Origin: Elusimicrobium sp. An273 | GTDB taxonomy: Bacteria; Elusimicrobiota; Elusimicrobia; Elusimicrobiales; Elusimicrobiaceae | DNA: 64,000 nucleotides | Direction of reading: 5' to 3' | NCBI RefSeq assembly: GCF_002159705.1 | Contig: NZ_NFJD01000001.1 | Location: 248,001-312,000, forward strand | In this document: in pieces, positions 1 through 64,000 of the stretch | Numbering within the stretch: the stretch's first letter is position 1 | Layout: every line of letters begins with the position of its first letter | Position numbers and translations under genes: made by a program | The notes under the pieces: model-generated | The model's input: only the letters and a program-made list of their open reading frames with translations | Database searches by the model: none | What the model was told of the DNA's origin: nothing

Positions 1-545
1 CATCCCAAATTGCCTTTCCAGCGGTAAGAATCCGTTTGGGCGAACGCTTTCTTTTGCACATAATTGGCAAACCAACCGCCCAAAACGCCCCACAAAGCGA
101 GTCCCAACAGCCCCCAAACCACCGGATACGTCTCCCACGCCATTTGTAGGGAGATCAGCGGGTTTTCGGCATATTTTAAAATAGAGTAGTTGATGCGCAT
201 GGAAATATAGGAATAGTGCGCAAAATCCAGAAAATACACCAATAACACGACGGCTTCCAACACGCCGTACAGCCACGCCATTCCTTTGCGGATGGCCCGC
301 GCTTTGTGCCAAAAAGCGCACACGGTAAAATACAGGCCCAGCGGAATGGCCAATGCACAGGCCAGGCGCATATCAAATTTGGCACCTACATAAAAGGTTT
401 CCCACAATTCCGGGTAGGACTGCGGCACCAACGCGGCACGGAATACAAACAGGAAAATGCCGCGCATCAGCGTAAAAAGCAACCAGTTCGCCAAGATGAA
501 CCCAAAATAGGCTTTAATCCACCCCGGCAGGACAATTTTCTTCAT
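1..545 (-). CDS. LTA synthase/sulfatase-family membrane protein, N-terminal part
   Basis: The gene starts at 545 (ATG) behind a strong GGAGGAG ribosome site and runs off the left edge of the window, so only 181 codons are visible. They encode several hydrophobic segments (about residues 12-35, 58-75, 88-108 and 140-160). Between them are an FDMRLA motif and an FAHYSYISMRINYSIL stretch. This arrangement resembles the membrane anchor of LTA synthase or MdoB-type phosphoglycerol transferases, in which a C-terminal sulfatase-fold domain faces outward. That domain would lie beyond the window, so the family call is inference from the anchor alone. Any polytopic membrane protein remains possible. 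Confidence 0.5.
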   Translation of the reverse strand, partial: MKKIVLPGWIKAYFGFILANWLLFTLMRGIFLFVFRAALVPQSYPELWETFYVGAKFDMRLACALAIPLGLYFTVCAFWHKARAIRKGMAWLYGVLEAVVLLVYFLDFAHYSYISMRINYSILKYAENPLISLQMAWETYPVVWGLLGLALWGVLGGWFANYVQKKAFAQTDSYRWKGNLG

Positions 546-617
546 AACTCCTCCGAAAGTAACTTTCTTATATGATATCAAATCTAAACGCCGGGCTAAA
601 TGCCCTTTCGCCCCCTC

Positions 618-712
618 AAAGACCCATATAAAGACCTATATTTGGAAGGGCCAATTGGGTTTTAAAAATAGGACTAAAGACCCTTGTGAGCACTTTATAA
701 AAGCTTTATGCT
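618..712 (+). promoter_or_regulatory. Promoter with shared GGNC-N4-GNCCCTKG element
   Basis: GGACTAAAGACCCTTG lies at 671-686, followed by exactly 20 nt and then a TATGCT -10 box at 707-712. The TTG ending the element sits where a -35 box would be (17-nt spacer). Two further AAAGACCY half-sites lie at 618-625 and 630-637. The same element and spacing recur before the genes starting at 25230, 51819 and 53056. Confidence 0.65.
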
Positions 713-736
713 ATTTATATAGATAAAGGAAGGAGC

Positions 737-750
737 ATATATATATATAT
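737..750 (+). repeat. (AT)7 dinucleotide tract between ribosome site and start codon
   Basis: Seven AT units lie between the AAGGAAGGAG ribosome site (726-735) and the ATG at 749, and they form part of that start codon. Slippage would change the spacing between ribosome site and start codon in steps of two. Confidence 0.7.
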
Positions 751-2203
751 GTCCATTGGAAAATATCTTGTATTTTGTTTGGTTGCCGCCTCTACAGCCA
801 CTTCGGCGCTGGCCCAAGGCGTCGGGGGTTCGGCGGCCAAAATGATTGAAAAATCCGTTACGGCTTCTAAATTATTACAACAAAACTCTTCCGCGGCTTT
901 TCTGCGTGAAACCACATTAAAAAATTATTTTTCTTCTTTGGAAGAGTTCCGCCACGCCCTTCGGTCAAACCCCGCTTGGGCGCTTTCTCCCGCAGCGGCT
1001 TCCAGCCGGAAGCAACTGCAGGCCATGGGGCTTTCCCTGCCCGCTCTTCCGCCGGCTTCGGCGGATGTAGCTGCAAAAGAAAAATATCTCCAAGCCCTTT
1101 CCGATATTTTGTACCGCGAGGCAAAAGCATTGGGCCAAATTGTTCAGGCCAACCCGATTCCGGCCTTTCGCACGCCCCATCTTAAAACACTCGTCGAAGC
1201 CGCCAAAACCAACGGCGAACGCTCCCTGCTCAAGCCCTTCACGGTGCCCGCTCCGGATACCTTTTTTGCAGCCGGCGACCCTGACTTTTCCCTGCAAGTG
1301 TCGGGCGTGGGCCAAGTGAGAATTACGCCTTTTATCCCCTCCGAAGACCGGGGCAGCTCTTTATATATAGATCCGGTAGAATATGGCTTTTTCTGCTCTC
1401 ATCTCTTGGCCGGCCCTCAGCAGGCGCTTGATCAAATTGCCAAAAACGACCGCCTGCCCCAAAAGCAAAAAGAATTGATGCTCTCCGTAATGAAAAACAC
1501 TTTTTCTTTATTGGATTTTAACTTCGTACGCAAATACATCATTGCATTTAACCGCCTGCCGCTGGTAGAAACGCCCGCCAATACGGAAATGGAAAAGCTC
1601 TATCAAGCCCAGGGATACGCGGCGGCACAAGAAAAGCGGTTACTTCAAAAATTAAAATCCGCCGGCCGCTGGACGCCCCAGGATTACGAGGCCTTCATCA
1701 GCTGGTCGGTTTATCTGGATCCGCAACAGGCGCAATTACTGCTCAAAGCGATTACTTATTTAGAGCCGGATGCGGCTCTGTTGGTATTGGCGCACCCGCT
1801 TGAGTCCAGCCTCGTCAAAAAAATTGAAGGACAAATAACGCACCTTCAAAACAACCGCCATCTGATCTGGCCCAACGGAATCATCCTTTCCAAAATGCCT
1901 TTGCTGCAGACCCCGCAGAACATGCAGGCGGCCTGGAAAAAAGAATTGACCGAATACTTAGACATCTTGCAAACACGGCTGTCTAAGTTGGCCCAAGAAA
2001 GAGATTTTCTGCAGCGCACGCATCAGCGGGTTTCGGTTAATGCGTTGGGAATACTTGGCGATGAACCGGAAAACGCCGCCATACAAACCGCTATGCAGCT
2101 GGAAATCTCGGCGCTTTTGGCCCGGTTGGATCCGCTGATTGAGCAAATTCAAAAACGCATATATCAGATTGGCACGGAATTGGAGGGCATGGAACGCTTC
2201 TAA
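749..2203 (+). CDS. Exported protein of unknown function, paralogue 1
   Basis: This 484-residue protein has a clear signal peptide (hydrophobic to about residue 20, cleavage near ALA-Q). The mature part is helix-rich and contains no domain I recognise. It is a paralogue of the next gene. Shared blocks include LEEFRHALRSNPAWA against LEETRRALVQNPGWA and ILYREAKAL against LLYRESKAL, and the middle and C-terminal thirds (WTPQDYEAF..VYLDP, LAHPLESSL, WPNGIILSK) also align. Its promoter carries the 16-nt element also found before the exported proteins starting at 25230, 51819 and 53056. The ATG at 749 is 13 nt from a good ribosome site because of an intervening (AT)7 tract. No function is assigned. 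Confidence 0.85.
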   Translation: MSIGKYLVFCLVAASTATSALAQGVGGSAAKMIEKSVTASKLLQQNSSAAFLRETTLKNYFSSLEEFRHALRSNPAWALSPAAASSRKQLQAMGLSLPALPPASADVAAKEKYLQALSDILYREAKALGQIVQANPIPAFRTPHLKTLVEAAKTNGERSLLKPFTVPAPDTFFAAGDPDFSLQVSGVGQVRITPFIPSEDRGSSLYIDPVEYGFFCSHLLAGPQQALDQIAKNDRLPQKQKELMLSVMKNTFSLLDFNFVRKYIIAFNRLPLVETPANTEMEKLYQAQGYAAAQEKRLLQKLKSAGRWTPQDYEAFISWSVYLDPQQAQLLLKAITYLEPDAALLVLAHPLESSLVKKIEGQITHLQNNRHLIWPNGIILSKMPLLQTPQNMQAAWKKELTEYLDILQTRLSKLAQERDFLQRTHQRVSVNALGILGDEPENAAIQTAMQLEISALLARLDPLIEQIQKRIYQIGTELEGMERF

Positions 2204-2251
2204 TAAAAAAATGCGAAGCGGCGGTTTGTTAAACCGATTGGAAACATTTTT

Positions 2252-3679
2252 ATGAACACATCCCATAGAATTTTAATTTTGTGTTTCTTGCTGAGTTGCA
2301 CGACAGGGGCAGGGGCGCAGCCTTTGTCCAAAAATTTATCTCAATTGTTAAGAGGTTCTTTCACGGCCCCGCGCATGGTTTTGGAAAACGGGGCCCTGTC
2401 TTCCGCCCAAAAGCATCTGCTGGAGTCCCAGCTGACCGCATTGGAAGAAACCCGCCGGGCCCTGGTGCAAAACCCCGGCTGGGCGGTATCTAAGGATTTC
2501 AACCTAACCGCCAAGCGCCTGGCGCGCCTGGAGTTGCCGGTGCCCCCCAAACCGAAAGCGGATGCGCCGACTGCCGAAAAAGAGCGCTATTTAAAAAGAC
2601 TTAACAAACTGCTGTACCGGGAAAGCAAAGCCTTGGCGTCCGTCCTTGACCAACAGCCGCGCCCTTATACACCGGACAAGCGCCTAAACTGGGAGCCGCT
2701 TTCCACCCCCCGCCAGCAGGCTTTAACCCGCGACCATTGGGAACAAATCCTCGCCAGCGGAAACCCTTCTTTTACCTGGGGCACCCAAAACTGGGATGAA
2801 GTGCAAGTAAACCCCTTGCGTTTTGCGACAAATCCGAATGATCCCGATTATATTCCTGAAGAAGCCTGGGAAGAATTAACGTGGGAGACGGGGTCTTCCA
2901 AGTACGAGTTTTATAACGCAATTTTAGACGCGCCCGCCTTAACCTCCCGCCAAAAGCAACTGCTTATTTGCGCCGCGGAGGAAGCGTCCGCCGTTTTAAC
3001 CTATGAATTTGTGCAGCTCTATGTGCCCGCCTTTGGCATGCTCCCGCAAGCGGTTGTTCCGTCTGCCGCCGAGCCGGACGCACACGCCGGGCTGGAAGCG
3101 TATGCAACCGCCGTTCAAAAAAAGTTGCTGTTAAAATTACAAGACGAGGGATCTTGGTCTCCCGCCGATTTTGAACGCTTTGCGCAAGTGTCCGTTTTCC
3201 TGCCGGCCGAAAAAGCCCAAGCGGTATTGGGGGCGGCTACTTTTTTGGAAACGCAAGCCCCGCTGTGGCTATTGGAACATCCGTTAGACCATCCCCTTTC
3301 CCAAGAAATTCTAAAACGCACGCAAGACGCCCGCCTGCACCAGCAAGAACGCTGGCCCGATGGTGTCATTCTGCCCAAAGCAAAACTGTCCAACCGGTTT
3401 AAATTGCTTTATTCCGCCCGCCGCAAGGCCTTGCAAGCTTACAGCGACCTGTTGTGGAACCGCTTGCAAAAACTGCTCGACAAGCAGGACTCCGCCCGCC
3501 GAGCGGCCCAAATTTTAACGGATCATCCGCCCACAAAAGACAGCACTGTGGAAGACAAAAAGCAAATACTTGCTACGTGGATTTTTATTTCGGCACGGGA
3601 AGCCCGCTTGCAAAAAAACATTAACGAAGTATCCCTGCGGCTGCATCAAACCGAAGCAGAACTCGGCCGCATGCCGTAG
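2252..3679 (+). CDS. Exported protein of unknown function, paralogue 2
   Basis: This 475-residue protein has an N-terminal signal peptide ending near residue 22 (GAGAQ). It could instead be lipidated, since LLSC at residues 12-15 is a weak lipobox. The rest is helical and aligns along most of its length with the preceding gene, including an LEETRRALVQNPGWA block, a WSPADFERFAQVSVFLPAEKAQ block and a WPDGVILPKAKL block. The 48-nt gap to the first paralogue has no promoter of the shared type, so the two are probably co-transcribed. No catalytic motif or known domain was recognised. The pair looks like a local duplication that has diverged considerably. Confidence 0.85.
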   Translation: MNTSHRILILCFLLSCTTGAGAQPLSKNLSQLLRGSFTAPRMVLENGALSSAQKHLLESQLTALEETRRALVQNPGWAVSKDFNLTAKRLARLELPVPPKPKADAPTAEKERYLKRLNKLLYRESKALASVLDQQPRPYTPDKRLNWEPLSTPRQQALTRDHWEQILASGNPSFTWGTQNWDEVQVNPLRFATNPNDPDYIPEEAWEELTWETGSSKYEFYNAILDAPALTSRQKQLLICAAEEASAVLTYEFVQLYVPAFGMLPQAVVPSAAEPDAHAGLEAYATAVQKKLLLKLQDEGSWSPADFERFAQVSVFLPAEKAQAVLGAATFLETQAPLWLLEHPLDHPLSQEILKRTQDARLHQQERWPDGVILPKAKLSNRFKLLYSARRKALQAYSDLLWNRLQKLLDKQDSARRAAQILTDHPPTKDSTVEDKKQILATWIFISAREARLQKNINEVSLRLHQTEAELGRMP

Positions 3680-3799
3680 CACCCGCCCTGCCTGTCGTTT
3701 GCTGTCTAAAACGGCGGGAGCGGGGTATCTTCTCTTTCCCGCCAGAAAATGCTATGCTGGAATTCTCTCCCCCCGCGGAGAAAAAAGGAGGCAGCAACT

Positions 3800-5113
3800 A
3801 TGCGCATGATTGATATCATCATCAAAAAACGAAACGGCAAGACGTTAACGCAAGAGGAATTTAATTTCGTGGCCAACGGCGCCGCCAAAGGCACCGTGCC
3901 CGACTATCAGCTTTCCGCTTTTTTAATGGCGTGCTTTTTGCGCCCCCTTTCCGACAAAGAAACCGCTCTTTTTACCAAAGCCATGGCCCATTCGGGCGGG
4001 CGGTTGGATTTTTCTTCCGTCAAATTACCCAAGGTAGACAAACACTCCACCGGCGGCGTGGGGGACGGCATTTCTATGGCGTTGGCGCCCCTTGTGGCGT
4101 GCGGCGGCGTAGCGGTGCCGATGATGTCCGGCCGCGGCCTGGGACACACGGGCGGCACCCTGGACAAGCTGGAATCGATGAAGAATTTTGAAGTGCGCGT
4201 ACCGGTCAAACTCATCTACCGCCAAATTCAAAAACTGGGCGTTTGCATGTTTGGGCAAACGCAGGATTTGGCCCCCGCCGACAAAAAACTCTATTCCCTG
4301 CGGGACGCCACCGGCACCGTGGAAAGCCGTCCGCTGATTGTAGCCAGCATCCTTTCCAAAAAATACGCCGAAGGCGTGGACAGCCTGCTGATGGACGTTA
4401 AATACGGCTCCGGCGCGTTTATGCAGAAGCTGGAAGACAGCCGCAAACTGGCCCGCGCCTTAGTCAGCACCGCCAAGCTTTTGGGCTTAAAATGCCGCGC
4501 GCTGATTACCTATATGGATCAGCCCTTGGGCCGCGCCATCGGCAATGCCAACGAAATGCTGCAAACGGTGCTTATTTTGAAGGGAAACAAAGAGTTGGCG
4601 CCGGATTTTTATGAACTGTTAATTGAAGAAGCCGCCAACATGCTCGTCATCAGCGGCAAGGTCAAGGACGTCAAAAAAGCGCGCGCGCTGATGGAAGAAA
4701 AAATCGCCAACGGCGAAGCCGCCGCCAAACTGCGCGAGATGATTAAATGGCAGGGCGCCAGCCCCGAAGCGGTGGACAATCCCGTCAAATACTTCAAAAA
4801 CGCCAAACTGAAATTTGAATTTAAAGCCGCCGCCAACGGATTTGTGGAGCATATCGACGCCAAAACCGCCGGTATGGCCGGCGTGCTGTTGGGCGCGGGG
4901 CGCAACACCATGGAAGACGCCATTGATTACGGTGCGGGCATTTGGCTGGACAAAAAAGCCGGCGACGCCGTAAAGAAAGGGGACGTAATTGCCACGCTCT
5001 ACGCCTCTGACAAAAAACGCTTGGAAGACGGCGCAGCTCTTTTTACGCAAGCCGTAAAAATAGGCAAGAAAAAACCCGCCCCTTACAAAATTGTAAAAGA
5101 AGTTATTAAATAA
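3800..5113 (+). CDS. deoA: Pyrimidine-nucleoside (thymidine) phosphorylase
   Basis: This 437-residue enzyme cleaves thymidine, and probably uridine, with phosphate to free base and (deoxy)ribose-1-phosphate in nucleoside salvage. The glycosyltransferase family 3 signature is intact: KHSTGGVGDG phosphate-binding loop near residue 83, the MSGRGLGHTGGTLDKLE block near 110, and DVKYGSGAFM near 195. The C-terminal alpha/beta domain (AAANGFVEHIDAKTAGMAGVLLGAGR) is complete and the length is typical. The ATG at 3800 is chosen over an upstream in-frame ATG because AAAGGAGG sits directly before it and the family begins MRMIDIIIKKR. An extended -10 (TGCTATGCT) lies upstream near 3750. The gene ends in a strong terminator shared with the convergent AsmA gene. 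Whether it is a deoA or pdp type cannot be settled by eye. Confidence 0.92.
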   Translation: MRMIDIIIKKRNGKTLTQEEFNFVANGAAKGTVPDYQLSAFLMACFLRPLSDKETALFTKAMAHSGGRLDFSSVKLPKVDKHSTGGVGDGISMALAPLVACGGVAVPMMSGRGLGHTGGTLDKLESMKNFEVRVPVKLIYRQIQKLGVCMFGQTQDLAPADKKLYSLRDATGTVESRPLIVASILSKKYAEGVDSLLMDVKYGSGAFMQKLEDSRKLARALVSTAKLLGLKCRALITYMDQPLGRAIGNANEMLQTVLILKGNKELAPDFYELLIEEAANMLVISGKVKDVKKARALMEEKIANGEAAAKLREMIKWQGASPEAVDNPVKYFKNAKLKFEFKAAANGFVEHIDAKTAGMAGVLLGAGRNTMEDAIDYGAGIWLDKKAGDAVKKGDVIATLYASDKKRLEDGAALFTQAVKIGKKKPAPYKIVKEVIK

Positions 5114-5114
5114 A

Positions 5115-5142
5115 AAATCCCCCGCTTAGGCGGGGGATTTTT
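5115..5142. terminator. Bidirectional hairpin terminator
   Basis: Stem CCCCCGC/GCGGGGG with a TTAG loop (5119-5136) is flanked by A-rich and T-rich runs. It serves the phosphorylase gene on the plus strand and the AsmA gene on the minus strand. Confidence 0.85.
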
Positions 5143-5164
5143 ACAGATAACCAAAAGCCGGCAA

Positions 5165-7495
5165 TCAGTCCGTTGCTTCGGGCGTTTCGGGCGCTTCTGT
5201 CGTTTCGGGCGTTTGCTCAGAAGCAGCTTGCTCCTGCGCGGCCGTTTCTGGTTCGGCCGCCGTAACCGCAGTCGTTTGCTGCGGCGCGGGTTTCTTTTTA
5301 AACAGCCCAAACAATCCGCCGATTCCTTTTTTTACCGATCGGCTTGCAAAATTGTTGTTGATTCCCTGCGTGAGGAGTGACGAAACCGAGCCTATTAAAC
5401 TCATACTTCCCTTCGGTTCCGACACCGTCCCCCCTACTTTCACCGTCAGCGGCATGATGCCGTCCTCCTCGTGTTTGCCGGGGGCGGCCTGCACCGTCAT
5501 ATCCAGTTCGCCGGTGTTGAAATCGGTTTTCCCGTCCAGCGTAAACGAAACCATATCCGACACGAACGTCCCGCCGTGCACGTCCGCCACGCCCTGCGTG
5601 AACTGTACGGAAGTGGCAAATTTATCATACGCCAGCCGCCCGTCTATTTTTCGGTCGGTATACGGCACCATAATTTGCATGGGCTGCCCGTCCGGGCCGG
5701 TAACGGTTTTCACCACCAAATCGGCTTCTCCTTCCTCTTCCGGTTCCCCGGCGCCCATCACGTTTAACAACCCGCTGCCTAGTCCGTCCAGCACCGCAAA
5801 CACGTTCATGGAGTTAAACACTTTGCCCACAATGTTGATGGACAGGAACAGCACTTTCGTAACGGCGTTGGCATTGGTCAGGCGGTAGAGGTCTTTAATT
5901 TCGCCGCTGCCCATGGAAAGCGTTAAATCGCCGTGGGTTTGTTTTAAATCCGGCGTAACACCGGTCAGATCGGAACGGAACACTAGGTCGGTGCCGTACA
6001 CGTACGGAGCGTCCAGCGAGGCTACCTGAATATCCGCGCGGATATTCACCGGCGGCAGCGGCCAGGCCTCTTCGGGGGCCGCCACCAATTGCGTATCCGC
6101 CACAAAGCCGTCCGGCGTTTGGGGCGGCTCAACAGCCGCCGCCATGGGCGGAAGCGCCACCCGGCCCGCCCGCAGTTGCAAGTCGGCGTCTATTTGCTGG
6201 GGCTGTTGGGTTACGTCCAATTTGCCTTCAAATTTTTCTCCGTTTAATTTCCCGTTAAACGTGCCTTTTGCGCTTCCTTGGGTAAACGCCGCATTTTCTT
6301 GGGCGGAAAACGCCAACGTAACCCCCGTAAATTTGCCCATGTGTTCAATTTGAACGGATCCGTCCTCCAGCGCAAGCTGCGCTTGGGCGCCTTCTTTATT
6401 CCAAGAGCCCGTCCCCTTTAAAAGGCCGGACGGGCGATACTGCTTTTCCCAAGGGGGAAATAATGCCGCCGCCTGCGCCGCGTCTATTTCAAAAGAAGAA
6501 TCCACCTCGTACGCGGGTTTGTCGCCATAGCGGACATTCCCCGCAAACTGGGCCTGCACTCCGGGCATCGAAAAATCAAAATCCGTTACCGCCAGCTGTT
6601 GCTCGGCAGGAGTCAGCCGAAACCGGGTGTTTACTTCAGCCTGCGAAATGGCAAACGGCGGCACCTGGGGCAGCAGATCGGCCAACGCCTGCGCCGATAA
6701 ATTTTGAAGCTGCACTTTAGCCGCCACGGCAGGCTGCACGAGCGAATCCGCCTGCAATTGCAGCTGCAATTGGGCGTCTTGGTATTGGGCGGAAAAATCC
6801 GTAATGTTAACCGACGCATTTGCCAAATTTAAATCTTTTAAAAGGACTTCCGCTTTTAATTCCGCGGGGAGGGTAAACACTTGGCCGTCTTTTTCATACA
6901 AAAGCGTGGAGCGAAAGCGCACCGCCACCGGCTTGCCAAAAGCAAAATGCCGCACCATAAAAAGCACTTCTTTTGCCGCGGCGCGGGTATGGGTTTGCGC
7001 GTCCGAATAATCCAGCTGCAAATGCTGCACTGTCAGTTGCCCCAGCGTAATATCCAGCGGCACTTGGAAAGATTCCGTTTTCTCCGCCGCGGCGGCAGGC
7101 GCCGAAGTAACCATGCTCTGCCAGTTAAACGTGCCGTCCGCCAAGCGTTCCAGATGTATTTGCGCTCCGTTGACGGTCAACGAGCGAACTTTAAAATCGC
7201 CGCGCAGCAAATATAACAAATCCGCCCGCAGCCGCACGCGATCCAAGGATAAAAAAGTACCGTTTTTAAATCCGCCCGCTTCGGAAATTTCCAACCCGTC
7301 CAGTTTTACCCCCATAAAACTGGCGGACATTTTTTCCAGCCGTACTTCCCGGTTTAAAAGAGCCGCGGCTTTTTCCACCGTCCACCCGCGCGTCCAGTCC
7401 CAGCCGGAACCCCAGCGCAGCATCAAATCGGCCCCAAAAAATAAAATAAGCGCGCTTACCGCCGCCAAGGCGGCACGTCTAAGCCATTTTTTCAT
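5165..7495 (-). CDS. AsmA-family envelope protein
   Basis: This 776-residue protein is anchored by one N-terminal membrane segment (about residues 8-28). It is followed by the AsmA N-terminal pattern (LLNREVRLEKMSASFMGVKLDGLEIS, SLDRVRLRADLLYLLRGDFKVRSLTVNGAQIHLER) and a long beta-rich body with the C-terminal AsmA-like block near residues 560-720. AsmA relatives are thought to span the periplasm and help move lipids to the outer membrane. The C-terminus is a low-complexity Ala/Glu/Thr tail (about residues 735-776). The start at 7495 is chosen because MKKWLRRAALAAVSALILFFG is a typical anchor and GGAAGAAAGAAG precedes it. This start overlaps the 3' end of queH by 17 nt, implying translational coupling. 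Confidence 0.85.
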   Translation of the reverse strand: MKKWLRRAALAAVSALILFFGADLMLRWGSGWDWTRGWTVEKAAALLNREVRLEKMSASFMGVKLDGLEISEAGGFKNGTFLSLDRVRLRADLLYLLRGDFKVRSLTVNGAQIHLERLADGTFNWQSMVTSAPAAAAEKTESFQVPLDITLGQLTVQHLQLDYSDAQTHTRAAAKEVLFMVRHFAFGKPVAVRFRSTLLYEKDGQVFTLPAELKAEVLLKDLNLANASVNITDFSAQYQDAQLQLQLQADSLVQPAVAAKVQLQNLSAQALADLLPQVPPFAISQAEVNTRFRLTPAEQQLAVTDFDFSMPGVQAQFAGNVRYGDKPAYEVDSSFEIDAAQAAALFPPWEKQYRPSGLLKGTGSWNKEGAQAQLALEDGSVQIEHMGKFTGVTLAFSAQENAAFTQGSAKGTFNGKLNGEKFEGKLDVTQQPQQIDADLQLRAGRVALPPMAAAVEPPQTPDGFVADTQLVAAPEEAWPLPPVNIRADIQVASLDAPYVYGTDLVFRSDLTGVTPDLKQTHGDLTLSMGSGEIKDLYRLTNANAVTKVLFLSINIVGKVFNSMNVFAVLDGLGSGLLNVMGAGEPEEEGEADLVVKTVTGPDGQPMQIMVPYTDRKIDGRLAYDKFATSVQFTQGVADVHGGTFVSDMVSFTLDGKTDFNTGELDMTVQAAPGKHEEDGIMPLTVKVGGTVSEPKGSMSLIGSVSSLLTQGINNNFASRSVKKGIGGLFGLFKKKPAPQQTTAVTAAEPETAAQEQAASEQTPETTEAPETPEATD

Positions 7496-8048
7496 TTTCT
7501 TCTTTCTTCCTGATACTGTATTTGCACCCGCAGTATTCCTGCTTATACAGGTGCAGTTCTTCAATTAACGCCCGGCGCAGCTCTTCCAAGCCGCCTTTGC
7601 GCCAGTTGACCGCCACATACGGTTTTCCCACGTGCATCCACGCCCAGCGGGCGGCGTCGTTTACTTGGTCTAAATCTTTGTAGCGCGATACGCCCAATAC
7701 GGAGGCAAACGCATCAAACTTATGCTCCCTGGCATATTCGGCCGCCCGTTTAAGCCGCAGGGCAAAACACGCCCAGCAGCGCTTGCCGCGCTCCGGTTCG
7801 TTTTCCAGTCCTTTTACGCATTCGTTCCAGACTTCCGGCTCGTAAGGCAGTTCGGCAAATTTCACGCCCAACGCCGCACAGGCGCGTTTTTGTTCATCGC
7901 GGCGTTTTTCGTACTCGGCAGTGGGGTAAATGTTGGGGTTGTAAAACAGCACCGTAACATCCACGCCGTCTTGCGACAGTTTTTTCATCACCGCGCACGA
8001 ACACGGCGCACAGCAGGATAACACAAGCAGTTTAGCGGGTAGTTGCAT
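7479..8048 (-). CDS. queH: Epoxyqueuosine reductase QueH
   Basis: This 189-residue enzyme reduces epoxyqueuosine to queuosine in tRNA, the last step of queuosine synthesis in bacteria that lack QueG. The family cysteines are visible: LSCCAPCS near residue 10, CWAC near residue 88 and YCGCKYS near residue 175. The FYNPNIYP..EYEKRRDEQ block and the SRYKDLDQVN block are also present. ATG 8048 is preferred over the in-frame codons at 8084 and 8093 because the family starts just before the CC motif. It also has a TACACT box (8055-8060) only 6 nt upstream, predicting a leaderless transcript. The gene overlaps the AsmA gene that follows. No preQ1 riboswitch was recognised. Confidence 0.92.
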   Translation of the reverse strand: MQLPAKLLVLSCCAPCSCAVMKKLSQDGVDVTVLFYNPNIYPTAEYEKRRDEQKRACAALGVKFAELPYEPEVWNECVKGLENEPERGKRCWACFALRLKRAAEYAREHKFDAFASVLGVSRYKDLDQVNDAARWAWMHVGKPYVAVNWRKGGLEELRRALIEELHLYKQEYCGCKYSIRKKEENEKMA

Positions 8049-8118
8049 ATATATAGTGTAGCAAAAGCGATACGGCAGGCGCATTTTTTGCAACGCTTAA
8101 AAAGGATTATTCTCCCAT

Positions 8119-8150
8119 AAAAAAGGGCGGATATGCTCCGCCCTTTTTGT
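8119..8150 (-). terminator. Hairpin terminator of corA
   Basis: AAAAAGGGCGGA/TCCGCCCTTTTT inverted repeat with a short loop lies directly downstream of the minus-strand CorA gene. Confidence 0.8.
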
Positions 8151-8163
8151 AAATCCAAAATGC

Positions 8164-9078
8164 TTACCAATTTTTATGCCGCCAGTACATCATCACCAGC
8201 CACACCAAAATCAAACAAATCCCGATGAGCATCCAAAACGCGTCCGGATGGTCGGAAAGCGGCAGGGTTACGTTCATCCCGTAAGCGCTGACCACCAAGG
8301 TGGGCACCATCATCCAAACGGTAATGACGTTTAATTTTTTAATCAGCTGGTTCAAATTGTTGTTTACAATGGAAGCGCGCGCATCCAGCAGCTGCGCCAA
8401 AATGTTGGAATAGATATCGGCCTGGGTTTTGCATTGCATATTTTCCACGATAATATCATCCAGCATTTCTTCGTCTTTTTCGTCAAACCCGATCCGGGCC
8501 GAAAGGTTGCGCGCTTTTTCAAACACAAATCCGTTGGAGGTAATGGCCTCGGCATAATACACCAAGCTTTTTACCAAGCTAAACAGGTTGAGCAGGTACG
8601 TATTATCCATAGACTCGGTGATTTTATCTTCAATTTCCTCGGAAATCATATGGATAATGCGCAAGTGTTCCACATAATGCGAAATGGAATTGTAAACGAG
8701 TTTCAGAAACACTTCTTTAATGGAAGAAACCGTATGAAAACGCTTGCCGACAAACAGCGGAATGTCTTCCGCCAGCACCACAATCAGTTTTTCTTCAAAC
8801 AGGAACATTCCCACCGAAGCCACTTTAAATTCCAGCTGGTCTTTGCCGGAATAATTTTTCGGCCGTTTGTAAATCATCACGATATGTTCCGGCTCAAATT
8901 CCAAGCGGGGCAGCTCGTCCGGGTCGAGGGCGGAGGCCAGGGTATGCTCGTCAATTTGGCAGGTTTCCACCAAATAGCGCTGTTCTTCCACCGACGGATT
9001 GGTATAGACATACACCTGGGCAACGTCGCCGGTGGTTTCCGTCAGTTTTTTCTCTATAATTTGATATTTTTTCAGCAT
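8164..9078 (-). CDS. corA: CorA-family divalent cation transporter
   Basis: This 304-residue protein has the CorA layout: a long cytoplasmic N-terminal alpha/beta and helical domain (to about residue 240) followed by two C-terminal membrane helices. The signature YGMNV (residues 267-271) lies between the helices, at the end of the first, and an acidic-aromatic loop follows. The C-terminus is basic (MMYWRHKNW), as expected. CorA pentamers move Mg2+ and sometimes Co2+ or Ni2+ down their gradient. An AGGAAGA ribosome site precedes ATG 9078. The gene is monocistronic, with its own downstream hairpin. Substrate preference cannot be read from the sequence. Confidence 0.9.
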   Translation of the reverse strand: MLKKYQIIEKKLTETTGDVAQVYVYTNPSVEEQRYLVETCQIDEHTLASALDPDELPRLEFEPEHIVMIYKRPKNYSGKDQLEFKVASVGMFLFEEKLIVVLAEDIPLFVGKRFHTVSSIKEVFLKLVYNSISHYVEHLRIIHMISEEIEDKITESMDNTYLLNLFSLVKSLVYYAEAITSNGFVFEKARNLSARIGFDEKDEEMLDDIIVENMQCKTQADIYSNILAQLLDARASIVNNNLNQLIKKLNVITVWMMVPTLVVSAYGMNVTLPLSDHPDAFWMLIGICLILVWLVMMYWRHKNW

Positions 9079-9151
9079 ACTGTCTTCCTGTTTGGCAAGC
9101 TATATTTAAATGATACCACCTAACAGCGCCCTTGTAAAGCTTTTTACCGTC

Positions 9152-10513
9152 TTAATCTTGGGCGGCGCTGCGGGCGGCCTGCAGTTCTAGAGCCAGATAG
9201 GTTTTCGTTTCTTCAAACACTTCTTTGCGAAGCAGCCACAACGACAAAATGTTGGGGATGCACATCACGGCAATGGCCGTGTCCGCCAGTTCCCACACCA
9301 GTTTAGGGCTTAAAAACCCGCCCACACACATTACCGCCAGCCACAGCCAATACACGGGTTTCTCCACATTTACCCCCAGGCAAAACTGCACCGACTTGGC
9401 GGTGTAATAGCTCCACCCCACCAAGGTGGAAAAAGCAAATAACGAAAGCGAAATTAACAACAGCACCGAACCGCCGGGCAACGTGGAAAAAGCATTTTCC
9501 GCCAATTGCGCGCCAAACAAAGAGCCCGCACTCCAATCCCCCGCGATTACCACCGCCACGCCCGAAAGCAGACAAATAACCAAGGTGTCCCAAAACACGG
9601 TGGTGGCGGAAATTAAGCCCTGCCGCACCGGGTTGGGCGTTTGCGCCGCGGCGGCGGCAATGGCACCGCTTCCGCTGCCGGCTTCGTTGGAAAGCACCCC
9701 GCGCGCCACCCCGTAGCGCACGGCTTCTTTAAGCGTAATGCCGATCGCGCCGCCTAATACGGCGGTACCGCTGAAAGCACTTTTAAAAATACACGCAATC
9801 GCCCACGGCAACTTATCAACGTGGGTAATAATCACGGCGACGCACGACACGATATATACCACTGCCATGACCGGCACCAGCCATTTGCAAAACGCGGCAA
9901 TTTTGCGAACGCCGCCCAAGATGACGGCCCCCGTCAGCCCAATAAGAATAAGCGTCGTGATAAAAGACGGCGCCTTAAAAACGGAATCATAAATGGCGAC
10001 CAACGAATTGGTTTGAATTAGAGCGTCTGCAAACCCCATCAGCGCCGTGGCAATGGCAAACACAGCGGCCGTTTTCTTCATCTGAAGCCCTTTTTTAAGC
10101 ACATACATTGGGCCGCCTACATATTCCCCCGCTTCGTTTTTTTCGCGGTATTTTACGGCCAACACCGATTCGGCATACTTGGTGGCCATGGCAAAAAAAG
10201 CGGAAAGCATCATCCAAAACAACGCCCCCGGCCCCCCGGTGGATACGGCCGCCGCCACCCCCACAATGTTGCCGGTGCCCACCATGGCCGCCAACGCGAT
10301 GACCAACGCGCCAAAACTGCTTACGGCGCCGGCCGCGTTGCTTTTTTTAAGAGAAAGAGAAATGGCCTGCAACAGATGTTTTTGGATAAATTTTAATTTC
10401 CACGTAAAATACACGCTGATGCCCACAATCAGCACCAACATCGGCGCGCCCCATAAAACGGCGTTAAATTTCACTACGGCCTGCGTAAACATTTCCATAA
10501 CAGTCTGTTCCAT
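9152..10513 (-). CDS. Sodium:alanine/glycine symporter (AGCS family)
   Basis: This 453-residue, 10-11-helix membrane protein matches AGCS (AlsT/DagA-type) amino-acid carriers in length and motifs: GNIVGVAAAVSTGGPGALFWM near residue 81, AKYREKNEAGEYVGGPMYVL near residue 118 and RGVLSNEAGSGSGAIAAAAA near residue 268. It would import alanine or glycine with Na+. The last ORF codons are a basic/acidic cytoplasmic tail. AAGGA precedes ATG 10513, with a TATACA/TACTAT -10-like region about 20 nt further up. It is transcribed alone and diverges from the nucleoside phosphorylase gene. Proton coupling instead of Na+ is possible. Confidence 0.9.
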   Translation of the reverse strand: MEQTVMEMFTQAVVKFNAVLWGAPMLVLIVGISVYFTWKLKFIQKHLLQAISLSLKKSNAAGAVSSFGALVIALAAMVGTGNIVGVAAAVSTGGPGALFWMMLSAFFAMATKYAESVLAVKYREKNEAGEYVGGPMYVLKKGLQMKKTAAVFAIATALMGFADALIQTNSLVAIYDSVFKAPSFITTLILIGLTGAVILGGVRKIAAFCKWLVPVMAVVYIVSCVAVIITHVDKLPWAIACIFKSAFSGTAVLGGAIGITLKEAVRYGVARGVLSNEAGSGSGAIAAAAAQTPNPVRQGLISATTVFWDTLVICLLSGVAVVIAGDWSAGSLFGAQLAENAFSTLPGGSVLLLISLSLFAFSTLVGWSYYTAKSVQFCLGVNVEKPVYWLWLAVMCVGGFLSPKLVWELADTAIAVMCIPNILSLWLLRKEVFEETKTYLALELQAARSAAQD

Positions 10514-10578
10514 TTGGTTCCTTCTTTTTGTATAGTATTAGTTGCAGTGCAAACACAATTTGTAAATTTTACCAAAAT

Positions 10579-11325
10579 ATGACTCTTCTATTCCCGAAAA
10601 ACAAAAAACCTTCTTTAAAAGAAATTTCCACGCCCGCCGGCTATGTGCGGCATGTGGCGGCGGGGCTGAAATTGCCGTCTAAAGCGATTTTATGCCCCAT
10701 TTCTTCCCTCACGCGCTATGTAGAAAGCCAAGCCAAATACAAAAAATACAATTGCGAGGCAGACATCTACGCCTTAAGCACGGAAGATTTGTGCTACGTT
10801 ACCAACTTCGGCTCCGGCGCCCCGGGCATGACGATGGCCTTGGAAGTGCTTATCGCTTTGGGCGTAAAAGAATTTGTGTTCATCGGTCTTGCGGGGTCGC
10901 TTCAGGAAGAAGTGGAACCGGCGGATATCGTCCTGTGCCAGGAAGCCCTGTGCGATGACGGCACCTCCCCCTGCTATACTGCGCGCGAAACCAGCAAACC
11001 CAACAAAACCTTGTTTGCAAAACTAGCCAAAGCGCTGCGGGCGGCCGGGAAAAATTTCCATATCGGCCGCAACTGGACGACGGACGCCATCTTCCGTGAG
11101 ACCAAAGAAGAAGTGAAACACTACCAAAAGCAGGACGTGCTGACGGTGGAAATGGAAACGGCGGCTTTTTACGCCGTATGCGCCAAACGCAAAGCCAAAG
11201 GAGCGGCGGCTTTTGTGGTAAGCGATAAATTAGACCGCCTTAAATGGGAACCGCACTTTGGAGAAAAGCCTATTTTCCGCGCCTTGGAAACGGTATTTGA
11301 CGCGGCGCGCAAAGCCCTTCAATAA
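10579..11325 (+). CDS. Nucleoside phosphorylase (uridine phosphorylase-like)
   Basis: This 248-residue protein of the PNP/UDP phosphorylase superfamily has NFGSGAPGMTMALEVLIALG (phosphate and ribose side, near residue 79), FIGLAGSL near residue 101 and VEMETAAFYAVC (nucleoside-binding Glu/Met) near residue 191. It would release a base and ribose-1-phosphate from a nucleoside. VVSDKL replaces the usual VSDxL purine-site loop, which does not decide between uridine and purine substrates. The start at 10579 is inferred because the family motifs begin soon after and upstream residues look non-coding. No clear ribosome site precedes it. It is monocistronic and ends in a perfect palindromic terminator. 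Confidence 0.8.
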   Translation: MTLLFPKNKKPSLKEISTPAGYVRHVAAGLKLPSKAILCPISSLTRYVESQAKYKKYNCEADIYALSTEDLCYVTNFGSGAPGMTMALEVLIALGVKEFVFIGLAGSLQEEVEPADIVLCQEALCDDGTSPCYTARETSKPNKTLFAKLAKALRAAGKNFHIGRNWTTDAIFRETKEEVKHYQKQDVLTVEMETAAFYAVCAKRKAKGAAAFVVSDKLDRLKWEPHFGEKPIFRALETVFDAARKALQ

Positions 11326-11345
11326 AATACGTCCGATTCCTCTGA

Positions 11346-11376
11346 TAAAAACCCCCGGTTTAACCGGGGGTTTTTT
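11346..11376 (+). terminator. Palindromic terminator
   Basis: ACCCCCGGTTTAACCGGGGGT is flanked by A4 and T6 runs. It can act in both directions but directly follows the plus-strand phosphorylase gene. Confidence 0.85.
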
Positions 11377-11417
11377 ATGCTGCAAAAGTTCTTCGTTCGC
11401 GGCCGCTTTTTAAGCCC

Positions 11418-12908
11418 TTAGTAGTGGGTGCGCTCCAAATCTTCGGGCAGCGGGTCAATGGCTTTTAAGCGGCTCCAAAATTCGTCAATCGTTTGAATGC
11501 GTTCTTTGGGGTCTTCTTTCAGCGCATCTTCCAAGAGGCCGTCCACCGCCGGCGGGATATTGGGCGCCAGTTTGGACGCCGGAACAATTTTCTTTTTGGC
11601 AATATCAAAGCCTTTCACCGTCCACGGCACTTGCCCGACCAACGCTTCATACAAGCACAGCGCCAGCGAATATACGTCCGACTGTTTGCGCATAAATCCT
11701 TTTTGCTGTTCGGGCGCCATATAAGCGGGCGTGCCGGCCACGGTGCGGGCGCCGGTTTCGTGGTCTACCGATTTTTTGGCCACGCCAAAATCCATGACTT
11801 TGGCCTTATCGTCATCAAAAATCATAATGTTGCCCGGCTTCAAATCGCAGTGGATAATATCCTGTGAGTGGGCGTACTGCAGGCCGCGGCAGACATATTC
11901 AAAAATCCGTTTTGCCTTGGAAAACGGCAGCCGTCCGTCAATATCCAGCCGGGTTTCCAACGTTTGCCCGTCCACATATTCAAACACCAGATATAAGGAA
12001 CTTTCGGACTCGATTACCGTGTAAATTTCCACAATGCACGGGTGGCGCAAGAGGGCCACCATCCGCGCCTCGGATAAAAACTGCTCCCGCACATAAGAAC
12101 TGCGCACCAACTCCGGCCGCACGCGCTTGATAGCCACTTTGCGTTTGAGCACTTTGTCATAGGCTTCATACACTTTTCCCATGCCGCCTTCGCCTATTTG
12201 GCGGATAAAGTCGTACTGTTCTTTTACTTCCACTTCCCGGCGGGAAAAGGCGTTTCGCGGCTGGCGGAACACATCTTCATACCGCCAGTACACAAACAAC
12301 AATACGGCAATAAACACCGCCACAAAATACAGCACAATCCAGCGCGGGGTAGATTTTTTGACAGCTTTTTGCGCCGGGTCAGCCGTCGTCTTGACGGCGG
12401 AAGTCTTTGCATTCAGTTCATCTTGCAGTTTTTGCGCCAAGCGGGAAGAAGGATTCAGCTTTAAGGCGGTTTCCACATCTATCCGGGCGCGCTCGTAATC
12501 TTTCAAATGCAAATAGGCGCCGCCGCGCAAAATATAGGCGCGGGAATCCTGCGGGGCTACGGCAATTGCCTGCCCGGCGGAATAAATCACGTCGTCATAT
12601 CTTCCGAGTCCGTCGTAGGCAATGGCCAAAAGCAAATGGAAACGGTTGTCTAAAAAGTTTTTGGCGGTCAGTTCATTAATGCGGCGAATCACCTCATTAA
12701 AGCGCCGTTCTTTAAGCTGTTTATTTAAGGAAGCAATTTCGGTGTTGCGGGCTTGTTGGTTAAAAACTTTTGTTTGGACAGACGTATTGGTTTGGGAAGA
12801 AAAATTCCCCCCCACAATCAGCGGTGCATTTTGCGTAGCCGGAGCCGCCCAAAGCGCTGCTCCCCACAGCAAAACGCCAACCAGTAAAAGAATGCCCTTT
12901 TTAAACAT
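11418..12908 (-). CDS. Receptor-type Ser/Thr protein kinase with N-terminal TPR domain
   Basis: The order in this 496-residue protein is signal-anchor/signal peptide (1-22), TPR repeats (about 55-165), one membrane helix (about 190-210) and a protein kinase domain (about 230-485). The kinase has the glycine loop GEGGMGKVYEAYD, the AIKRV lysine, the catalytic loop HCDLKPGN and VMDFG, then GTPAYMAPEQ. HCD replaces the usual HRD, so it is an RD-minus type kinase. The catalytic Asp is present. The predicted topology puts the TPRs outside and the kinase inside, the reverse domain order of PknB-type kinases. TAGAAT (12915-12920) lies 6 nt before ATG 12908, suggesting a leaderless mRNA. An alternative ATG is at 12914. 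Confidence 0.88.
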   Translation of the reverse strand: MFKKGILLLVGVLLWGAALWAAPATQNAPLIVGGNFSSQTNTSVQTKVFNQQARNTEIASLNKQLKERRFNEVIRRINELTAKNFLDNRFHLLLAIAYDGLGRYDDVIYSAGQAIAVAPQDSRAYILRGGAYLHLKDYERARIDVETALKLNPSSRLAQKLQDELNAKTSAVKTTADPAQKAVKKSTPRWIVLYFVAVFIAVLLFVYWRYEDVFRQPRNAFSRREVEVKEQYDFIRQIGEGGMGKVYEAYDKVLKRKVAIKRVRPELVRSSYVREQFLSEARMVALLRHPCIVEIYTVIESESSLYLVFEYVDGQTLETRLDIDGRLPFSKAKRIFEYVCRGLQYAHSQDIIHCDLKPGNIMIFDDDKAKVMDFGVAKKSVDHETGARTVAGTPAYMAPEQQKGFMRKQSDVYSLALCLYEALVGQVPWTVKGFDIAKKKIVPASKLAPNIPPAVDGLLEDALKEDPKERIQTIDEFWSRLKAIDPLPEDLERTHY

Positions 12909-12959
12909 AAGCATATTCTAGCACAAAGAAAGGGTTTTGTTCCAACCCTGTAGAATTAC

Positions 12960-12965
12960 TATAAT
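12960..12965 (+). promoter_or_regulatory. TATAAT box 7 nt before the murI start codon
   Basis: A perfect -10 box ends at 12965 and the start codon is at 12973, leaving AAGGATT between them. This is one of many such close pairs in the window. Confidence 0.55.
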
Positions 12966-12972
12966 AAGGATT

Positions 12973-13773
12973 ATGAAAAAACAACCCATCGGCGTGTTTG
13001 ATTCGGGCCTGGGCGGGCTGACCATTTTAAACGCCCTGCACCGCGAACTGCCGCATGAAGATTTGATTTATTTCGGCGATACCGCCAACGTGCCCTACGG
13101 CTCCAAATCCAAAGCCGCGGTAACTAAATTTTCCTTGGCGATTGCCCGTTTTTTGGAAAGTTTGGGAGTCAAGCTGATTGTTGTGGCCTGCAATACCGCC
13201 TCGGCCCAAGCGCTGGCGGAACTGCGGCGGCGCATTTCCGTACCGGTCATGGGCGTCATTGAACCCGGCGCCGAAAGAGCCGCCCAAACCTCCCGCAACG
13301 GGCGCATTGCCGTATTGGGGACGGAAGGCACCGTAAAAAGCAACGCCTACCCTAAAGCCATTTTAAAGCGCAGCCCCCAAGCGCGTATCATTCAACAGGC
13401 CTGCCCGCTGTTTGTGCCGCTGGTGGAAGAAAACTGGGGCAAAAAACCCGCGGCCGAACTGATTGCGCGGGAATACATGGCCCGCGTGCAAAAAAGCGGG
13501 GCAGACACCGTGATTTTAGGCTGCACCCATTACCCCATATTAAAACCGGTGCTTCGCAAAATTTTGGGCAAACACGTAACGCTTGTAGACTCGGCCGATA
13601 CGCTGGCCCAGGCCGCCCGCGCGTTTTTAACGGCCCGCGGCCAAGCCGCCGCACAAGGCAAAGGGTGCGTGCGCCTCTACGCCAGCGACGACCCGGCCCG
13701 TTTTAAACGCCTGGCCGGCTATTTGCTGCCGGGCAAAATAGGAGCCGTACGGCTTAAAAAACTGGATTTATGA
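12973..13773 (+). CDS. murI: Glutamate racemase
   Basis: This 266-residue enzyme interconverts L- and D-glutamate for peptidoglycan. Motifs are GVFDSGLGGL (residues 6-15), the first catalytic cysteine in VVACNTASA near residue 74 and the second in LGCTHYP near residue 185, with GDTANVPYGSKS between. The length is typical. The start at 12973 follows a TATAAT box by only 7 nt, with AAGGA inside that gap, so the transcript is probably leaderless or nearly so. The stop overlaps the pgeF start (ATGA arrangement), so the two cell-wall genes form a translationally coupled pair. Confidence 0.95.
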   Translation: MKKQPIGVFDSGLGGLTILNALHRELPHEDLIYFGDTANVPYGSKSKAAVTKFSLAIARFLESLGVKLIVVACNTASAQALAELRRRISVPVMGVIEPGAERAAQTSRNGRIAVLGTEGTVKSNAYPKAILKRSPQARIIQQACPLFVPLVEENWGKKPAAELIAREYMARVQKSGADTVILGCTHYPILKPVLRKILGKHVTLVDSADTLAQAARAFLTARGQAAAQGKGCVRLYASDDPARFKRLAGYLLPGKIGAVRLKKLDL

Positions 13774-14462
13774 ATATATATGCAGACAATCGGATGCTTT
13801 CTTTAGGGCTGGTGGGCGGCACGGTCTCGCGCCATGCCGGCAATATGCGCACGGCGGACGCGCAGGCGGCCGTATACCAGCAATTAAATATACCGGCCAA
13901 GCAAATTTTGCACTTTCATCAAACCCACAGCGACCGCATCATCCGCATCGCTTCCGATGCGGACGCGTTGGCCTTTCAAAACCAGCCCGAACAAGAAGCC
14001 GATGCGTGGCTTTTTTCCTGCGGGGGCTGGGGCGCGGCCATTTTAACGGCGGACTGCGTGCCGCTGTTTTTATGGGACGAAACCGCTTCCGTCTTTGCCC
14101 TGGCGCACTGCGGCTGGCGCGGGGTGGTGGGGCAGCTGCCCTACAAAACCGCCCGAGCAATGAAGGACGCCGGCGCCCAAGGCACTCTTTACGGCTGGCT
14201 GGGGCCGCATATTCAAAGCTGCTGTTTTGAAGTGCAGCAAGACGTGGCTGCCCAGTTCTCGGCCCAGAGCGTTATTCATAAGGACGGCAAAATTTTTGTC
14301 AATTTAAATACGGAAATTTTGCTCCAGCTGCAGCTGGCGGGCCTCAACGCGGCGGACGTCAAAACGCCTTACTATTGCACGTGCGGGGATAAAGAAAATT
14401 TCTTTTCCTGGCGGCGCGACCACGTAAAAGACAGTTTGCTTTCGTTTATTTACAAGCCGTAA
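13770..14462 (+). CDS. pgeF: Peptidoglycan editing factor / multicopper-like laccase-domain protein
   Basis: This 230-residue YfiH/PgeF (Cu-oxidase_4) protein has the family's metal-site residues in order: HQTHSDRI near residue 50, ILTADCVPLF near residue 93 (Cys) and ALAHCGWRGVV near residue 110 (His). GWLGPHIQSCCFEV lies near residue 150. Relatives act as purine nucleoside phosphorylase or adenosine deaminase in vitro and help keep wrong amino acids out of the muropeptide precursor. Pairing with murI fits a cell-wall role. It overlaps murI by four bases and ends in a bidirectional terminator shared with the convergent antiporter gene. Confidence 0.92.
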   Translation: MNIYADNRMLSLGLVGGTVSRHAGNMRTADAQAAVYQQLNIPAKQILHFHQTHSDRIIRIASDADALAFQNQPEQEADAWLFSCGGWGAAILTADCVPLFLWDETASVFALAHCGWRGVVGQLPYKTARAMKDAGAQGTLYGWLGPHIQSCCFEVQQDVAAQFSAQSVIHKDGKIFVNLNTEILLQLQLAGLNAADVKTPYYCTCGDKENFFSWRRDHVKDSLLSFIYKP

Positions 14463-14490
14463 AAAAGCCCCGGTTTAACCGGGGCTTTTC
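14463..14490. terminator. Bidirectional hairpin terminator
   Basis: AAGCCCCGGTTTAACCGGGGCTT palindrome with an A-run before and T-run after lies between convergent pgeF and antiporter genes. Confidence 0.85.
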
Positions 14491-14493
14491 AAT

Positions 14494-15798
14494 TTATGGT
14501 TCCGTGGGCGGATTTTCAGCCGCAGGAGCGGCCCCTTGCTCCGGCTGTGCGGGAGCAGGCGCACCCGTGCCTTGCGCGTGGCGGAAAAACATCGCTTTTC
14601 CCAGCCATTGAAGTCCGCCTTTTTCAATCCGAAAAGACATCAAATTGGAAAGCACTACGCTAAAAAAGATGACCGCATAAATCACATCTTGAATAACGGC
14701 GCCTTCCTGCGGCAGCTGCGAAGCAATCATCGCCGCCAACACCGCGCTGACCAATCCGTTGGGGCACATGGCCGTAATCACGGAACAATCCGAACGGGTA
14801 ATTTTTTTAGACACGCAATAATTTACCACCGGCGCCCGGAACACCAGCTTGGCCAGCGCCAGTAACAGGCCAATAGCGAGCAAATCCATCCGCCCCAGCC
14901 GAATGCAAATGCCCATATAGACAAAAAACAGCGTTTTAAAGATAAATTCAATCTCGTCAAAAAAGTCCTTTTCCCCGCTGTTTAAAGACAGCAGCCGGCG
15001 GTAATCCAGCTTAGGCAGCCACAGCCGTTTAATAAGCCGTATGTTCCCCGCCACCACGCCAAAGGCCAGGGTGGCTATGGCGCCGTCTCCGCCGATAAGC
15101 CCGCTTACGCTGTACACCAACAGCACAAAGGCAAACGTCAGCGAAATGGCGTTTTCCAGCCGGCGCACCCGGTTTAAAATACTCATCCAAAAGAATCCCG
15201 CCGCCAGCGCAAACACTATACCGATGCCAAACGATTTGATAATCCCCGCCGCCAGCGCGCCGGCAGACACCGTCCCCCCGCGCGACGCCGCCGACAACAA
15301 TGCCAACGCCAGCACAATGGAGTAGACGCCCGTCAGATTGGCTTCCAGGAAAAGAATGGTTTTGGTGGTTTTGGACACTTTCAGCTTGGCCAGCATGGGG
15401 GTAATGATGGCGGTGGAGTTATCGGCCACAATGGCGCCGATAATCAGCGCGTAAATTTGCGGAATGCCCAGCGTCCATTGGGTAATAAACGCGATTAAGG
15501 CCGTAATTAATAGAAAGCACACCGTGGTCAGCAATAACCCCTGCCCCACGGCACCGCGCAAAGACAAAATGCGAAAATCCAGCCCGCTTTTAAACAGCAC
15601 CACAATAAGGGCCAGCGTGGTAAAAATCTGGCCGGCTTCCCCGAACGAGGCCGGGCTGACCACGTGCAAAATGGGCCCCATTAAAATGCCCAAAATCATC
15701 AGCGGCAGCACATCCGGCAGGCGCGTTTTTTCAAACAGGGACGAAAAAATATGTCCTAAAAACAGGAGTACCCCGATAAATAAGATGGCGTAGGTCAT
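14494..15798 (-). CDS. Cation:proton antiporter (CPA family)
   Basis: This 434-residue membrane protein has about 12 hydrophobic segments and the Na+/H+ exchanger fold pattern, with a first helix at residues 3-20, the LPLMILGILMGP region near 30 and IIGAIVADNSTAIITPML near residue 120. In that last stretch a single Asp (ADNS) stands where electrogenic CPA2 members have a DD pair. It should exchange Na+ or K+ for H+. The C-terminal 25 residues are a Pro/Ala/Glu-rich tail after the last helix. TATAAT (15805-15810) lies 6 nt before ATG 15798, with no ribosome site. The call to NhaP rather than Kef subfamily is uncertain. Confidence 0.82.
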   Translation of the reverse strand: MTYAILFIGVLLFLGHIFSSLFEKTRLPDVLPLMILGILMGPILHVVSPASFGEAGQIFTTLALIVVLFKSGLDFRILSLRGAVGQGLLLTTVCFLLITALIAFITQWTLGIPQIYALIIGAIVADNSTAIITPMLAKLKVSKTTKTILFLEANLTGVYSIVLALALLSAASRGGTVSAGALAAGIIKSFGIGIVFALAAGFFWMSILNRVRRLENAISLTFAFVLLVYSVSGLIGGDGAIATLAFGVVAGNIRLIKRLWLPKLDYRRLLSLNSGEKDFFDEIEFIFKTLFFVYMGICIRLGRMDLLAIGLLLALAKLVFRAPVVNYCVSKKITRSDCSVITAMCPNGLVSAVLAAMIASQLPQEGAVIQDVIYAVIFFSVVLSNLMSFRIEKGGLQWLGKAMFFRHAQGTGAPAPAQPEQGAAPAAENPPTEP

Positions 15799-15852
15799 AT
15801 AAAAATTATACGAAAAAGGGCTCTTGCGCGGGGGAAGAATATTTATTTAAAT

Positions 15853-16788
15853 ATGCTTATGGAACACAATGCAAAAATTTTATTGGCGGACGATTCCCAC
15901 GCCATCCGTTTTTTAGTGTCCGAAATCCTGACCAACGCCGGCTTTACCGTTATTGAAGCCGAAGACGGGCAGGAAGCCATTGAAAAAACCTATAAAGAAA
16001 ACCCCGACCTGCTGATTTTGGACTATGAAATGCCCAAAAAGACAGGTTTTGAAGTCGTGCGCGAAGTGCGAAGCCGCACCGGCTACCTGCACACGCCGAT
16101 TATTATTTTCACGGCGGTAACCGAAAAATCCACCAAGCTGGAAGGCTTGGGATTGGATATTGACGACTATTTAACCAAACCCGCCGACGAAGACGAAATC
16201 GTCGCCCGCGTGAAACTGCTTTTAAAGCGCAACAAACAAAAAATGGACTGCAACCCCTTAACCCGCCTGCCGGGCAACCCCTCCATTCAAACGCGGGTGG
16301 AAGCCGAAATTGCCAGCGGCCGGCCGTTTGCGGTGCTGTATTGCGACTTAAACAATTTTAAATCGTTTAACGACAAATACGGTTTTGAAGCCGGCGACCG
16401 CGTGCTGAAAACCGAGGCGGACGTAATCGTACACGCGGCCGAGCAAGACCCTACTTCTTTTGTGGGGCATATCGGCGGAGACGATTTTATCGTGGTCTGC
16501 TCGTTTGACAAGGCCGAAGCCATCGCCCAAGAAATTACGTCCAAAACCGATGCCTTGGCCCCTACGTTTTATAACGAGGAAGACCGCAAAAACGGGTATA
16601 TGGTGTCCACCAACCGCCGGGGAGAAATGGAAAAATTCAAATTCCTCTCCATCGGAATCGGCATTGTGCACAACACCAAAAAACCGCTTACTTCGTTTGC
16701 CATGGTCAGCAACATTGGCAGCGAGCTCAAATGCTTGGCCAAACAGCACGAAGGCGGCAGTTTTTACGTGTTAGACCGCCGCGCCTAA
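15853..16788 (+). CDS. Response regulator with receiver and GGDEF-like output domain
   Basis: Residues 8-125 of this 311-residue protein are a complete receiver domain: acidic pair LLADDS, phosphorylation site LLILDYEMPKK and the K in YLTKPAD. Residues 138-305 are a GGDEF-type domain with VLYCDLNNFKSFNDKYGFEAGDRVL and HIGGDDFIVV. The signature is GGDDF rather than GGDEF, and an unusual insertion (YNEEDRKNGYMVSTNRRGEMEKFKF) interrupts the usual order before LSIGIGIV. It may make cyclic di-GMP or may be a modified relative. A second ATG at 15859, 6 nt after a TTAAAT box, is a possible alternative start. No histidine kinase adjoins it. Confidence 0.85.
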   Translation: MLMEHNAKILLADDSHAIRFLVSEILTNAGFTVIEAEDGQEAIEKTYKENPDLLILDYEMPKKTGFEVVREVRSRTGYLHTPIIIFTAVTEKSTKLEGLGLDIDDYLTKPADEDEIVARVKLLLKRNKQKMDCNPLTRLPGNPSIQTRVEAEIASGRPFAVLYCDLNNFKSFNDKYGFEAGDRVLKTEADVIVHAAEQDPTSFVGHIGGDDFIVVCSFDKAEAIAQEITSKTDALAPTFYNEEDRKNGYMVSTNRRGEMEKFKFLSIGIGIVHNTKKPLTSFAMVSNIGSELKCLAKQHEGGSFYVLDRRA

Positions 16789-16799
16789 GCTTTGCCTGC

Positions 16800-16835
16800 A
16801 AAAAAAGCCCCGCTCTCTGGAGCGGGGCTTTTTAT
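16800..16835. terminator. Bidirectional hairpin terminator
   Basis: AAAGCCCCGCTC/GAGCGGGGCTTTTT with a TCTG loop separates the convergent receiver-GGDEF and pilin genes. Confidence 0.85.
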
Positions 16836-17390
16836 TTATTCTGCGATGACATTCTTAAAACCAAGCGTAGCACAAAGCTGTTTGCCCCTTTGCGTACTTT
16901 CCCGTACGCGGTAAATGCAGACTTCATCGCCTACATAATCGCCGTGATCAAACCCGATCCGAATTCTGGCCAGTTGTTTATCGGAACAAGTAATGCAGCC
17001 TACGGTGGAATCCGGACACAGAAAAACCTCTATTGCTCCGCCTACATAAGCCCCCTGCGGCATCATATTGTGTATAAAAAAATCTTTCCCGCAAATCCAC
17101 TCATTTCCTCTTGCTAAGGCAGGCTCGCAGTCCTCCACATAATTCACGTCCAAATCGCGCAAATCGGCCGCATATTCCCCATTGGCAAGGTAGTAGGCTT
17201 CCTGCGCCCGTTTAATGCCATAAGCTCTTTGTATATAATCGCTCATTCTGGCCTTATCTACTACCGATTGATATTTCGGCACAGCTATCGCGGCCAAGAT
17301 ACCGATTATTAATACCACTACTAAGAGCTCTATAAGCGTAAATCCGGCGTTTTTACCGCCGGGGAACGATTTTTGATAAATTTTTGCCAT
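16836..17390 (-). CDS. Type IV pilin-like protein
   Basis: This 184-residue prepilin has a short basic leader and the prepilin peptidase site G-FTLIELL near residue 17. The class III hydrophobic helix LLVVVLIIGILAAIAVPKYQ follows, then a globular domain with AQEAYYLANGEY and six cysteines. PilD-type peptidase would cut after the Gly. The helix then packs into a pilus or pseudopilus. ATG 17390 is preferred over a TTG two codons upstream. Its -10-like TAAATT lies 6 nt away and the upstream bases match those of the second pilin gene at 28331 almost exactly. An inverted repeat spans the start codon (17375-17404). It lies far from any visible pilus assembly genes, so it may be one of several pilins or a pseudopilin. 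Confidence 0.88.
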   Translation of the reverse strand: MAKIYQKSFPGGKNAGFTLIELLVVVLIIGILAAIAVPKYQSVVDKARMSDYIQRAYGIKRAQEAYYLANGEYAADLRDLDVNYVEDCEPALARGNEWICGKDFFIHNMMPQGAYVGGAIEVFLCPDSTVGCITCSDKQLARIRIGFDHGDYVGDEVCIYRVRESTQRGKQLCATLGFKNVIAE

Positions 17391-17404
17391 ACGCAAAATT
17401 TATC
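17375..17404. repeat. Inverted repeat spanning the pilin start codon
   Basis: GATAAATTTTTGC and GCAAAATTTATC face each other around CATAC, the start codon and its flank on the plus strand. If transcribed it could pair across the start codon. Confidence 0.55.
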
Positions 17405-17449
17405 AAAAAAAACGAGTCAAGGGGCGAGCCGCCCCTCCCCACTCAATAC

Positions 17450-17492
17450 CCGTTCATCCGATTAGTTTAGGCCACACTACTTAGGCAATGTA
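17450..17492. repeat. Intergenic repeat, copy A (partial)
   Basis: This is the 3' half of the unit seen complete at 17782-17850. It shares TCATCCGAYTAGKTTA and SGCCACACTAYTTARGCAAT with that copy. The 5' half (TTGCCGGGGGCAGG) is missing. Confidence 0.6.
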
Positions 17493-17640
17493 GCATCCTT
17501 ACGAAAGGATAGCGGCTGACCGTTCCACTATATAAGGAATTTCTTTTTATGTGTCGTTGCCGTTCAGATACGCTGTTACGCTGTAAAAAGGATTTTTCCT
17601 TTTGATGTTGTTGCCGTTTATCCGCCCTTTTGTTCTGCTT

Positions 17641-17724
17641 ATAAAAAGCCTTCCAAGACGAGTGGAAATTTTATTGTTTGAGCGCAGCGAGTTATAAAAT
17701 TTCCGGCTTGGAAGTGATTTTTAT
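17641..17724. repeat. Nested long inverted repeat
   Basis: CTTCCAAG (17650-17657) pairs with CTTGGAAG (17707-17714). Inside it GGAAATTTTAT (17664-17674) pairs perfectly with ATAAAATTTCC (17694-17704), enclosing a 19-nt loop. AT-rich ends (ATAAAAA, TTTTTAT) extend the pairing. This could be a small palindromic mobile element remnant or a structured RNA. Confidence 0.6.
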
Positions 17725-17750
17725 AGGACACTGGGGCGGCGGTCTTTTTC

Positions 17751-17778
17751 GTACTTTTTCTGACGCCAGAAAAAGTAC
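17751..17778. repeat. Perfect 12-bp inverted repeat
   Basis: GTACTTTTTCTG and CAGAAAAAGTAC flank a four-base ACGC loop. It lies just before repeat copy B. Confidence 0.7.
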
Positions 17779-17781
17779 CCC

Positions 17782-25366: not shown

Positions 25367-27730
25367 ATGTGGTATGGAATTGCCTCCCTAAGACCCTTTG
25401 AGCAATATGCGTTGTTTGGCGTATTGTTTATCGCGGTGTTAGGGCTTTTGTATGCGTTGTTCCTGCGCAAGCAGGTCATTCGCGAAGATGCCGGCACCCC
25501 CGAAATGCAAAAAGTATGGGGCGCCATCCGGGAAGGCGCTAACGCCTACCTGAAAAGACAGCTCAAAACCATCCTGCCGCTGATCGGCCTGTTGACGGTC
25601 TGCCTGTTCTTGTCCGTCTACATTGTGCCGGTTTCGCAGGATTCCATGGAACGCTTTGCGGGCCTTTCCGCCGGCACGGTCAAACTGATTGCCGCGTTCG
25701 GCCGGGCGGGCGCGTTTGTACTGGGGGCGGTGTTTTCGCTCTTGGTGGGCCAGCTGGGAATGCGTATTGCCGTAGACGCCAACGTACGCGTTGCGGCGGC
25801 GTCCAAACGCAGCTTTGGAGACGCGCTTCGCATTGCGTACCGGGCGGGCACCGTAACCGGGATGCTGACCGACGGCTTAGGCCTGTTGGGCGGAACGGTA
25901 ATCTTTGTCATTTTTGGCATCGCCGCGCCGGACGCCTTGCTGGGGTTTGGTTTTGGCGGCACGCTGTTGGCCCTGTTTATGCGCGTGGGCGGCGGGATTT
26001 ACACCAAAGCCGCTGACGTGGGGGCCGACCTCGTAGGCAAAGTGGAAGCCGGCATTCCCGAAGACGACCCGCGCAACCCGGCCGTAGTGGCCGACTTGGT
26101 GGGCGACAACGTGGGCGACTGCGCCGGTATGGCGGCCGATATTTTTGAATCCTACGAAGTAACCATCGTCTCCGGATTGATTTTGGGCATCGGCTTGTGG
26201 AGAATTACCGGGCACCACGAATGGATCGTCTATCCGCTCTTGGTGCGCGGCATCGGCGTATTATGCTCCATTATCGGCACCTATGCGGTAAAAGATTCCA
26301 AACGCACCGCCGGCAACGCCATGAAAGCCATTTTTAAAGGCTACAGCATTTCCGCCACGATTTCCGTGGTGATTTTTGGCGTGTTGGCCTACTATTATAT
26401 GAGCGCCGTCCCCGGCGGCTGGTGGAGACCGTTTGCCGCCACCACCATCGGTATTTTGCTGGCGATTATCATTGACCGCCTGACCGAATACTTTACGGGA
26501 ACGGAAAACAAACCCGTGCAGGAAATCAAAAAATCCACGGCTACGGGCTCGGCCACCACAATCCTTTCCGGGATTGCGGTCGGGTTTGAGTCGGCCGTTT
26601 GGACGACCTTGGTTATTGCGGCGTCCATCTTCTGCTCCGTCGTCATTTTCGGTACGATTGACGGGCTGACGCCGTCCGAAAAATTCAACTTCATCCTCTA
26701 CGGTGTAGCCATGACGGGTATCGGCATGCTCACGCTTACGGGCAACAATGTGGCCATGGACTCCTTCGGCCCCATTGCAGACAATGCCAACGGCATTGGC
26801 GAAATGGCCTGGCACGGGCAGGATGACGCCGAAACCAAAAAAGCCCGCCAAATTATGGCGGACTTGGACGGCGTGGGCAACACCACCAAAGCCATTACCA
26901 AAGGCGTAGCCATCGGATCGGCCGTGATTGCGGCCGTGTCGCTGTTTGCTTCGTATATGGTGGACGTAAGCAACGTGCAGCGCCTGCTAAATGACGCTTG
27001 GGCCGCCGCGGGCGAAGCCAAAGTACTGACGCTTTTGTCGCAGGTGGGGATTGTAGTGTCCAACCCGGTGGTGTTTGTCGGCATGCTTATCGGTGCCGCG
27101 TTGCCGTGGCTGTTCTCGTCGTTTGCGATTAACGCCGTCAGCCGCGCCGCCGCGCTTATCGTGCAGGAAGTGCGCCGCCAGTTTAAAGGAGGCGTTTTGG
27201 AAGGAACCGCCAAGCCCGATTATACGCGCGCGGTAAACATTTCCACTATCGCCGCCCAGAAAGAGCTCATCATCTTGGCGCTGCTAGGCATTGTGTCCCC
27301 CGTCGTGGTGGGGCTTGCCTTTGGCGTGGAAGCCTTAGGCGGATTTTTGGCGGGGATTATCGTGTCCGGCCAGCTCTTGGCGGTGTTTATGTCCAACGCC
27401 GGTGGCGCATGGGATAACGCCAAAAAAGTGGTGGAAGACGAACCGACCGACATTGCCGCCAACACCGGCAAAGGCTCCGAACGCCACAAAGCCAGCGTGG
27501 TGGGCGATACTGTGGGCGACCCGTTGAAAGATACGGCCGGCCCGGCGGTCAACCCGCTGATTAAAGTGGTCAATATGGTGGCGGTCATCGTAGCGCCGAT
27601 TATCGTCAATTACCACAACGACTTTACCCCCTTGGGCAAAATCGGGTGGGTGATCGTCATCTTCCTGCTGGCGGTATTAAGCTGGGCGATTTTAACCAGC
27701 AAAAAGCCGGCGCAGGACTTAAATAAATAA
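25367..27730 (+). CDS. hppA: Membrane-bound proton-translocating pyrophosphatase, K+-independent type
   Basis: This 787-residue integral membrane enzyme hydrolyses pyrophosphate and pumps H+. About 16 hydrophobic segments are present. The substrate motifs are DVGADLVGKVEAGIPEDDPRNPA near residue 217, DNVGDCAGMAADIFESY near residue 246, DNANGIGEM near residue 472, and KAASVGDTVGDPLKDTAGP-type KASVVGDTVGDPLKD near residue 705. GNTTKA near residue 504 has Lys where K+-dependent enzymes have Ala, which is the accepted mark of the K+-independent H+-pumping class. The start follows AAAGGAGA. Its promoter region carries two copies of a dyad shared with exported-protein genes. It would save energy in a fermenter by recycling biosynthetic PPi. 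Confidence 0.95.
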   Translation: MWYGIASLRPFEQYALFGVLFIAVLGLLYALFLRKQVIREDAGTPEMQKVWGAIREGANAYLKRQLKTILPLIGLLTVCLFLSVYIVPVSQDSMERFAGLSAGTVKLIAAFGRAGAFVLGAVFSLLVGQLGMRIAVDANVRVAAASKRSFGDALRIAYRAGTVTGMLTDGLGLLGGTVIFVIFGIAAPDALLGFGFGGTLLALFMRVGGGIYTKAADVGADLVGKVEAGIPEDDPRNPAVVADLVGDNVGDCAGMAADIFESYEVTIVSGLILGIGLWRITGHHEWIVYPLLVRGIGVLCSIIGTYAVKDSKRTAGNAMKAIFKGYSISATISVVIFGVLAYYYMSAVPGGWWRPFAATTIGILLAIIIDRLTEYFTGTENKPVQEIKKSTATGSATTILSGIAVGFESAVWTTLVIAASIFCSVVIFGTIDGLTPSEKFNFILYGVAMTGIGMLTLTGNNVAMDSFGPIADNANGIGEMAWHGQDDAETKKARQIMADLDGVGNTTKAITKGVAIGSAVIAAVSLFASYMVDVSNVQRLLNDAWAAAGEAKVLTLLSQVGIVVSNPVVFVGMLIGAALPWLFSSFAINAVSRAAALIVQEVRRQFKGGVLEGTAKPDYTRAVNISTIAAQKELIILALLGIVSPVVVGLAFGVEALGGFLAGIIVSGQLLAVFMSNAGGAWDNAKKVVEDEPTDIAANTGKGSERHKASVVGDTVGDPLKDTAGPAVNPLIKVVNMVAVIVAPIIVNYHNDFTPLGKIGWVIVIFLLAVLSWAILTSKKPAQDLNK

Positions 27731-27744
27731 GTTTAACCGTAAAC

Positions 27745-27778
27745 AAAAATCCCGCTCGTCAGCGAGCGGGATTTTTTA
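27745..27778 (+). terminator. Terminator of hppA
   Basis: ATCCCGCTCG/CGAGCGGGAT stem with a short TCAG loop is followed by T6. It may also serve the convergent pilin gene. Confidence 0.85.
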
Positions 27779-27801
27779 GTTGTAAAAAGCGCGGCTTACT
27801 T

Positions 27802-28331
27802 TTACCAATTCTGCACATTTCCTTGCGCCCATTCCGTACATAATTTTTTCTGATGTTCAGTAGCTTGCCGGTACAAAAAACACTTGCGGCGGCCGGTTTG
27901 GTCAATGGCCAAGGAATATACTTTTTCTCCCGACGTATCCTGCTCATTTAGGCGGCGGCTCACCAAAGCGATATATCCCGCCGCCCCCACGCAGAGGCAG
28001 AAAAGATGAAATGCTTTCCGACATTAGCCTCCAGTAGATTCCCATACTTTCCGCTCCCGGCGTAAGCAAAATCCAAAGCATTGATGTCTCTGCTGTATTG
28101 TCCATTGGCCATATAATAAACCCGGTTGGCTTTTGCAATTTCTTCCACGGCCATAACCCCTTCACTTAGGCGCGATTCTTCTACCGCTTTTGTATATTCG
28201 GGAAGGGCTACTGCCGCCAAAATGCCGATAATCAGCACCACCACCAACAGCTCAATGAGCGTAAACCCGCTGTTGTGGCCTTGTGCGGCGTGAATGTCTG
28301 CCGGTATGTTATGCAAATGGATTAGATGCAT
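27802..28331 (-). pseudogene. Type IV pilin-like gene broken by a -1 frameshift in a G run
   Basis: The first part (28331-27960) encodes a basic leader, a G-FTLIELL cleavage site, the LLVVVLIIGILAAVALPEY helix and ANRVYYMANGQYSRDINALDF, closely like the pilin at 17390. It then reads HFIFSASAWG, shifts frame and stops at 27960. The second frame continues AAGYIALVSRRLNEQDTSGEKVYSLAIDQTGRR...QNW to 27802, a normal pilin C-terminus. Adding one G to the five-G run (27984-27988, C on the plus strand) restores one 176-codon frame. It may be a true pseudogene, a phase-variable tract or an assembly error. ATG 28331 has a TACATT box 6 nt upstream. Confidence 0.8.
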
Positions 28332-28385
28332 ACGCAAAATGTATCAAAAAAAGAGACGGATACAAGCTTTAACATTTTAAAACAA

Positions 28386-28414
28386 AAAACCGCCCTTTTT
28401 AACGGGGCGGTTTA
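28386..28414 (-). terminator. Hairpin terminator of the lipoprotein gene
   Basis: AAACCGCCC/GGGCGGTTT stem with an AT-rich loop follows the minus-strand lipoprotein gene. Confidence 0.75.
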
Positions 28415-28431
28415 TTGGGCGGTAAAAGGCT

Positions 28432-28827
28432 TTAATTCGGGCACTGATACACCAGCGCCCCGTAACGCACGTTATTAATGTAAAACGGCTGAAAGTAATC
28501 GGTATCCATATCCGGGTTTTGCCAGCTTTGGGTGCGCACCCACACGGTATTGCCCCCCATTTGTTTTGCGCTGGACACCAGCCCTTGGCGGATGGTATTG
28601 TTTAAGTGAAGCAAGGACTCCGGTATTCCGCTTACGTCCGGGTTGGTGTCGCCCATTACCGCCCCTTTAAACACGCACGCCGCCGCCGGCTGTACTTCCA
28701 CCAGCGTCACGCCGTCCACATCCATTCCGTTTGCCGGCACCACCGGCCCCTGCGCCTGCTGCCATACGGCGCACCCGCTTACCCCGCACAGGGCCGCCAA
28801 AAGAATCCAAAGTTTATGTTTGTTCAT
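28432..28827 (-). CDS. Small lipoprotein, DUF4156-like
   Basis: This 131-residue protein has a lipobox VSGC at residues 16-19. The mature domain contains a VTLVEVQPAAACVFKGAVMG stretch, a disulfide-capable Cys pair and LNNTIRQGLVSSAKQMGGNTVWV near residue 80. This pattern (an A-x-CxxxG..., then an A-N-T/H-V segment) resembles the small envelope lipoprotein domain annotated DUF4156, whose role is unknown. ATG 28827 is chosen for its GGGAG ribosome site. A TATAAT box lies about 30 nt upstream. It is transcribed singly and divergently from the membrane protein gene at 28893. Confidence 0.65.
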   Translation of the reverse strand: MNKHKLWILLAALCGVSGCAVWQQAQGPVVPANGMDVDGVTLVEVQPAAACVFKGAVMGDTNPDVSGIPESLLHLNNTIRQGLVSSAKQMGGNTVWVRTQSWQNPDMDTDYFQPFYINNVRYGALVYQCPN

Positions 28828-28892
28828 ATTTTCTCCCTCGCTGTGCATAAATTATAGCAAACTGCGTTTTTGTTTTTGCTATGATATGGTAT

Positions 28893-29744
28893 ATGAACAT
28901 CCTGCTGATTGTTTTAATTGTTGCCGGCATCGTCGGTTTAATTGCCACCACGCGCACCCGCAGTGCGCAGATTGCCCGTATGGCCAAAACAAACGGCTGC
29001 CGGTATGAACGCGAAAAAAACTCCATTACCACCGAGCAAACCGCCGGGCGGCTGGAGTTCTTTACGCAATACTTCCACCAATACCAAAACGTATGCACCT
29101 GCACCGACGATTTTGCCTTTATCCGCGTGGCGGACGATAACATCTACCGCGACGATAACCCCAAAACCAAGCCCGTTAAGTTTACCATTTTTACGGCGGA
29201 ACTTAAAAAGCGGCAATTTCCGGCTTTAAAAATTGCGCCGATTGATTCCCCTTTTGCTCCGTCCCAATATGCGCTGATGAAAACAAATATCCCGCAGATA
29301 GACAGCCGCTACCGCATCCATGCGCCCACGCCGGCGGCGGCGTTGGTGCTGACGCCTTTTATCATCGGCCTTTTAAAAACGCGCGCCAACATCTATATGG
29401 AGCTTAACGACAACGCCCTTGTGTATCACGAAAATGCCCAAATGCCGCTTGCTGAGTTTCAGCAATTTCGTTTCCGCGCCATTCAGATTTTGCACGAATT
29501 TGAAAATGTCATCGTCCGGCTGGACGAGGCCAACCCGTCCACCACTGCCACGCTGGTGCCAAAAGCGCAGGACGAAGCCGAACTGCGCGCCGAAGCCATG
29601 ATGAAGGCCCTGTGCACCGTGCACAACCCTTCCTCTTCCAAAGCAAGCGGCTGGCGGGGCATTTGGATTGTGGCGTTATTGGCCGTTTTGCTGGGGATGT
29701 CGCTCCTTTCGTGGGTGGTGCTTTCCAACTGGCTGCCCCGCTAA
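28893..29744 (+). CDS. Membrane protein of unknown function with two terminal helices
   Basis: This 283-residue protein has one helix at residues 2-18 and another near 258-278. The large soluble part between them contains a KFTIFTAELKKRQFPALKIAPID segment. The layout resembles DUF3137-type proteins, which carry cytoplasmic domains between or after membrane helices, but the match is by impression only. The start at 28893 is chosen because TATGAT (28880-28885) lies 7 nt before it and no ribosome site is seen, giving a predicted leaderless mRNA. It is monocistronic and ends with a hairpin terminator shared with the convergent peptidase gene. Confidence 0.7.
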   Translation: MNILLIVLIVAGIVGLIATTRTRSAQIARMAKTNGCRYEREKNSITTEQTAGRLEFFTQYFHQYQNVCTCTDDFAFIRVADDNIYRDDNPKTKPVKFTIFTAELKKRQFPALKIAPIDSPFAPSQYALMKTNIPQIDSRYRIHAPTPAAALVLTPFIIGLLKTRANIYMELNDNALVYHENAQMPLAEFQQFRFRAIQILHEFENVIVRLDEANPSTTATLVPKAQDEAELRAEAMMKALCTVHNPSSSKASGWRGIWIVALLAVLLGMSLLSWVVLSNWLPR

Positions 29745-29753
29745 ACAACATTT

Positions 29754-29793
29754 AAAAAATCCGCGTTCATTCTTTTGAACGCGGATTTTTTAT
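29754..29793. terminator. Bidirectional hairpin terminator
   Basis: AAATCCGCGTTCA/TGAACGCGGATTT stem with flanking A and T runs lies between convergent genes. Confidence 0.85.
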
Positions 29794-29808
29794 GCCGAAA
29801 CAACTTAT

Positions 29809-31857
29809 CTATTTTTCTACTCCCAAACTTTTCAAAAACGCCTCGTCGTTATACGGCCGGCCCAAAAACGTTTCCACCATTTCGTTTTCGTCGTACACCG
29901 TTCCGGGCGTATAGATATATTGGCGCAGGCGGGCCCCCAGCTCTTCGTTAAAAATACCCTGCTTTTGAAACTCGCCGAAAATATCCTGCGCAATCACCAG
30001 CGACCACGCATACACGTAATACCCCACGTCATACGGATCCGTTAAGGACATAATATGCCCAAAACTGGCCTGCGGGTAGGTGCCCTTGGTCATGGGAACG
30101 CCGGTAATGTCTTGCATCATTTGGGCGTAGAGGCGGGTGCTGTCCACGCGCTTTTGGGCGGCGTGGGCGGCCAAGTCAAACTGGCCCAAAAAGTTCTGGC
30201 GCAGGAAGGCGGTAGCCTCGCCAGCGTGTTTGGATTTAATCAGCGCGTCAATCATTTCCTTGGGCATCGGCTCGCCCGTTTGGTAATGGGCCGAAATCCG
30301 CGCCAACACTTCGGGCTGCCAAGCCCAGTTTTCAAGCAGTTGGGAGTGGGTTTCAATATAATCCCACGCGACGTTGTCCCCCGTCAGCGTGGCGTATTTG
30401 GAAGTGGCCATAGACATTTGCAGCACATGCCCGAATTCGTGGAATAAAGTTTCCACCTCGCTGTGCTCCAGCAGGGGCGGCACCCCGTTCCCGGCGGGCG
30501 TAAAATTGGCCGCAATCACCACCGAAGGCGTTTGGTACGACCCGTCGGGCAGTTCAAACCGGTCTACAAAGCTCCACGTGGCGGCGTGGGTATATTTGCC
30601 GTCGCGCGGGTACAAATCCAGGTAAAAATTGGAAATCAGTTCTCCGGTTTTGGCGTCTTTAATTTGGTAGACGAGAACGTCCGGATGCCACACGGGCAAA
30701 TCCGCTTTTTCAAACGTAACGCCAAACAGGTGTCCAAAAATTTCAAACATTCCCTCCCGCACGCGGTCTGCCGGCAGGTATTCTTTTATTTTATCGTTGT
30801 CCACCCGGTAGTATTTTTTCTTATATTCGTTGCTCCAATAGGGCAGTTCCCAGGCGGTCATTTCGCGGGCTTTTTGACCGGTAATTTCTTCTTTTAATTT
30901 CAGGTAGTCCTGCATTTCTTTTTGCGCCAGCGGAGTGACTTCTTTTTGTAAATTTTTCAGGAACTTTTCCAGCGTTTTATAGTTTTTGGCCATACGCACC
31001 GGAAGCACGTAATCGGGATACTGCGCATAGCCCAGCAAAGCCGCCTGCTTGCGGCGCAGTTCCAAGGTGTCTTCCAACAGCCGTACGTTTTCTTCTCCGC
31101 CGCGGCGGGCGAATTTTTCCTGCAGGGCTTTGCGCGCTTTTTCGCTTTTGGCAGAGGCCATAAACGGATTATAATCCGGATATTTAAGCGTAACGATATA
31201 CTTCCCCTCCGGCGTGCGCGCCAGGCGGTTTATAAACGTGTCGCCCAAGCCTTCCAGCTCCTCGCGGGAAACAACAAGTTCATCCTGATAATTGTTTAAA
31301 TTGACGTTATACTGCGTGATTTTTTGCAGCCGCTCGTTGTTTAAACGTGCATATTCGGCGGCGGCCTCGTCGGACAAAGCCATCCCAGCCCGTTCGTAGC
31401 GCTCCAGCCACTTAGACAACAGGCGTGCTTCTTCGTGGGCCAGCGCCGGCTTTTTGTCGGCGTACTCTTTTAAGGCTTTATACACATCCTTTCGGGCAAA
31501 CACGGCCGCTTTGGTTTGGCTGCCTTTGGCTTCCAACCGGGCCGCGGCGGCGCGGACGTCCGCATTTTCGTGGAAATACGCCAACAGCGACAGATTTTTC
31601 GGCACAAACCAGTACGACGTATACGCGTTTTCCAGCGCCAGCACCGTATTTTCAAAATCCCGGTCTTGGGCGGGAATGCGCACCAAAAAATTTAAATTGA
31701 CATCCAGCTCTTTGGCGGCACGGGCCTCCAGAGAGGAAATTTCCTGCGGCGTATAGTCAAAGCGGAGATGCCCGTTTTTAAACATATCGCCATACGCGCC
31801 GGCAAACGCGGCGCACGGCAGCGCAAGCGCCGCCACACTCATCATCATTTTATGCAT
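29809..31857 (-). CDS. M3-family zinc oligopeptidase (Dcp/OpdA-like), exported
   Basis: The zinc motif of this 682-residue enzyme is LFHEFGHVLQ near residue 463 with the downstream glutamate in DYIETHSQLLENW. FYLDLYPRDGKYTHAA near residue 410 is the M3 core. The C-terminal SFGHIMSLTDPYDVGYYVYAWS supplies the substrate-binding His and Tyr residues. MHKMMMSVAALALPCAAFAGAYG is a plausible signal peptide, so it probably degrades oligopeptides in the periplasm. The open frame extends far upstream, but ATG 31857 is chosen for the signal peptide and because TATAAT (31864-31869) lies 6 nt away. It diverges from ispH across an 81-nt gap. Confidence 0.9.
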   Translation of the reverse strand: MHKMMMSVAALALPCAAFAGAYGDMFKNGHLRFDYTPQEISSLEARAAKELDVNLNFLVRIPAQDRDFENTVLALENAYTSYWFVPKNLSLLAYFHENADVRAAAARLEAKGSQTKAAVFARKDVYKALKEYADKKPALAHEEARLLSKWLERYERAGMALSDEAAAEYARLNNERLQKITQYNVNLNNYQDELVVSREELEGLGDTFINRLARTPEGKYIVTLKYPDYNPFMASAKSEKARKALQEKFARRGGEENVRLLEDTLELRRKQAALLGYAQYPDYVLPVRMAKNYKTLEKFLKNLQKEVTPLAQKEMQDYLKLKEEITGQKAREMTAWELPYWSNEYKKKYYRVDNDKIKEYLPADRVREGMFEIFGHLFGVTFEKADLPVWHPDVLVYQIKDAKTGELISNFYLDLYPRDGKYTHAATWSFVDRFELPDGSYQTPSVVIAANFTPAGNGVPPLLEHSEVETLFHEFGHVLQMSMATSKYATLTGDNVAWDYIETHSQLLENWAWQPEVLARISAHYQTGEPMPKEMIDALIKSKHAGEATAFLRQNFLGQFDLAAHAAQKRVDSTRLYAQMMQDITGVPMTKGTYPQASFGHIMSLTDPYDVGYYVYAWSLVIAQDIFGEFQKQGIFNEELGARLRQYIYTPGTVYDENEMVETFLGRPYNDEAFLKSLGVEK

Positions 31858-31938
31858 AGTTAAATTATAGAAAAAACCGCGCCCCGCCTGCCCGCGCCCC
31901 GCCGCCCAACGAACGTGTGAATTTCCTATAATATAGAT

Positions 31939-33630
31939 ATGGAAAAAGAACAGGACGTTACCGTTGCCAAAAGCGCCGGTTTTTGCCCCGGCGTCAAACG
32001 CGCGATAGACAAAGTGTTGGAACTGGAAGCCGCCGGCAAAAAGCCGGTCTATACCATTGGCCCGCTGATTCACAACAAACAGGTGACCGATATGCTGGCC
32101 GCCAAGCAAATTACCTCCATTGACCGGCCGCAGCAAGCCGCCGACAAATCGGGCGTATTGGTCATCCGCGCGCACGGCATTACGCCGCAGTTTCAGCAAG
32201 AAATAGAGTCCTGCTCTATGGAAGTGGTAGACGCCACCTGCCCGCTGGTTAAACACGCACAAAACATCATTGCCAAATTTGCCCAACAAGGCTACCACAC
32301 CGTCATCGTGGGTGACGGCGGCCACGCCGAGGTCATCGGGCTGTTGGGGTATACGCAGGGAAAAGGCGTGGTCGTTTCCGGCCCGGAAGAAGCCGCCCGC
32401 CTGCCGCATTTTGACAAGGTAAACGTCGTGTCCCAAACCACCCAGCAGGAAATCGTTTTTTATCAGACGGCCGAGGAAGTAAAAAAACACGCGGACGTGT
32501 GCCAAATTTCAAACACCATCTGCCAGCCCACCAAAGACCGCCAAAAAGAAACCATCGAACTGGCCAAAAGCGCCGATTTAGTAATTGTCGTAGGCGGGCG
32601 CCACAGCGCCAATACGGCCCGCCTGGCTACGCTGTGCAAACAGCTGGCCCCGGCGGTTCTGCACGTAGAAACCGAAGACGAGCTGGAACCCTTGCCGGTA
32701 CAGCGCGCCCGCAAAATTTTTATTACGGCCGGTGCCTCTACGCCCAACTGGGTGATTGACCGCGTGGCCGCCCGCGTGCGCGAACTGCGAAAACCAAACG
32801 CTAAATCCATTTTGTCCGGCTGGCTGGAAAAAACGTGGCGCTTTTTGGTGCGAAACTGTTTCTACACCGCTTTTGCCGCGGCGGCGCTTACCTATGTGTG
32901 TATGCGGCTGGAAGGCGTTCCGACAGACGGCCGCCTGTTGACGTTTGCCGGCTTGTTTGTGTTTGCCCTCACGGCGTTTAACCGCGGGGCGGAAACGGAT
33001 CCCGGCCTTAACAAAAGGTTTTTAACTGCGGCCAGTTTGGCGGCGGCGGCGGGAGCTATTCTGTGTGCGGGATTTATCGGAAAAGGAGCACTGGGGATGG
33101 GGCTGGTGTTTCTGCTGGCCGGGTTTGCCTACCCGTACCGCCATTTGCTTAAATTGCAGCTCGTTTCGCTGCCCGGCACAAAAGACATCGTCACGGCTTT
33201 GGGCTGGGCGTACGCCTGTGCTTTTCTGCCGGCGTACACCCACGGCATGGCGCTGCGAAAGGCCGCTTATTTGGCCGTGTTTTACACGGTGCTTTTGGTG
33301 TTTATGCGCTCGGTCACGCTGGGCTTTACCTCCGCCAACAAAGATTTAATTATCGGGCGGGAAAGTTTTTACAAAGCCTTCGGAATGAAAAAAACCAAAT
33401 GGGCCGTTACGCTGGTGCTGGCGGCGCTGACGGCGGCGCTGGCGACGCTTCTTTCGCTTACGTGGAAGCCGGCCTTGGTGGGGATGCTTCTGATTGGGCA
33501 TTTGTATACCGTTTTTATTGTAATATATTACTATAGCAAGAGCAGTACCCGCAGCGTGAAAGACGAAACCCTCATTGACGGGCAGTTTTTTGTGTTGTGG
33601 GCGGTAAGCGCGTTAGCCGCTTTCCTATAA
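31939..33630 (+). CDS. ispH: IspH fused to a C-terminal polytopic membrane domain
   Basis: Residues 1-285 of this 563-residue protein are 4-hydroxy-3-methylbut-2-enyl diphosphate reductase, the last step of the MEP isoprenoid pathway. The [4Fe-4S] cysteines are in GFCPGV (15), DATCPLV (94) and ISNTICQPTKDRQ (about 193), with AHG, GDGGHAEVIG and GGRHSANTARL also present. Residues 300-563 form about eight hydrophobic helices. FMRSVTLGFTSANKDLIIGRESFYKAFG near residue 455 recalls the second conserved region of UbiA prenyltransferases, but its aspartates are mostly absent. Standard IspH ends near residue 310. TATAAT (31927-31932) lies 6 nt before the ATG. pfkA follows 11 nt downstream. Confidence 0.88.
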   Translation: MEKEQDVTVAKSAGFCPGVKRAIDKVLELEAAGKKPVYTIGPLIHNKQVTDMLAAKQITSIDRPQQAADKSGVLVIRAHGITPQFQQEIESCSMEVVDATCPLVKHAQNIIAKFAQQGYHTVIVGDGGHAEVIGLLGYTQGKGVVVSGPEEAARLPHFDKVNVVSQTTQQEIVFYQTAEEVKKHADVCQISNTICQPTKDRQKETIELAKSADLVIVVGGRHSANTARLATLCKQLAPAVLHVETEDELEPLPVQRARKIFITAGASTPNWVIDRVAARVRELRKPNAKSILSGWLEKTWRFLVRNCFYTAFAAAALTYVCMRLEGVPTDGRLLTFAGLFVFALTAFNRGAETDPGLNKRFLTAASLAAAAGAILCAGFIGKGALGMGLVFLLAGFAYPYRHLLKLQLVSLPGTKDIVTALGWAYACAFLPAYTHGMALRKAAYLAVFYTVLLVFMRSVTLGFTSANKDLIIGRESFYKAFGMKKTKWAVTLVLAALTAALATLLSLTWKPALVGMLLIGHLYTVFIVIYYYSKSSTRSVKDETLIDGQFFVLWAVSALAAFL

Positions 33631-33641
33631 CCGGAGGGGAT

Positions 33642-34742
33642 ATGAGTATTAAAAGAATCGGTATTTTAACCGCCGGGGGCGACTGCCCCGGACTCAACGC
33701 CGTCGTACGTGCCGTGAGCAAAAACGCTTTAAAAAACGGCATTGAGGTGTTGGGCTTTAAAAACGGATTTGACGGACTGGTGCGTAACGAATTTTTAAAC
33801 ATTACCAACGAAACCGTCTCCGGCATTTTAACCATGGGCGGCACCATTTTGGGCACCAGCAACATCGCCAACCCGTTTAACTATACGCTGCCGCCGTTCG
33901 GATCTGCCGACTCGCCGCGGGATTTATCCTCGGTTGCTTTGCATAACTTTAAAGAAAACCAGTTGGACGCCCTCATTACCATCGGCGGCGACGGCACGCT
34001 GCACATGTCCCAGCAATTTGTGGACTTGGGCCTGCCCATCGTAGCCGTACCCAAAACGATTGATAACGACCTCTCCGCCACCGACCAGACCTTCGGCTTT
34101 GATTCGGCCCTGGCCGTTGCCACCGAGGCCATTGACCGCCTGCATACCACTGCCCAAAGCCACCACCGCGTGATGATTGTGGAAACCATGGGCCGCTACG
34201 CGGGCTGGATTGCCCTGCGCTCCGCCATTGCGGGCGGGGGCGACATTGTGCTCATCCCCGAAATTCCGTACAACGAGGATGTGATCGTCAATTACATTTT
34301 AGACCGCAAAGCCAAGGGCAAAAACTTCAGCATTGTGGTAGCCGCCGAAGGCGCCAAGAACGAACTGGGCGAACAAACCGTCGCGCGCACGCTGCCCGGC
34401 AGCACCGACCCCATCCGCTTGGGTGGCATTGCGTATAAGCTGAGCAATATGATTGAAGACCGCACCAAAATCGAATCCCGCGCGTGCGTGCTGGGCCACA
34501 CCCAGCGCGGCGGCACGCCAACCGCGTTTGACCGCTGGCTCTCCACGCTTTACGGAGCCAAGGCGCTGGATATGGTGCTGCAAGGCCAGTTTGGCTATAT
34601 GGCGGCCTTCCGCGATTTTAAAATTACCGAAGTAAAAATTGCCGATGCTATTTCCAACTTAAAACGGGTGGATCCGCACGGGGAAGAAGTAAAAGCCGCG
34701 CTGGAAGTGGGCATGAGCTTTGGCTCTTCCGAAATCGGTTAA
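33642..34742 (+). CDS. pfkA: 6-phosphofructokinase
   Basis: This 366-residue enzyme phosphorylates fructose-6-phosphate. It has GILTAGGDCPGLNAV at residues 7-21, GGDGT at 115-119, the catalytic loop PKTIDND at 137-143, METMGRYAGW-type VETMGRYAGWIAL near residue 185 and the CVLGHTQRGGTP block near residue 283. Gly in GGDGT normally marks ATP use, whereas Lys in PKTIDND is shared with PPi-dependent enzymes and the mixed group. ATP is the more likely donor, but PPi cannot be excluded. GGAGGGG precedes ATG 33642. It is in an operon with ispH upstream and rlmB 9 nt downstream. Confidence 0.93.
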   Translation: MSIKRIGILTAGGDCPGLNAVVRAVSKNALKNGIEVLGFKNGFDGLVRNEFLNITNETVSGILTMGGTILGTSNIANPFNYTLPPFGSADSPRDLSSVALHNFKENQLDALITIGGDGTLHMSQQFVDLGLPIVAVPKTIDNDLSATDQTFGFDSALAVATEAIDRLHTTAQSHHRVMIVETMGRYAGWIALRSAIAGGGDIVLIPEIPYNEDVIVNYILDRKAKGKNFSIVVAAEGAKNELGEQTVARTLPGSTDPIRLGGIAYKLSNMIEDRTKIESRACVLGHTQRGGTPTAFDRWLSTLYGAKALDMVLQGQFGYMAAFRDFKITEVKIADAISNLKRVDPHGEEVKAALEVGMSFGSSEIG

Positions 34743-34751
34743 GGAGCTGAT

Positions 34752-35501
34752 ATGAACGACAATTTGGATATGATTTACGGGATTCACCCCGTGATGGAAG
34801 CGCTCAGAAGCAAAAAGCGCAACGTTACCCAGCTGTATGTGTCCGACAGTAAAGCCGGGCACCGCGCCGTGGAGGAAATCATCCGTCTGGCCAAACGGCA
34901 AAACGTAAAAATAGACCGCATTGACAACAAAACCCTAGACCGCCTGACCCGCAACGCCAACCACCAAGGCGTGATGGCCAAAGTGCAGCCCATTAAGCTG
35001 ATGAAGCTTTCCACCGCGCTGTACGAATCCGACGGGAACAAAAAAGATTTGTGGCTGGCGGTGGACGAAATGACCGACCCGCAGAATTTGGGTGCCATTA
35101 TCCGCAGTGCGGCATGCTTGGGCTTTTCCACCATTATCCTGCCGCAGCGGCGCACCGTGGGGATTACCCCCGCCGTGTACAAAGTGGCCTGCGGCGCCAT
35201 TGAAAACATCAACATTGTGGAAGTGGCCAACCTCTCGGCCGCGTTAAACGACCTGAAAGAAGAAGGTTTTTGGGTGTACGGCGCGGATATGGACGGCCAG
35301 CCCATTACGCAGACGGATTACGCCTCCCCGGCCGTACTGGTCATCGGAAGCGAAGGCTTCGGCATCCGCGAGAAAACCGCCGAAAACTGCGACCAGATTA
35401 TTTCCATTCCGCAGCGCGGCGGCGTGGAAAGCTTAAACGCTTCGGCCGCGGCCAGCATTATTATGTACGACATGATGGCCAAAGTGCAGCTCAAGAAATA
35501 A
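34752..35501 (+). CDS. rlmB: SpoU-family RNA 2'-O-methyltransferase (RlmB-like)
   Basis: This 249-residue SPOUT methyltransferase probably modifies a guanosine in 23S rRNA using S-adenosylmethionine. An N-terminal L7Ae-like substrate domain (MIYGIHPVMEALRS, NHQGVMAKVQP) leads into the knotted catalytic domain. That domain has motif 1 DEMTDPQNLGAIIRSAACLG near residue 110, motif 2 VLVIGSEGFGIRE near residue 196 and motif 3 IPQRGGVESLNASAAASIIMYD near residue 222. The length matches RlmB. It is the last gene of the ispH-pfkA-rlmB unit, with AAGGAG before its ATG, and ends in a strong terminator. Confidence 0.92.
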   Translation: MNDNLDMIYGIHPVMEALRSKKRNVTQLYVSDSKAGHRAVEEIIRLAKRQNVKIDRIDNKTLDRLTRNANHQGVMAKVQPIKLMKLSTALYESDGNKKDLWLAVDEMTDPQNLGAIIRSAACLGFSTIILPQRRTVGITPAVYKVACGAIENINIVEVANLSAALNDLKEEGFWVYGADMDGQPITQTDYASPAVLVIGSEGFGIREKTAENCDQIISIPQRGGVESLNASAAASIIMYDMMAKVQLKK

Positions 35502-35517
35502 AACAACTCTGCCTTAC

Positions 35518-35553
35518 GTAAAAAAACGCCTCTTTTAAAGAGGCGTTTTTTAA
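35518..35553. terminator. Bidirectional hairpin terminator
   Basis: AAAAAACGCCTCTTT/AAAGAGGCGTTTTTT palindrome lies between convergent rlmB and phosphatase-like genes. Confidence 0.85.
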
Positions 35554-35576
35554 TTCTAAAACGATCAGCCGCCGGC

Positions 35577-36791
35577 TTATAAATAAATCTCCAGCGTATC
35601 CAGTTCTTTTCCTAAATTGTTATATACGGTAAGCGTCAGCTTGCGGTCTACAATCTTGCCCGCCGCATAATGCCGCGCCGCCACAAAGCGGGCGGTGGAC
35701 GCATCGGAATGGGCCCGTTTGCCCGGCGTGGGAGCAGACGTGCCCAGCGTAACATACGTTACGCCGCGCGGGTTCGGCTCTCCGCGGTACATGGGGAAGG
35801 TGCGTTCATAGTCCGGGTCGCCCCCTTGGATAACCAGCTTTACGCCGTAGTTTTCAAAAATTTTAATCAAATTCAGTGCCACTTCGTTATTGGGGCCGCG
35901 CTGGCCGGTGGAATACGCCGGGGCGTTCATCACCACGATTTTCCACTTTTCGCCAGCCCCGCTCAGCATACTCTTCAGCCATTTTACCTGCGCCGAATCC
36001 TCGCCGATTTCCGGCCCCCAAACCGCGCCTTCGGCTACGTTGGTATCCAAAAAGATAAAACGCGCATTGGCCGTATCAAACGAATAATACTTGGGGGTGG
36101 CGTTGCTCCACGACATATCGTGATAGCGCGAATAATTGGTACGCAAAAACGATTTGCTTTCGCGGTTTTCCCGATCCGGCCCGTATTCGTTGGGGCCCAA
36201 GGCGACAAACAGCGGATTTTTGGCCAAGACGTTTTTAAACGGTTCAAAAAATTCCCGGTCGGCATCCTCATTGAGCCCGCTGTGGGTAATATTGCCCGTG
36301 TGAATCAGAAAATCGCTTTCCTCCTGCTCCATCAGCGCCGCCAGCTGGCTGCGCGCCTGGGCGGCTTCGTCCACTACCGGGGTGCCGTCCGGCAGCGGCA
36401 AGGGCATATCCGCCCCCGTGGCGCCCAAGACTAAAAAATTGACTACCTTGCGCTCCGCCGAATAAAGCGTGCGGAAACTGCCGCTGACGGGTTCCTGCAC
36501 GCCGTCGCCGGCGGCATTGTTTACATAAATGCGGTAGCAGAAATCCTGGTTGGGCACCAAACCGTACAGAATGGCTTTGTGCTGGGTGCCGGCGGGCGTG
36601 AGCGTCATGATTTGGTTACAGCGCGGAGCGGGGCCGTATTCCAGCCAAGCGGGGGTTGTTTCGTCCGTTTGGAACCGCAAAATCATCGTGGTCTGGGTCG
36701 GATCCTCAATATAAGGCCCGCGGATAATCTGCGCCGCCTGCACGGAAGCGCCTAGTGTGCACAATAAGGAAAAAAGTAAGATTTTCTTCAT
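35577..36791 (-). CDS. Exported purple-acid-phosphatase-like protein with lost metal ligands
   Basis: This 404-residue protein has a signal peptide to residue 18 and a fibronectin-type N-terminal domain as in purple acid phosphatases (QIIRGPYIEDPTQTTMILRFQTD, residues 20-110). A metallophosphoesterase-shaped domain follows. Each expected metal motif is altered: LGATGAD for GDxG, HTGNITHSG for xxGDxxY, ALGPNEYG for GNHE, VMNAPAYS for the HxPxYS histidine and GGDPDYER for GHxHxYER. The fold seems kept but the bimetal centre cannot form. TAGAAT (36799-36804) lies 7 nt before the ATG. Function is unknown, and a binding or structural role in the envelope is possible. Confidence 0.75.
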   Translation of the reverse strand: MKKILLFSLLCTLGASVQAAQIIRGPYIEDPTQTTMILRFQTDETTPAWLEYGPAPRCNQIMTLTPAGTQHKAILYGLVPNQDFCYRIYVNNAAGDGVQEPVSGSFRTLYSAERKVVNFLVLGATGADMPLPLPDGTPVVDEAAQARSQLAALMEQEESDFLIHTGNITHSGLNEDADREFFEPFKNVLAKNPLFVALGPNEYGPDRENRESKSFLRTNYSRYHDMSWSNATPKYYSFDTANARFIFLDTNVAEGAVWGPEIGEDSAQVKWLKSMLSGAGEKWKIVVMNAPAYSTGQRGPNNEVALNLIKIFENYGVKLVIQGGDPDYERTFPMYRGEPNPRGVTYVTLGTSAPTPGKRAHSDASTARFVAARHYAAGKIVDRKLTLTVYNNLGKELDTLEIYL

Positions 36792-36887
36792 CTTTTTTAT
36801 TCTAGCAAAATATCCCCCCTAACAAAAGAAACCTTGTATAGCTAAAAAACATACCGCAACCGCTTTAAATTTTGTTAAATGAAAGAT

Positions 36888-37763
36888 ATGAAAAAGTTTA
36901 TCCTGTTTTTTATGTTACTGGCTTTCCCCGCCGCCTTGCCGGCCCGTACGGTAGATGTGGCGGCAGCTTATATCGGCGCCTCCCACTTTGACCAAGTGCG
37001 CGTGGCCGCCACCATGGCTCCTACGCTTAATTTGCTTACCGGCATAGAAGCCCAAACCATACACGAACGCGCGTTTGAAGACCCTATTTATTCCGTCGGT
37101 GTGCCGATTCATCTGGATTTTGACTTGCTGCAATTTAACATTACGCCTTTCTACTATTTTAAAAACAAAAGCGATAACCCCGATTATCAGGACGCCTCCG
37201 CCTACGGCGTAACGGCCCGGATGATTATCGCCTTGGAAGATGACCAGGTAAACGACCTCTACACGCACGCCGTGTTGGGTGTTTCCTACGCCAACCAGCA
37301 AGGAACTGTATTCCGCGAAGGGGGCGAATTTTCCAATACCGATTATGCCCAGATGGTCTATACGCTGCAGCTGCACAAAAACTTTTTCCGGATGTTTGGT
37401 TTTGAAGCGGCCGCCAACGTGTTCCAATACCCGGACGGCATTACCGGCGTAACCGGGCTGCGCAGCATTTTAAACCAGCAGGATTTGGCTTTTACGCAAA
37501 CGTTTGACGTAACGCACGATTTGGCCAAATATACCTTGGGCGCCCGCATTACCCGCATGTGGCCGGATAATGCCGCCACTCTGTATGTAGGGTACCGCTA
37601 CGGCGAATACTATACCGCCGATCCGGAACACTCGTTTATCGTGGGCAACTCGTTTGCGGCAACCCGCAACATCAGCGCCGATATTGCTTATAACCATGTG
37701 AGAACCATCCATAACGACAACAAACGCGATATCTTATACGCCCGGATGATTATGTCCTTCTAG
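36888..37763 (+). CDS. Outer-membrane beta-barrel protein of unknown function
   Basis: This 291-residue protein has a signal peptide (MKKFILFFMLLAFPAALPARTV). Amphipathic strands with repeated aromatic ends follow (ITPFYYFKN, MVYTLQLHKNFFRMFGFEAA, ATLYVGYRYGEYYT), with a final ARMIMSF ending in Phe, a barrel-assembly signal. No family was recognised. ATG 36888 follows a TTAAAT box by 7 nt. An in-frame ATG at 36879 would add three residues. The histidine kinase gene begins 9 nt after its stop, so the barrel probably heads a four-gene operon with the kinase, a small coiled protein and an AI-2E-type permease. Confidence 0.78.
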   Translation: MKKFILFFMLLAFPAALPARTVDVAAAYIGASHFDQVRVAATMAPTLNLLTGIEAQTIHERAFEDPIYSVGVPIHLDFDLLQFNITPFYYFKNKSDNPDYQDASAYGVTARMIIALEDDQVNDLYTHAVLGVSYANQQGTVFREGGEFSNTDYAQMVYTLQLHKNFFRMFGFEAAANVFQYPDGITGVTGLRSILNQQDLAFTQTFDVTHDLAKYTLGARITRMWPDNAATLYVGYRYGEYYTADPEHSFIVGNSFAATRNISADIAYNHVRTIHNDNKRDILYARMIMSF

Positions 37764-37772
37764 GAGCCGTTT

Positions 37773-38525
37773 ATGAATGAACCCAATGACATTACCGTTA
37801 CTTCGCGAGCTTTGTCTTTAATTTCCCATAAGCTCAAAACGCCGCTGTCCATTATCAACGGCTATTCGGAAGCGATTTTGTCGCAGGCCAAAAAAGAAAA
37901 ATTTTCGCCTTTTACCTCCAAAGCGTTGGAAGAAATTAATAAGCAAGGGGGGCGGATGTCGCTGTTGGTGGACAAGCTGATGGCGTTTAACAAAGTAACC
38001 GCCGCCCAAACCGAAGGCATTGAAAAACAGACGGTTTACTTAAAAAATTTAATCAAAGACTGCGCCGCCAAAGCCATCGCACAAGAAGAAGAAACGCCCG
38101 CGCCGGCACCGGTGACGGATGACACGTCCGTCAAACGCGGCACCTTTGTGGAAATTGACTGCCCCGAACATTTAAGCGTAACCGCCAACGAAGAAATGCT
38201 GCGCCTGTGCATCCGCGAACTGCTGGCCAATGCGATTAAATTTAACAATAAAATGGAAAAAATCATCAAAGTACAATGCGCCAACCACGGCGACACGATT
38301 TCCATTTCCGTGCGCGACTACGGCGCCGGCATCCGTCCGCAGGACGTCAACCGCATTTTTGAACCGTTTTACCAGGTGGACGACTACTTTACCGGCCAAA
38401 TCAGCGGCTGGGGGCTGGGCCTGCCTATGGTCAAACGGATTTTGGACTTGCACGACGGTTCCATCAGCGTGGTATCCGATCGGGGGCTGGGCTCCATTTT
38501 TACCATTAATTTTCCTGTCTTATGA
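37773..38525 (+). CDS. Soluble sensor-less histidine kinase
   Basis: This 250-residue protein has a DHp domain with H-box LISHKLKTPLSIINGYS (residues 15-31, His at about 18). It is followed by an HATPase_c domain with the N-box LLANAIKFNN near residue 150, G1 DYGAGIRP near 183 and the G2 region GWGLGLPMVKRIL near 211. There is no membrane segment or input domain, so the signal must reach it through a partner. The downstream coiled protein, overlapping by four bases, is a candidate. No response regulator is adjacent. The GAGCC-like ribosome site before ATG 37773 is weak, suggesting coupling to the barrel gene upstream. Confidence 0.9.
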   Translation: MNEPNDITVTSRALSLISHKLKTPLSIINGYSEAILSQAKKEKFSPFTSKALEEINKQGGRMSLLVDKLMAFNKVTAAQTEGIEKQTVYLKNLIKDCAAKAIAQEEETPAPAPVTDDTSVKRGTFVEIDCPEHLSVTANEEMLRLCIRELLANAIKFNNKMEKIIKVQCANHGDTISISVRDYGAGIRPQDVNRIFEPFYQVDDYFTGQISGWGLGLPMVKRILDLHDGSISVVSDRGLGSIFTINFPVL

Positions 38526-39046
38526 ATTGCGAAACACTCCTAGAACAAATTTCCGCCCGGTGCGATAAATTCCGGGCAGATTTAACCGCCGCCGCGCAAA
38601 ATTTGCGCGACTTCAACCGCCGGCTGGAACAAATTCTCCAGCAATTGCACAAAGACATTGCCGTGCGGGATGAAGACTTTGCCGGGCAGTTTAACCAATA
38701 CTGCCTGTCCTTGCGCCAAGAACTGGACCAGGATGAACCGCTCTGGACGCAAAGCCGCGCCCAAGTCCGCACGTATAAAGATGCCGACTGGTCGGGCGAC
38801 CTGGCACTGGCGGCCAAAGGGCTAAACAGCCGGGCCAAAACGCTTTCCCGCGCGTGCGACGAGTTCACCACCGCGTACGATGCTTTCTGCAAAAACTACA
38901 ACGGATTTACCGCGGCCAAGCTAAACGTATGGCTGCTGACGTCGTACCAAAACGACGCGGCCAGCCTGACCGGCAAAATTTTGTTTCTAGCCCGCGAAAT
39001 AGCCAAAAAAACAGAACGAAACAGGGGGCCTCATGTTTTCGGATAA
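38522..39046 (+). CDS. Small helical cytoplasmic protein in kinase-permease operon
   Basis: This 174-residue protein has no signal peptide or membrane segment. It is almost entirely helical and charged (RCDKFRADLTAAAQNLRDFNRRLEQILQQLHKDI), with likely coiled-coil near residues 10-75. No domain was recognised. Its start overlaps the histidine kinase stop (ATGA-type) and its end overlaps the permease start by 14 nt, so the three are made together. By position it may link the sensor-less kinase to the membrane permease. This is inference. Confidence 0.75.
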   Translation: MNCETLLEQISARCDKFRADLTAAAQNLRDFNRRLEQILQQLHKDIAVRDEDFAGQFNQYCLSLRQELDQDEPLWTQSRAQVRTYKDADWSGDLALAAKGLNSRAKTLSRACDEFTTAYDAFCKNYNGFTAAKLNVWLLTSYQNDAASLTGKILFLAREIAKKTERNRGPHVFG

Positions 39047-40052
39047 GCCGACTTTCTATTACCTCAAAGCCAGCACCATCTGCCTGACGATTATCGCCGC
39101 GGGCATTGTAACGGCTTTTTTGGTATATACCAAATCACTGATGATTCCGCTGGTGATTTCCATTTTGCTCTATACGATTTTAGCGCAAATGACGCTGTAT
39201 ATGAAACACAAGTTTTCCTTCCCGTCTTGGCTGGCGATGACGGTGTCTATCTTGCTGTGCGTGGCGTTGTTTGTAGGGGTGATTTGGTTTACGGCCAACT
39301 CGGTGGGCACCTTCTTAAAAGGGGCCGAAGTATACCGGCAGAATTTGATTGACACGATTAACGATATTGCCACCCGCTTGCAGCAGCACGGCATTACCTT
39401 TGACCAGAAATTTATTGAAAATTACCTGCGGGAACTGCCGCTTTTCAACTGGCTGAAAAATTTTGGCGGCAAGGTGTTTAACATCGTTTCGGACGCGACC
39501 CTGGTGGTGTTGTTTATGACGTTCTTCCTCTTTGGAAGCAAAAAAACGCCGCCCATTACCAACCCGGCTATCAAAGAGATGCTGGCCAATGTGTCCGTAT
39601 ATCTGTCCGTCAAGCTGATTGCCTCCCTGGCCACGGGGCTGATTGCGGCGGGTATTTTATTCGGCTTTCAGGTAAAATTGGCGGCGTTGTTTGCCTTGTT
39701 TGTTTTCCTGCTTAATTTTATTCCCAGCGTGGGCTCCATCATCGCCGTGCTGTTGCCGGCCCCGGTACTATTTTTGCAATACGGTTTGGGGCCGCAATTT
39801 TTCGTGGTGATCGGCCTGCTGACCGCGACCGAATTTACCATCGGAAACCTGCTGGAGCCCCGTTTCTTGGGCGAAGGAATGGATTTGCATCCGGCGGTTG
39901 TAGTGGGCGGGCTTATTTTCTGGACGCTTGTTTGGGGCGTGCCGGGGGCTTTCCTGTCCGTACCGATTACGGCCTCCATTAAAATTGTGTTAAGCAAAAT
40001 CAAACACACCCGCCCGGTGGCGGAGTTCCTGGCGGGACGCCTGCCGCATTAA
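39033..40052 (+). CDS. AI-2E/PerM-family membrane transporter
   Basis: This 339-residue member of the AI-2E exporter-like (DUF20/PerM) family has two N-terminal helix pairs, a central soluble stretch (about residues 85-150) and five C-terminal helices. The family block FVFLLNFIPSVGSIIAVLLPAPV lies near residue 225, followed by NLLEPRFLGEGMDLHPAVVVGGLIFWTLVWGVPGAFLSVPITA. Members export autoinducer-2 or act as Na+/H+ antiporters or generic pumps, so the substrate is unknown. AGGGGGCC precedes ATG 39033. It is the last gene of the barrel-kinase-coil-permease operon and is followed by a terminator. Confidence 0.88.
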   Translation: MFSDKPTFYYLKASTICLTIIAAGIVTAFLVYTKSLMIPLVISILLYTILAQMTLYMKHKFSFPSWLAMTVSILLCVALFVGVIWFTANSVGTFLKGAEVYRQNLIDTINDIATRLQQHGITFDQKFIENYLRELPLFNWLKNFGGKVFNIVSDATLVVLFMTFFLFGSKKTPPITNPAIKEMLANVSVYLSVKLIASLATGLIAAGILFGFQVKLAALFALFVFLLNFIPSVGSIIAVLLPAPVLFLQYGLGPQFFVVIGLLTATEFTIGNLLEPRFLGEGMDLHPAVVVGGLIFWTLVWGVPGAFLSVPITASIKIVLSKIKHTRPVAEFLAGRLPH

Positions 40053-40062
40053 CTGTTTATCC

Positions 40063-40100
40063 GACAAAAAAACCGCCCCGAAAACGGGGCGGTTTTTTTA
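40063..40100. terminator. Bidirectional hairpin terminator
   Basis: AAAAACCGCCCCG/CGGGGCGGTTTTT with a short AAAA loop lies between convergent operons. Confidence 0.85.
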
Positions 40101-40113
40101 TATTCCAAAGAAC

Positions 40114-40593
40114 TTACTGTGCCACCGGCAGCTGCTCACTGCGGATTTTATTAAACAGGTTGCTCTCGGTAGCCCGCTGCAGGAAAGATTCCCATTCCTG
40201 CTGCGTCAGTTCAAAGTCATCCATTACGATATAGGAAATTTCTTTGGCCGTATCTTTCCCTAAAGCGCCTTTTTTGGCGTATTCGTTTTCCAGTTCCACA
40301 TACCGGCTGGCTACGGCGTAGTCAATATCCTCTTGGGAATAGGTCGGAATTTCCGGCTCATTCATCGTATTGGTGTCAAAAACGCCTTCCTGCGGCGCGG
40401 CAAGGGGCTGATCCCCCGAGGGGACAAACATCTCGCTGTGATCGGCCGGCTGGCTGTTTACCACAGGGGTTTCATCCATACTGTTTGTTACCCGGCCCAT
40501 CATCAAATTGGAACAGGCGGAAGGGTTCACAATAAAGTAAATACTTAAAATAATAAAAACTAAAATGGCAGCTTTGATAAAAATTTTAAGCAC
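40114..40593 (-). CDS. Membrane-anchored protein of unknown function
   Basis: This 159-residue protein has a single N-terminal hydrophobic helix (residues 4-22, LKIFIKAAILVFIILSIYFIV), a Pro/Ser-rich linker and an acidic helical C-terminus. It contains no recognised domain. The start is GTG at 40593, fixed by AGGAGG six bases upstream. It is the last gene of the seven-gene envelope operon beginning at 45231. Its neighbour at 40637 has the same plan (anchor, linker, acidic helical domain), so the two may be distant partners. No function is assigned. Confidence 0.75.
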   Translation of the reverse strand: MLKIFIKAAILVFIILSIYFIVNPSACSNLMMGRVTNSMDETPVVNSQPADHSEMFVPSGDQPLAAPQEGVFDTNTMNEPEIPTYSQEDIDYAVASRYVELENEYAKKGALGKDTAKEISYIVMDDFELTQQEWESFLQRATESNLFNKIRSEQLPVAQ

Positions 40594-40636
40594 GGGGAAC
40601 CTCCTGATATTTTATAGGATACAATATTTTCCCTTT

Positions 40637-41215
40637 TTATTCAGCTTTTTTTGGCTGCGGCGCGGCAGACATATTTCCCTGCAGTTGCTTTACGCTTTCT
40701 ATAAATTGCGGATTTGTGAAAATTTGCTCAATGGTTTTGGCAAATTCCGGGTTTTGCATACTTTCTTGCACCACCTTGCCCACTTGGGGATTTTCCTGCA
40801 GAATTTTAAGCATTTTCTCGCCGCTTAAATCCGCCAGATTATCGGCCTCTCCCTCGGTGGCGTCCGCTAATTCCTGATTAAATTTTTGTATATTGGGGTC
40901 TTGCGCATAATCCATTAAAATGGATTCAATGGTTTCCTGGGCCTGCTGTTGCTGCAAATCAAACGACAGGGGAGCCGATTCCAAAAAAATGGCCGTTTGG
41001 GCCGGGTCAAACGCGACGGGACGCGAAACCGGCTCCGGCCGCGGCGCCGCCAAGGAAACCGGCACATTTTGGAAAGTAAACGCATTGCCGCTGACGGCAT
41101 CCTGCGCCGCTTTTTCGGCCGCCCTGCGTTCATAGAACTGATAGCCGCGCACCGCGCCCATATAGAGGAGCGCGGCGAGCATAATGGCTATCAGGCAATA
41201 ACTGGTTTTAGACAT
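40637..41215 (-). CDS. Membrane-anchored protein of unknown function
   Basis: This 192-residue protein has an N-terminal membrane helix (residues 5-22). A Pro/Val-rich linker (VPVSLAAPRPEPVSRPVAF) leads into a helical domain with a repeated pattern NPQVGKVVQESMQNPEFAKTIEQIFTNPQF, in which NPxF/V recurs about every 12 residues. It resembles no domain I can name. Its ATG overlaps the FKBP stop codon (TAATG), indicating translational coupling to the peptidyl-prolyl isomerase. Confidence 0.75.
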   Translation of the reverse strand: MSKTSYCLIAIMLAALLYMGAVRGYQFYERRAAEKAAQDAVSGNAFTFQNVPVSLAAPRPEPVSRPVAFDPAQTAIFLESAPLSFDLQQQQAQETIESILMDYAQDPNIQKFNQELADATEGEADNLADLSGEKMLKILQENPQVGKVVQESMQNPEFAKTIEQIFTNPQFIESVKQLQGNMSAAPQPKKAE

Positions 41216-41925
41216 TATTTTCCTTGCGAAAGCATTTCAATATCAAACACCAACACGGAATTGGGCGGAATTTGGCCCACCGGGCGATTGCCGTAGGCGG
41301 TATCGGCGGGGCAGACCACTTTGGCGCGGGAACCGGGCTTCATTTGCTGAAGGGCTTTTGTCCAGCACGGGATAACATCGGTCAGTTTGGTTTCAAACGC
41401 TTCGTCGCGGTCGCGCGAACTGTCAAACTTGGTGCCGTCAATTAACGTGCCAGTATAGTGCACTTTTACGGTCGCGTCCGCCTTGGGCGTTTTGCCTTTG
41501 CCCGCGCGGCTCAGTTTGATGAGGGTGCCGTTATCCAGCTCTTTTACCCCTTTTTCTTTTTTAAAATTTTCCAAGTATTCCTGCTGGGCGGCTTCGCGCT
41601 TGGCGGAAATAATTTGCGCGTCATCTTGATATTTTTGAATGATAGCCGGCTTATACTGGTCTAAATCCGTTTGGGATTTTTTGTTCAGCAAGCTGTCGCG
41701 CATGCCTTGGGAAAGGGCTTTGTAATCGTCTTCGTTGTCCAAGATTAACTGGCGTTTTAAATTATCCCCCAGCAAGAAGCCCAGCGAATAGAGCATTTTA
41801 TTGCGCTCGGCAATGTCCTGCACGGACGGCTTGGCGTCCTGTGCGGCCGCCGCGGGCTGCGCGGCTTCCTGTGCGCTTAGCAGCAAAGGGGCTGCCAATA
41901 AAGCTAAAATCATCATTTTTTTCAT
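41215..41925 (-). CDS. FKBP-type peptidyl-prolyl isomerase, exported (FkpA/Mip-like)
   Basis: This 236-residue protein has a signal peptide to about residue 19. A helical dimerisation region (about 30-125, LYSLGFLLGDNLKRQL...) precedes a C-terminal FKBP domain with VKVHYTGTLIDGTKFDSSRDR near residue 150, FETKLTDVIPCWTKALQQMKPGSRA and the YGNRPVGQIPPNSVLVFDIEML end. The plan matches periplasmic FkpA/Mip chaperones that help envelope proteins fold. AGGAGAAAG precedes the ATG. It lies between LPP20 and the anchored unknowns in the envelope operon. Confidence 0.92.
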   Translation of the reverse strand: MKKMMILALLAAPLLLSAQEAAQPAAAAQDAKPSVQDIAERNKMLYSLGFLLGDNLKRQLILDNEDDYKALSQGMRDSLLNKKSQTDLDQYKPAIIQKYQDDAQIISAKREAAQQEYLENFKKEKGVKELDNGTLIKLSRAGKGKTPKADATVKVHYTGTLIDGTKFDSSRDRDEAFETKLTDVIPCWTKALQQMKPGSRAKVVCPADTAYGNRPVGQIPPNSVLVFDIEMLSQGK

Positions 41926-41935
41926 ATTCTTTCTC

Positions 41936-42871
41936 CTAGTTGATATTCAAATACGCTTTTAAGCGGCTGGAAATCTGGGCCGAGGCCTGTTCCCCCACGC
42001 TTTGCATGCTTTTTCGCAGCGAATCTTCCGCCCGGGAAGTGCCCGCCCGTTCGTGTACGTTAAAGCGGGAAAAGGTAACGCCCCGCTCTACGTCTACCAA
42101 GCTGACGGACGCCCCGCTGGAGCACCACACCAATCCTTCCACTTTTTGCGAATCATACGCATCCACATCCGTTGCAATCTGCACCAGCAACACTTTATCC
42201 GGGTCGGACGCGTCCACCACGCCCAGCCCCATGCGGTTTAAAGCGTCCACCACATACGTTACCAGCACCTCGCTTTGCACGCCCGTTACGTCCACCCCCA
42301 CCAATACCGCGGCCATTTTTTCCTGCAAGGCGGCCTTATACGGGGCAAACACTTCGGGCTGGTAGCTTTCGCGCGAAGCGTTTAAAAATTGGTACATTTC
42401 GTCCAACGCCGCGCGGCGGGCCACCACCGGCTGCATTTTAAAAGCTATTTTTAAATCCGCCAACGCCGAAGCCGGAGCGGCAAATTGTTTGGCCAGTCCT
42501 TCCAGCTTGGCATCTTCCTGATCCAACAGCGGGGCCAGCACTTTATGGGCGTTGCTGCGGGACAATACCGCCAGCGCATAAAAATGCTTCCCGTCAAAAT
42601 CTTTATCCCGCCAAACTTTTTCCACCTCGGCATTGGCCATTAAATCGGTTACCACGCCCTGGTTGGCGGCCGCCGGCGCGTTTTGCACCATTTCGCGGCG
42701 CATATTTTCCAGCGCGTTTTGAGCGGCTTCTTCTTTAGACATTCCTTCCCCGGCCACCACATAATACTTGACCGAATCATAACCGCCCATTTGGTAATTG
42801 ACCGTGTTTTTATTCATCCCCGCGCACGCCGCCAGCAAAAGCGCCATCGCGCATAAAACGATTTTTTTCAT
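41936..42871 (-). CDS. LPP20-family lipoprotein
   Basis: This 311-residue protein has a lipobox LLAAC at residues 12-16. The N-terminal half has the LPP20 pattern: a VVAGEGMSKEEAAQNALENMRREMVQ helix, then VEKVWRDKDFDGKHFYALAVLSR near residue 85. The C-terminal half resembles a TolB-N/LpoB-like alpha-beta module (SEVLVTYVVDALNRMGLGVVD, KVLLVQIATDV). Such lipoproteins are often encoded beside LpoB and COG3014 proteins, as here. ATG 42871 is preferred to the upstream 42883 because GAGAGGAA precedes it. Its role is probably in the outer membrane or peptidoglycan attachment. The exact function is unknown. Confidence 0.8.
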   Translation of the reverse strand: MKKIVLCAMALLLAACAGMNKNTVNYQMGGYDSVKYYVVAGEGMSKEEAAQNALENMRREMVQNAPAAANQGVVTDLMANAEVEKVWRDKDFDGKHFYALAVLSRSNAHKVLAPLLDQEDAKLEGLAKQFAAPASALADLKIAFKMQPVVARRAALDEMYQFLNASRESYQPEVFAPYKAALQEKMAAVLVGVDVTGVQSEVLVTYVVDALNRMGLGVVDASDPDKVLLVQIATDVDAYDSQKVEGLVWCSSGASVSLVDVERGVTFSRFNVHERAGTSRAEDSLRKSMQSVGEQASAQISSRLKAYLNIN

Positions 42872-42879
42872 AGTTCCTC

Positions 42880-44178
42880 TCAATAAGAAGTGCGGTAGTG
42901 CAAAAACACCCTGCCCCCGCGCGTCAGCTCCACGTCTTTAAAAGTATATTCTCCTATTATATTACCATATCCGTCGCGAAACAACAGGGTAATATCCTGT
43001 TTTCCCGGCTGCAAAAACAGCCGCGCCAAGCGCACTTCGGCCGGCAGTGTAAACCACTGGCGCGTGTCGGCCGTTTCGGAGGCGGCCCCCAGCGCGCTTA
43101 CAAACATTTCCGCCAGCGTGCCCCACGTATCATCCTGGGCGGCGTGGCGGGCCTGCACGGCCGCCACCCGCTTGGTAACGGCGCGCGTGGCCGTGCGAAA
43201 CAGAATGCCCGGCATTTTTTCTTCTAAATCCAACTTGGCGGCGGCGGCAAAATCGGCCACTTTTTGGGTAGGATATTGCACCTGCCCCGCTTGCACCGCC
43301 GAAAACGCCACCCGGCCGGGCTGTTCCACCCACTCCGGATACGACAGCGTAACCGCCGAGCCCATCCAGCCGGCGGCAATGGCATTTTGCACCTGCGGGG
43401 AAACCCCCTGCTGGGTTTCCCCCGGGCTAGACGCCAGGGCCAGCGCGTCGCTCCACGCCACTTGCAACGTTTGTGTCCGCTTAAGCGGCATACGTCCGTT
43501 GTAATGAAACACCAGCACTTCGCATAACTCACCGGCATTGGCGGGAACGGAAAAATCGGGCGCTTCCAGATGCAATTGCTTTCCCAGCCGCTGGTACGCG
43601 TTAAGCGCATTCTGGCGCGCGATGCGGGCATCTGACCGCTGGCCGACGGACTCAAACACCAGGCTTGCAAAATACTGCACAAAAGGATCGTCGTTATAGC
43701 CTTTTTTCTTATCGGCGCGCAGGTGATCTAAAAAGAAAACCGCTTTTCGGGCTTCCACCGCGGCGGAAGAAATATCGCCTTGCTGCAAAAAATTCTGGGC
43801 GCGGTAATAGTAGGTAAGGGCTTGTTCGTAGGCGGGGGTGTAATAGGGGGCGGTCAGGTCGTTAATCAACAAACTGCCCACCGTTCCCGAAACGCTGGTG
43901 GCGTAGCGGGCGTCTATTTCCTGCTGGGCTTGGGCAAACAATTCGTCGCTGGCGGAGGGGTCTTGGGCGTCGTGCAGGAGGGTGGCGCTGTCTAAATAAA
44001 AAAGTACGCCGTCCCGGCGGCTGTAGAGCTTGTCTTTCTTTTCCTGTACGCGCGCGGCCGCCTGCTCAAATTTGCCTGCGGCGGTCAGGCGGTTGATTTC
44101 CGTCTTATAACGCAAAGAAGGCGCCGCACACGCGGAGCAAACCAACGCCAGCCCCAACAAGCATATGCGCGCCTTCAT
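42880..44178 (-). CDS. COG3014-like lipoprotein with TPR-like repeats
   Basis: This 432-residue protein has a lipobox VCSAC at residues 13-17. Residues 25-215 form helical TPR-like repeats (LTAAGKFEQAAARVQEKKDKL, QALTYYYRAQNFLQQGDISSAAVEARKAVFFLD). The C-terminal half is mixed alpha/beta with an FRDGYGNIIGEYTF strand. Position between lpoB and LPP20 matches a conserved envelope cluster seen in several proteobacteria, which supports the assignment. Its role is unknown but may be regulation of penicillin-binding proteins together with LpoB. Gene spacing on both sides is under 10 nt. Confidence 0.72.
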   Translation of the reverse strand: MKARICLLGLALVCSACAAPSLRYKTEINRLTAAGKFEQAAARVQEKKDKLYSRRDGVLFYLDSATLLHDAQDPSASDELFAQAQQEIDARYATSVSGTVGSLLINDLTAPYYTPAYEQALTYYYRAQNFLQQGDISSAAVEARKAVFFLDHLRADKKKGYNDDPFVQYFASLVFESVGQRSDARIARQNALNAYQRLGKQLHLEAPDFSVPANAGELCEVLVFHYNGRMPLKRTQTLQVAWSDALALASSPGETQQGVSPQVQNAIAAGWMGSAVTLSYPEWVEQPGRVAFSAVQAGQVQYPTQKVADFAAAAKLDLEEKMPGILFRTATRAVTKRVAAVQARHAAQDDTWGTLAEMFVSALGAASETADTRQWFTLPAEVRLARLFLQPGKQDITLLFRDGYGNIIGEYTFKDVELTRGGRVFLHYRTSY

Positions 44179-44184
44179 AAAAAC

Positions 44185-44775
44185 CTACCAAGTTACTTTA
44201 CTGCGTTTAACGTACTTTTTAATTTGTTTTTGTCCGTTCCAGACAATTTGGTTCGTCTCAATATCAATGAGTTTCAGATTGACCTGGTAGAACACCACCG
44301 CTTTGCTGCCGGATTGATCCACCACCGAGTTCAGCACGCCGCTTAACATATAATCGGCGCCGATTTCCTGCCCAAACGCCTTGCGCGTGGCTTCGGAAGC
44401 GAATTCATCCTGCTCCAGCCGCTCGGTGCGGATTTCGCCCCGTTCATCCGCCGAGGCCACAAAATCCACCTTGGCCGAATTAATCAGCGCCCGCTGCATG
44501 GATTCAATAAACACACCCGTATTGATGTGCTCCATGGTGTTGTTGGTAACGGTGCCGACGATTACCGTCGGTTCTTTGCCGTTGCGGGTTAAAAAGCGGT
44601 TATACCAGCCGCCTTGCAGGCAGTCGGTAATCATTTCCTGCGCCACCATTTGCGCATCGGTATCGTTCCAACCGCCGGAAACGTCTTTTACCAAATTGGT
44701 TTCTACGCGTTTGACGCTGGGCGCGCACGCAAACAGCAAGGGCATCGCCAACAGCGCAATAAAGTATTTTTTCAT
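44185..44775 (-). CDS. lpoB: Penicillin-binding protein activator LpoB family
   Basis: This 196-residue outer-membrane lipoprotein has a lipobox LLFAC at residues 12-16. The mature domain is a TolB-N-like fold matching LpoB: a MVAQEMITDCLQGGWYNRFL helix, PTVIVGTVTNNTMEHINTGVFIESMQRALINSAKVDFVAS near residue 68, ADYMLSGVLNSV near residue 140 and LKLIDIETNQIVWNGQKQIKKY at the end. LpoB reaches through the periplasm to stimulate a bifunctional penicillin-binding protein. The partner synthase is not in the window. AAGGAG precedes the ATG. Confidence 0.9.
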   Translation of the reverse strand: MKKYFIALLAMPLLFACAPSVKRVETNLVKDVSGGWNDTDAQMVAQEMITDCLQGGWYNRFLTRNGKEPTVIVGTVTNNTMEHINTGVFIESMQRALINSAKVDFVASADERGEIRTERLEQDEFASEATRKAFGQEIGADYMLSGVLNSVVDQSGSKAVVFYQVNLKLIDIETNQIVWNGQKQIKKYVKRSKVTW

Positions 44776-44787
44776 AAGAACTCCTTT

Positions 44788-45231
44788 TTAAAAGGGGGCG
44801 CTTAAATCCACCCGTTCGCAAATATGGCTGCCCGCAATAGAACCTTCCTCATGCGAACAATCCACCGAGCCTTTTTCCAAATCCAAATCAAACCACTTTG
44901 GAAGCCCTTTGTGCTGTACCCGCAGGATATTGCCTTCTTCCAGGCGGTATACATAGTCCGAGCACACCATTTCTATTTTGCCGTCTTCCCGCTGCACAGG
45001 GCAGGGGAGTTCAAAATCCAACCGGGCAAAATCGGGCGTATAGGCGCCGTGCTGGGTTTTGTAAGTGGCCTCCGCAAAAGCCAATGCTTTGCCCAACTCC
45101 AGCGCGCGCTGGGCTTTGGCAAGCGTTTGATGTTTCTTATACTGCGGCCATCCTAAAGCCAGGCCGAAACCGACAATGACTACCAAAATCAAGACAATCG
45201 TGTGAATGGAACCGCGTTGTTCAACAAACAT
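44788..45231 (-). CDS. Pilin-like protein without a prepilin peptidase site
   Basis: This 147-residue protein has an N-terminal hydrophobic helix (residues 9-28). A KAQRALELGKALAFAEATYKTQHGAYTPDFARLDFELPCP block follows that matches the globular start of the pilins at 17390 and 28331 (AYYLANGEY...LDV). The GFTLIE cleavage site is absent: the sequence reads QRGSIHTIVLILVVIVG, with no Gly-Phe and no Glu at +5. It therefore cannot be processed like a normal pilin. It heads the LpoB envelope operon, with an AAGGAGAA ribosome site and a TACAAT -10 box about 30 nt upstream. Confidence 0.72.
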   Translation of the reverse strand: MFVEQRGSIHTIVLILVVIVGFGLALGWPQYKKHQTLAKAQRALELGKALAFAEATYKTQHGAYTPDFARLDFELPCPVQREDGKIEMVCSDYVYRLEEGNILRVQHKGLPKWFDLDLEKGSVDCSHEEGSIAGSHICERVDLSAPF

Positions 45232-45275
45232 AGTTTCTCCTTATCTAAGATTTTTTATATTGTAGCAAAAACCTT

Positions 45276-46223
45276 TCAGTGATACGGCACGATATTGGGA
45301 TGAATCCCTTTCACTTTGGTAATGTACAAAAATTTCCCCGTGCGGTACCCTTTTTCAAGCGCCGGCGCCAGCACCACCAGCGTAACGGCCAAAATAATCA
45401 GCGCCACCCCCCACGCCGTAGAGCGCGTAAACGGCTCGCCAAATACCCACACGCCCACCGTCATTGCGGTGACCGGCTCCATCGCCCCCAAGACGGAACA
45501 AAACGTAGATCCGATTTCTTTGATTGCCAGCACCAGCGTCAGGTTGGAAACGACCGTGGGAATCAAGGCTAAAAACGTTAAATTTAAATCGCTCTTCCAG
45601 CCCGGCGCCGGCTGCAGCCAGCCCATACTCCCCGCCCCCGCCAGCAAAAAAAGCGCCGTAAACAAAAAAACGTAAAACGTCAGTTTATCAGAAGACATAT
45701 TCCGCACGGAAGATTTATTGACGGCAATAATATAAATCCCGTACGAAAAGCCCGAAAGCACCGCCAGCAAAATCCCCCTAAAACTCACGCCGCCGGCTTT
45801 TCCGTTCCAAGACAATAACGCCACCCCCGCTACCGCAAGCCCGATGGCGAGCATCGTCCAGAACGAGTTTTTTTCCTTAAACACATAAATCATAATCAGC
45901 GCCACAAACACCGGGTACAAAAACATCATCGTTGTGGCGATGCCGCTGGCCAAATAGTGGTACGACCAAAACAAAAACACGGCCGATCCGATATACAGCA
46001 AACTCAGCCCCGCCAGCACCCCCAGCTCGTTTTTGGTTACCCGCAGGGAACGCCGCGTAAAAAAAGCCAACAGCCCCAACATCAGCACCGCAATAAAAAA
46101 GCGGTAAAAAAGAATGGACGGGATATTCATCCCCTCCCGCAAAAGGGGCAAGGTAAAAAGGGGAATGAGTCCAAACGTGGCGGACGTAATGACCGCATAT
46201 AAAAAGCCTTTCCAGTTAAGCAT
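45276..46223 (-). CDS. EamA/DMT-family transporter
   Basis: This 315-residue protein has ten predicted helices in two EamA halves. Typical motifs are PLFTLPLLREGMNIPSILFYRFFIAVL near residue 22 and YHYLASGIATTMMFLYPVFVALIMIYVFKEK near residue 88. The second half reads TVVSNLTLVLAIKEIGSTFCSVLGAMEPVTAMTVGVWVFGE near residue 222. Members export or import amino acids and other metabolites, and the substrate is unknown. TACAAT (46231-46236) lies 7 nt before the ATG with no ribosome site, so the transcript is predicted leaderless. Confidence 0.9.
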   Translation of the reverse strand: MLNWKGFLYAVITSATFGLIPLFTLPLLREGMNIPSILFYRFFIAVLMLGLLAFFTRRSLRVTKNELGVLAGLSLLYIGSAVFLFWSYHYLASGIATTMMFLYPVFVALIMIYVFKEKNSFWTMLAIGLAVAGVALLSWNGKAGGVSFRGILLAVLSGFSYGIYIIAVNKSSVRNMSSDKLTFYVFLFTALFLLAGAGSMGWLQPAPGWKSDLNLTFLALIPTVVSNLTLVLAIKEIGSTFCSVLGAMEPVTAMTVGVWVFGEPFTRSTAWGVALIILAVTLVVLAPALEKGYRTGKFLYITKVKGIHPNIVPYH

Positions 46224-46265
46224 ATATAATATTGTATCTTACTTCCTCTTCCGCCGTCTTTCCCA

Positions 46266-46305
46266 CTTTCCATAAAAAACGGGACGGTTCTCGCCGTCCC
46301 GTTTT
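46266..46305 (-). terminator. Terminator of the hydrogenase operon
   Basis: AAAACGGGACGG/CCGTCCCGTTTT stem with a TTCTCG-type loop lies directly after hydA. Confidence 0.85.
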
Positions 46306-46321
46306 CTGTCTATGTTTTTGC

Positions 46322-48061
46322 TTATCGTTTCTGGCCGGTGCGGTCTTTCCGGTCAAAATAGTGCGTATGCAGCAGTTTGTGCGCCAGCGGGCCGCCCACT
46401 TTATCCAAAATGCGGCCATACAACGCCTGCACTCCGCTGTTATCCTGCGATTTATAGGCCAGTTCCGTATCTTCCTGATACAGCCCTTCGGCGCGTTTCT
46501 GGCGCGGCGCCCAACCGTCAAACTGGGGCTGCCCCGCACCCGCCACACAACCGCCTTGGCAGGACATGACTTCAATAAAGTCATAATGGTCTTTGCCGGC
46601 TTTGATATCGTCCAACAGTTTGCGCGCGTTTTTCAGCCCGCTGACCACGGCGGTGCGGATTTTGATGTCGCCCACTTCCACCGTTTTTTCTTTAAACACC
46701 TTTCCTTCGCGCAGGCTGGAAAATTTAACGCTGCGTGCGTTGGCCGGGTCTAATTCCGCCAGTGCATAACGCAAGGCCGCTTCCATCACGCCGCCGGACG
46801 CGCCGAAAATCACGCCAGCGCCCGTCTTGGTGCCAAACGGCATATCAAACCATTCGTTTTCCAGGTTTACAAAATCAATGCCGGCCTCTTTAATCATCCG
46901 CGCCAAGCCTACGGTGGTAACCACATAGTCCGTATCCGGATTGTCGTTTACATAGAACTCGTCGCGTTTGGCTTCGGTCTTTTTGGCCGAGCACGGCATC
47001 ACCGCCACCACCACCAAGTCTTCGCGCTTGCCGCCTTTGTCTTCGTAGTCGGCTTTTAAAATGGGCCCCATCATCTGCATGGGGGAACGCGCGGTGGACA
47101 GGTTGGGAATAAATTCCGGAGCGAATTTTTCCACATAGTTAATCCACGCCGGGCAGCAGCTGGTGAACTGCGGCAAATTGGTGCCTTTTTTAAAGCGTTC
47201 CAAAAATTCGGTGGCTTCTTCCACAATCGTCAAATCCGCGGCAAAAGCGGTGTCGTACACGTAATCAAACCCCAGCATGCGAAGCGCGGCGGCGATTTTG
47301 CCGTCCACATTCTGCCCTTGCGGCAGGCCAAACATCTCTCCCAGCCCCACGCGCACCGCCGGAGCGATGTGCACGGCGACCTTCTTTTTGGGGTTGTTGA
47401 TGGCTTCAAAGACGTGTTCAATTTCCGACGAATTCGGCATTAAAGCGCCCGTCGGGCAGACGCGGGCGCACTGCCCGCAGGACACGCATTCGTGGCTTTG
47501 GCCGAGTTCTTTGTTAAACGCCGTAGCGATTTTGGAGCGGAAGCCGCGGAACGCAAAATCAATGGCGCCGATCCCTTGCACTTCGTTGCAGATGCGCACG
47601 CAGTTGCCGCACAAAATGCATTTGCTGTGGTCGCGCACCAACGCCGGGGAGGTGGCATCTTTATGGCTGTCCAACTTTTTGGATTTAAAACGGATTTCCG
47701 TTACGTCCATATCCTTGGCCAGCTTCTGCAGTTTGCAGTTGTTGGATTTGCTGCACAGGGTGCAGTCGTGGTTGCCGGAGGACAGCAGCAACTCCAGGTT
47801 AATGCGGCGCAAGTGGCGGATTTCGTCGCTGTTGACGCGCACCTTCATCCCGTCGCGGGGTTTGACGGTGCACGAAGCCACAATGCCCATTCCTTCCACT
47901 TCCACCAGGCACAGCCGGCAAGCGCCGTAGGCCGCCAACTCCGGGTGGTAGCAGAACGTCATAATGTTGAAATGCGCCTTGCGGATCAGTTCCAACAGGT
48001 TTTTCTCGCCTTCAATCGGTACTCTTTTTCCTTCAATGGTTACAAATTGTTCTTTTTCCAT
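46322..48061 (-). CDS. hydA: [FeFe]-hydrogenase catalytic subunit HydA
   Basis: The domains of this 579-residue subunit in order are a plant-type [2Fe-2S] domain (GACRLCLVEVEG region, residues 1-78), a His-Cys3 cluster (HDCTLCSKSNNC near 103), two [4Fe-4S] clusters (CILCGNCVRIC, CVSCGQCARVCPTG, 145-205) and the H-cluster domain. The H-cluster motifs are L1 TSCCPAW near residue 302, L2 MPCSAKKTEAKR near residue 355 and L3 EVMSCQGGCVAGAGQP near residue 495. L3 reads GAGQP where most enzymes have GGGQP. With HydB and HydC it forms a soluble trimer that makes or uses H2 with NAD(H) and ferredoxin, probably by electron bifurcation. No maturation genes (hydE, hydF, hydG) are in the window. Confidence 0.96.
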   Translation of the reverse strand: MEKEQFVTIEGKRVPIEGEKNLLELIRKAHFNIMTFCYHPELAAYGACRLCLVEVEGMGIVASCTVKPRDGMKVRVNSDEIRHLRRINLELLLSSGNHDCTLCSKSNNCKLQKLAKDMDVTEIRFKSKKLDSHKDATSPALVRDHSKCILCGNCVRICNEVQGIGAIDFAFRGFRSKIATAFNKELGQSHECVSCGQCARVCPTGALMPNSSEIEHVFEAINNPKKKVAVHIAPAVRVGLGEMFGLPQGQNVDGKIAAALRMLGFDYVYDTAFAADLTIVEEATEFLERFKKGTNLPQFTSCCPAWINYVEKFAPEFIPNLSTARSPMQMMGPILKADYEDKGGKREDLVVVAVMPCSAKKTEAKRDEFYVNDNPDTDYVVTTVGLARMIKEAGIDFVNLENEWFDMPFGTKTGAGVIFGASGGVMEAALRYALAELDPANARSVKFSSLREGKVFKEKTVEVGDIKIRTAVVSGLKNARKLLDDIKAGKDHYDFIEVMSCQGGCVAGAGQPQFDGWAPRQKRAEGLYQEDTELAYKSQDNSGVQALYGRILDKVGGPLAHKLLHTHYFDRKDRTGQKR

Positions 48062-48063
48062 AA

Positions 48064-49947
48064 TTACGCTCCCGTTACCACGGCACCAAATTTACAGGTG
48101 CTCTTGCAGCCGCCGCATTTAATACATTTTTTGGGGTCAATATGATGCGGTTTGCCCACTTCGCCGCTGATGGCGGAAACGGGGCAGGCGCGTTTGCACA
48201 TTCCGCAGCCTTTGCATTTGCTGGCCACGATTTCAAACCGGGCAAGCGCTTTGCACACGCCGGCCGGGCAGCATTTGTCCACCACGTGGGCCAGGTATTC
48301 TTCCCGGAAGTGCTTGAGGGTAGACAAGACCGGGTTGGGAGCGGTTTTGCCCAGGGCGCACAGCGAGGCTTTTTGAACGGCCTTGGCCAAATCTTCCAAG
48401 TTTTCCAGCGTCTTAAGCGTGGCGCGACCTTCTACGATGTCGTTTAACATCGTAAGCATTTGTTCCGTACCTTCGCGGCACGGCACGCATTTGCCGCACG
48501 ATTCGCGCTGCGTAAACTCTAAGAAAAAGCGCGCTACGTTTACCATGCAGGTTTTGTTGTTCATCACCACCAACCCGCCGGAACCCACCATGGCGCCTGC
48601 GGATTTGAGTGAATCAAAATCAAGCGGCAAATCCAAGTGTTCACGCGTCAGACATCCGCCCGAAGGGCCGCCGATTTGCGCCGCTTTAAACGCCGCTTTG
48701 TTGACGGTTCCGTCGTCATTGGTGGTGCCGCCGGCCACATCGTCAATTACTTGGCGAAGCGTGGTGCCCATGGGCACTTCCACTAGGCCGGTGTTGGCAA
48801 TATGCCCGGTAACGGCAAATGTTTTGGTGCCCGGGCTGCCCAGCGTGCCGATTTTGCGGAATTCTTCCGCGCCCATTTCCATAATCTTGGGAACGGTGGC
48901 CAAGGTTTCCACGTTATTAATGACCGTGGGCTTGCCAAACAGACCGCTTTGGCTGGGGTAAGGCGGTTTGATTTTGGGCATGCCGCGTTTGCCTTCTACG
49001 GAGGCAATCAGGGCCGTTTCTTCGCCGCACACAAACGCGCCTGCGCCTTCCATCACGTTGATTTTAAAATTCTTGCCCGAACCAAAGATGTTTTCGCCCA
49101 AAATGCCTAATTCTTCGGCTTGTTTAATGGCGGTGCGCACCCGCTGAATGGCCAGCGGATATTCCATACGCACATAAATGTATCCTTCATCGGCCCCGAT
49201 GCCGCGCGCGGCAATCATCATGCCTTCCAGCACGGCGTTGGGGTTGCCTTCCATGACGCTTCTGTCCATAAAAGCGCCCGGGTCGCCTTCGTCGGCGTTG
49301 CAGATGACGTATTTTTTCGGGCCGGGTTCCACGCGGGTTAAATCCCATTTTTTACCCGTCGGGAAACCGCCCCCGCCGCGGCCGCGCAAACCGGAAGTGA
49401 TGATTTCTTTGCAGACTTCTTCGTCCGTCATTTCCGTATAGGCGCGCTTGGCCTGGGCGTAGCCGCCGTGGGCGATATATTCGTTGATGTCTTCGGGGTT
49501 GATGCGCCCGCAGTCGTGCAACAGGATGCGTTCCTGCTTGGCGTAAAAAGGAATTTCGTCCACCGTTTTGGCTTTCTGGTTGTTGGCGGGATTGTGGTAG
49601 AGCAGGCGGTCAATCACTTCTCCTTTGATCAACGTTTTTTCCACAATCTCGGCCACGTCTTCGGGTTTTACTTTCGTGTAGAAAATATCCCCCACGCTTA
49701 CCAGCGGCCCCATGGCGCAAAAACCGCGGCAGCCGGAAAGGCTTAAATAGTTTTCGTGGCAGTCTTTGGTAATTTGCAGGCAAAAACCGATTTTGCGTTT
49801 TTCCATTTCTTTTTGGAACGCCTCGTACACTTTCAGCGACCCGCCGGCAATGCAGCCCGTGCCGCCGCAGATCACTACGCGGCCGGTAATTTTTTTGTAA
49901 GCGTCTTTATAGTCTTTGGCAATTTTTTCAATGTTCTTAGTCGGCAT
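48064..49947 (-). CDS. hydB: NAD-binding, flavin-containing hydrogenase subunit HydB
   Basis: This 627-residue NuoF-like subunit oxidises or reduces NAD(H) with FMN. An N-terminal thioredoxin-fold [2Fe-2S] domain (GGTGCIAGGSLKVYE, CRGFCAMGP) precedes the NADH site GRGGGGFPTGKKW near residue 197 and the FMN region NADEGDPGAFMDRSVMEGNP near residue 222. The [4Fe-4S] motif is CGKCVPCREGTEQM near residue 493. A C-terminal two-cluster ferredoxin domain (CKGCGMCKRACP, CIKCGGCKSTCK) ends the protein. The plan is that of HydB of trimeric bifurcating hydrogenases. It overlaps hydC by 11 nt and hydA follows after 2 nt. Confidence 0.95.
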   Translation of the reverse strand: MPTKNIEKIAKDYKDAYKKITGRVVICGGTGCIAGGSLKVYEAFQKEMEKRKIGFCLQITKDCHENYLSLSGCRGFCAMGPLVSVGDIFYTKVKPEDVAEIVEKTLIKGEVIDRLLYHNPANNQKAKTVDEIPFYAKQERILLHDCGRINPEDINEYIAHGGYAQAKRAYTEMTDEEVCKEIITSGLRGRGGGGFPTGKKWDLTRVEPGPKKYVICNADEGDPGAFMDRSVMEGNPNAVLEGMMIAARGIGADEGYIYVRMEYPLAIQRVRTAIKQAEELGILGENIFGSGKNFKINVMEGAGAFVCGEETALIASVEGKRGMPKIKPPYPSQSGLFGKPTVINNVETLATVPKIMEMGAEEFRKIGTLGSPGTKTFAVTGHIANTGLVEVPMGTTLRQVIDDVAGGTTNDDGTVNKAAFKAAQIGGPSGGCLTREHLDLPLDFDSLKSAGAMVGSGGLVVMNNKTCMVNVARFFLEFTQRESCGKCVPCREGTEQMLTMLNDIVEGRATLKTLENLEDLAKAVQKASLCALGKTAPNPVLSTLKHFREEYLAHVVDKCCPAGVCKALARFEIVASKCKGCGMCKRACPVSAISGEVGKPHHIDPKKCIKCGGCKSTCKFGAVVTGA

Positions 49948-50422
49948 TTTTGGCCTCCGAGGCGATCACTTCATCAATAATTTCTACGGCTTTGGCCGGG
50001 GTAATCTGGCCGTGCACCACGTCATCCATTACCATTACAGGCGCCAGCCCGCACGCCCCCAGGCACGAAACGCATTCCAAGGTAAACATCATATCCTCGG
50101 TGGTGTCTTGCCCGTCTTTGAGTTTGAGTTTATCTTTTACCGTATTGATTACAAAAGAAGAACCTTTTACGTGGCAGGCCGTGCCGTTGCATACTTTAAT
50201 GATATGCTTGCCTTTGGGCGTAATGGCAAAGTGCGCAAAAAACGTGGCTACGCCAAATACTTTGGCCGGGGAAATGTCCAGCTCGTTGGCGATAAAGCGC
50301 ATGATATCTTCGGGGAGATATTTATATTCGTCCTGCACTTTTTGAAGGATGGGAATTAATTTGGAACTGTCGTAATTATGGTCTTTAAGAATCTTTGCGG
50401 CGGGAGCAAACTTGTCTGTCAT
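49937..50422 (-). CDS. hydC: Thioredoxin-fold [2Fe-2S] hydrogenase subunit HydC
   Basis: This 161-residue NuoE-like subunit carries one [2Fe-2S] cluster. The four ligands are in VCNGTACHVKG near residue 87 and CVSCLGACGLAPV near residue 127. The N-terminal helical part (KYLPEDIMRFIANELDISPAKVFGVATFFAHF) is typical. ATG 50422 is chosen for AAAGGAG directly upstream. It is the first gene of hydCBA and is driven by a perfect consensus promoter about 110 nt away. Confidence 0.95.
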   Translation of the reverse strand: MTDKFAPAAKILKDHNYDSSKLIPILQKVQDEYKYLPEDIMRFIANELDISPAKVFGVATFFAHFAITPKGKHIIKVCNGTACHVKGSSFVINTVKDKLKLKDGQDTTEDMMFTLECVSCLGACGLAPVMVMDDVVHGQITPAKAVEIIDEVIASEAKNAD

Positions 50423-50454
50423 ACTTTCTCCTTTTGAGGCGGTAATGAAACACT

Positions 50455-50477
50455 CGGCGTGCAAGGAATGCACACCG
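50455..50477 (-). promoter_or_regulatory. Hairpin in the hydCBA leader
   Basis: GTGCA-TTCCT-TGCAC, extended by G-U and G-C pairs (GGTGTGCA/TGCACGCC), lies midway in the leader between promoter and hydC. It has no U-tract, so it is not a simple terminator. Confidence 0.4.
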
Positions 50478-50533
50478 GTACGGCAGATAACTTGTGTAAT
50501 TTGAAATACTGCAAGCCAGGGACTTCTTCCCCT

Positions 50534-50562
50534 ATTATAACTTCATCCGATTATCGTGTCAA
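50534..50562 (-). promoter_or_regulatory. Perfect consensus sigma-70 promoter of hydCBA
   Basis: On the minus strand TTGACA (50562-50557), a 17-nt spacer and TATAAT (50539-50534) match the consensus at all twelve positions. It leaves a leader of roughly 105 nt before hydC. Confidence 0.85.
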
Positions 50563-50585
50563 ACAGAAAAAACGGCCTTTTTGAT

Positions 50586-50628
50586 ACAAAAGCCGGTTCC
50601 TTCTTTTGGGAGGAGGAACCGGCTTGTA
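50586..50628 (-). terminator. Hairpin downstream of the exported receiver-like gene
   Basis: AAGCCGGTTCC/GGAACCGGCTT with a 14-nt loop lies just beyond the stop at 50656. A short T-rich tail on the minus strand suggests a terminator. Confidence 0.6.
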
Positions 50629-50655
50629 GGCTGCGAGTAAAAAGGGCGTTATTTC

Positions 50656-51819
50656 TCAGCGAGACCAGCCGTGCAGCGCTTTATAGTAGTAATAATTTTT
50701 GATATATCCTACCCAGCTGACGGAACCGGCAATTTCTTCAAACATATCGTCGCCATAGATATATCCGTCAAAGCCCTGCTCAAACATTTTTTCGGCATTT
50801 AATTTATCAATCGTGTACATGCTGCAGCCGATAATGGGCATATTCAGCCCCATGCTGCGCACTTCGTCCACCAGATAATATCCGCCGCCGCCGGGAACGG
50901 TTAAATCCGTAATGATTAAATCGTAGACGTTTCCGGACTGGATGGCATTAATCAAATCCCGCGTATCTTTATACGTAGTCACGCTCCAGCCTTCCCCTAA
51001 GCGTTTTTGCGCGTTCCAGATGCGGTACATATCCAACACGTCGGTCTGGTCATTCAAAACCGCTACGCGGATGTTGGCCGGCAGCTCTCTTTTGGGGGCC
51101 GTAACGCCCTGCGGCACTTTGGAAACATCGGGATATTTCAAAAAGAACTCTTCCCGGTTAAAACTGCGCGAATCCGTCCGGGCGCTCGTGCGCTGGGCAG
51201 GTACGTAATAGGGGTTGATTTGTTTCAAGGCTTCATCTATCCATTTGCCTACTTTTTCCAAAGCGGCATCATTGGAAAACACCACCCGGCGCAGTTTTTC
51301 CACACGGCCCTCCAAGGCGGCTAATTCCGAAATCAGCCGACGCCGTTCCTGCGGAGGGAAAGATACCCATTTGTCGTTGGGAAGGCTTTGGTAGAGCAAT
51401 TTGGCGTTTACTTCTTTGCGCACAGGCGCCAAATCGCGCATCAAGCTGCGGTATTCATTTACCGCCTGCTGCACCTGCTCGGTGGTGGGATGAATTAAAT
51501 TGATTTGTAATTCGCGGATCGGAGTGGCCATAATCGGATCAAAAAAACCGCTGTTGCGAAAAGCGTGTTCGCGCGTTTCTTTGACAGGGAGCTGCTGTTT
51601 TACCGCCCGTTCTATAGAAGCGGCCGCCGGCGATTTTTTCAACGCCGCCCCAATGCCATACCAGTTATCCATCGTTTTTAAAATAGACATTTCTGCCGCG
51701 TTGGAACTCAGCGCGCGGGAGCCGGACTTAATAATTTGTTTGCCGGTCTGCGCATAAGCCGAAGAAGCCAGCGCCACAGCCATCAATCCAACCAACCATT
51801 TTCCAGATACAGGGTTCAT
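50656..51819 (-). CDS. Exported protein with C-terminal receiver-like domain
   Basis: A clear signal peptide (KWLVGLMAVALASSAYA-Q, residues 7-24) starts this 387-residue protein. A helical middle region (about 90-210) is shared with the next gene upstream on the same strand. The C-terminal 140 residues look like a response-regulator receiver: VAVLND (acidic residue near 252), the phospho-site-like strand YDLIITDLTVPGGGGYYLVDEV (Asp near 304) and MPIIGCSMYT (Ser near 332). The conserved Lys is missing (GFDGYIYG). The C-terminus NYYYYKALHGWSR matches its paralogue. A receiver fold outside the cytoplasm would have no ATP-driven kinase partner. The promoter carries the shared 16-nt element, and GGAGAGC precedes the ATG. 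Confidence 0.8.
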   Translation of the reverse strand: MNPVSGKWLVGLMAVALASSAYAQTGKQIIKSGSRALSSNAAEMSILKTMDNWYGIGAALKKSPAAASIERAVKQQLPVKETREHAFRNSGFFDPIMATPIRELQINLIHPTTEQVQQAVNEYRSLMRDLAPVRKEVNAKLLYQSLPNDKWVSFPPQERRRLISELAALEGRVEKLRRVVFSNDAALEKVGKWIDEALKQINPYYVPAQRTSARTDSRSFNREEFFLKYPDVSKVPQGVTAPKRELPANIRVAVLNDQTDVLDMYRIWNAQKRLGEGWSVTTYKDTRDLINAIQSGNVYDLIITDLTVPGGGGYYLVDEVRSMGLNMPIIGCSMYTIDKLNAEKMFEQGFDGYIYGDDMFEEIAGSVSWVGYIKNYYYYKALHGWSR

Positions 51820-51851
51820 ATGCTCTCCATTTGTTTTAATCTCTTATCTTT

Positions 51852-51893
51852 ATTATAAATGTGTGTTTGTTGCGGCACCAGGGCCATTGGGCC
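51852..51893 (-). promoter_or_regulatory. Shared-element promoter of the first exported receiver-like gene
   Basis: On the minus strand GGCCCAATGGCCCTGG (51893-51878) is followed by 20 nt and TATAAT (51857-51852). A further GGCC half-site lies 16 nt upstream. Confidence 0.65.
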
Positions 51894-51919
51894 TATTTTT
51901 ATTTAGGCCTGGTACCAGA

Positions 51920-53056
51920 TTACCGGCTCCAGCCGTTTAGATCCCGGTAATAAAAATAATTTTGAAGTTTTTTCATCACTAGCCGCGGCCAATTCCGGTC
52001 TTGTTCAAAACCGATCGGCGCGGGGATCATCCCGTCAAAGCCGCGCTGGAACATATTCCAACCCATGCGGGACTCCTCCGGATACGCCGAAAGCCCAAAA
52101 ATGGCGCCGTTAAAGCCTTTTTCACGCAGGGCAGAAACCAAATAATACCCGCCGCCGCCCGGCACGATTAAATCCGTTAAAATCACATCAAATTCCGCCC
52201 CTCGGCGCACGGCCTGCAGCAGGTCGTCCGCCTCGCTGTAGGTGGCAAGTTCCCACGTGGGGCAGAACCTGTTTTGGTGTTCCCGCTGCATGGCGGCCAA
52301 CACGCTGGGTTCGTCATTCAAAACGGCCATTCTAAGGCCTTCCGGCAAACGGCGCGCCGCCTGATTGGTGCGCACGGAAAGAGGAAGCCACTCCGTCCAG
52401 GCCGTTTCTTTCAGTGCTTGGGGTGTATGCAGGAAAAATTCGGTAGAAGTATACTGGCGGTCGGTGCGGGCAAAGGTGCGCTGTTCCAAAATGCCGCGCA
52501 GCATGGGGTTGACGGTTTCGGCCGCAAACACCATATATTCCCGCGCGGCCTGATACGCCGGGTCATGCTGGGAAATTAAATTTTTAAGCTGCAGCAACTG
52601 GGCATTCATCAGGCCGATTTTTTCACTCCACATCGCCTGCTCCGCGCTGGAAATTTCACGCCGCTCGCTGGGCTTGGACTGATAATACAGAAAAACATCC
52701 ATTTCCTTTTTAAACGCTTGAAAAGACTGCATGACCCGTTTGTATAATAGCGAAATGTCCTCGATAGGCATTTGGGAAGGTTCCAAAAACAACACCGGCA
52801 AATAGCCGATAGGCGTGGGCCGCACCTGCTTAAAAATATATTTTTCCAAATCCGAAGGAACCGCCGCCCGGGGCATTTTTCCCCCCGGCAAAATCTTCCC
52901 CTGCACCACGCGGGCCTGGCGCAAGATGTCTTCGCCGGCAGTTTTTCCCAGGGCTTTTTTGAACACGCCCTCTGCGGCGGCTTCTTTTAGCAAATGGCGC
53001 TGCGCCGCGCAGGGAAGTGTGGCTAATAGAATAAAAAGTAAAAGTAGTTTTTTCAT
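51920..53056 (-). CDS. Exported protein with C-terminal receiver-like domain, paralogue
   Basis: This 378-residue protein has a signal peptide (MKKLLLLFILLATLPCAAQ) and the same architecture as the gene at 50656. The helical middle includes a matching YQS-P-(N/S)-(D/E)-(K/R) segment. The C-terminal receiver-like domain has MAVLND (near 243), FDVILTDLIVPGGGGYYLVSAL (Asp near 292) and AIFGLSAYP (Ser near 323), again without the conserved Lys. The C-terminus NYFYYRDLNGWSR is conserved. ATG 53056 is chosen because the signal peptide begins there. An upstream in-frame ATG at 53080 would add eight charged residues. Its own promoter with the shared element shows it is not merely read together with its neighbour. 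Confidence 0.8.
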   Translation of the reverse strand: MKKLLLLFILLATLPCAAQRHLLKEAAAEGVFKKALGKTAGEDILRQARVVQGKILPGGKMPRAAVPSDLEKYIFKQVRPTPIGYLPVLFLEPSQMPIEDISLLYKRVMQSFQAFKKEMDVFLYYQSKPSERREISSAEQAMWSEKIGLMNAQLLQLKNLISQHDPAYQAAREYMVFAAETVNPMLRGILEQRTFARTDRQYTSTEFFLHTPQALKETAWTEWLPLSVRTNQAARRLPEGLRMAVLNDEPSVLAAMQREHQNRFCPTWELATYSEADDLLQAVRRGAEFDVILTDLIVPGGGGYYLVSALREKGFNGAIFGLSAYPEESRMGWNMFQRGFDGMIPAPIGFEQDRNWPRLVMKKLQNYFYYRDLNGWSR

Positions 53057-53097
53057 ATCTTTTATCAAGTCCGTTTCCACGAAACAGGCTTATTTAA

Positions 53098-53139
53098 AAG
53101 ATACCAGAAGAAACATGCAGCGGCAAGGGTCAAAGGGCC
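53098..53139 (-). promoter_or_regulatory. Shared-element promoter of the second exported receiver-like gene
   Basis: On the minus strand GGCCCTTTGACCCTTG (53139-53124) is followed by 20 nt and TATCTT (53103-53098). A further GGCC half-site lies 16 nt upstream, as in the neighbouring promoter. Confidence 0.65.
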
Positions 53140-53160
53140 CAATTCAAATTAGGCCAAGGC

Positions 53161-54222
53161 CTAGAGCAGAATAGAAAGGGACAGGAAATAGCCGGCCATC
53201 AACACCAGCCCGGTAGGAACCGCAATGGAGGCCCATTCTCGGCTTTTAATGCCCAGTTTTTCGGCCGCCACAATGTTGGGCAGGTTGCCCTGCACGAGCA
53301 TACTGCCAAACGCCGCCAGCCCGATGACCATATAGATTAAGTCTTTATCGGAAATAGACGGCACGATTTCAATAGCGGCCAAGGTGGTGTTATCGATAAT
53401 GACCGAGACGGCATTGGCCAAAAATAAAATTTTTCCGCCCAGGTGGGTAATGGTGCTTTGGGCCAGCGGCCGAAGCCCGGTGCTAATCAGGTTCAGCGCC
53501 GCCACAAACATATAGATGTGCAGCGTGCGCCGCAGCATGGAAGCATAGGTTTCTTTATCCTCGCGGATATGCATTTGCAAGGTGGTGCCCGCATTTCGGG
53601 CGCAATAGCCTGCCGCCAAAGAAAGCAGCACGACCGCCGGCGTAATCCACCAAAAGAAATGACGCAGTAAAAAGAAGAAATCCGCATGGTGCGGCGCGCC
53701 GGCTAACGCGTTGTTGATAATCAGCCCCAGCGGCTCGGCCAGCGGGGTAAGTATGGCGCCTAGGCCAATGGCATAACAGGCAAAAACCGTAATCCGCACC
53801 GTGGCGGTGCGCTCCAAGTTTACGACTTTCAACACTTCCGCCAGCACCAAGGCGGAAACGGTAACGCTTACCAGCGAGGACGTCATCCCCAGAAAGAAAA
53901 TCAGCAGCGCAAAACTGTAGCGCGGCTCCAACTTACGGAAAAAAGCGAACAAAACCCGAAAAATGTAGCGCGAATAATTATTAAAAATCACGCTCACCAC
54001 CAATACAATAAACGCCACATTCACCGGGTAGTTCAGCGTTTCATACAAAAACTCCGTGCTCCAGCCCCCGCTGATGGTAACCGCCGCGGCGCCCACCCCC
54101 AGCAAAAACAATTCCAGGTGGCTTTCCACCCAGCGCGAAGTAAGCGGCCACACCAGCAAATTGACCACCACAATTCCCAATAATACATTTACCCACCACG
54201 GGGTTACGGCTGCGATTTCCAT
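53161..54222 (-). CDS. DUF1646-family putative cation transporter
   Basis: This 353-residue protein has about ten hydrophobic helices. GLGAILTPLAEPLGLIINNAL near residue 152 and FLANAVSVIIDNTTLAAIEIVPSIS near residue 270 match the DUF1646 family, distant relatives of NhaD/ArsB-type ion transporters. QGNLPNIVAAEKLGIKSREW near residue 317 is also typical. The ion is unknown. TAAAAT (54229-54234) lies 6 nt before the ATG and no ribosome site is seen, so a leaderless mRNA is predicted. Confidence 0.82.
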   Translation of the reverse strand: MEIAAVTPWWVNVLLGIVVVNLLVWPLTSRWVESHLELFLLGVGAAAVTISGGWSTEFLYETLNYPVNVAFIVLVVSVIFNNYSRYIFRVLFAFFRKLEPRYSFALLIFFLGMTSSLVSVTVSALVLAEVLKVVNLERTATVRITVFACYAIGLGAILTPLAEPLGLIINNALAGAPHHADFFFLLRHFFWWITPAVVLLSLAAGYCARNAGTTLQMHIREDKETYASMLRRTLHIYMFVAALNLISTGLRPLAQSTITHLGGKILFLANAVSVIIDNTTLAAIEIVPSISDKDLIYMVIGLAAFGSMLVQGNLPNIVAAEKLGIKSREWASIAVPTGLVLMAGYFLSLSILL

Positions 54223-54338
54223 GATTACATTTTACCAAAAACCCGCTTTCCCCGCCCACTGTATTTTGGATAAGATATCCAGCCGAACGCTTGAAATTTA
54301 GTACAATAATCAAACAAAGTTCTATAAAGGAGAAAAGC

Positions 54339-54890
54339 ATGAAAAAAATCATCGTATTCGCTTTTGCACTGACCATGGCCGCTGCGTGGCCGACCAGTGT
54401 CCGCGCGGCCGAAAACTGCGGCTGTGCCATGGGGGATGTAACTTGTATTAACAATTGCACCTTGTCCAAGATTACCGCTTTGAGACAGAATATCCAGAGC
54501 AGAAAAGACGCCGCCAAAGCCAAATTGCAGGCGGCCCAGCAAAAAGCCGTGGCCTCTTCCCAGGATCAAGCCGATACAAAGGCTCAGTTAAAAGAAGCCG
54601 AAAAAGCGGCTAAGGAAAAAGCCAAAGCGGCCGAAAAAGAAGCCAAAGCTAAAGCCAAAGCCGCTAAAGAAGAAGCGAAAGCCAAAGCCAAAGCCGCTAA
54701 AGAAAACGCCAAAAAAGAAGCCGAGGCAAAAAAAGCCGCTTTAAAGCAGGCCAAAGAAGACGCCAAGGCCAAAGCCAAAGCGCAAAAAGAAGCCGCCGAA
54801 GCCAAAAAAGCGGAAGCCAAACAAGCCGCTAAAGACGCCAAAGCCGCTTTGAAAGCTGAAAAAGAAGCCTGGAAAGCTCTTTCTAAATAA
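54339..54890 (+). CDS. Exported Lys/Ala-rich helical protein
   Basis: This 183-residue protein has a signal peptide (MKKIIVFAFALTMAAAWPTSVRA) and a short cysteine-bearing head (ENCGCAMGDVTCINNC). A 120-residue tail of almost pure Lys, Ala, Glu and Gln follows, with repeats such as EAKAKAKAAKE. The tail should be one long, strongly basic helix, like the TolA middle domain or histone-H1-like tails. It could span the periplasm or bind polyanions such as LPS, nucleic acid or teichoic-type polymers. No family was recognised. AAAGGAG precedes ATG 54339, with a TACAAT box about 35 nt upstream. Low-complexity sequence makes function calls unreliable. Confidence 0.72.
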   Translation: MKKIIVFAFALTMAAAWPTSVRAAENCGCAMGDVTCINNCTLSKITALRQNIQSRKDAAKAKLQAAQQKAVASSQDQADTKAQLKEAEKAAKEKAKAAEKEAKAKAKAAKEEAKAKAKAAKENAKKEAEAKKAALKQAKEDAKAKAKAQKEAAEAKKAEAKQAAKDAKAALKAEKEAWKALSK

Positions 54891-54904
54891 GCAGGCCGTA
54901 TACC

Positions 54905-54942
54905 CATAAAAAACCCGCCCTTTAAAGGCGGGTTTTTTATGT
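54905..54942. terminator. Bidirectional hairpin terminator
   Basis: AAAAACCCGCC/GGCGGGTTTTT stem with a TTTAAA-type loop lies between convergent genes. Confidence 0.85.
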
Positions 54943-54955
54943 TTACTTTTTAGGG

Positions 54956-55717
54956 TTAAAACGAAGTCGGCGCGCATTCTTCCGGCCGGCGGCTGCAAGG
55001 GCTCCACGCTTCGGCTTCCCACTGCCCGGTTTGCGTGTTGCAGCGAAAATCCCGGCTTTGCGCGCCGCAGCCGTTGCACACCTGCGTCTGCGCCGCGGGT
55101 TTCATGCCCGATACGGCCGAACAATCGCACGTATCGGCGATACTGCACTTTCCCCATTCTCCCCACGTATTTGTTTCCGCGTCGCACATGCGGAGTTGAA
55201 TTCCTTTTCCTTGGCAGCCGCAGCGCCGCACGGACGGGCCTTTGCATAAAGGTCTTTGGGGAAAAGGCGAACATTCCTCTCCGGACACATAATCTGCACG
55301 GGCCTTTAAATCCGCGCAGAACGGGAATCTGCCTTTTAATCTGCGGCAGCTGTCCGGCGTGTCGCAGCACAGGCGGCCGTCTTCATAAGACGGCATTTTT
55401 AATACATAGCCGTGCCGCCCTTTTCGGTGAATTTCCATGCCGGTTGGCTTGAATACATATTTAAAATGTTTATGCCCCCGTTTGGGAAAGAATCTCGAAA
55501 AAGCTTTGGCGTTGGTGGTGTAGTGTTTGTGGTATGCGCACTGCTTTTCCTGCTCCAAACGAATGGAAGACATGATCTGCTCGGCCTGTTTGAACTGGTG
55601 CGCCTGCCGGTAATAATACCCGCCGTAAAAGGCCCCGCCGCATACGGCGAGCACGGCCAGAACGAACGTCCAAATTTGCGTTTTACTCCACCTGTTTTTT
55701 GATTTGGGTGTATTCAT
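54956..55717 (-). CDS. Cysteine-rich, pilin-like membrane-anchored protein
   Basis: This 253-residue protein has a short basic N-terminus and a membrane helix (about 14-33, WTFVLAVLAVCGGAFYGGYYY). A helix EQIMSSIRLEQEKQCAYHKHYTTNAKAF follows that mirrors the pilin alpha1-C region (QEAYYLANGEY), then a pilin-like pair CCDTPDSC. The last 100 residues are cysteine-rich with thrombospondin-like WGEWGKCSIADTCDC and WEAEAWSPCSRRPEEC motifs. It has no GFTLIE cleavage site, so it is not a standard prepilin. ATG 55717 is chosen for its GGGAGG ribosome site. It is monocistronic. It could be a minor pilus-like adhesin, but this is inference. Confidence 0.65.
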   Translation of the reverse strand: MNTPKSKNRWSKTQIWTFVLAVLAVCGGAFYGGYYYRQAHQFKQAEQIMSSIRLEQEKQCAYHKHYTTNAKAFSRFFPKRGHKHFKYVFKPTGMEIHRKGRHGYVLKMPSYEDGRLCCDTPDSCRRLKGRFPFCADLKARADYVSGEECSPFPQRPLCKGPSVRRCGCQGKGIQLRMCDAETNTWGEWGKCSIADTCDCSAVSGMKPAAQTQVCNGCGAQSRDFRCNTQTGQWEAEAWSPCSRRPEECAPTSF

Positions 55718-55770
55718 AAGAACCTCCCGCCTGTACATTTCCCATACTATAGTTGTAACAAATCCGGACA

Positions 55771-55803
55771 AAAAAATCCCCGCTTTTTTAAAAGCGGGGA
55801 TCA
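55771..55803 (-). terminator. Hairpin terminator
   Basis: ATCCCCGCTTTT/AAAAGCGGGGAT stem with a minus-strand T7 tail lies beyond the stop of the MntP-like gene at 55822. Confidence 0.8.
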
Positions 55804-55821
55804 CAAAAAGTATTGCACGGC

Positions 55822-56379
55822 TTACACAATAATCTGGCTCACCGCCATCACAATTAAAACCAGTCCGGCAATCAGTTCTATTTTTTTGCTCGTTACTACT
55901 TTGGAGGTGCGGCTTCCCAAATGGAAACCCAACAGCGTCAGCGCAAAGGTAATGATAATCAAAATAAGCACTTGCGGGAAAAAGGATTTATCCATCGTTT
56001 CCACGGCATAGCCCACCAACAGCGAATTGAGCCCAATAACGGAAGAAACTTTTACCATCTTTTTGTTATCGTCCACATCTATATTGCTGAAACTGGGAGA
56101 CTTTTCAATAGACTCCAGCATAAACTTAATCCCCAGCAGCAAAATAAAGGCAAATGCAATCCAATTGTTGGCAAAGTGCACCCAATCGTGGAAGAAAAGA
56201 ATGCTCAGCAAATAACCGATGCCGAAAAACAGGGCATTAAATCCGGCAAAGAATAAAGCCATTTTAATGGAAAATACGCTCTTTTTTTCCGGCGTCATTT
56301 TCATGGCAGACATATTGGAAGAAACCATATTGTCCACGCAGATGCACAAAAAAATAATCGTTACGGCGATGATGCCCAT
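55822..56379 (-). CDS. Diverged MntP-like membrane protein
   Basis: This 185-residue, six-helix protein shares the MntP manganese-pump plan with the next gene upstream: CICVDNMVSSNM against LSMDNWAVTIAS in helix 1 and VIGLNSLLVGYAVE against AVATSLDALLVGMGLA in helix 4. The helix-4 aspartate found in MntP (SLDAL) is Asn here (LNSLL), although the helix-1 Asp is kept. It may move another ion or need its neighbour as a partner. GGGAGGTG precedes ATG 56379. It follows mntP by 29 nt and is probably co-transcribed. Confidence 0.75.
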   Translation of the reverse strand: MGIIAVTIIFLCICVDNMVSSNMSAMKMTPEKKSVFSIKMALFFAGFNALFFGIGYLLSILFFHDWVHFANNWIAFAFILLLGIKFMLESIEKSPSFSNIDVDDNKKMVKVSSVIGLNSLLVGYAVETMDKSFFPQVLILIIITFALTLLGFHLGSRTSKVVTSKKIELIAGLVLIVMAVSQIIV

Positions 56380-56408
56380 ACCCGCACCTCCCTTAAGATA
56401 TCAGAATT

Positions 56409-56978
56409 CTACCAAATGCCTACGCCTTCAAGCAACAATTTAAGCCCGATAAACATTAATACCGCGCCGCCCAACGCTTCCATGATTTTCCCGAATTTCC
56501 GCCCCAAATAGGCCCCCACGTAAAAGCCCGTCCAGCTGGTAACAAATACGCACACCGTCAGCATCAGCACCGTGGCCCAGAAAGGAGCCTCTGTAAACGC
56601 CAGCCCCATTCCCACCAGCAAAGCATCCAAACTCGTGGCCACCGCCAGCGCGCACAGCATTTTAAACGTATGCAGTACGCATACATCCTGCCCGGCTTCT
56701 TCGCGGCTGCGGGATTCTTGAATCATACGAAAACCGATAAACACCAAAATGGCAAACGCAATCCAATGATCCACCGCCCCGATGTATTTGCCCAATCCGG
56801 CGCCGCACAGCCATCCGCCGGAAAACATCACAAAATGGGCGGCCGCAAACAGCGAGCTGACTTTAAAAATATAACTTTTGGGGATGGCATCGTGGTGGGA
56901 GCAGCCGGAAGCAATGGTAACCGCCCAGTTATCCATAGACAGCCCCAACGCCACCAAAAGGGAAGAAAGTATATTCAT
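56409..56978 (-). CDS. mntP: Manganese efflux pump MntP
   Basis: This 189-residue, six-helix membrane protein matches MntP length and motifs: GLSMDNWAVTIASG near residue 13, WIAFAILVFIGFRMIQES near residue 67, ATSLDALLVGMGLAF near residue 108 and GRKFGKIMEALGGAVLMFIGLKLLLE at the C-terminus. It should export excess Mn2+. TATCAT (56986-56991) lies 7 nt before ATG 56978, so the transcript is predicted leaderless. That excludes a manganese riboswitch here. Confidence 0.88.
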   Translation of the reverse strand: MNILSSLLVALGLSMDNWAVTIASGCSHHDAIPKSYIFKVSSLFAAAHFVMFSGGWLCGAGLGKYIGAVDHWIAFAILVFIGFRMIQESRSREEAGQDVCVLHTFKMLCALAVATSLDALLVGMGLAFTEAPFWATVLMLTVCVFVTSWTGFYVGAYLGRKFGKIMEALGGAVLMFIGLKLLLEGVGIW

Positions 56979-57034
56979 ATCAAATATGATAACATTTTTT
57001 ATATATTGCCCGTTTTGAAGGAACACTGAAATTT

Positions 57035-58264
57035 ATGGAATCATTAAAAGAATTATACAAGATAGGCATGGGGCCTTCCAGCAGCCACACCATGGGCCCG
57101 CGCAAAGCGGCCGATGCTTTCAACCGCGCTTACCCCAACGCCGTTAGTTTTAAAACCGTCCTATACGGCTCCTTGGCCGCCACCGGCAAAGGGCACTTGA
57201 CCGATTTTACCATCAAAGAAGCTTTTTATCCCAAACCGGTGGACATTGAATGGGATTACACCACCCTCATGCCCAAACACCCCAACGCGCTTCGTTTCCA
57301 GGCGCTTGATAAAGCCGGCCATGTAATGGGCGAAAAAGTGGTCTACAGCGTGGGCGGCGGTACTATCCGCGACGACGAGACCATCGGCCAGCAAGTCAAC
57401 AACATCTACCCGCACCACTCCATGGCGGAAATTTTGGAGTACACCTCCCAAAAGCGCATGCTGCTGTGGGAATATGTGGAAGAATGCGAAGGCGCCGACA
57501 TTTGGAATTACCTGCAAACCGTATGGCAAACCATGCAGGCCACCATGAAACGCGGCTTGGAAAAACGCGGCGTGCTGCCGGGATCGCTTAATCTGGAGCG
57601 CAAGGCCAGACGCTACTTGTATAAGGCCGAAAACTCCCCCCAATACTTGCGCCGCATGAACAATCTGTTTGCCTATGCCCTGGCCTGTGCGGAAGAAAAC
57701 GCCTCCGGCGGTGTTGTCGTCACCGCGCCAACCTGCGGCTCTTGCGGGGTGGTGCCCGCCGTTTGCCGCTTGGTGCAGGAAATTTGCGAATTTGAAGACA
57801 ATACCATTATCCGCGCCTTGGCTACCGCCAGCTTGTTTGGCAATATGGCTAAGGCCAACGCCTCCATTTCCGGGGCGGAAGTGGGCTGCCAAGGCGAAGT
57901 AGGCGTGGCATGCGCCATGGCCGCGGCCGCCACCTGCCAGCTGGAAGGCGGCGATAACCGCCGCATTGCCTACGCGGCGGAAATGGGGCTGGAACATCAC
58001 CTGGGCCTCACGTGCGACCCGGTGGACGGACTAGTGCAAATTCCCTGTATTGAACGCAACGCTCTGGCGGCTTCGCGCGCGCTGGACTGCGCGACCTACG
58101 CCCTCATGTCCGACGGAGACAACCGCGTTTCCTACGACGATGTACTAGCCACCATGATGCAAACCGGACTGGATATGAACAAAGATTACCGCGAAACGGC
58201 CCGCGGCGGGCTGGCGCGGTTTTTTAAAGAAAAAGTACTACGCATTAAGGGAGATAACAAATGA
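57035..58264 (+). CDS. sdaA: L-serine dehydratase (iron-sulfur, single chain)
   Basis: This 409-residue enzyme deaminates L-serine to pyruvate and ammonia using an oxygen-sensitive [4Fe-4S] cluster. The N-terminal beta domain has GPSSSHTMGPRKAA near residue 13. The alpha domain supplies cysteines in APTCGSCGVVP near residue 230, GCQGEVGVACAMAAAA near residue 287 and GLTCDPVDGLVQIPCIERNA near residue 326. The two domains are fused as in SdaA of enteric bacteria, though somewhat shorter than the usual 455 residues. AAGGAA precedes the ATG. Its stop overlaps the nitroreductase start (ATGA). It supports amino-acid fermentation together with the alanine symporter. Confidence 0.93.
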   Translation: MESLKELYKIGMGPSSSHTMGPRKAADAFNRAYPNAVSFKTVLYGSLAATGKGHLTDFTIKEAFYPKPVDIEWDYTTLMPKHPNALRFQALDKAGHVMGEKVVYSVGGGTIRDDETIGQQVNNIYPHHSMAEILEYTSQKRMLLWEYVEECEGADIWNYLQTVWQTMQATMKRGLEKRGVLPGSLNLERKARRYLYKAENSPQYLRRMNNLFAYALACAEENASGGVVVTAPTCGSCGVVPAVCRLVQEICEFEDNTIIRALATASLFGNMAKANASISGAEVGCQGEVGVACAMAAAATCQLEGGDNRRIAYAAEMGLEHHLGLTCDPVDGLVQIPCIERNALAASRALDCATYALMSDGDNRVSYDDVLATMMQTGLDMNKDYRETARGGLARFFKEKVLRIKGDNK

Positions 58265-58770
58265 AAGTAATGGAAGCTATTTTAAAAAGAAGAAGCATCC
58301 GGCAGTTTACCAACCAGCCGATTGCGCAAGACGATTTAAACACCCTGCTGCGCGCCGCCATGATGGCGCCGACGGCCCGCAACTGCCAAGAATGGGAATT
58401 TGTCGTGGTGCGCAATAAAGAAACATTCAAAAAAATGATGCATGTGCACCCTTATGCCAAAATGTTGGAACAGGCGGACTGTGCTATCATCGTCTGCGGC
58501 AACACCCAGCGGGAACACGCCCCGGGTTATTGGATGGCCGACTGCGGCGCCGCCACCCAAAACATCTTGCTGGCCGCTACTTCCTTAGGCATCGGAAGCG
58601 TATGGTTGGGCGTATATCCCAATGAGGAGCGGATGAAAGGCCTTTCGCAGCTGCTGGGCCTGCCGGACTATGTAAAACCCTTAAATATCATTGCGCTGGG
58701 ATACCCGGCCGAGAAGAAGGAAGAAGTAGACCGCTTTGATCCGGCTAAAATCCACACGGAAAAATGGTAA
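58261..58770 (+). CDS. Nitroreductase-family FMN protein
   Basis: This 169-residue small nitroreductase-fold flavoprotein has the FMN-phosphate motif RRSIRQF near residue 10, AAMMAPTARNCQEWEFVVV near residue 32 and the DCGAATQNILLAATSLGIGSVWLG block near residue 93. It reduces nitro compounds, quinones or other acceptors with NAD(P)H. The physiological substrate is unknown. It overlaps sdaA by four bases, so the two are translated together. A hairpin terminator follows. Confidence 0.9.
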   Translation: MKVMEAILKRRSIRQFTNQPIAQDDLNTLLRAAMMAPTARNCQEWEFVVVRNKETFKKMMHVHPYAKMLEQADCAIIVCGNTQREHAPGYWMADCGAATQNILLAATSLGIGSVWLGVYPNEERMKGLSQLLGLPDYVKPLNIIALGYPAEKKEEVDRFDPAKIHTEKW

Positions 58771-58802
58771 CACCGGCTTAAACGCCCTTTGCGGCAGTTT
58801 GA

Positions 58803-58835
58803 CAAAAAGCGGATTTTTACAAATCCGCTTTTTGT
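58803..58835 (+). terminator. Hairpin terminator of sdaA operon
   Basis: AAAAAGCGGATTT/AAATCCGCTTTTT stem with a TTAC loop. Confidence 0.85.
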
Positions 58836-58886
58836 AATTTTTATAATCCACTCCCGCCACGCCCCCCTTTACAGAGGCAAACGCAA

Positions 58887-59034
58887 AATGCTAGTATCAA
58901 ACAAACATTCGGCGGTTCGTTCCCGCAAAGCGGGGCACACGGTCTCTATCAAAACAGAAATCAAAACCCCTCTGACAGGCGGGGAACTATTGCCGGTGGC
59001 GGCTTATCCGCACGGCACAACTTGGAGGACGAAT
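58887..59034 (+). promoter_or_regulatory. Promoter and long leader of the VanY-type gene
   Basis: An extended -10 (TGCTAGTAT near 58890) sits about 140 nt before the start codon. The same AAAATGCTASTATCAAA context recurs before the GGDEF-EAL gene near 59893. I see no recognisable riboswitch in the leader. Confidence 0.4.
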
Positions 59035-59772
59035 ATGACCAGAAAATATATCTTTTTGTTTTCCTTCTGCTCTTTGTTGACGCTCGCGGCCGACCTCTTT
59101 GCCCAACCGGCAACACCCAAGCAAGATCCGCAAGCCGTGTTGCAGTCTGTTTGCCAGTCCTTAATCCAGCAGGTTGACTCCGAAGAGTTCCAAAAAGCTT
59201 ATTTGCCCCTGGAAGAAAAGCGGGATTTGCTCATTTTGGTAGACAAAGAGCACGCCCTGCCGTCCTATTATAAACCGGACGATTTGGTCAGAATGCCCAG
59301 AGGATTCCTGCGCCAAGAAGCCGCTGTTTGGTTTGCAGAAATGGAGCAGGATGCCCGCAAAGAGGGCATTTATTTATTTCCTGTATCTACCTACCGCCCT
59401 TACGTCTATCAGTGGCATTTAAAGAGACGCACGCGCAATCCGGATCAAGTAGCAGATCCGGGGCATTCCCAACACCAATTGGGAACCGCTATTGATTTTA
59501 ATACGACAAGGCTCAACGACCCATACTACCGCCCCGCCCTAGAATGGCTCAAACAATACGCCGGGAAATACGGGTTTAGTTTGTCCTTTCCCAAAGGGCA
59601 GGAAGAAGAAACGGGATACCCCTTTGAACCGTGGCATTACCGCTATATTACCAAGGAAGGCGTAGCTCTGCAAAATAAATTTTTTGGCGGGAGCCAACAT
59701 AAGATGTTGGTCTTCTTAAATATGTGTCTGTGGAATAAACCCGATTCCAAAACCGCTATAAAAAACGATTGA
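59035..59772 (+). CDS. VanY-family D-alanyl-D-alanine carboxypeptidase
   Basis: This 245-residue protein has a signal peptide (to about LFAQ, residue 23). The peptidase M15B domain has VSTYRPYVYQ near residue 125, the zinc residues in GHSQHQLGTAIDF near residue 144 (His, Asp) and EPWHYRYI near residue 203 (catalytic Glu/His). It trims the terminal D-Ala from peptidoglycan stems. ATG 59035 is chosen over a far upstream in-frame ATG because GGAGGACG and a signal peptide both point to it. It is monocistronic and ends in a terminator. Confidence 0.9.
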   Translation: MTRKYIFLFSFCSLLTLAADLFAQPATPKQDPQAVLQSVCQSLIQQVDSEEFQKAYLPLEEKRDLLILVDKEHALPSYYKPDDLVRMPRGFLRQEAAVWFAEMEQDARKEGIYLFPVSTYRPYVYQWHLKRRTRNPDQVADPGHSQHQLGTAIDFNTTRLNDPYYRPALEWLKQYAGKYGFSLSFPKGQEEETGYPFEPWHYRYITKEGVALQNKFFGGSQHKMLVFLNMCLWNKPDSKTAIKND

Positions 59773-59784
59773 GGTTTTTGTCTT

Positions 59785-59825
59785 TTTCCCCGTCCATACG
59801 CAAACCGCGCCGGACGGGGAATTTT
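59785..59825 (+). terminator. Hairpin terminator
   Basis: CCCCGTCC/GGACGGGG stem with a 16-nt loop is followed by a T5 run. Confidence 0.75.
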
Positions 59826-59953
59826 TACGTACCACAAGCCCGAAACGTCCCTTTTCTTGGCGTGTTTTTCCTTTGTTCACGACAGCCCCAAAAATGCTAC
59901 TATCAAAAAAAGGTTATCCTTGCCCTAAATACGCGCAAGGAAGAGGAATTCAC

Positions 59954-62191
59954 GTGAAAAAATTTTCTTCTTTTTGGCAATTTTCGGTTTTAATTTTGTT
60001 GTGTACGGCCGTGTTGTCCACGGGCATCTTTTTGTATGTAAACCGCCTGAGCACTTTGTTGCATAATAACACCAAAACTTACCTCGCCGAAGTAGCCAAG
60101 CAAGGGGTCAATACCATTGAATCCAAAATTCAAGACGATTTTAATTTGCTCCAAAGCATCGCCACCGCTATTGGCGTCATTCCCAACCCCACCGAACAAA
60201 TGATTACCCGCCTGATGAAAGCGGAAAGCAAAACCAATAACTTTAAACGCATGGGTTTTGTCTATCCGGACGGGATAGCCGTCTTAAGCGACGACTTGCT
60301 GTTGGACATTCACCACGAACCGCATTTTACCAAAGCGATGGCCGGAACCCCCAACGTATCCAATTTAATCAAAGACGCCTCCGACGGTAAAAATATTTTT
60401 GTGGAATCCGTTCCCGTCTACCACCAAGAGAAAATCATCGGCGTGTTGTTTGCCACCCGCAGTACCGAAGAATACACCCAGGCTTTAGACATTGAAAGTT
60501 TTGGAGGGGAAGGCTATTCCATTATCGTGCGCGCCAATGGCGACAAAATCGTCGGTGCTTCCCACAAAAATGCCGTAAGCGGAATGTATAACATTTTTAA
60601 TTCGCCAGACGATCCCGACCACGAGCTGGCACACAACATTCAACAAGCGCTTAAAAACCGCCGCAGCGGCACCATCCATTATCTCTCCGCCGAAAAAGGC
60701 GAACTGCATATCAGTTATGAGCCGTTAAAAATTAACGATTGGTATCTTTTCTCAGTTGTTCCAACAGCTCACTTGTCGGCCCAGTTAAATGCCTTCATCA
60801 CGTTGCTGCTTATTTTATGTTTGGCCATTGCCGTAGCCGGCCTGGTCGTATGGGGATATGTGTTCCTGCAGCAAAAGAAAAATAAAGAACAGCTCTTTAA
60901 CTACGCCTATGTGGATCCCGTAACCGGATTTCCAAACGCGGAAGCCAACCGTACGGCGGCAGAGCAATTACTGAAAGAAAATCCGAAGGGACATTATGCC
61001 ATGGTAGCCTTGGACGTAAGCAAGTTTAAAATTTTTAATGAACAACACGGTTACGAGGTGGGCAACATTTTGCTTAAACACATTGCCCGCCTGATTAAAA
61101 ATAACCTTCAGCCGCAGGAATTATGCACCCGCATATACGGCGATTATTTTGCCATGCTGCTTAAATACACCGACGAGGGCACTCTTAAAAACCGCCTGGA
61201 ACTTTTAGGCGAACAAATTACCAATTTCCAAACCGAAAACCACCACGCCTATGCGGTGTTGCTGTCTTTCGGCGTCTATCCGATAGAAGACAAATCGATG
61301 CCCATTCGGGTAATGTACAACCGGGCCGCCGTAGCCAAATCCCAAATCAAAGGGCGCTATGACCAAATCGTAGCCTTCTATAAACCCGATTGGCAGCAGA
61401 AATTGGAAGAAGAAGATTTTATCGAGCGTCATATGCAGCATGCCCTAAAAAAAGGCGAAATGAAAGTGCTGTTAGAGCCTATTGTTTCCTTGGAGAACGG
61501 AAAAATCGGCGCCGCTTCCGTAACGGCAGAGTGGAAAATTGAAAAAGAGAAAAAAACATTGTACAGCCGCCAGTTTCTCCCCGTATTTCAAAAAAACGGA
61601 TTCATTTACCAATTTGACCTCTTTCTCTTTGAACAGGCCTGCAAAATTTTGGCTCAATGGCAAAAAGAAAAATTGCCGCTTATTCCGCTGGTCATCAACC
61701 TAGCCAATGAACTATTTTTGGATGTCCATTTCGTACAGCACCTTACTCAAAAAACAACCGAATATGGCATCTTACCGAAATGGATTGTAATAGAACTGAC
61801 AGAAACAGCCCAAACGGAGTTTCTCCCCCAATTAGAGCGGGCCGGCGCGGCACTCCGAAAAGCGGGCTTTGGATTAACCGTCCGATATAGCGGGCAAGGC
61901 GTCACATTGTCCAACATTTTCCAGCACCTGCCTGTAGAAGGAATTAAAATAGCCCCCGGTGTATGGGCGCCAAATGCAAGCGAAAAGCAGCAATTACTGG
62001 CGCGGGCGATAGTGGAAATGTGCCGCAAACTGCAGGTATTTTTGGCAGCGGAAGGCGTTCAAACCCCGCAGGAAACCGAGCATATTAAAAAACTGGGCTT
62101 TCAATTTGCGCAAGGTTCGGGGCTTTTCCCAACAGTTACGGCAGAAAAATTAGCGGAGCAATTTCCCCGCACGCAAGAAAATTCTAAATAA
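59954..62191 (+). CDS. Membrane sensor with degenerate GGDEF and EAL domains
   Basis: A first helix (about residues 8-28), an extracellular dCache-type sensor (35-290) and a second helix (about 300-325) start this 745-residue protein. A GGDEF-like domain (340-490) follows, with the signature RIYGDYFAML instead of RxGGDEFAI. The EAL-like domain (510-740) has ASVTAEW for EALxRW, VRYSGQGVTLS for DDFGTGYSS, and keeps only FLAAEGVQT and QGSG. Neither synthesis nor hydrolysis of cyclic di-GMP looks possible, so it may bind the nucleotide or signal through contacts. GTG 59954 is chosen because GGAAGAGG precedes it and the anchor helix follows directly. Confidence 0.85.
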   Translation: MKKFSSFWQFSVLILLCTAVLSTGIFLYVNRLSTLLHNNTKTYLAEVAKQGVNTIESKIQDDFNLLQSIATAIGVIPNPTEQMITRLMKAESKTNNFKRMGFVYPDGIAVLSDDLLLDIHHEPHFTKAMAGTPNVSNLIKDASDGKNIFVESVPVYHQEKIIGVLFATRSTEEYTQALDIESFGGEGYSIIVRANGDKIVGASHKNAVSGMYNIFNSPDDPDHELAHNIQQALKNRRSGTIHYLSAEKGELHISYEPLKINDWYLFSVVPTAHLSAQLNAFITLLLILCLAIAVAGLVVWGYVFLQQKKNKEQLFNYAYVDPVTGFPNAEANRTAAEQLLKENPKGHYAMVALDVSKFKIFNEQHGYEVGNILLKHIARLIKNNLQPQELCTRIYGDYFAMLLKYTDEGTLKNRLELLGEQITNFQTENHHAYAVLLSFGVYPIEDKSMPIRVMYNRAAVAKSQIKGRYDQIVAFYKPDWQQKLEEEDFIERHMQHALKKGEMKVLLEPIVSLENGKIGAASVTAEWKIEKEKKTLYSRQFLPVFQKNGFIYQFDLFLFEQACKILAQWQKEKLPLIPLVINLANELFLDVHFVQHLTQKTTEYGILPKWIVIELTETAQTEFLPQLERAGAALRKAGFGLTVRYSGQGVTLSNIFQHLPVEGIKIAPGVWAPNASEKQQLLARAIVEMCRKLQVFLAAEGVQTPQETEHIKKLGFQFAQGSGLFPTVTAEKLAEQFPRTQENSK

Positions 62192-62285
62192 CCCCGTTGC
62201 GCCAAATGCTTGGACTGCGGATTTTTACGTCCCGCATGTCCCCGATAGCGCGTCCGCACGAAAGATAGTTTTCAAGCTAAGCTTT

Positions 62286-62314
62286 TTGCAGACTGAGAAG
62301 GAAATTGGTATAAT
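62286..62314 (+). promoter_or_regulatory. Sigma-70-type promoter of tRNA-His
   Basis: TTGCAG (62286-62291), a 17-nt spacer and a perfect TATAAT (62309-62314) end 15 nt before the tRNA. Confidence 0.75.
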
Positions 62315-62329
62315 ATAGTATCGATTTAT

Positions 62330-62407
62330 GGTGGATGTAGCTCAGCTGGTTAGAGCGCCGGTCTGTGGAACCGGAGGTCGCGGGTTCAAATCTCGTCATC
62401 CACCCCA
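62330..62407 (+). tRNA. tRNA-His (GTG)
   Basis: Acceptor GTGGATG/CATCCAC, an encoded G at -1 (62330) opposite the C discriminator (62404), anticodon stem CCGGT/ACCGG with GTG (62365-62367), T-loop GGGTTCAAATC and encoded CCA. The 3' end overlaps the stop codon of the minus-strand serine recombinase. Confidence 0.95.
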
Positions 62408-62425
62408 ATAATTTCTGCTACAACT
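62396..62425. other. Candidate attachment-site junction at the tRNA-His 3' end
   Basis: The recombinase stop codon (62396-62398) lies inside the tRNA acceptor stem, so the element boundary should fall at or just after the CCA (62407). The matching copy of the tRNA end would lie beyond the window, so the core cannot be defined. Confidence 0.35.
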
Positions 62426-64000
62426 TTGAGATGCGCCTTGAGCGCTTTTATCGTCGTAGATTTCCAAACAGCCCTTGTTTAAGAGGGCTGTTTTTTTATC
62501 CCTTTCCGCCTCTTTGGCGTCTGTTTGAGCCAGGTGTTTGGCTTCATAAATAGCCTTAAACGGCTCTTTATACTCCACCACAATTTGATTGTCTTGCGTA
62601 AGCAAGAACTTGGCCCCTACCGCACGCAATAAGTCCGCCTTGCCGTAATTATCCGCTTCCCGGTAGCACTTTTTAAGCCCGGACAGCATAGCCAGCCCCT
62701 GCACAGCCCGCTGGGCCCCTTCGGCACTTCTCGTACAGCGGGAGAGTTCACCCTCAATACGTTCTCGTTCTTCCTGTAATTGGCGGTTTTTGGCCTGATA
62801 GGCCGCATCGGTTATTTTACGGTCCAAATACATATCCAGCAAGGCCTCTATACGGCCATTTACGCGCTCCAGTTCCTTTTGCAATATTTGCTTAGTACCT
62901 GCATTAATCTGGTTTGCCCGTAAACCTTTCTGTTTAAGCCCCTTACAAAGCACCTCTACCACTTCTTTGGGCAGTTCAATGTCTTGTATGGTATCTGCCA
63001 ATTGTTCAGCCAAGCGGGCTTCCGTCAAATACCCGCTCTTTTTATGGTCTTTATTGTAATGCGCACACCGATAATACAAATACTTATGCTTGGCTTTGGC
63101 CCCCAATATATAATGCCCGCAATGTTCGCAGGTGATTAAGCGGTTAAAGGGATAATTGTGCCGTGTATCATAGCGGTGAGCCTTAGCGGCCAGGGAGTCT
63201 TGGGTTTTATCCCATACGGCTTTGCTAACAAGTGGCGTATGCGTCCCTTGGTAAATCTTTTTGCCCCACTTAAACACACCGTAATAAAAGGGAGAATGAA
63301 GCATTTTGGAGATACTTTTTAACGAGACTCGGTTCCCCCTGCTCTTGGTTCTAAGCCCTTTACCGTAAAAGATTTCTTCCAACTCTTCCAAAGAATACTT
63401 ACCTGTAGAGGCATATTCAAACAGTTCCGTCACCAACGGGGCATTAACCGGGTCCGCTTCGATAATGGACTCTTTCTCTTTCGTAGTTACGTTTATATAC
63501 CCCAGCGGCGCATTGCCCGGATAAATGCCCTGTTCGGCTTTTTCCACCATACCCATACGGGTTTTATAGGCAATGTCGTTAGATAACTTTTTGGAAGCCG
63601 CGACTTCCACATCCATCATAAATTCCTTATTGGAATCCAGCGTTTGGTCATTTAACAACTGGTTGGTTCGGGAAAAATGAATACTTTTGTGGTATTCACG
63701 GATTAAACGGATTACCCGTATTTTGTCGGCATCGTTACGGGTCATACGATCCACCACGTCAAATATCACGTGTTTTACGCTGTCATTACGCTTTACAAAG
63801 TCCAGCATAGCGCTAAACTCCTTGCGTTCTTTCTTGCCCCAGGCAGATTCCTGTACTTTCCACATTTTTACTATCTGCAAGTTGTTACGCTGAGCATACG
63901 AACGGGCCAATTTCTCCTGTGCGTCCAGGGAGTATCCGTCTTCCTGCTTAATGCTGGAAACACGCAAAAAGATGACGGCTTTTTCTTGAAATTGATTTTC
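62396..64000 (-). CDS. Large serine recombinase (integrase), start outside window
   Basis: At least 534 codons are visible. The reading frame continues to the window edge (KAVIFLRVSS... before the first apparent start), so the true start lies beyond 64000. The N-terminal resolvase domain has the catalytic serine in LRVSSIKQEDGYSLDAQ and DVVDRMTRND. The recombinase domain (GNAPLGYINVTTKEKE, ISKMLHSPFYYGVFKWG) and a zinc-ribbon (CEHCGHYILG...YYRC) follow, then a coiled-coil (about residues 365-440). This is the plan of phage and ICE-type large serine integrases. Its 3' end runs into tRNA-His, the likely insertion site of a mobile element extending to the right. Confidence 0.9.
   Translation of the reverse strand, partial: ENQFQEKAVIFLRVSSIKQEDGYSLDAQEKLARSYAQRNNLQIVKMWKVQESAWGKKERKEFSAMLDFVKRNDSVKHVIFDVVDRMTRNDADKIRVIRLIREYHKSIHFSRTNQLLNDQTLDSNKEFMMDVEVAASKKLSNDIAYKTRMGMVEKAEQGIYPGNAPLGYINVTTKEKESIIEADPVNAPLVTELFEYASTGKYSLEELEEIFYGKGLRTKSRGNRVSLKSISKMLHSPFYYGVFKWGKKIYQGTHTPLVSKAVWDKTQDSLAAKAHRYDTRHNYPFNRLITCEHCGHYILGAKAKHKYLYYRCAHYNKDHKKSGYLTEARLAEQLADTIQDIELPKEVVEVLCKGLKQKGLRANQINAGTKQILQKELERVNGRIEALLDMYLDRKITDAAYQAKNRQLQEERERIEGELSRCTRSAEGAQRAVQGLAMLSGLKKCYREADNYGKADLLRAVGAKFLLTQDNQIVVEYKEPFKAIYEAKHLAQTDAKEAERDKKTALLNKGCLEIYDDKSAQGASQSCSRNYWGG
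62465..62500 (+). terminator. Terminator downstream of tRNA-His, inside the recombinase gene
   Basis: AACAGCCCT/AGAGGGCTGTT stem is followed by T7 in the tRNA direction. On the other strand the same bases encode part of the recombinase C-terminus (KKTALLNKGCL). Confidence 0.65.

Follow-up and report, generated by a model that had tools for sequence, protein, structure and literature searches.

A predicted exported family of pseudo-receiver proteins in one genus of Elusimicrobiota, with two invariant active-site aspartates and no conserved lysine

Few signalling domains are as common as receivers, which are normally intracellular. Receiver homologues in which any one of five conserved residues is absent have been defined as pseudo-receivers (Bourret et al. 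2025, PMC12632262). In pseudo-receivers generally, the second position of the acidic pair (DD2) is about 80% non-acidic; DD2 contacts the metal directly, and the first position (DD1) does so only through water (PMC12632262). Aspartate-less receivers (ALRs) have lost the phospho-site Asp (D) and mostly keep the Lys, about 70% being basic (Maule et al. 2015, PMC4395418). Secreted or periplasmic cases are unmentioned in the texts of PMC12632262 and PMC4395418, and we found no report of an exported receiver family in the open-access literature searched.

In a 64,000-nucleotide stretch of DNA from Elusimicrobium sp. An273 (the window), two neighbouring genes encode proteins that are a variant of the receiver/pseudo-receiver kind. 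They share with PF00072 and CheY the (beta-alpha)5 fold and the equivalents of D57, D13 and T87, together with a Gly at D+8 in 62 of 81 family members. They differ in that the family is predicted to be exported, in the loss of Lys109 and the replacement of Asp12 by Asn, and in a receiver placed C-terminal to a helical module, with neither an output domain nor a neighbouring kinase. The parts of the pair are as follows.

50656..51819, minus strand: gene 1 (P0001), open reading frame for a predicted exported pseudo-receiver protein of 387 aa
51751..51819, minus strand: gene 1 Sec signal peptide, residues 1-23, AYA↓Q (arrow, cleavage site), rule-based from the sequence
51217..51483, minus strand: gene 1 helical module, residues 113-201, three long helices (AlphaFold model, alignment)
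50671..51084, minus strand: gene 1 receiver domain, residues 246-383 (Pfam, model, alignment)
50659..50697, minus strand: gene 1 C-terminal tail NYYYYKALHGWSR, residues 375-387 (family conservation)
51889..51910, minus strand: gene 1 upstream dyad AGGCCTA-N8-TAGGCCC, a promoter/operator candidate, 0 mismatches
51920..53056, minus strand: gene 2 (P0002), open reading frame for a predicted exported pseudo-receiver protein of 378 aa
53003..53056, minus strand: gene 2 Sec signal peptide, residues 1-18, CAA↓Q, rule-based from the sequence
51938..52348, minus strand: gene 2 receiver domain, about residues 237-373 (Pfam match 245-349, alignment)
53135..53156, minus strand: gene 2 upstream dyad TGGCCTA-N8-TGGGCCC, 2 mismatches

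Each N-terminus opens with a positive n-region, continues into a short hydrophobic core and ends in a signal peptidase I site with Gln at +1 (MNPVSGKWLVGLMAVALASSAYA↓Q in gene 1 and MKKLLLLFILLATLPCAA↓Q in gene 2). A signal peptide was recognised by a simple rule in 76 of 81 distinct homologues, and at least 66 of the 81 have Gln at +1. Most exceptions are either giant proteins, which have other site ends, or open reading frames that are disrupted, truncated at a contig end or unclear in their start. Taken alone the hydrophobicity rule is weak and unspecific, flagging 27 of the 56 genes picked in the window; Gln at +1 occurs in six of these 56, two of which are the gene pair. A signal anchor that would keep the receiver in the cytoplasm was considered and ruled out by the charge of the n-region, the length of the h-region and the A↓Q site. 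We infer from these sequence rules, with strong confidence, that both proteins are exported. The described pseudo-receivers are implicitly cytoplasmic; both proteins here, and most of their family, carry a rule-based Sec signal peptide with an A↓Q site.

The other exported proteins in the window with Gln after the signal peptide lie at 749-2203, 2252-3679, 22697-24010 and 41215-41925. Such proteins resemble those of the Q-rule, in which Gln follows the signal peptide, a feature of Bacteroidetes (PMC5837995). A Q-rule of the Bacteroidetes type with a Glu_cyclase_2 enzyme was considered and rejected, as a search for Glu_cyclase_2 found none in the genome.

The C-terminal part of gene 1 matched Pfam Response_reg with E = 5.3e-8 and 33.5 bits, above the cut-off of 30.2, and that of gene 2 with E = 8.7e-6 and 26.3 bits, below the cut-off. 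The same match was obtained for 52 of 57 aligned family members (E<=0.01). When the family profile was compared with receivers in the PDB, the best value was 2.2e-11, and a receiver-like de novo design scored 4.7e-16. The helical part (gene 1 residues 113-201) had no Pfam match. An AlphaFold model, made for gene 1 only and built from the 57-sequence alignment, had a mean pLDDT of 86.7 and about 87-97 over residues 250-383. Its strands (251-255, 279-283, 301-304, 329-333 and 352-355), with helices in between, follow exactly the receiver order and give the full (beta-alpha)5 topology; an extended linker with the motif RxDR..EFFL joins the helical module to the receiver in model and alignment. 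CheY structures were the best structural matches of this model (Z 16.8, rmsd 2.1 over 127 residues). The preliminary description had read both proteins as starting with signal peptides and ending in a receiver domain, and had proposed structure prediction against the CheY fold as a check. The AYA↓Q and CAA↓Q sites, the Pfam and PDB profile matches and the alternating beta/alpha fold of the gene 1 model all bear this out, and a genuine receiver fold outside the cytoplasm is supported. Export and fold are both well supported by sequence and prediction. The genome holds 11 Response_reg matches, of which four are the exported family members (the window pair, C4:221.7 kb and C3:112.9 kb). The remaining seven matches are in different proteins; four of these have a readable start, and by the same rule none of the four has a signal peptide.

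Conservation was counted over the 81 distinct homologues, whose median pairwise identity is 28.5%. The gene 1 pocket is formed by N256, D257, D305 and S333, with G356 at the Lys position; by alignment with CheY, N256 corresponds to Asp12 (DD1), D257 to Asp13 (DD2), D305 to Asp57, S333 to Thr87 and G356 to Lys109. DD2 and the phospho-site Asp were each present in 81/81 and ranked first among 142 columns. DD1 is Asn in 74 of 81, and equally many (74) have Ser or Thr at the Thr position. The Lys position, which ranked 119th, has Lys in a single homologue and otherwise drifts freely. The acidic LND strand, the phospho-site-like Asp and the Ser that had been noticed at the outset thus correspond to D257, D305 and S333, and the reported loss of the conserved Lys is confirmed. 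The GGGG block and the NYxYYxxLxGWSR tail singled out at the same time are real, and only partly conserved across the family (Y376 in 72/81, W385 in 67/81, Arg as last residue in 54/81). The five active-site residues DD, D, T and K of PF00072 are not all present, which places the family among the pseudo-receivers as defined by the absence of any of the five (PMC12632262), and this absence is what it shares with the bacterial pseudo-receivers. Its pattern of decay is, however, the opposite of theirs, with DD2 and D 100% kept and Lys lost. Unlike ALRs it retains the phospho-site Asp (D305, 81/81), so it is not an ALR. The sole member with Lys-Pro at the canonical Lys position (MISKP) is encoded at L045:7284-8444 (minus strand); its Lys perhaps represents an ancestral state.

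The retention of D, DD2 and the Ser/Thr of the phosphorylation site would fit a working phospho-receiver, either outside the cytoplasm or inside it if the N-terminus were an uncleaved, reverse-oriented anchor. This reading is very improbable: Lys remains in only 1/81, the net positive charge of the n-region, the shortness of the h-region and the A↓Q after it point to a cleaved signal peptide, and no phosphodonor is known outside the cytoplasm. Because Lys and the acid at DD1 are both lost, the data support a loss of ordinary phosphotransfer competence.

The explanation that we propose, and to which we give even confidence, is an exported, cation-holding, non-phosphorylated docking module in a co-regulated set of exoproteins. 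A receiver domain would have come to follow a Sec signal peptide and a helical stalk, and would then have spread inside a single genus of Elusimicrobiota, both in single genes arranged in tandem and as the C-terminal module that caspase-fold giants carry. Signal peptidase I would cut before the Gln and the protein would reach the periplasm, the surface or the outside, a step supported by sequence; the C-terminus would fold as a (beta-alpha)5 receiver, a step supported by prediction and conservation, with DD2 and D under absolute constraint and Lys not. Because histidine kinases, which are ATP-driven, work in the cytoplasm and the phosphoryl-binding Lys is gone, we infer that a divalent cation, either Mg2+ or Ca2+ (the more abundant outside the cell), is held by the two aspartates in place of a phosphoryl group and that the domain stays unphosphorylated. 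The residues kept would be the direct metal ligands, since DD2 contacts the metal itself and DD1 reaches it via water. Once loaded with its cation, the domain, including an aromatic last helix and the tail, may dock to a partner or to the cell surface, and its expression alongside secreted peptidases would depend on one promoter dyad. Both the true phospho-switch and the sorting domain considered below are less likely than this docking module.

The main rival of the docking module is that the fold would act outside the cell as a passive scaffold or surface for binding, its aspartates being kept for folding stability and neither for a cation nor for switching. Such a scaffold would be in keeping with the loss of Lys and of the DD1 acid, with Met in 37 of 81 in place of the K-3 aromatic residue of Y-T coupling, and with the finding that no kinase gene adjoins the pair (the nearest HisKA match is about 13 kb off). 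R321, G349 and D351 are as invariant as the two aspartates, so the conservation of the latter could be partly structural. Even so, both metal-ligating aspartates persist in 81/81 at 28% identity, one of them at DD2, which in pseudo-receivers generally is about 80% non-acidic (PMC12632262), and a pocket kept so absolutely argues against a merely passive role. We regard the scaffold as possible, if doubtful; that the receiver fold was reused as a binding or scaffolding module, as first proposed, is plausible. It is rather unlikely that the domain is an extracytoplasmic switch of receiver type, in which the invariant aspartate pocket would sense a divalent cation or small ligand in place of a phosphoryl group and control the docking or peptidase activity of exported proteins. 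The 81 natural variants, with their metal ligands frozen and their Lys drifting, separate cation binding from phosphorylation and make the mode of action of pseudo-receivers testable in vitro, in a switch fold that was seemingly given a new use outside the cytoplasm.

The profile search for the module covered this phylum. With a profile of the helical part it was found in 31 of 248 genomes, all within one of 76 genera; in that genus the module is present in 43 of 66 genomes, and the other 75 genera that were sampled lack it. There are up to five family genes per genome, often in tandem arrays. Seven exported giants of 1828-2170 aa end in the same helical-plus-receiver module (L056, L059, L064, L085, L086 and L087, and L052, which is cut at its 5' end by a contig end). 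They contain one repeat or two, each some 450 aa long. The repeats share with clan CD peptidases (caspase/legumain/MALT1-like) a modelled caspase-type fold (Z 10-12) and an invariant Cys; they differ in having no PDB or Pfam match by sequence, so that the likeness is one of fold only, and in a His motif that is missing from some copies. The genome of the window (1.5 Mb, 14 contigs) has no caspase-repeat giant. The repeat was found in none of the 36 genomes with single-gene members against 14 of the 30 others (Fisher 1.9e-6, uncorrected for relatedness); this non-overlap may only reflect relatedness, and we claim no functional exclusion.

Four homologous giants, from four other genomes, do not carry the module and terminate with, or close to the end of, their last repeat; the receiver module is hence a portable add-on, dispensable for some giants. 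The same four proteins weaken the proposal that a dedicated outer-membrane secretion or attachment machine reads it as a C-terminal domain for sorting or anchoring, in the manner of the T9SS CTD. Like that domain it is a conserved C-terminal module on diverse exported proteins, standing at the extreme C-terminus of single-domain proteins and giants alike, and its tail ends in the conserved W385 (67/81) and Arg (54/81). T9SS CTDs are, however, Ig-like beta sandwiches (PMC11285876), and the module here has a receiver fold; no NCBIfam sorting-signal model was among its matches at E<=0.1, though a signal of a kind outside these models may exist, and most other proteins preceded by the upstream dyad lack it. 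A sorting domain is thus unlikely.

The dyad upstream of the family spans 22 bp (RGRCCTA-N8-TAGGYCY); CCCTTG or CCCTGG usually comes next, with a putative -10 element. Of the 79 family upstream regions, 27 contain the dyad with at most two mismatches, whereas about 0.75 were expected from shuffles, and it precedes both window genes and the genome's two other family members. As 1.3 two-mismatch matches are expected in a window of this size, such matches are not rare, and the gene 2 dyad, which TGGGCCCTTTGACCCTTG adjoins, therefore rests on its position and on its family neighbours. Genome-wide, most perfect or near-perfect dyads precede exported proteins, most of them with A↓Q, and most of the non-family proteins are without the receiver module. 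Those preceded by the dyad include two trypsin-like proteins, an M20 peptidase, ChaN/TraB-like proteins and unknowns. Because the dyad is common to both, the receiver proteins are probably tied to a co-expressed set of exported proteins, which would define a candidate exoprotein regulon in the little-studied phylum Elusimicrobiota.

At least ten other exported A↓Q proteins of the genome have the dyad upstream (loci L099, L101, L106, L107, L109, L114, L120, L124 and others, each centred on its dyad). A sensor histidine kinase gene at L145:3530-5239 (minus strand) has a one-mismatch dyad about 80 bp upstream (G000:C1:175816-175837), and this kinase is possibly part of the dyad regulon or in control of it. 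In the window, an exported protein of 407 aa encoded at 24007-25230 (minus strand) is preceded by two GGTCTTTTG(T/G)CCC elements at 25263-25303.
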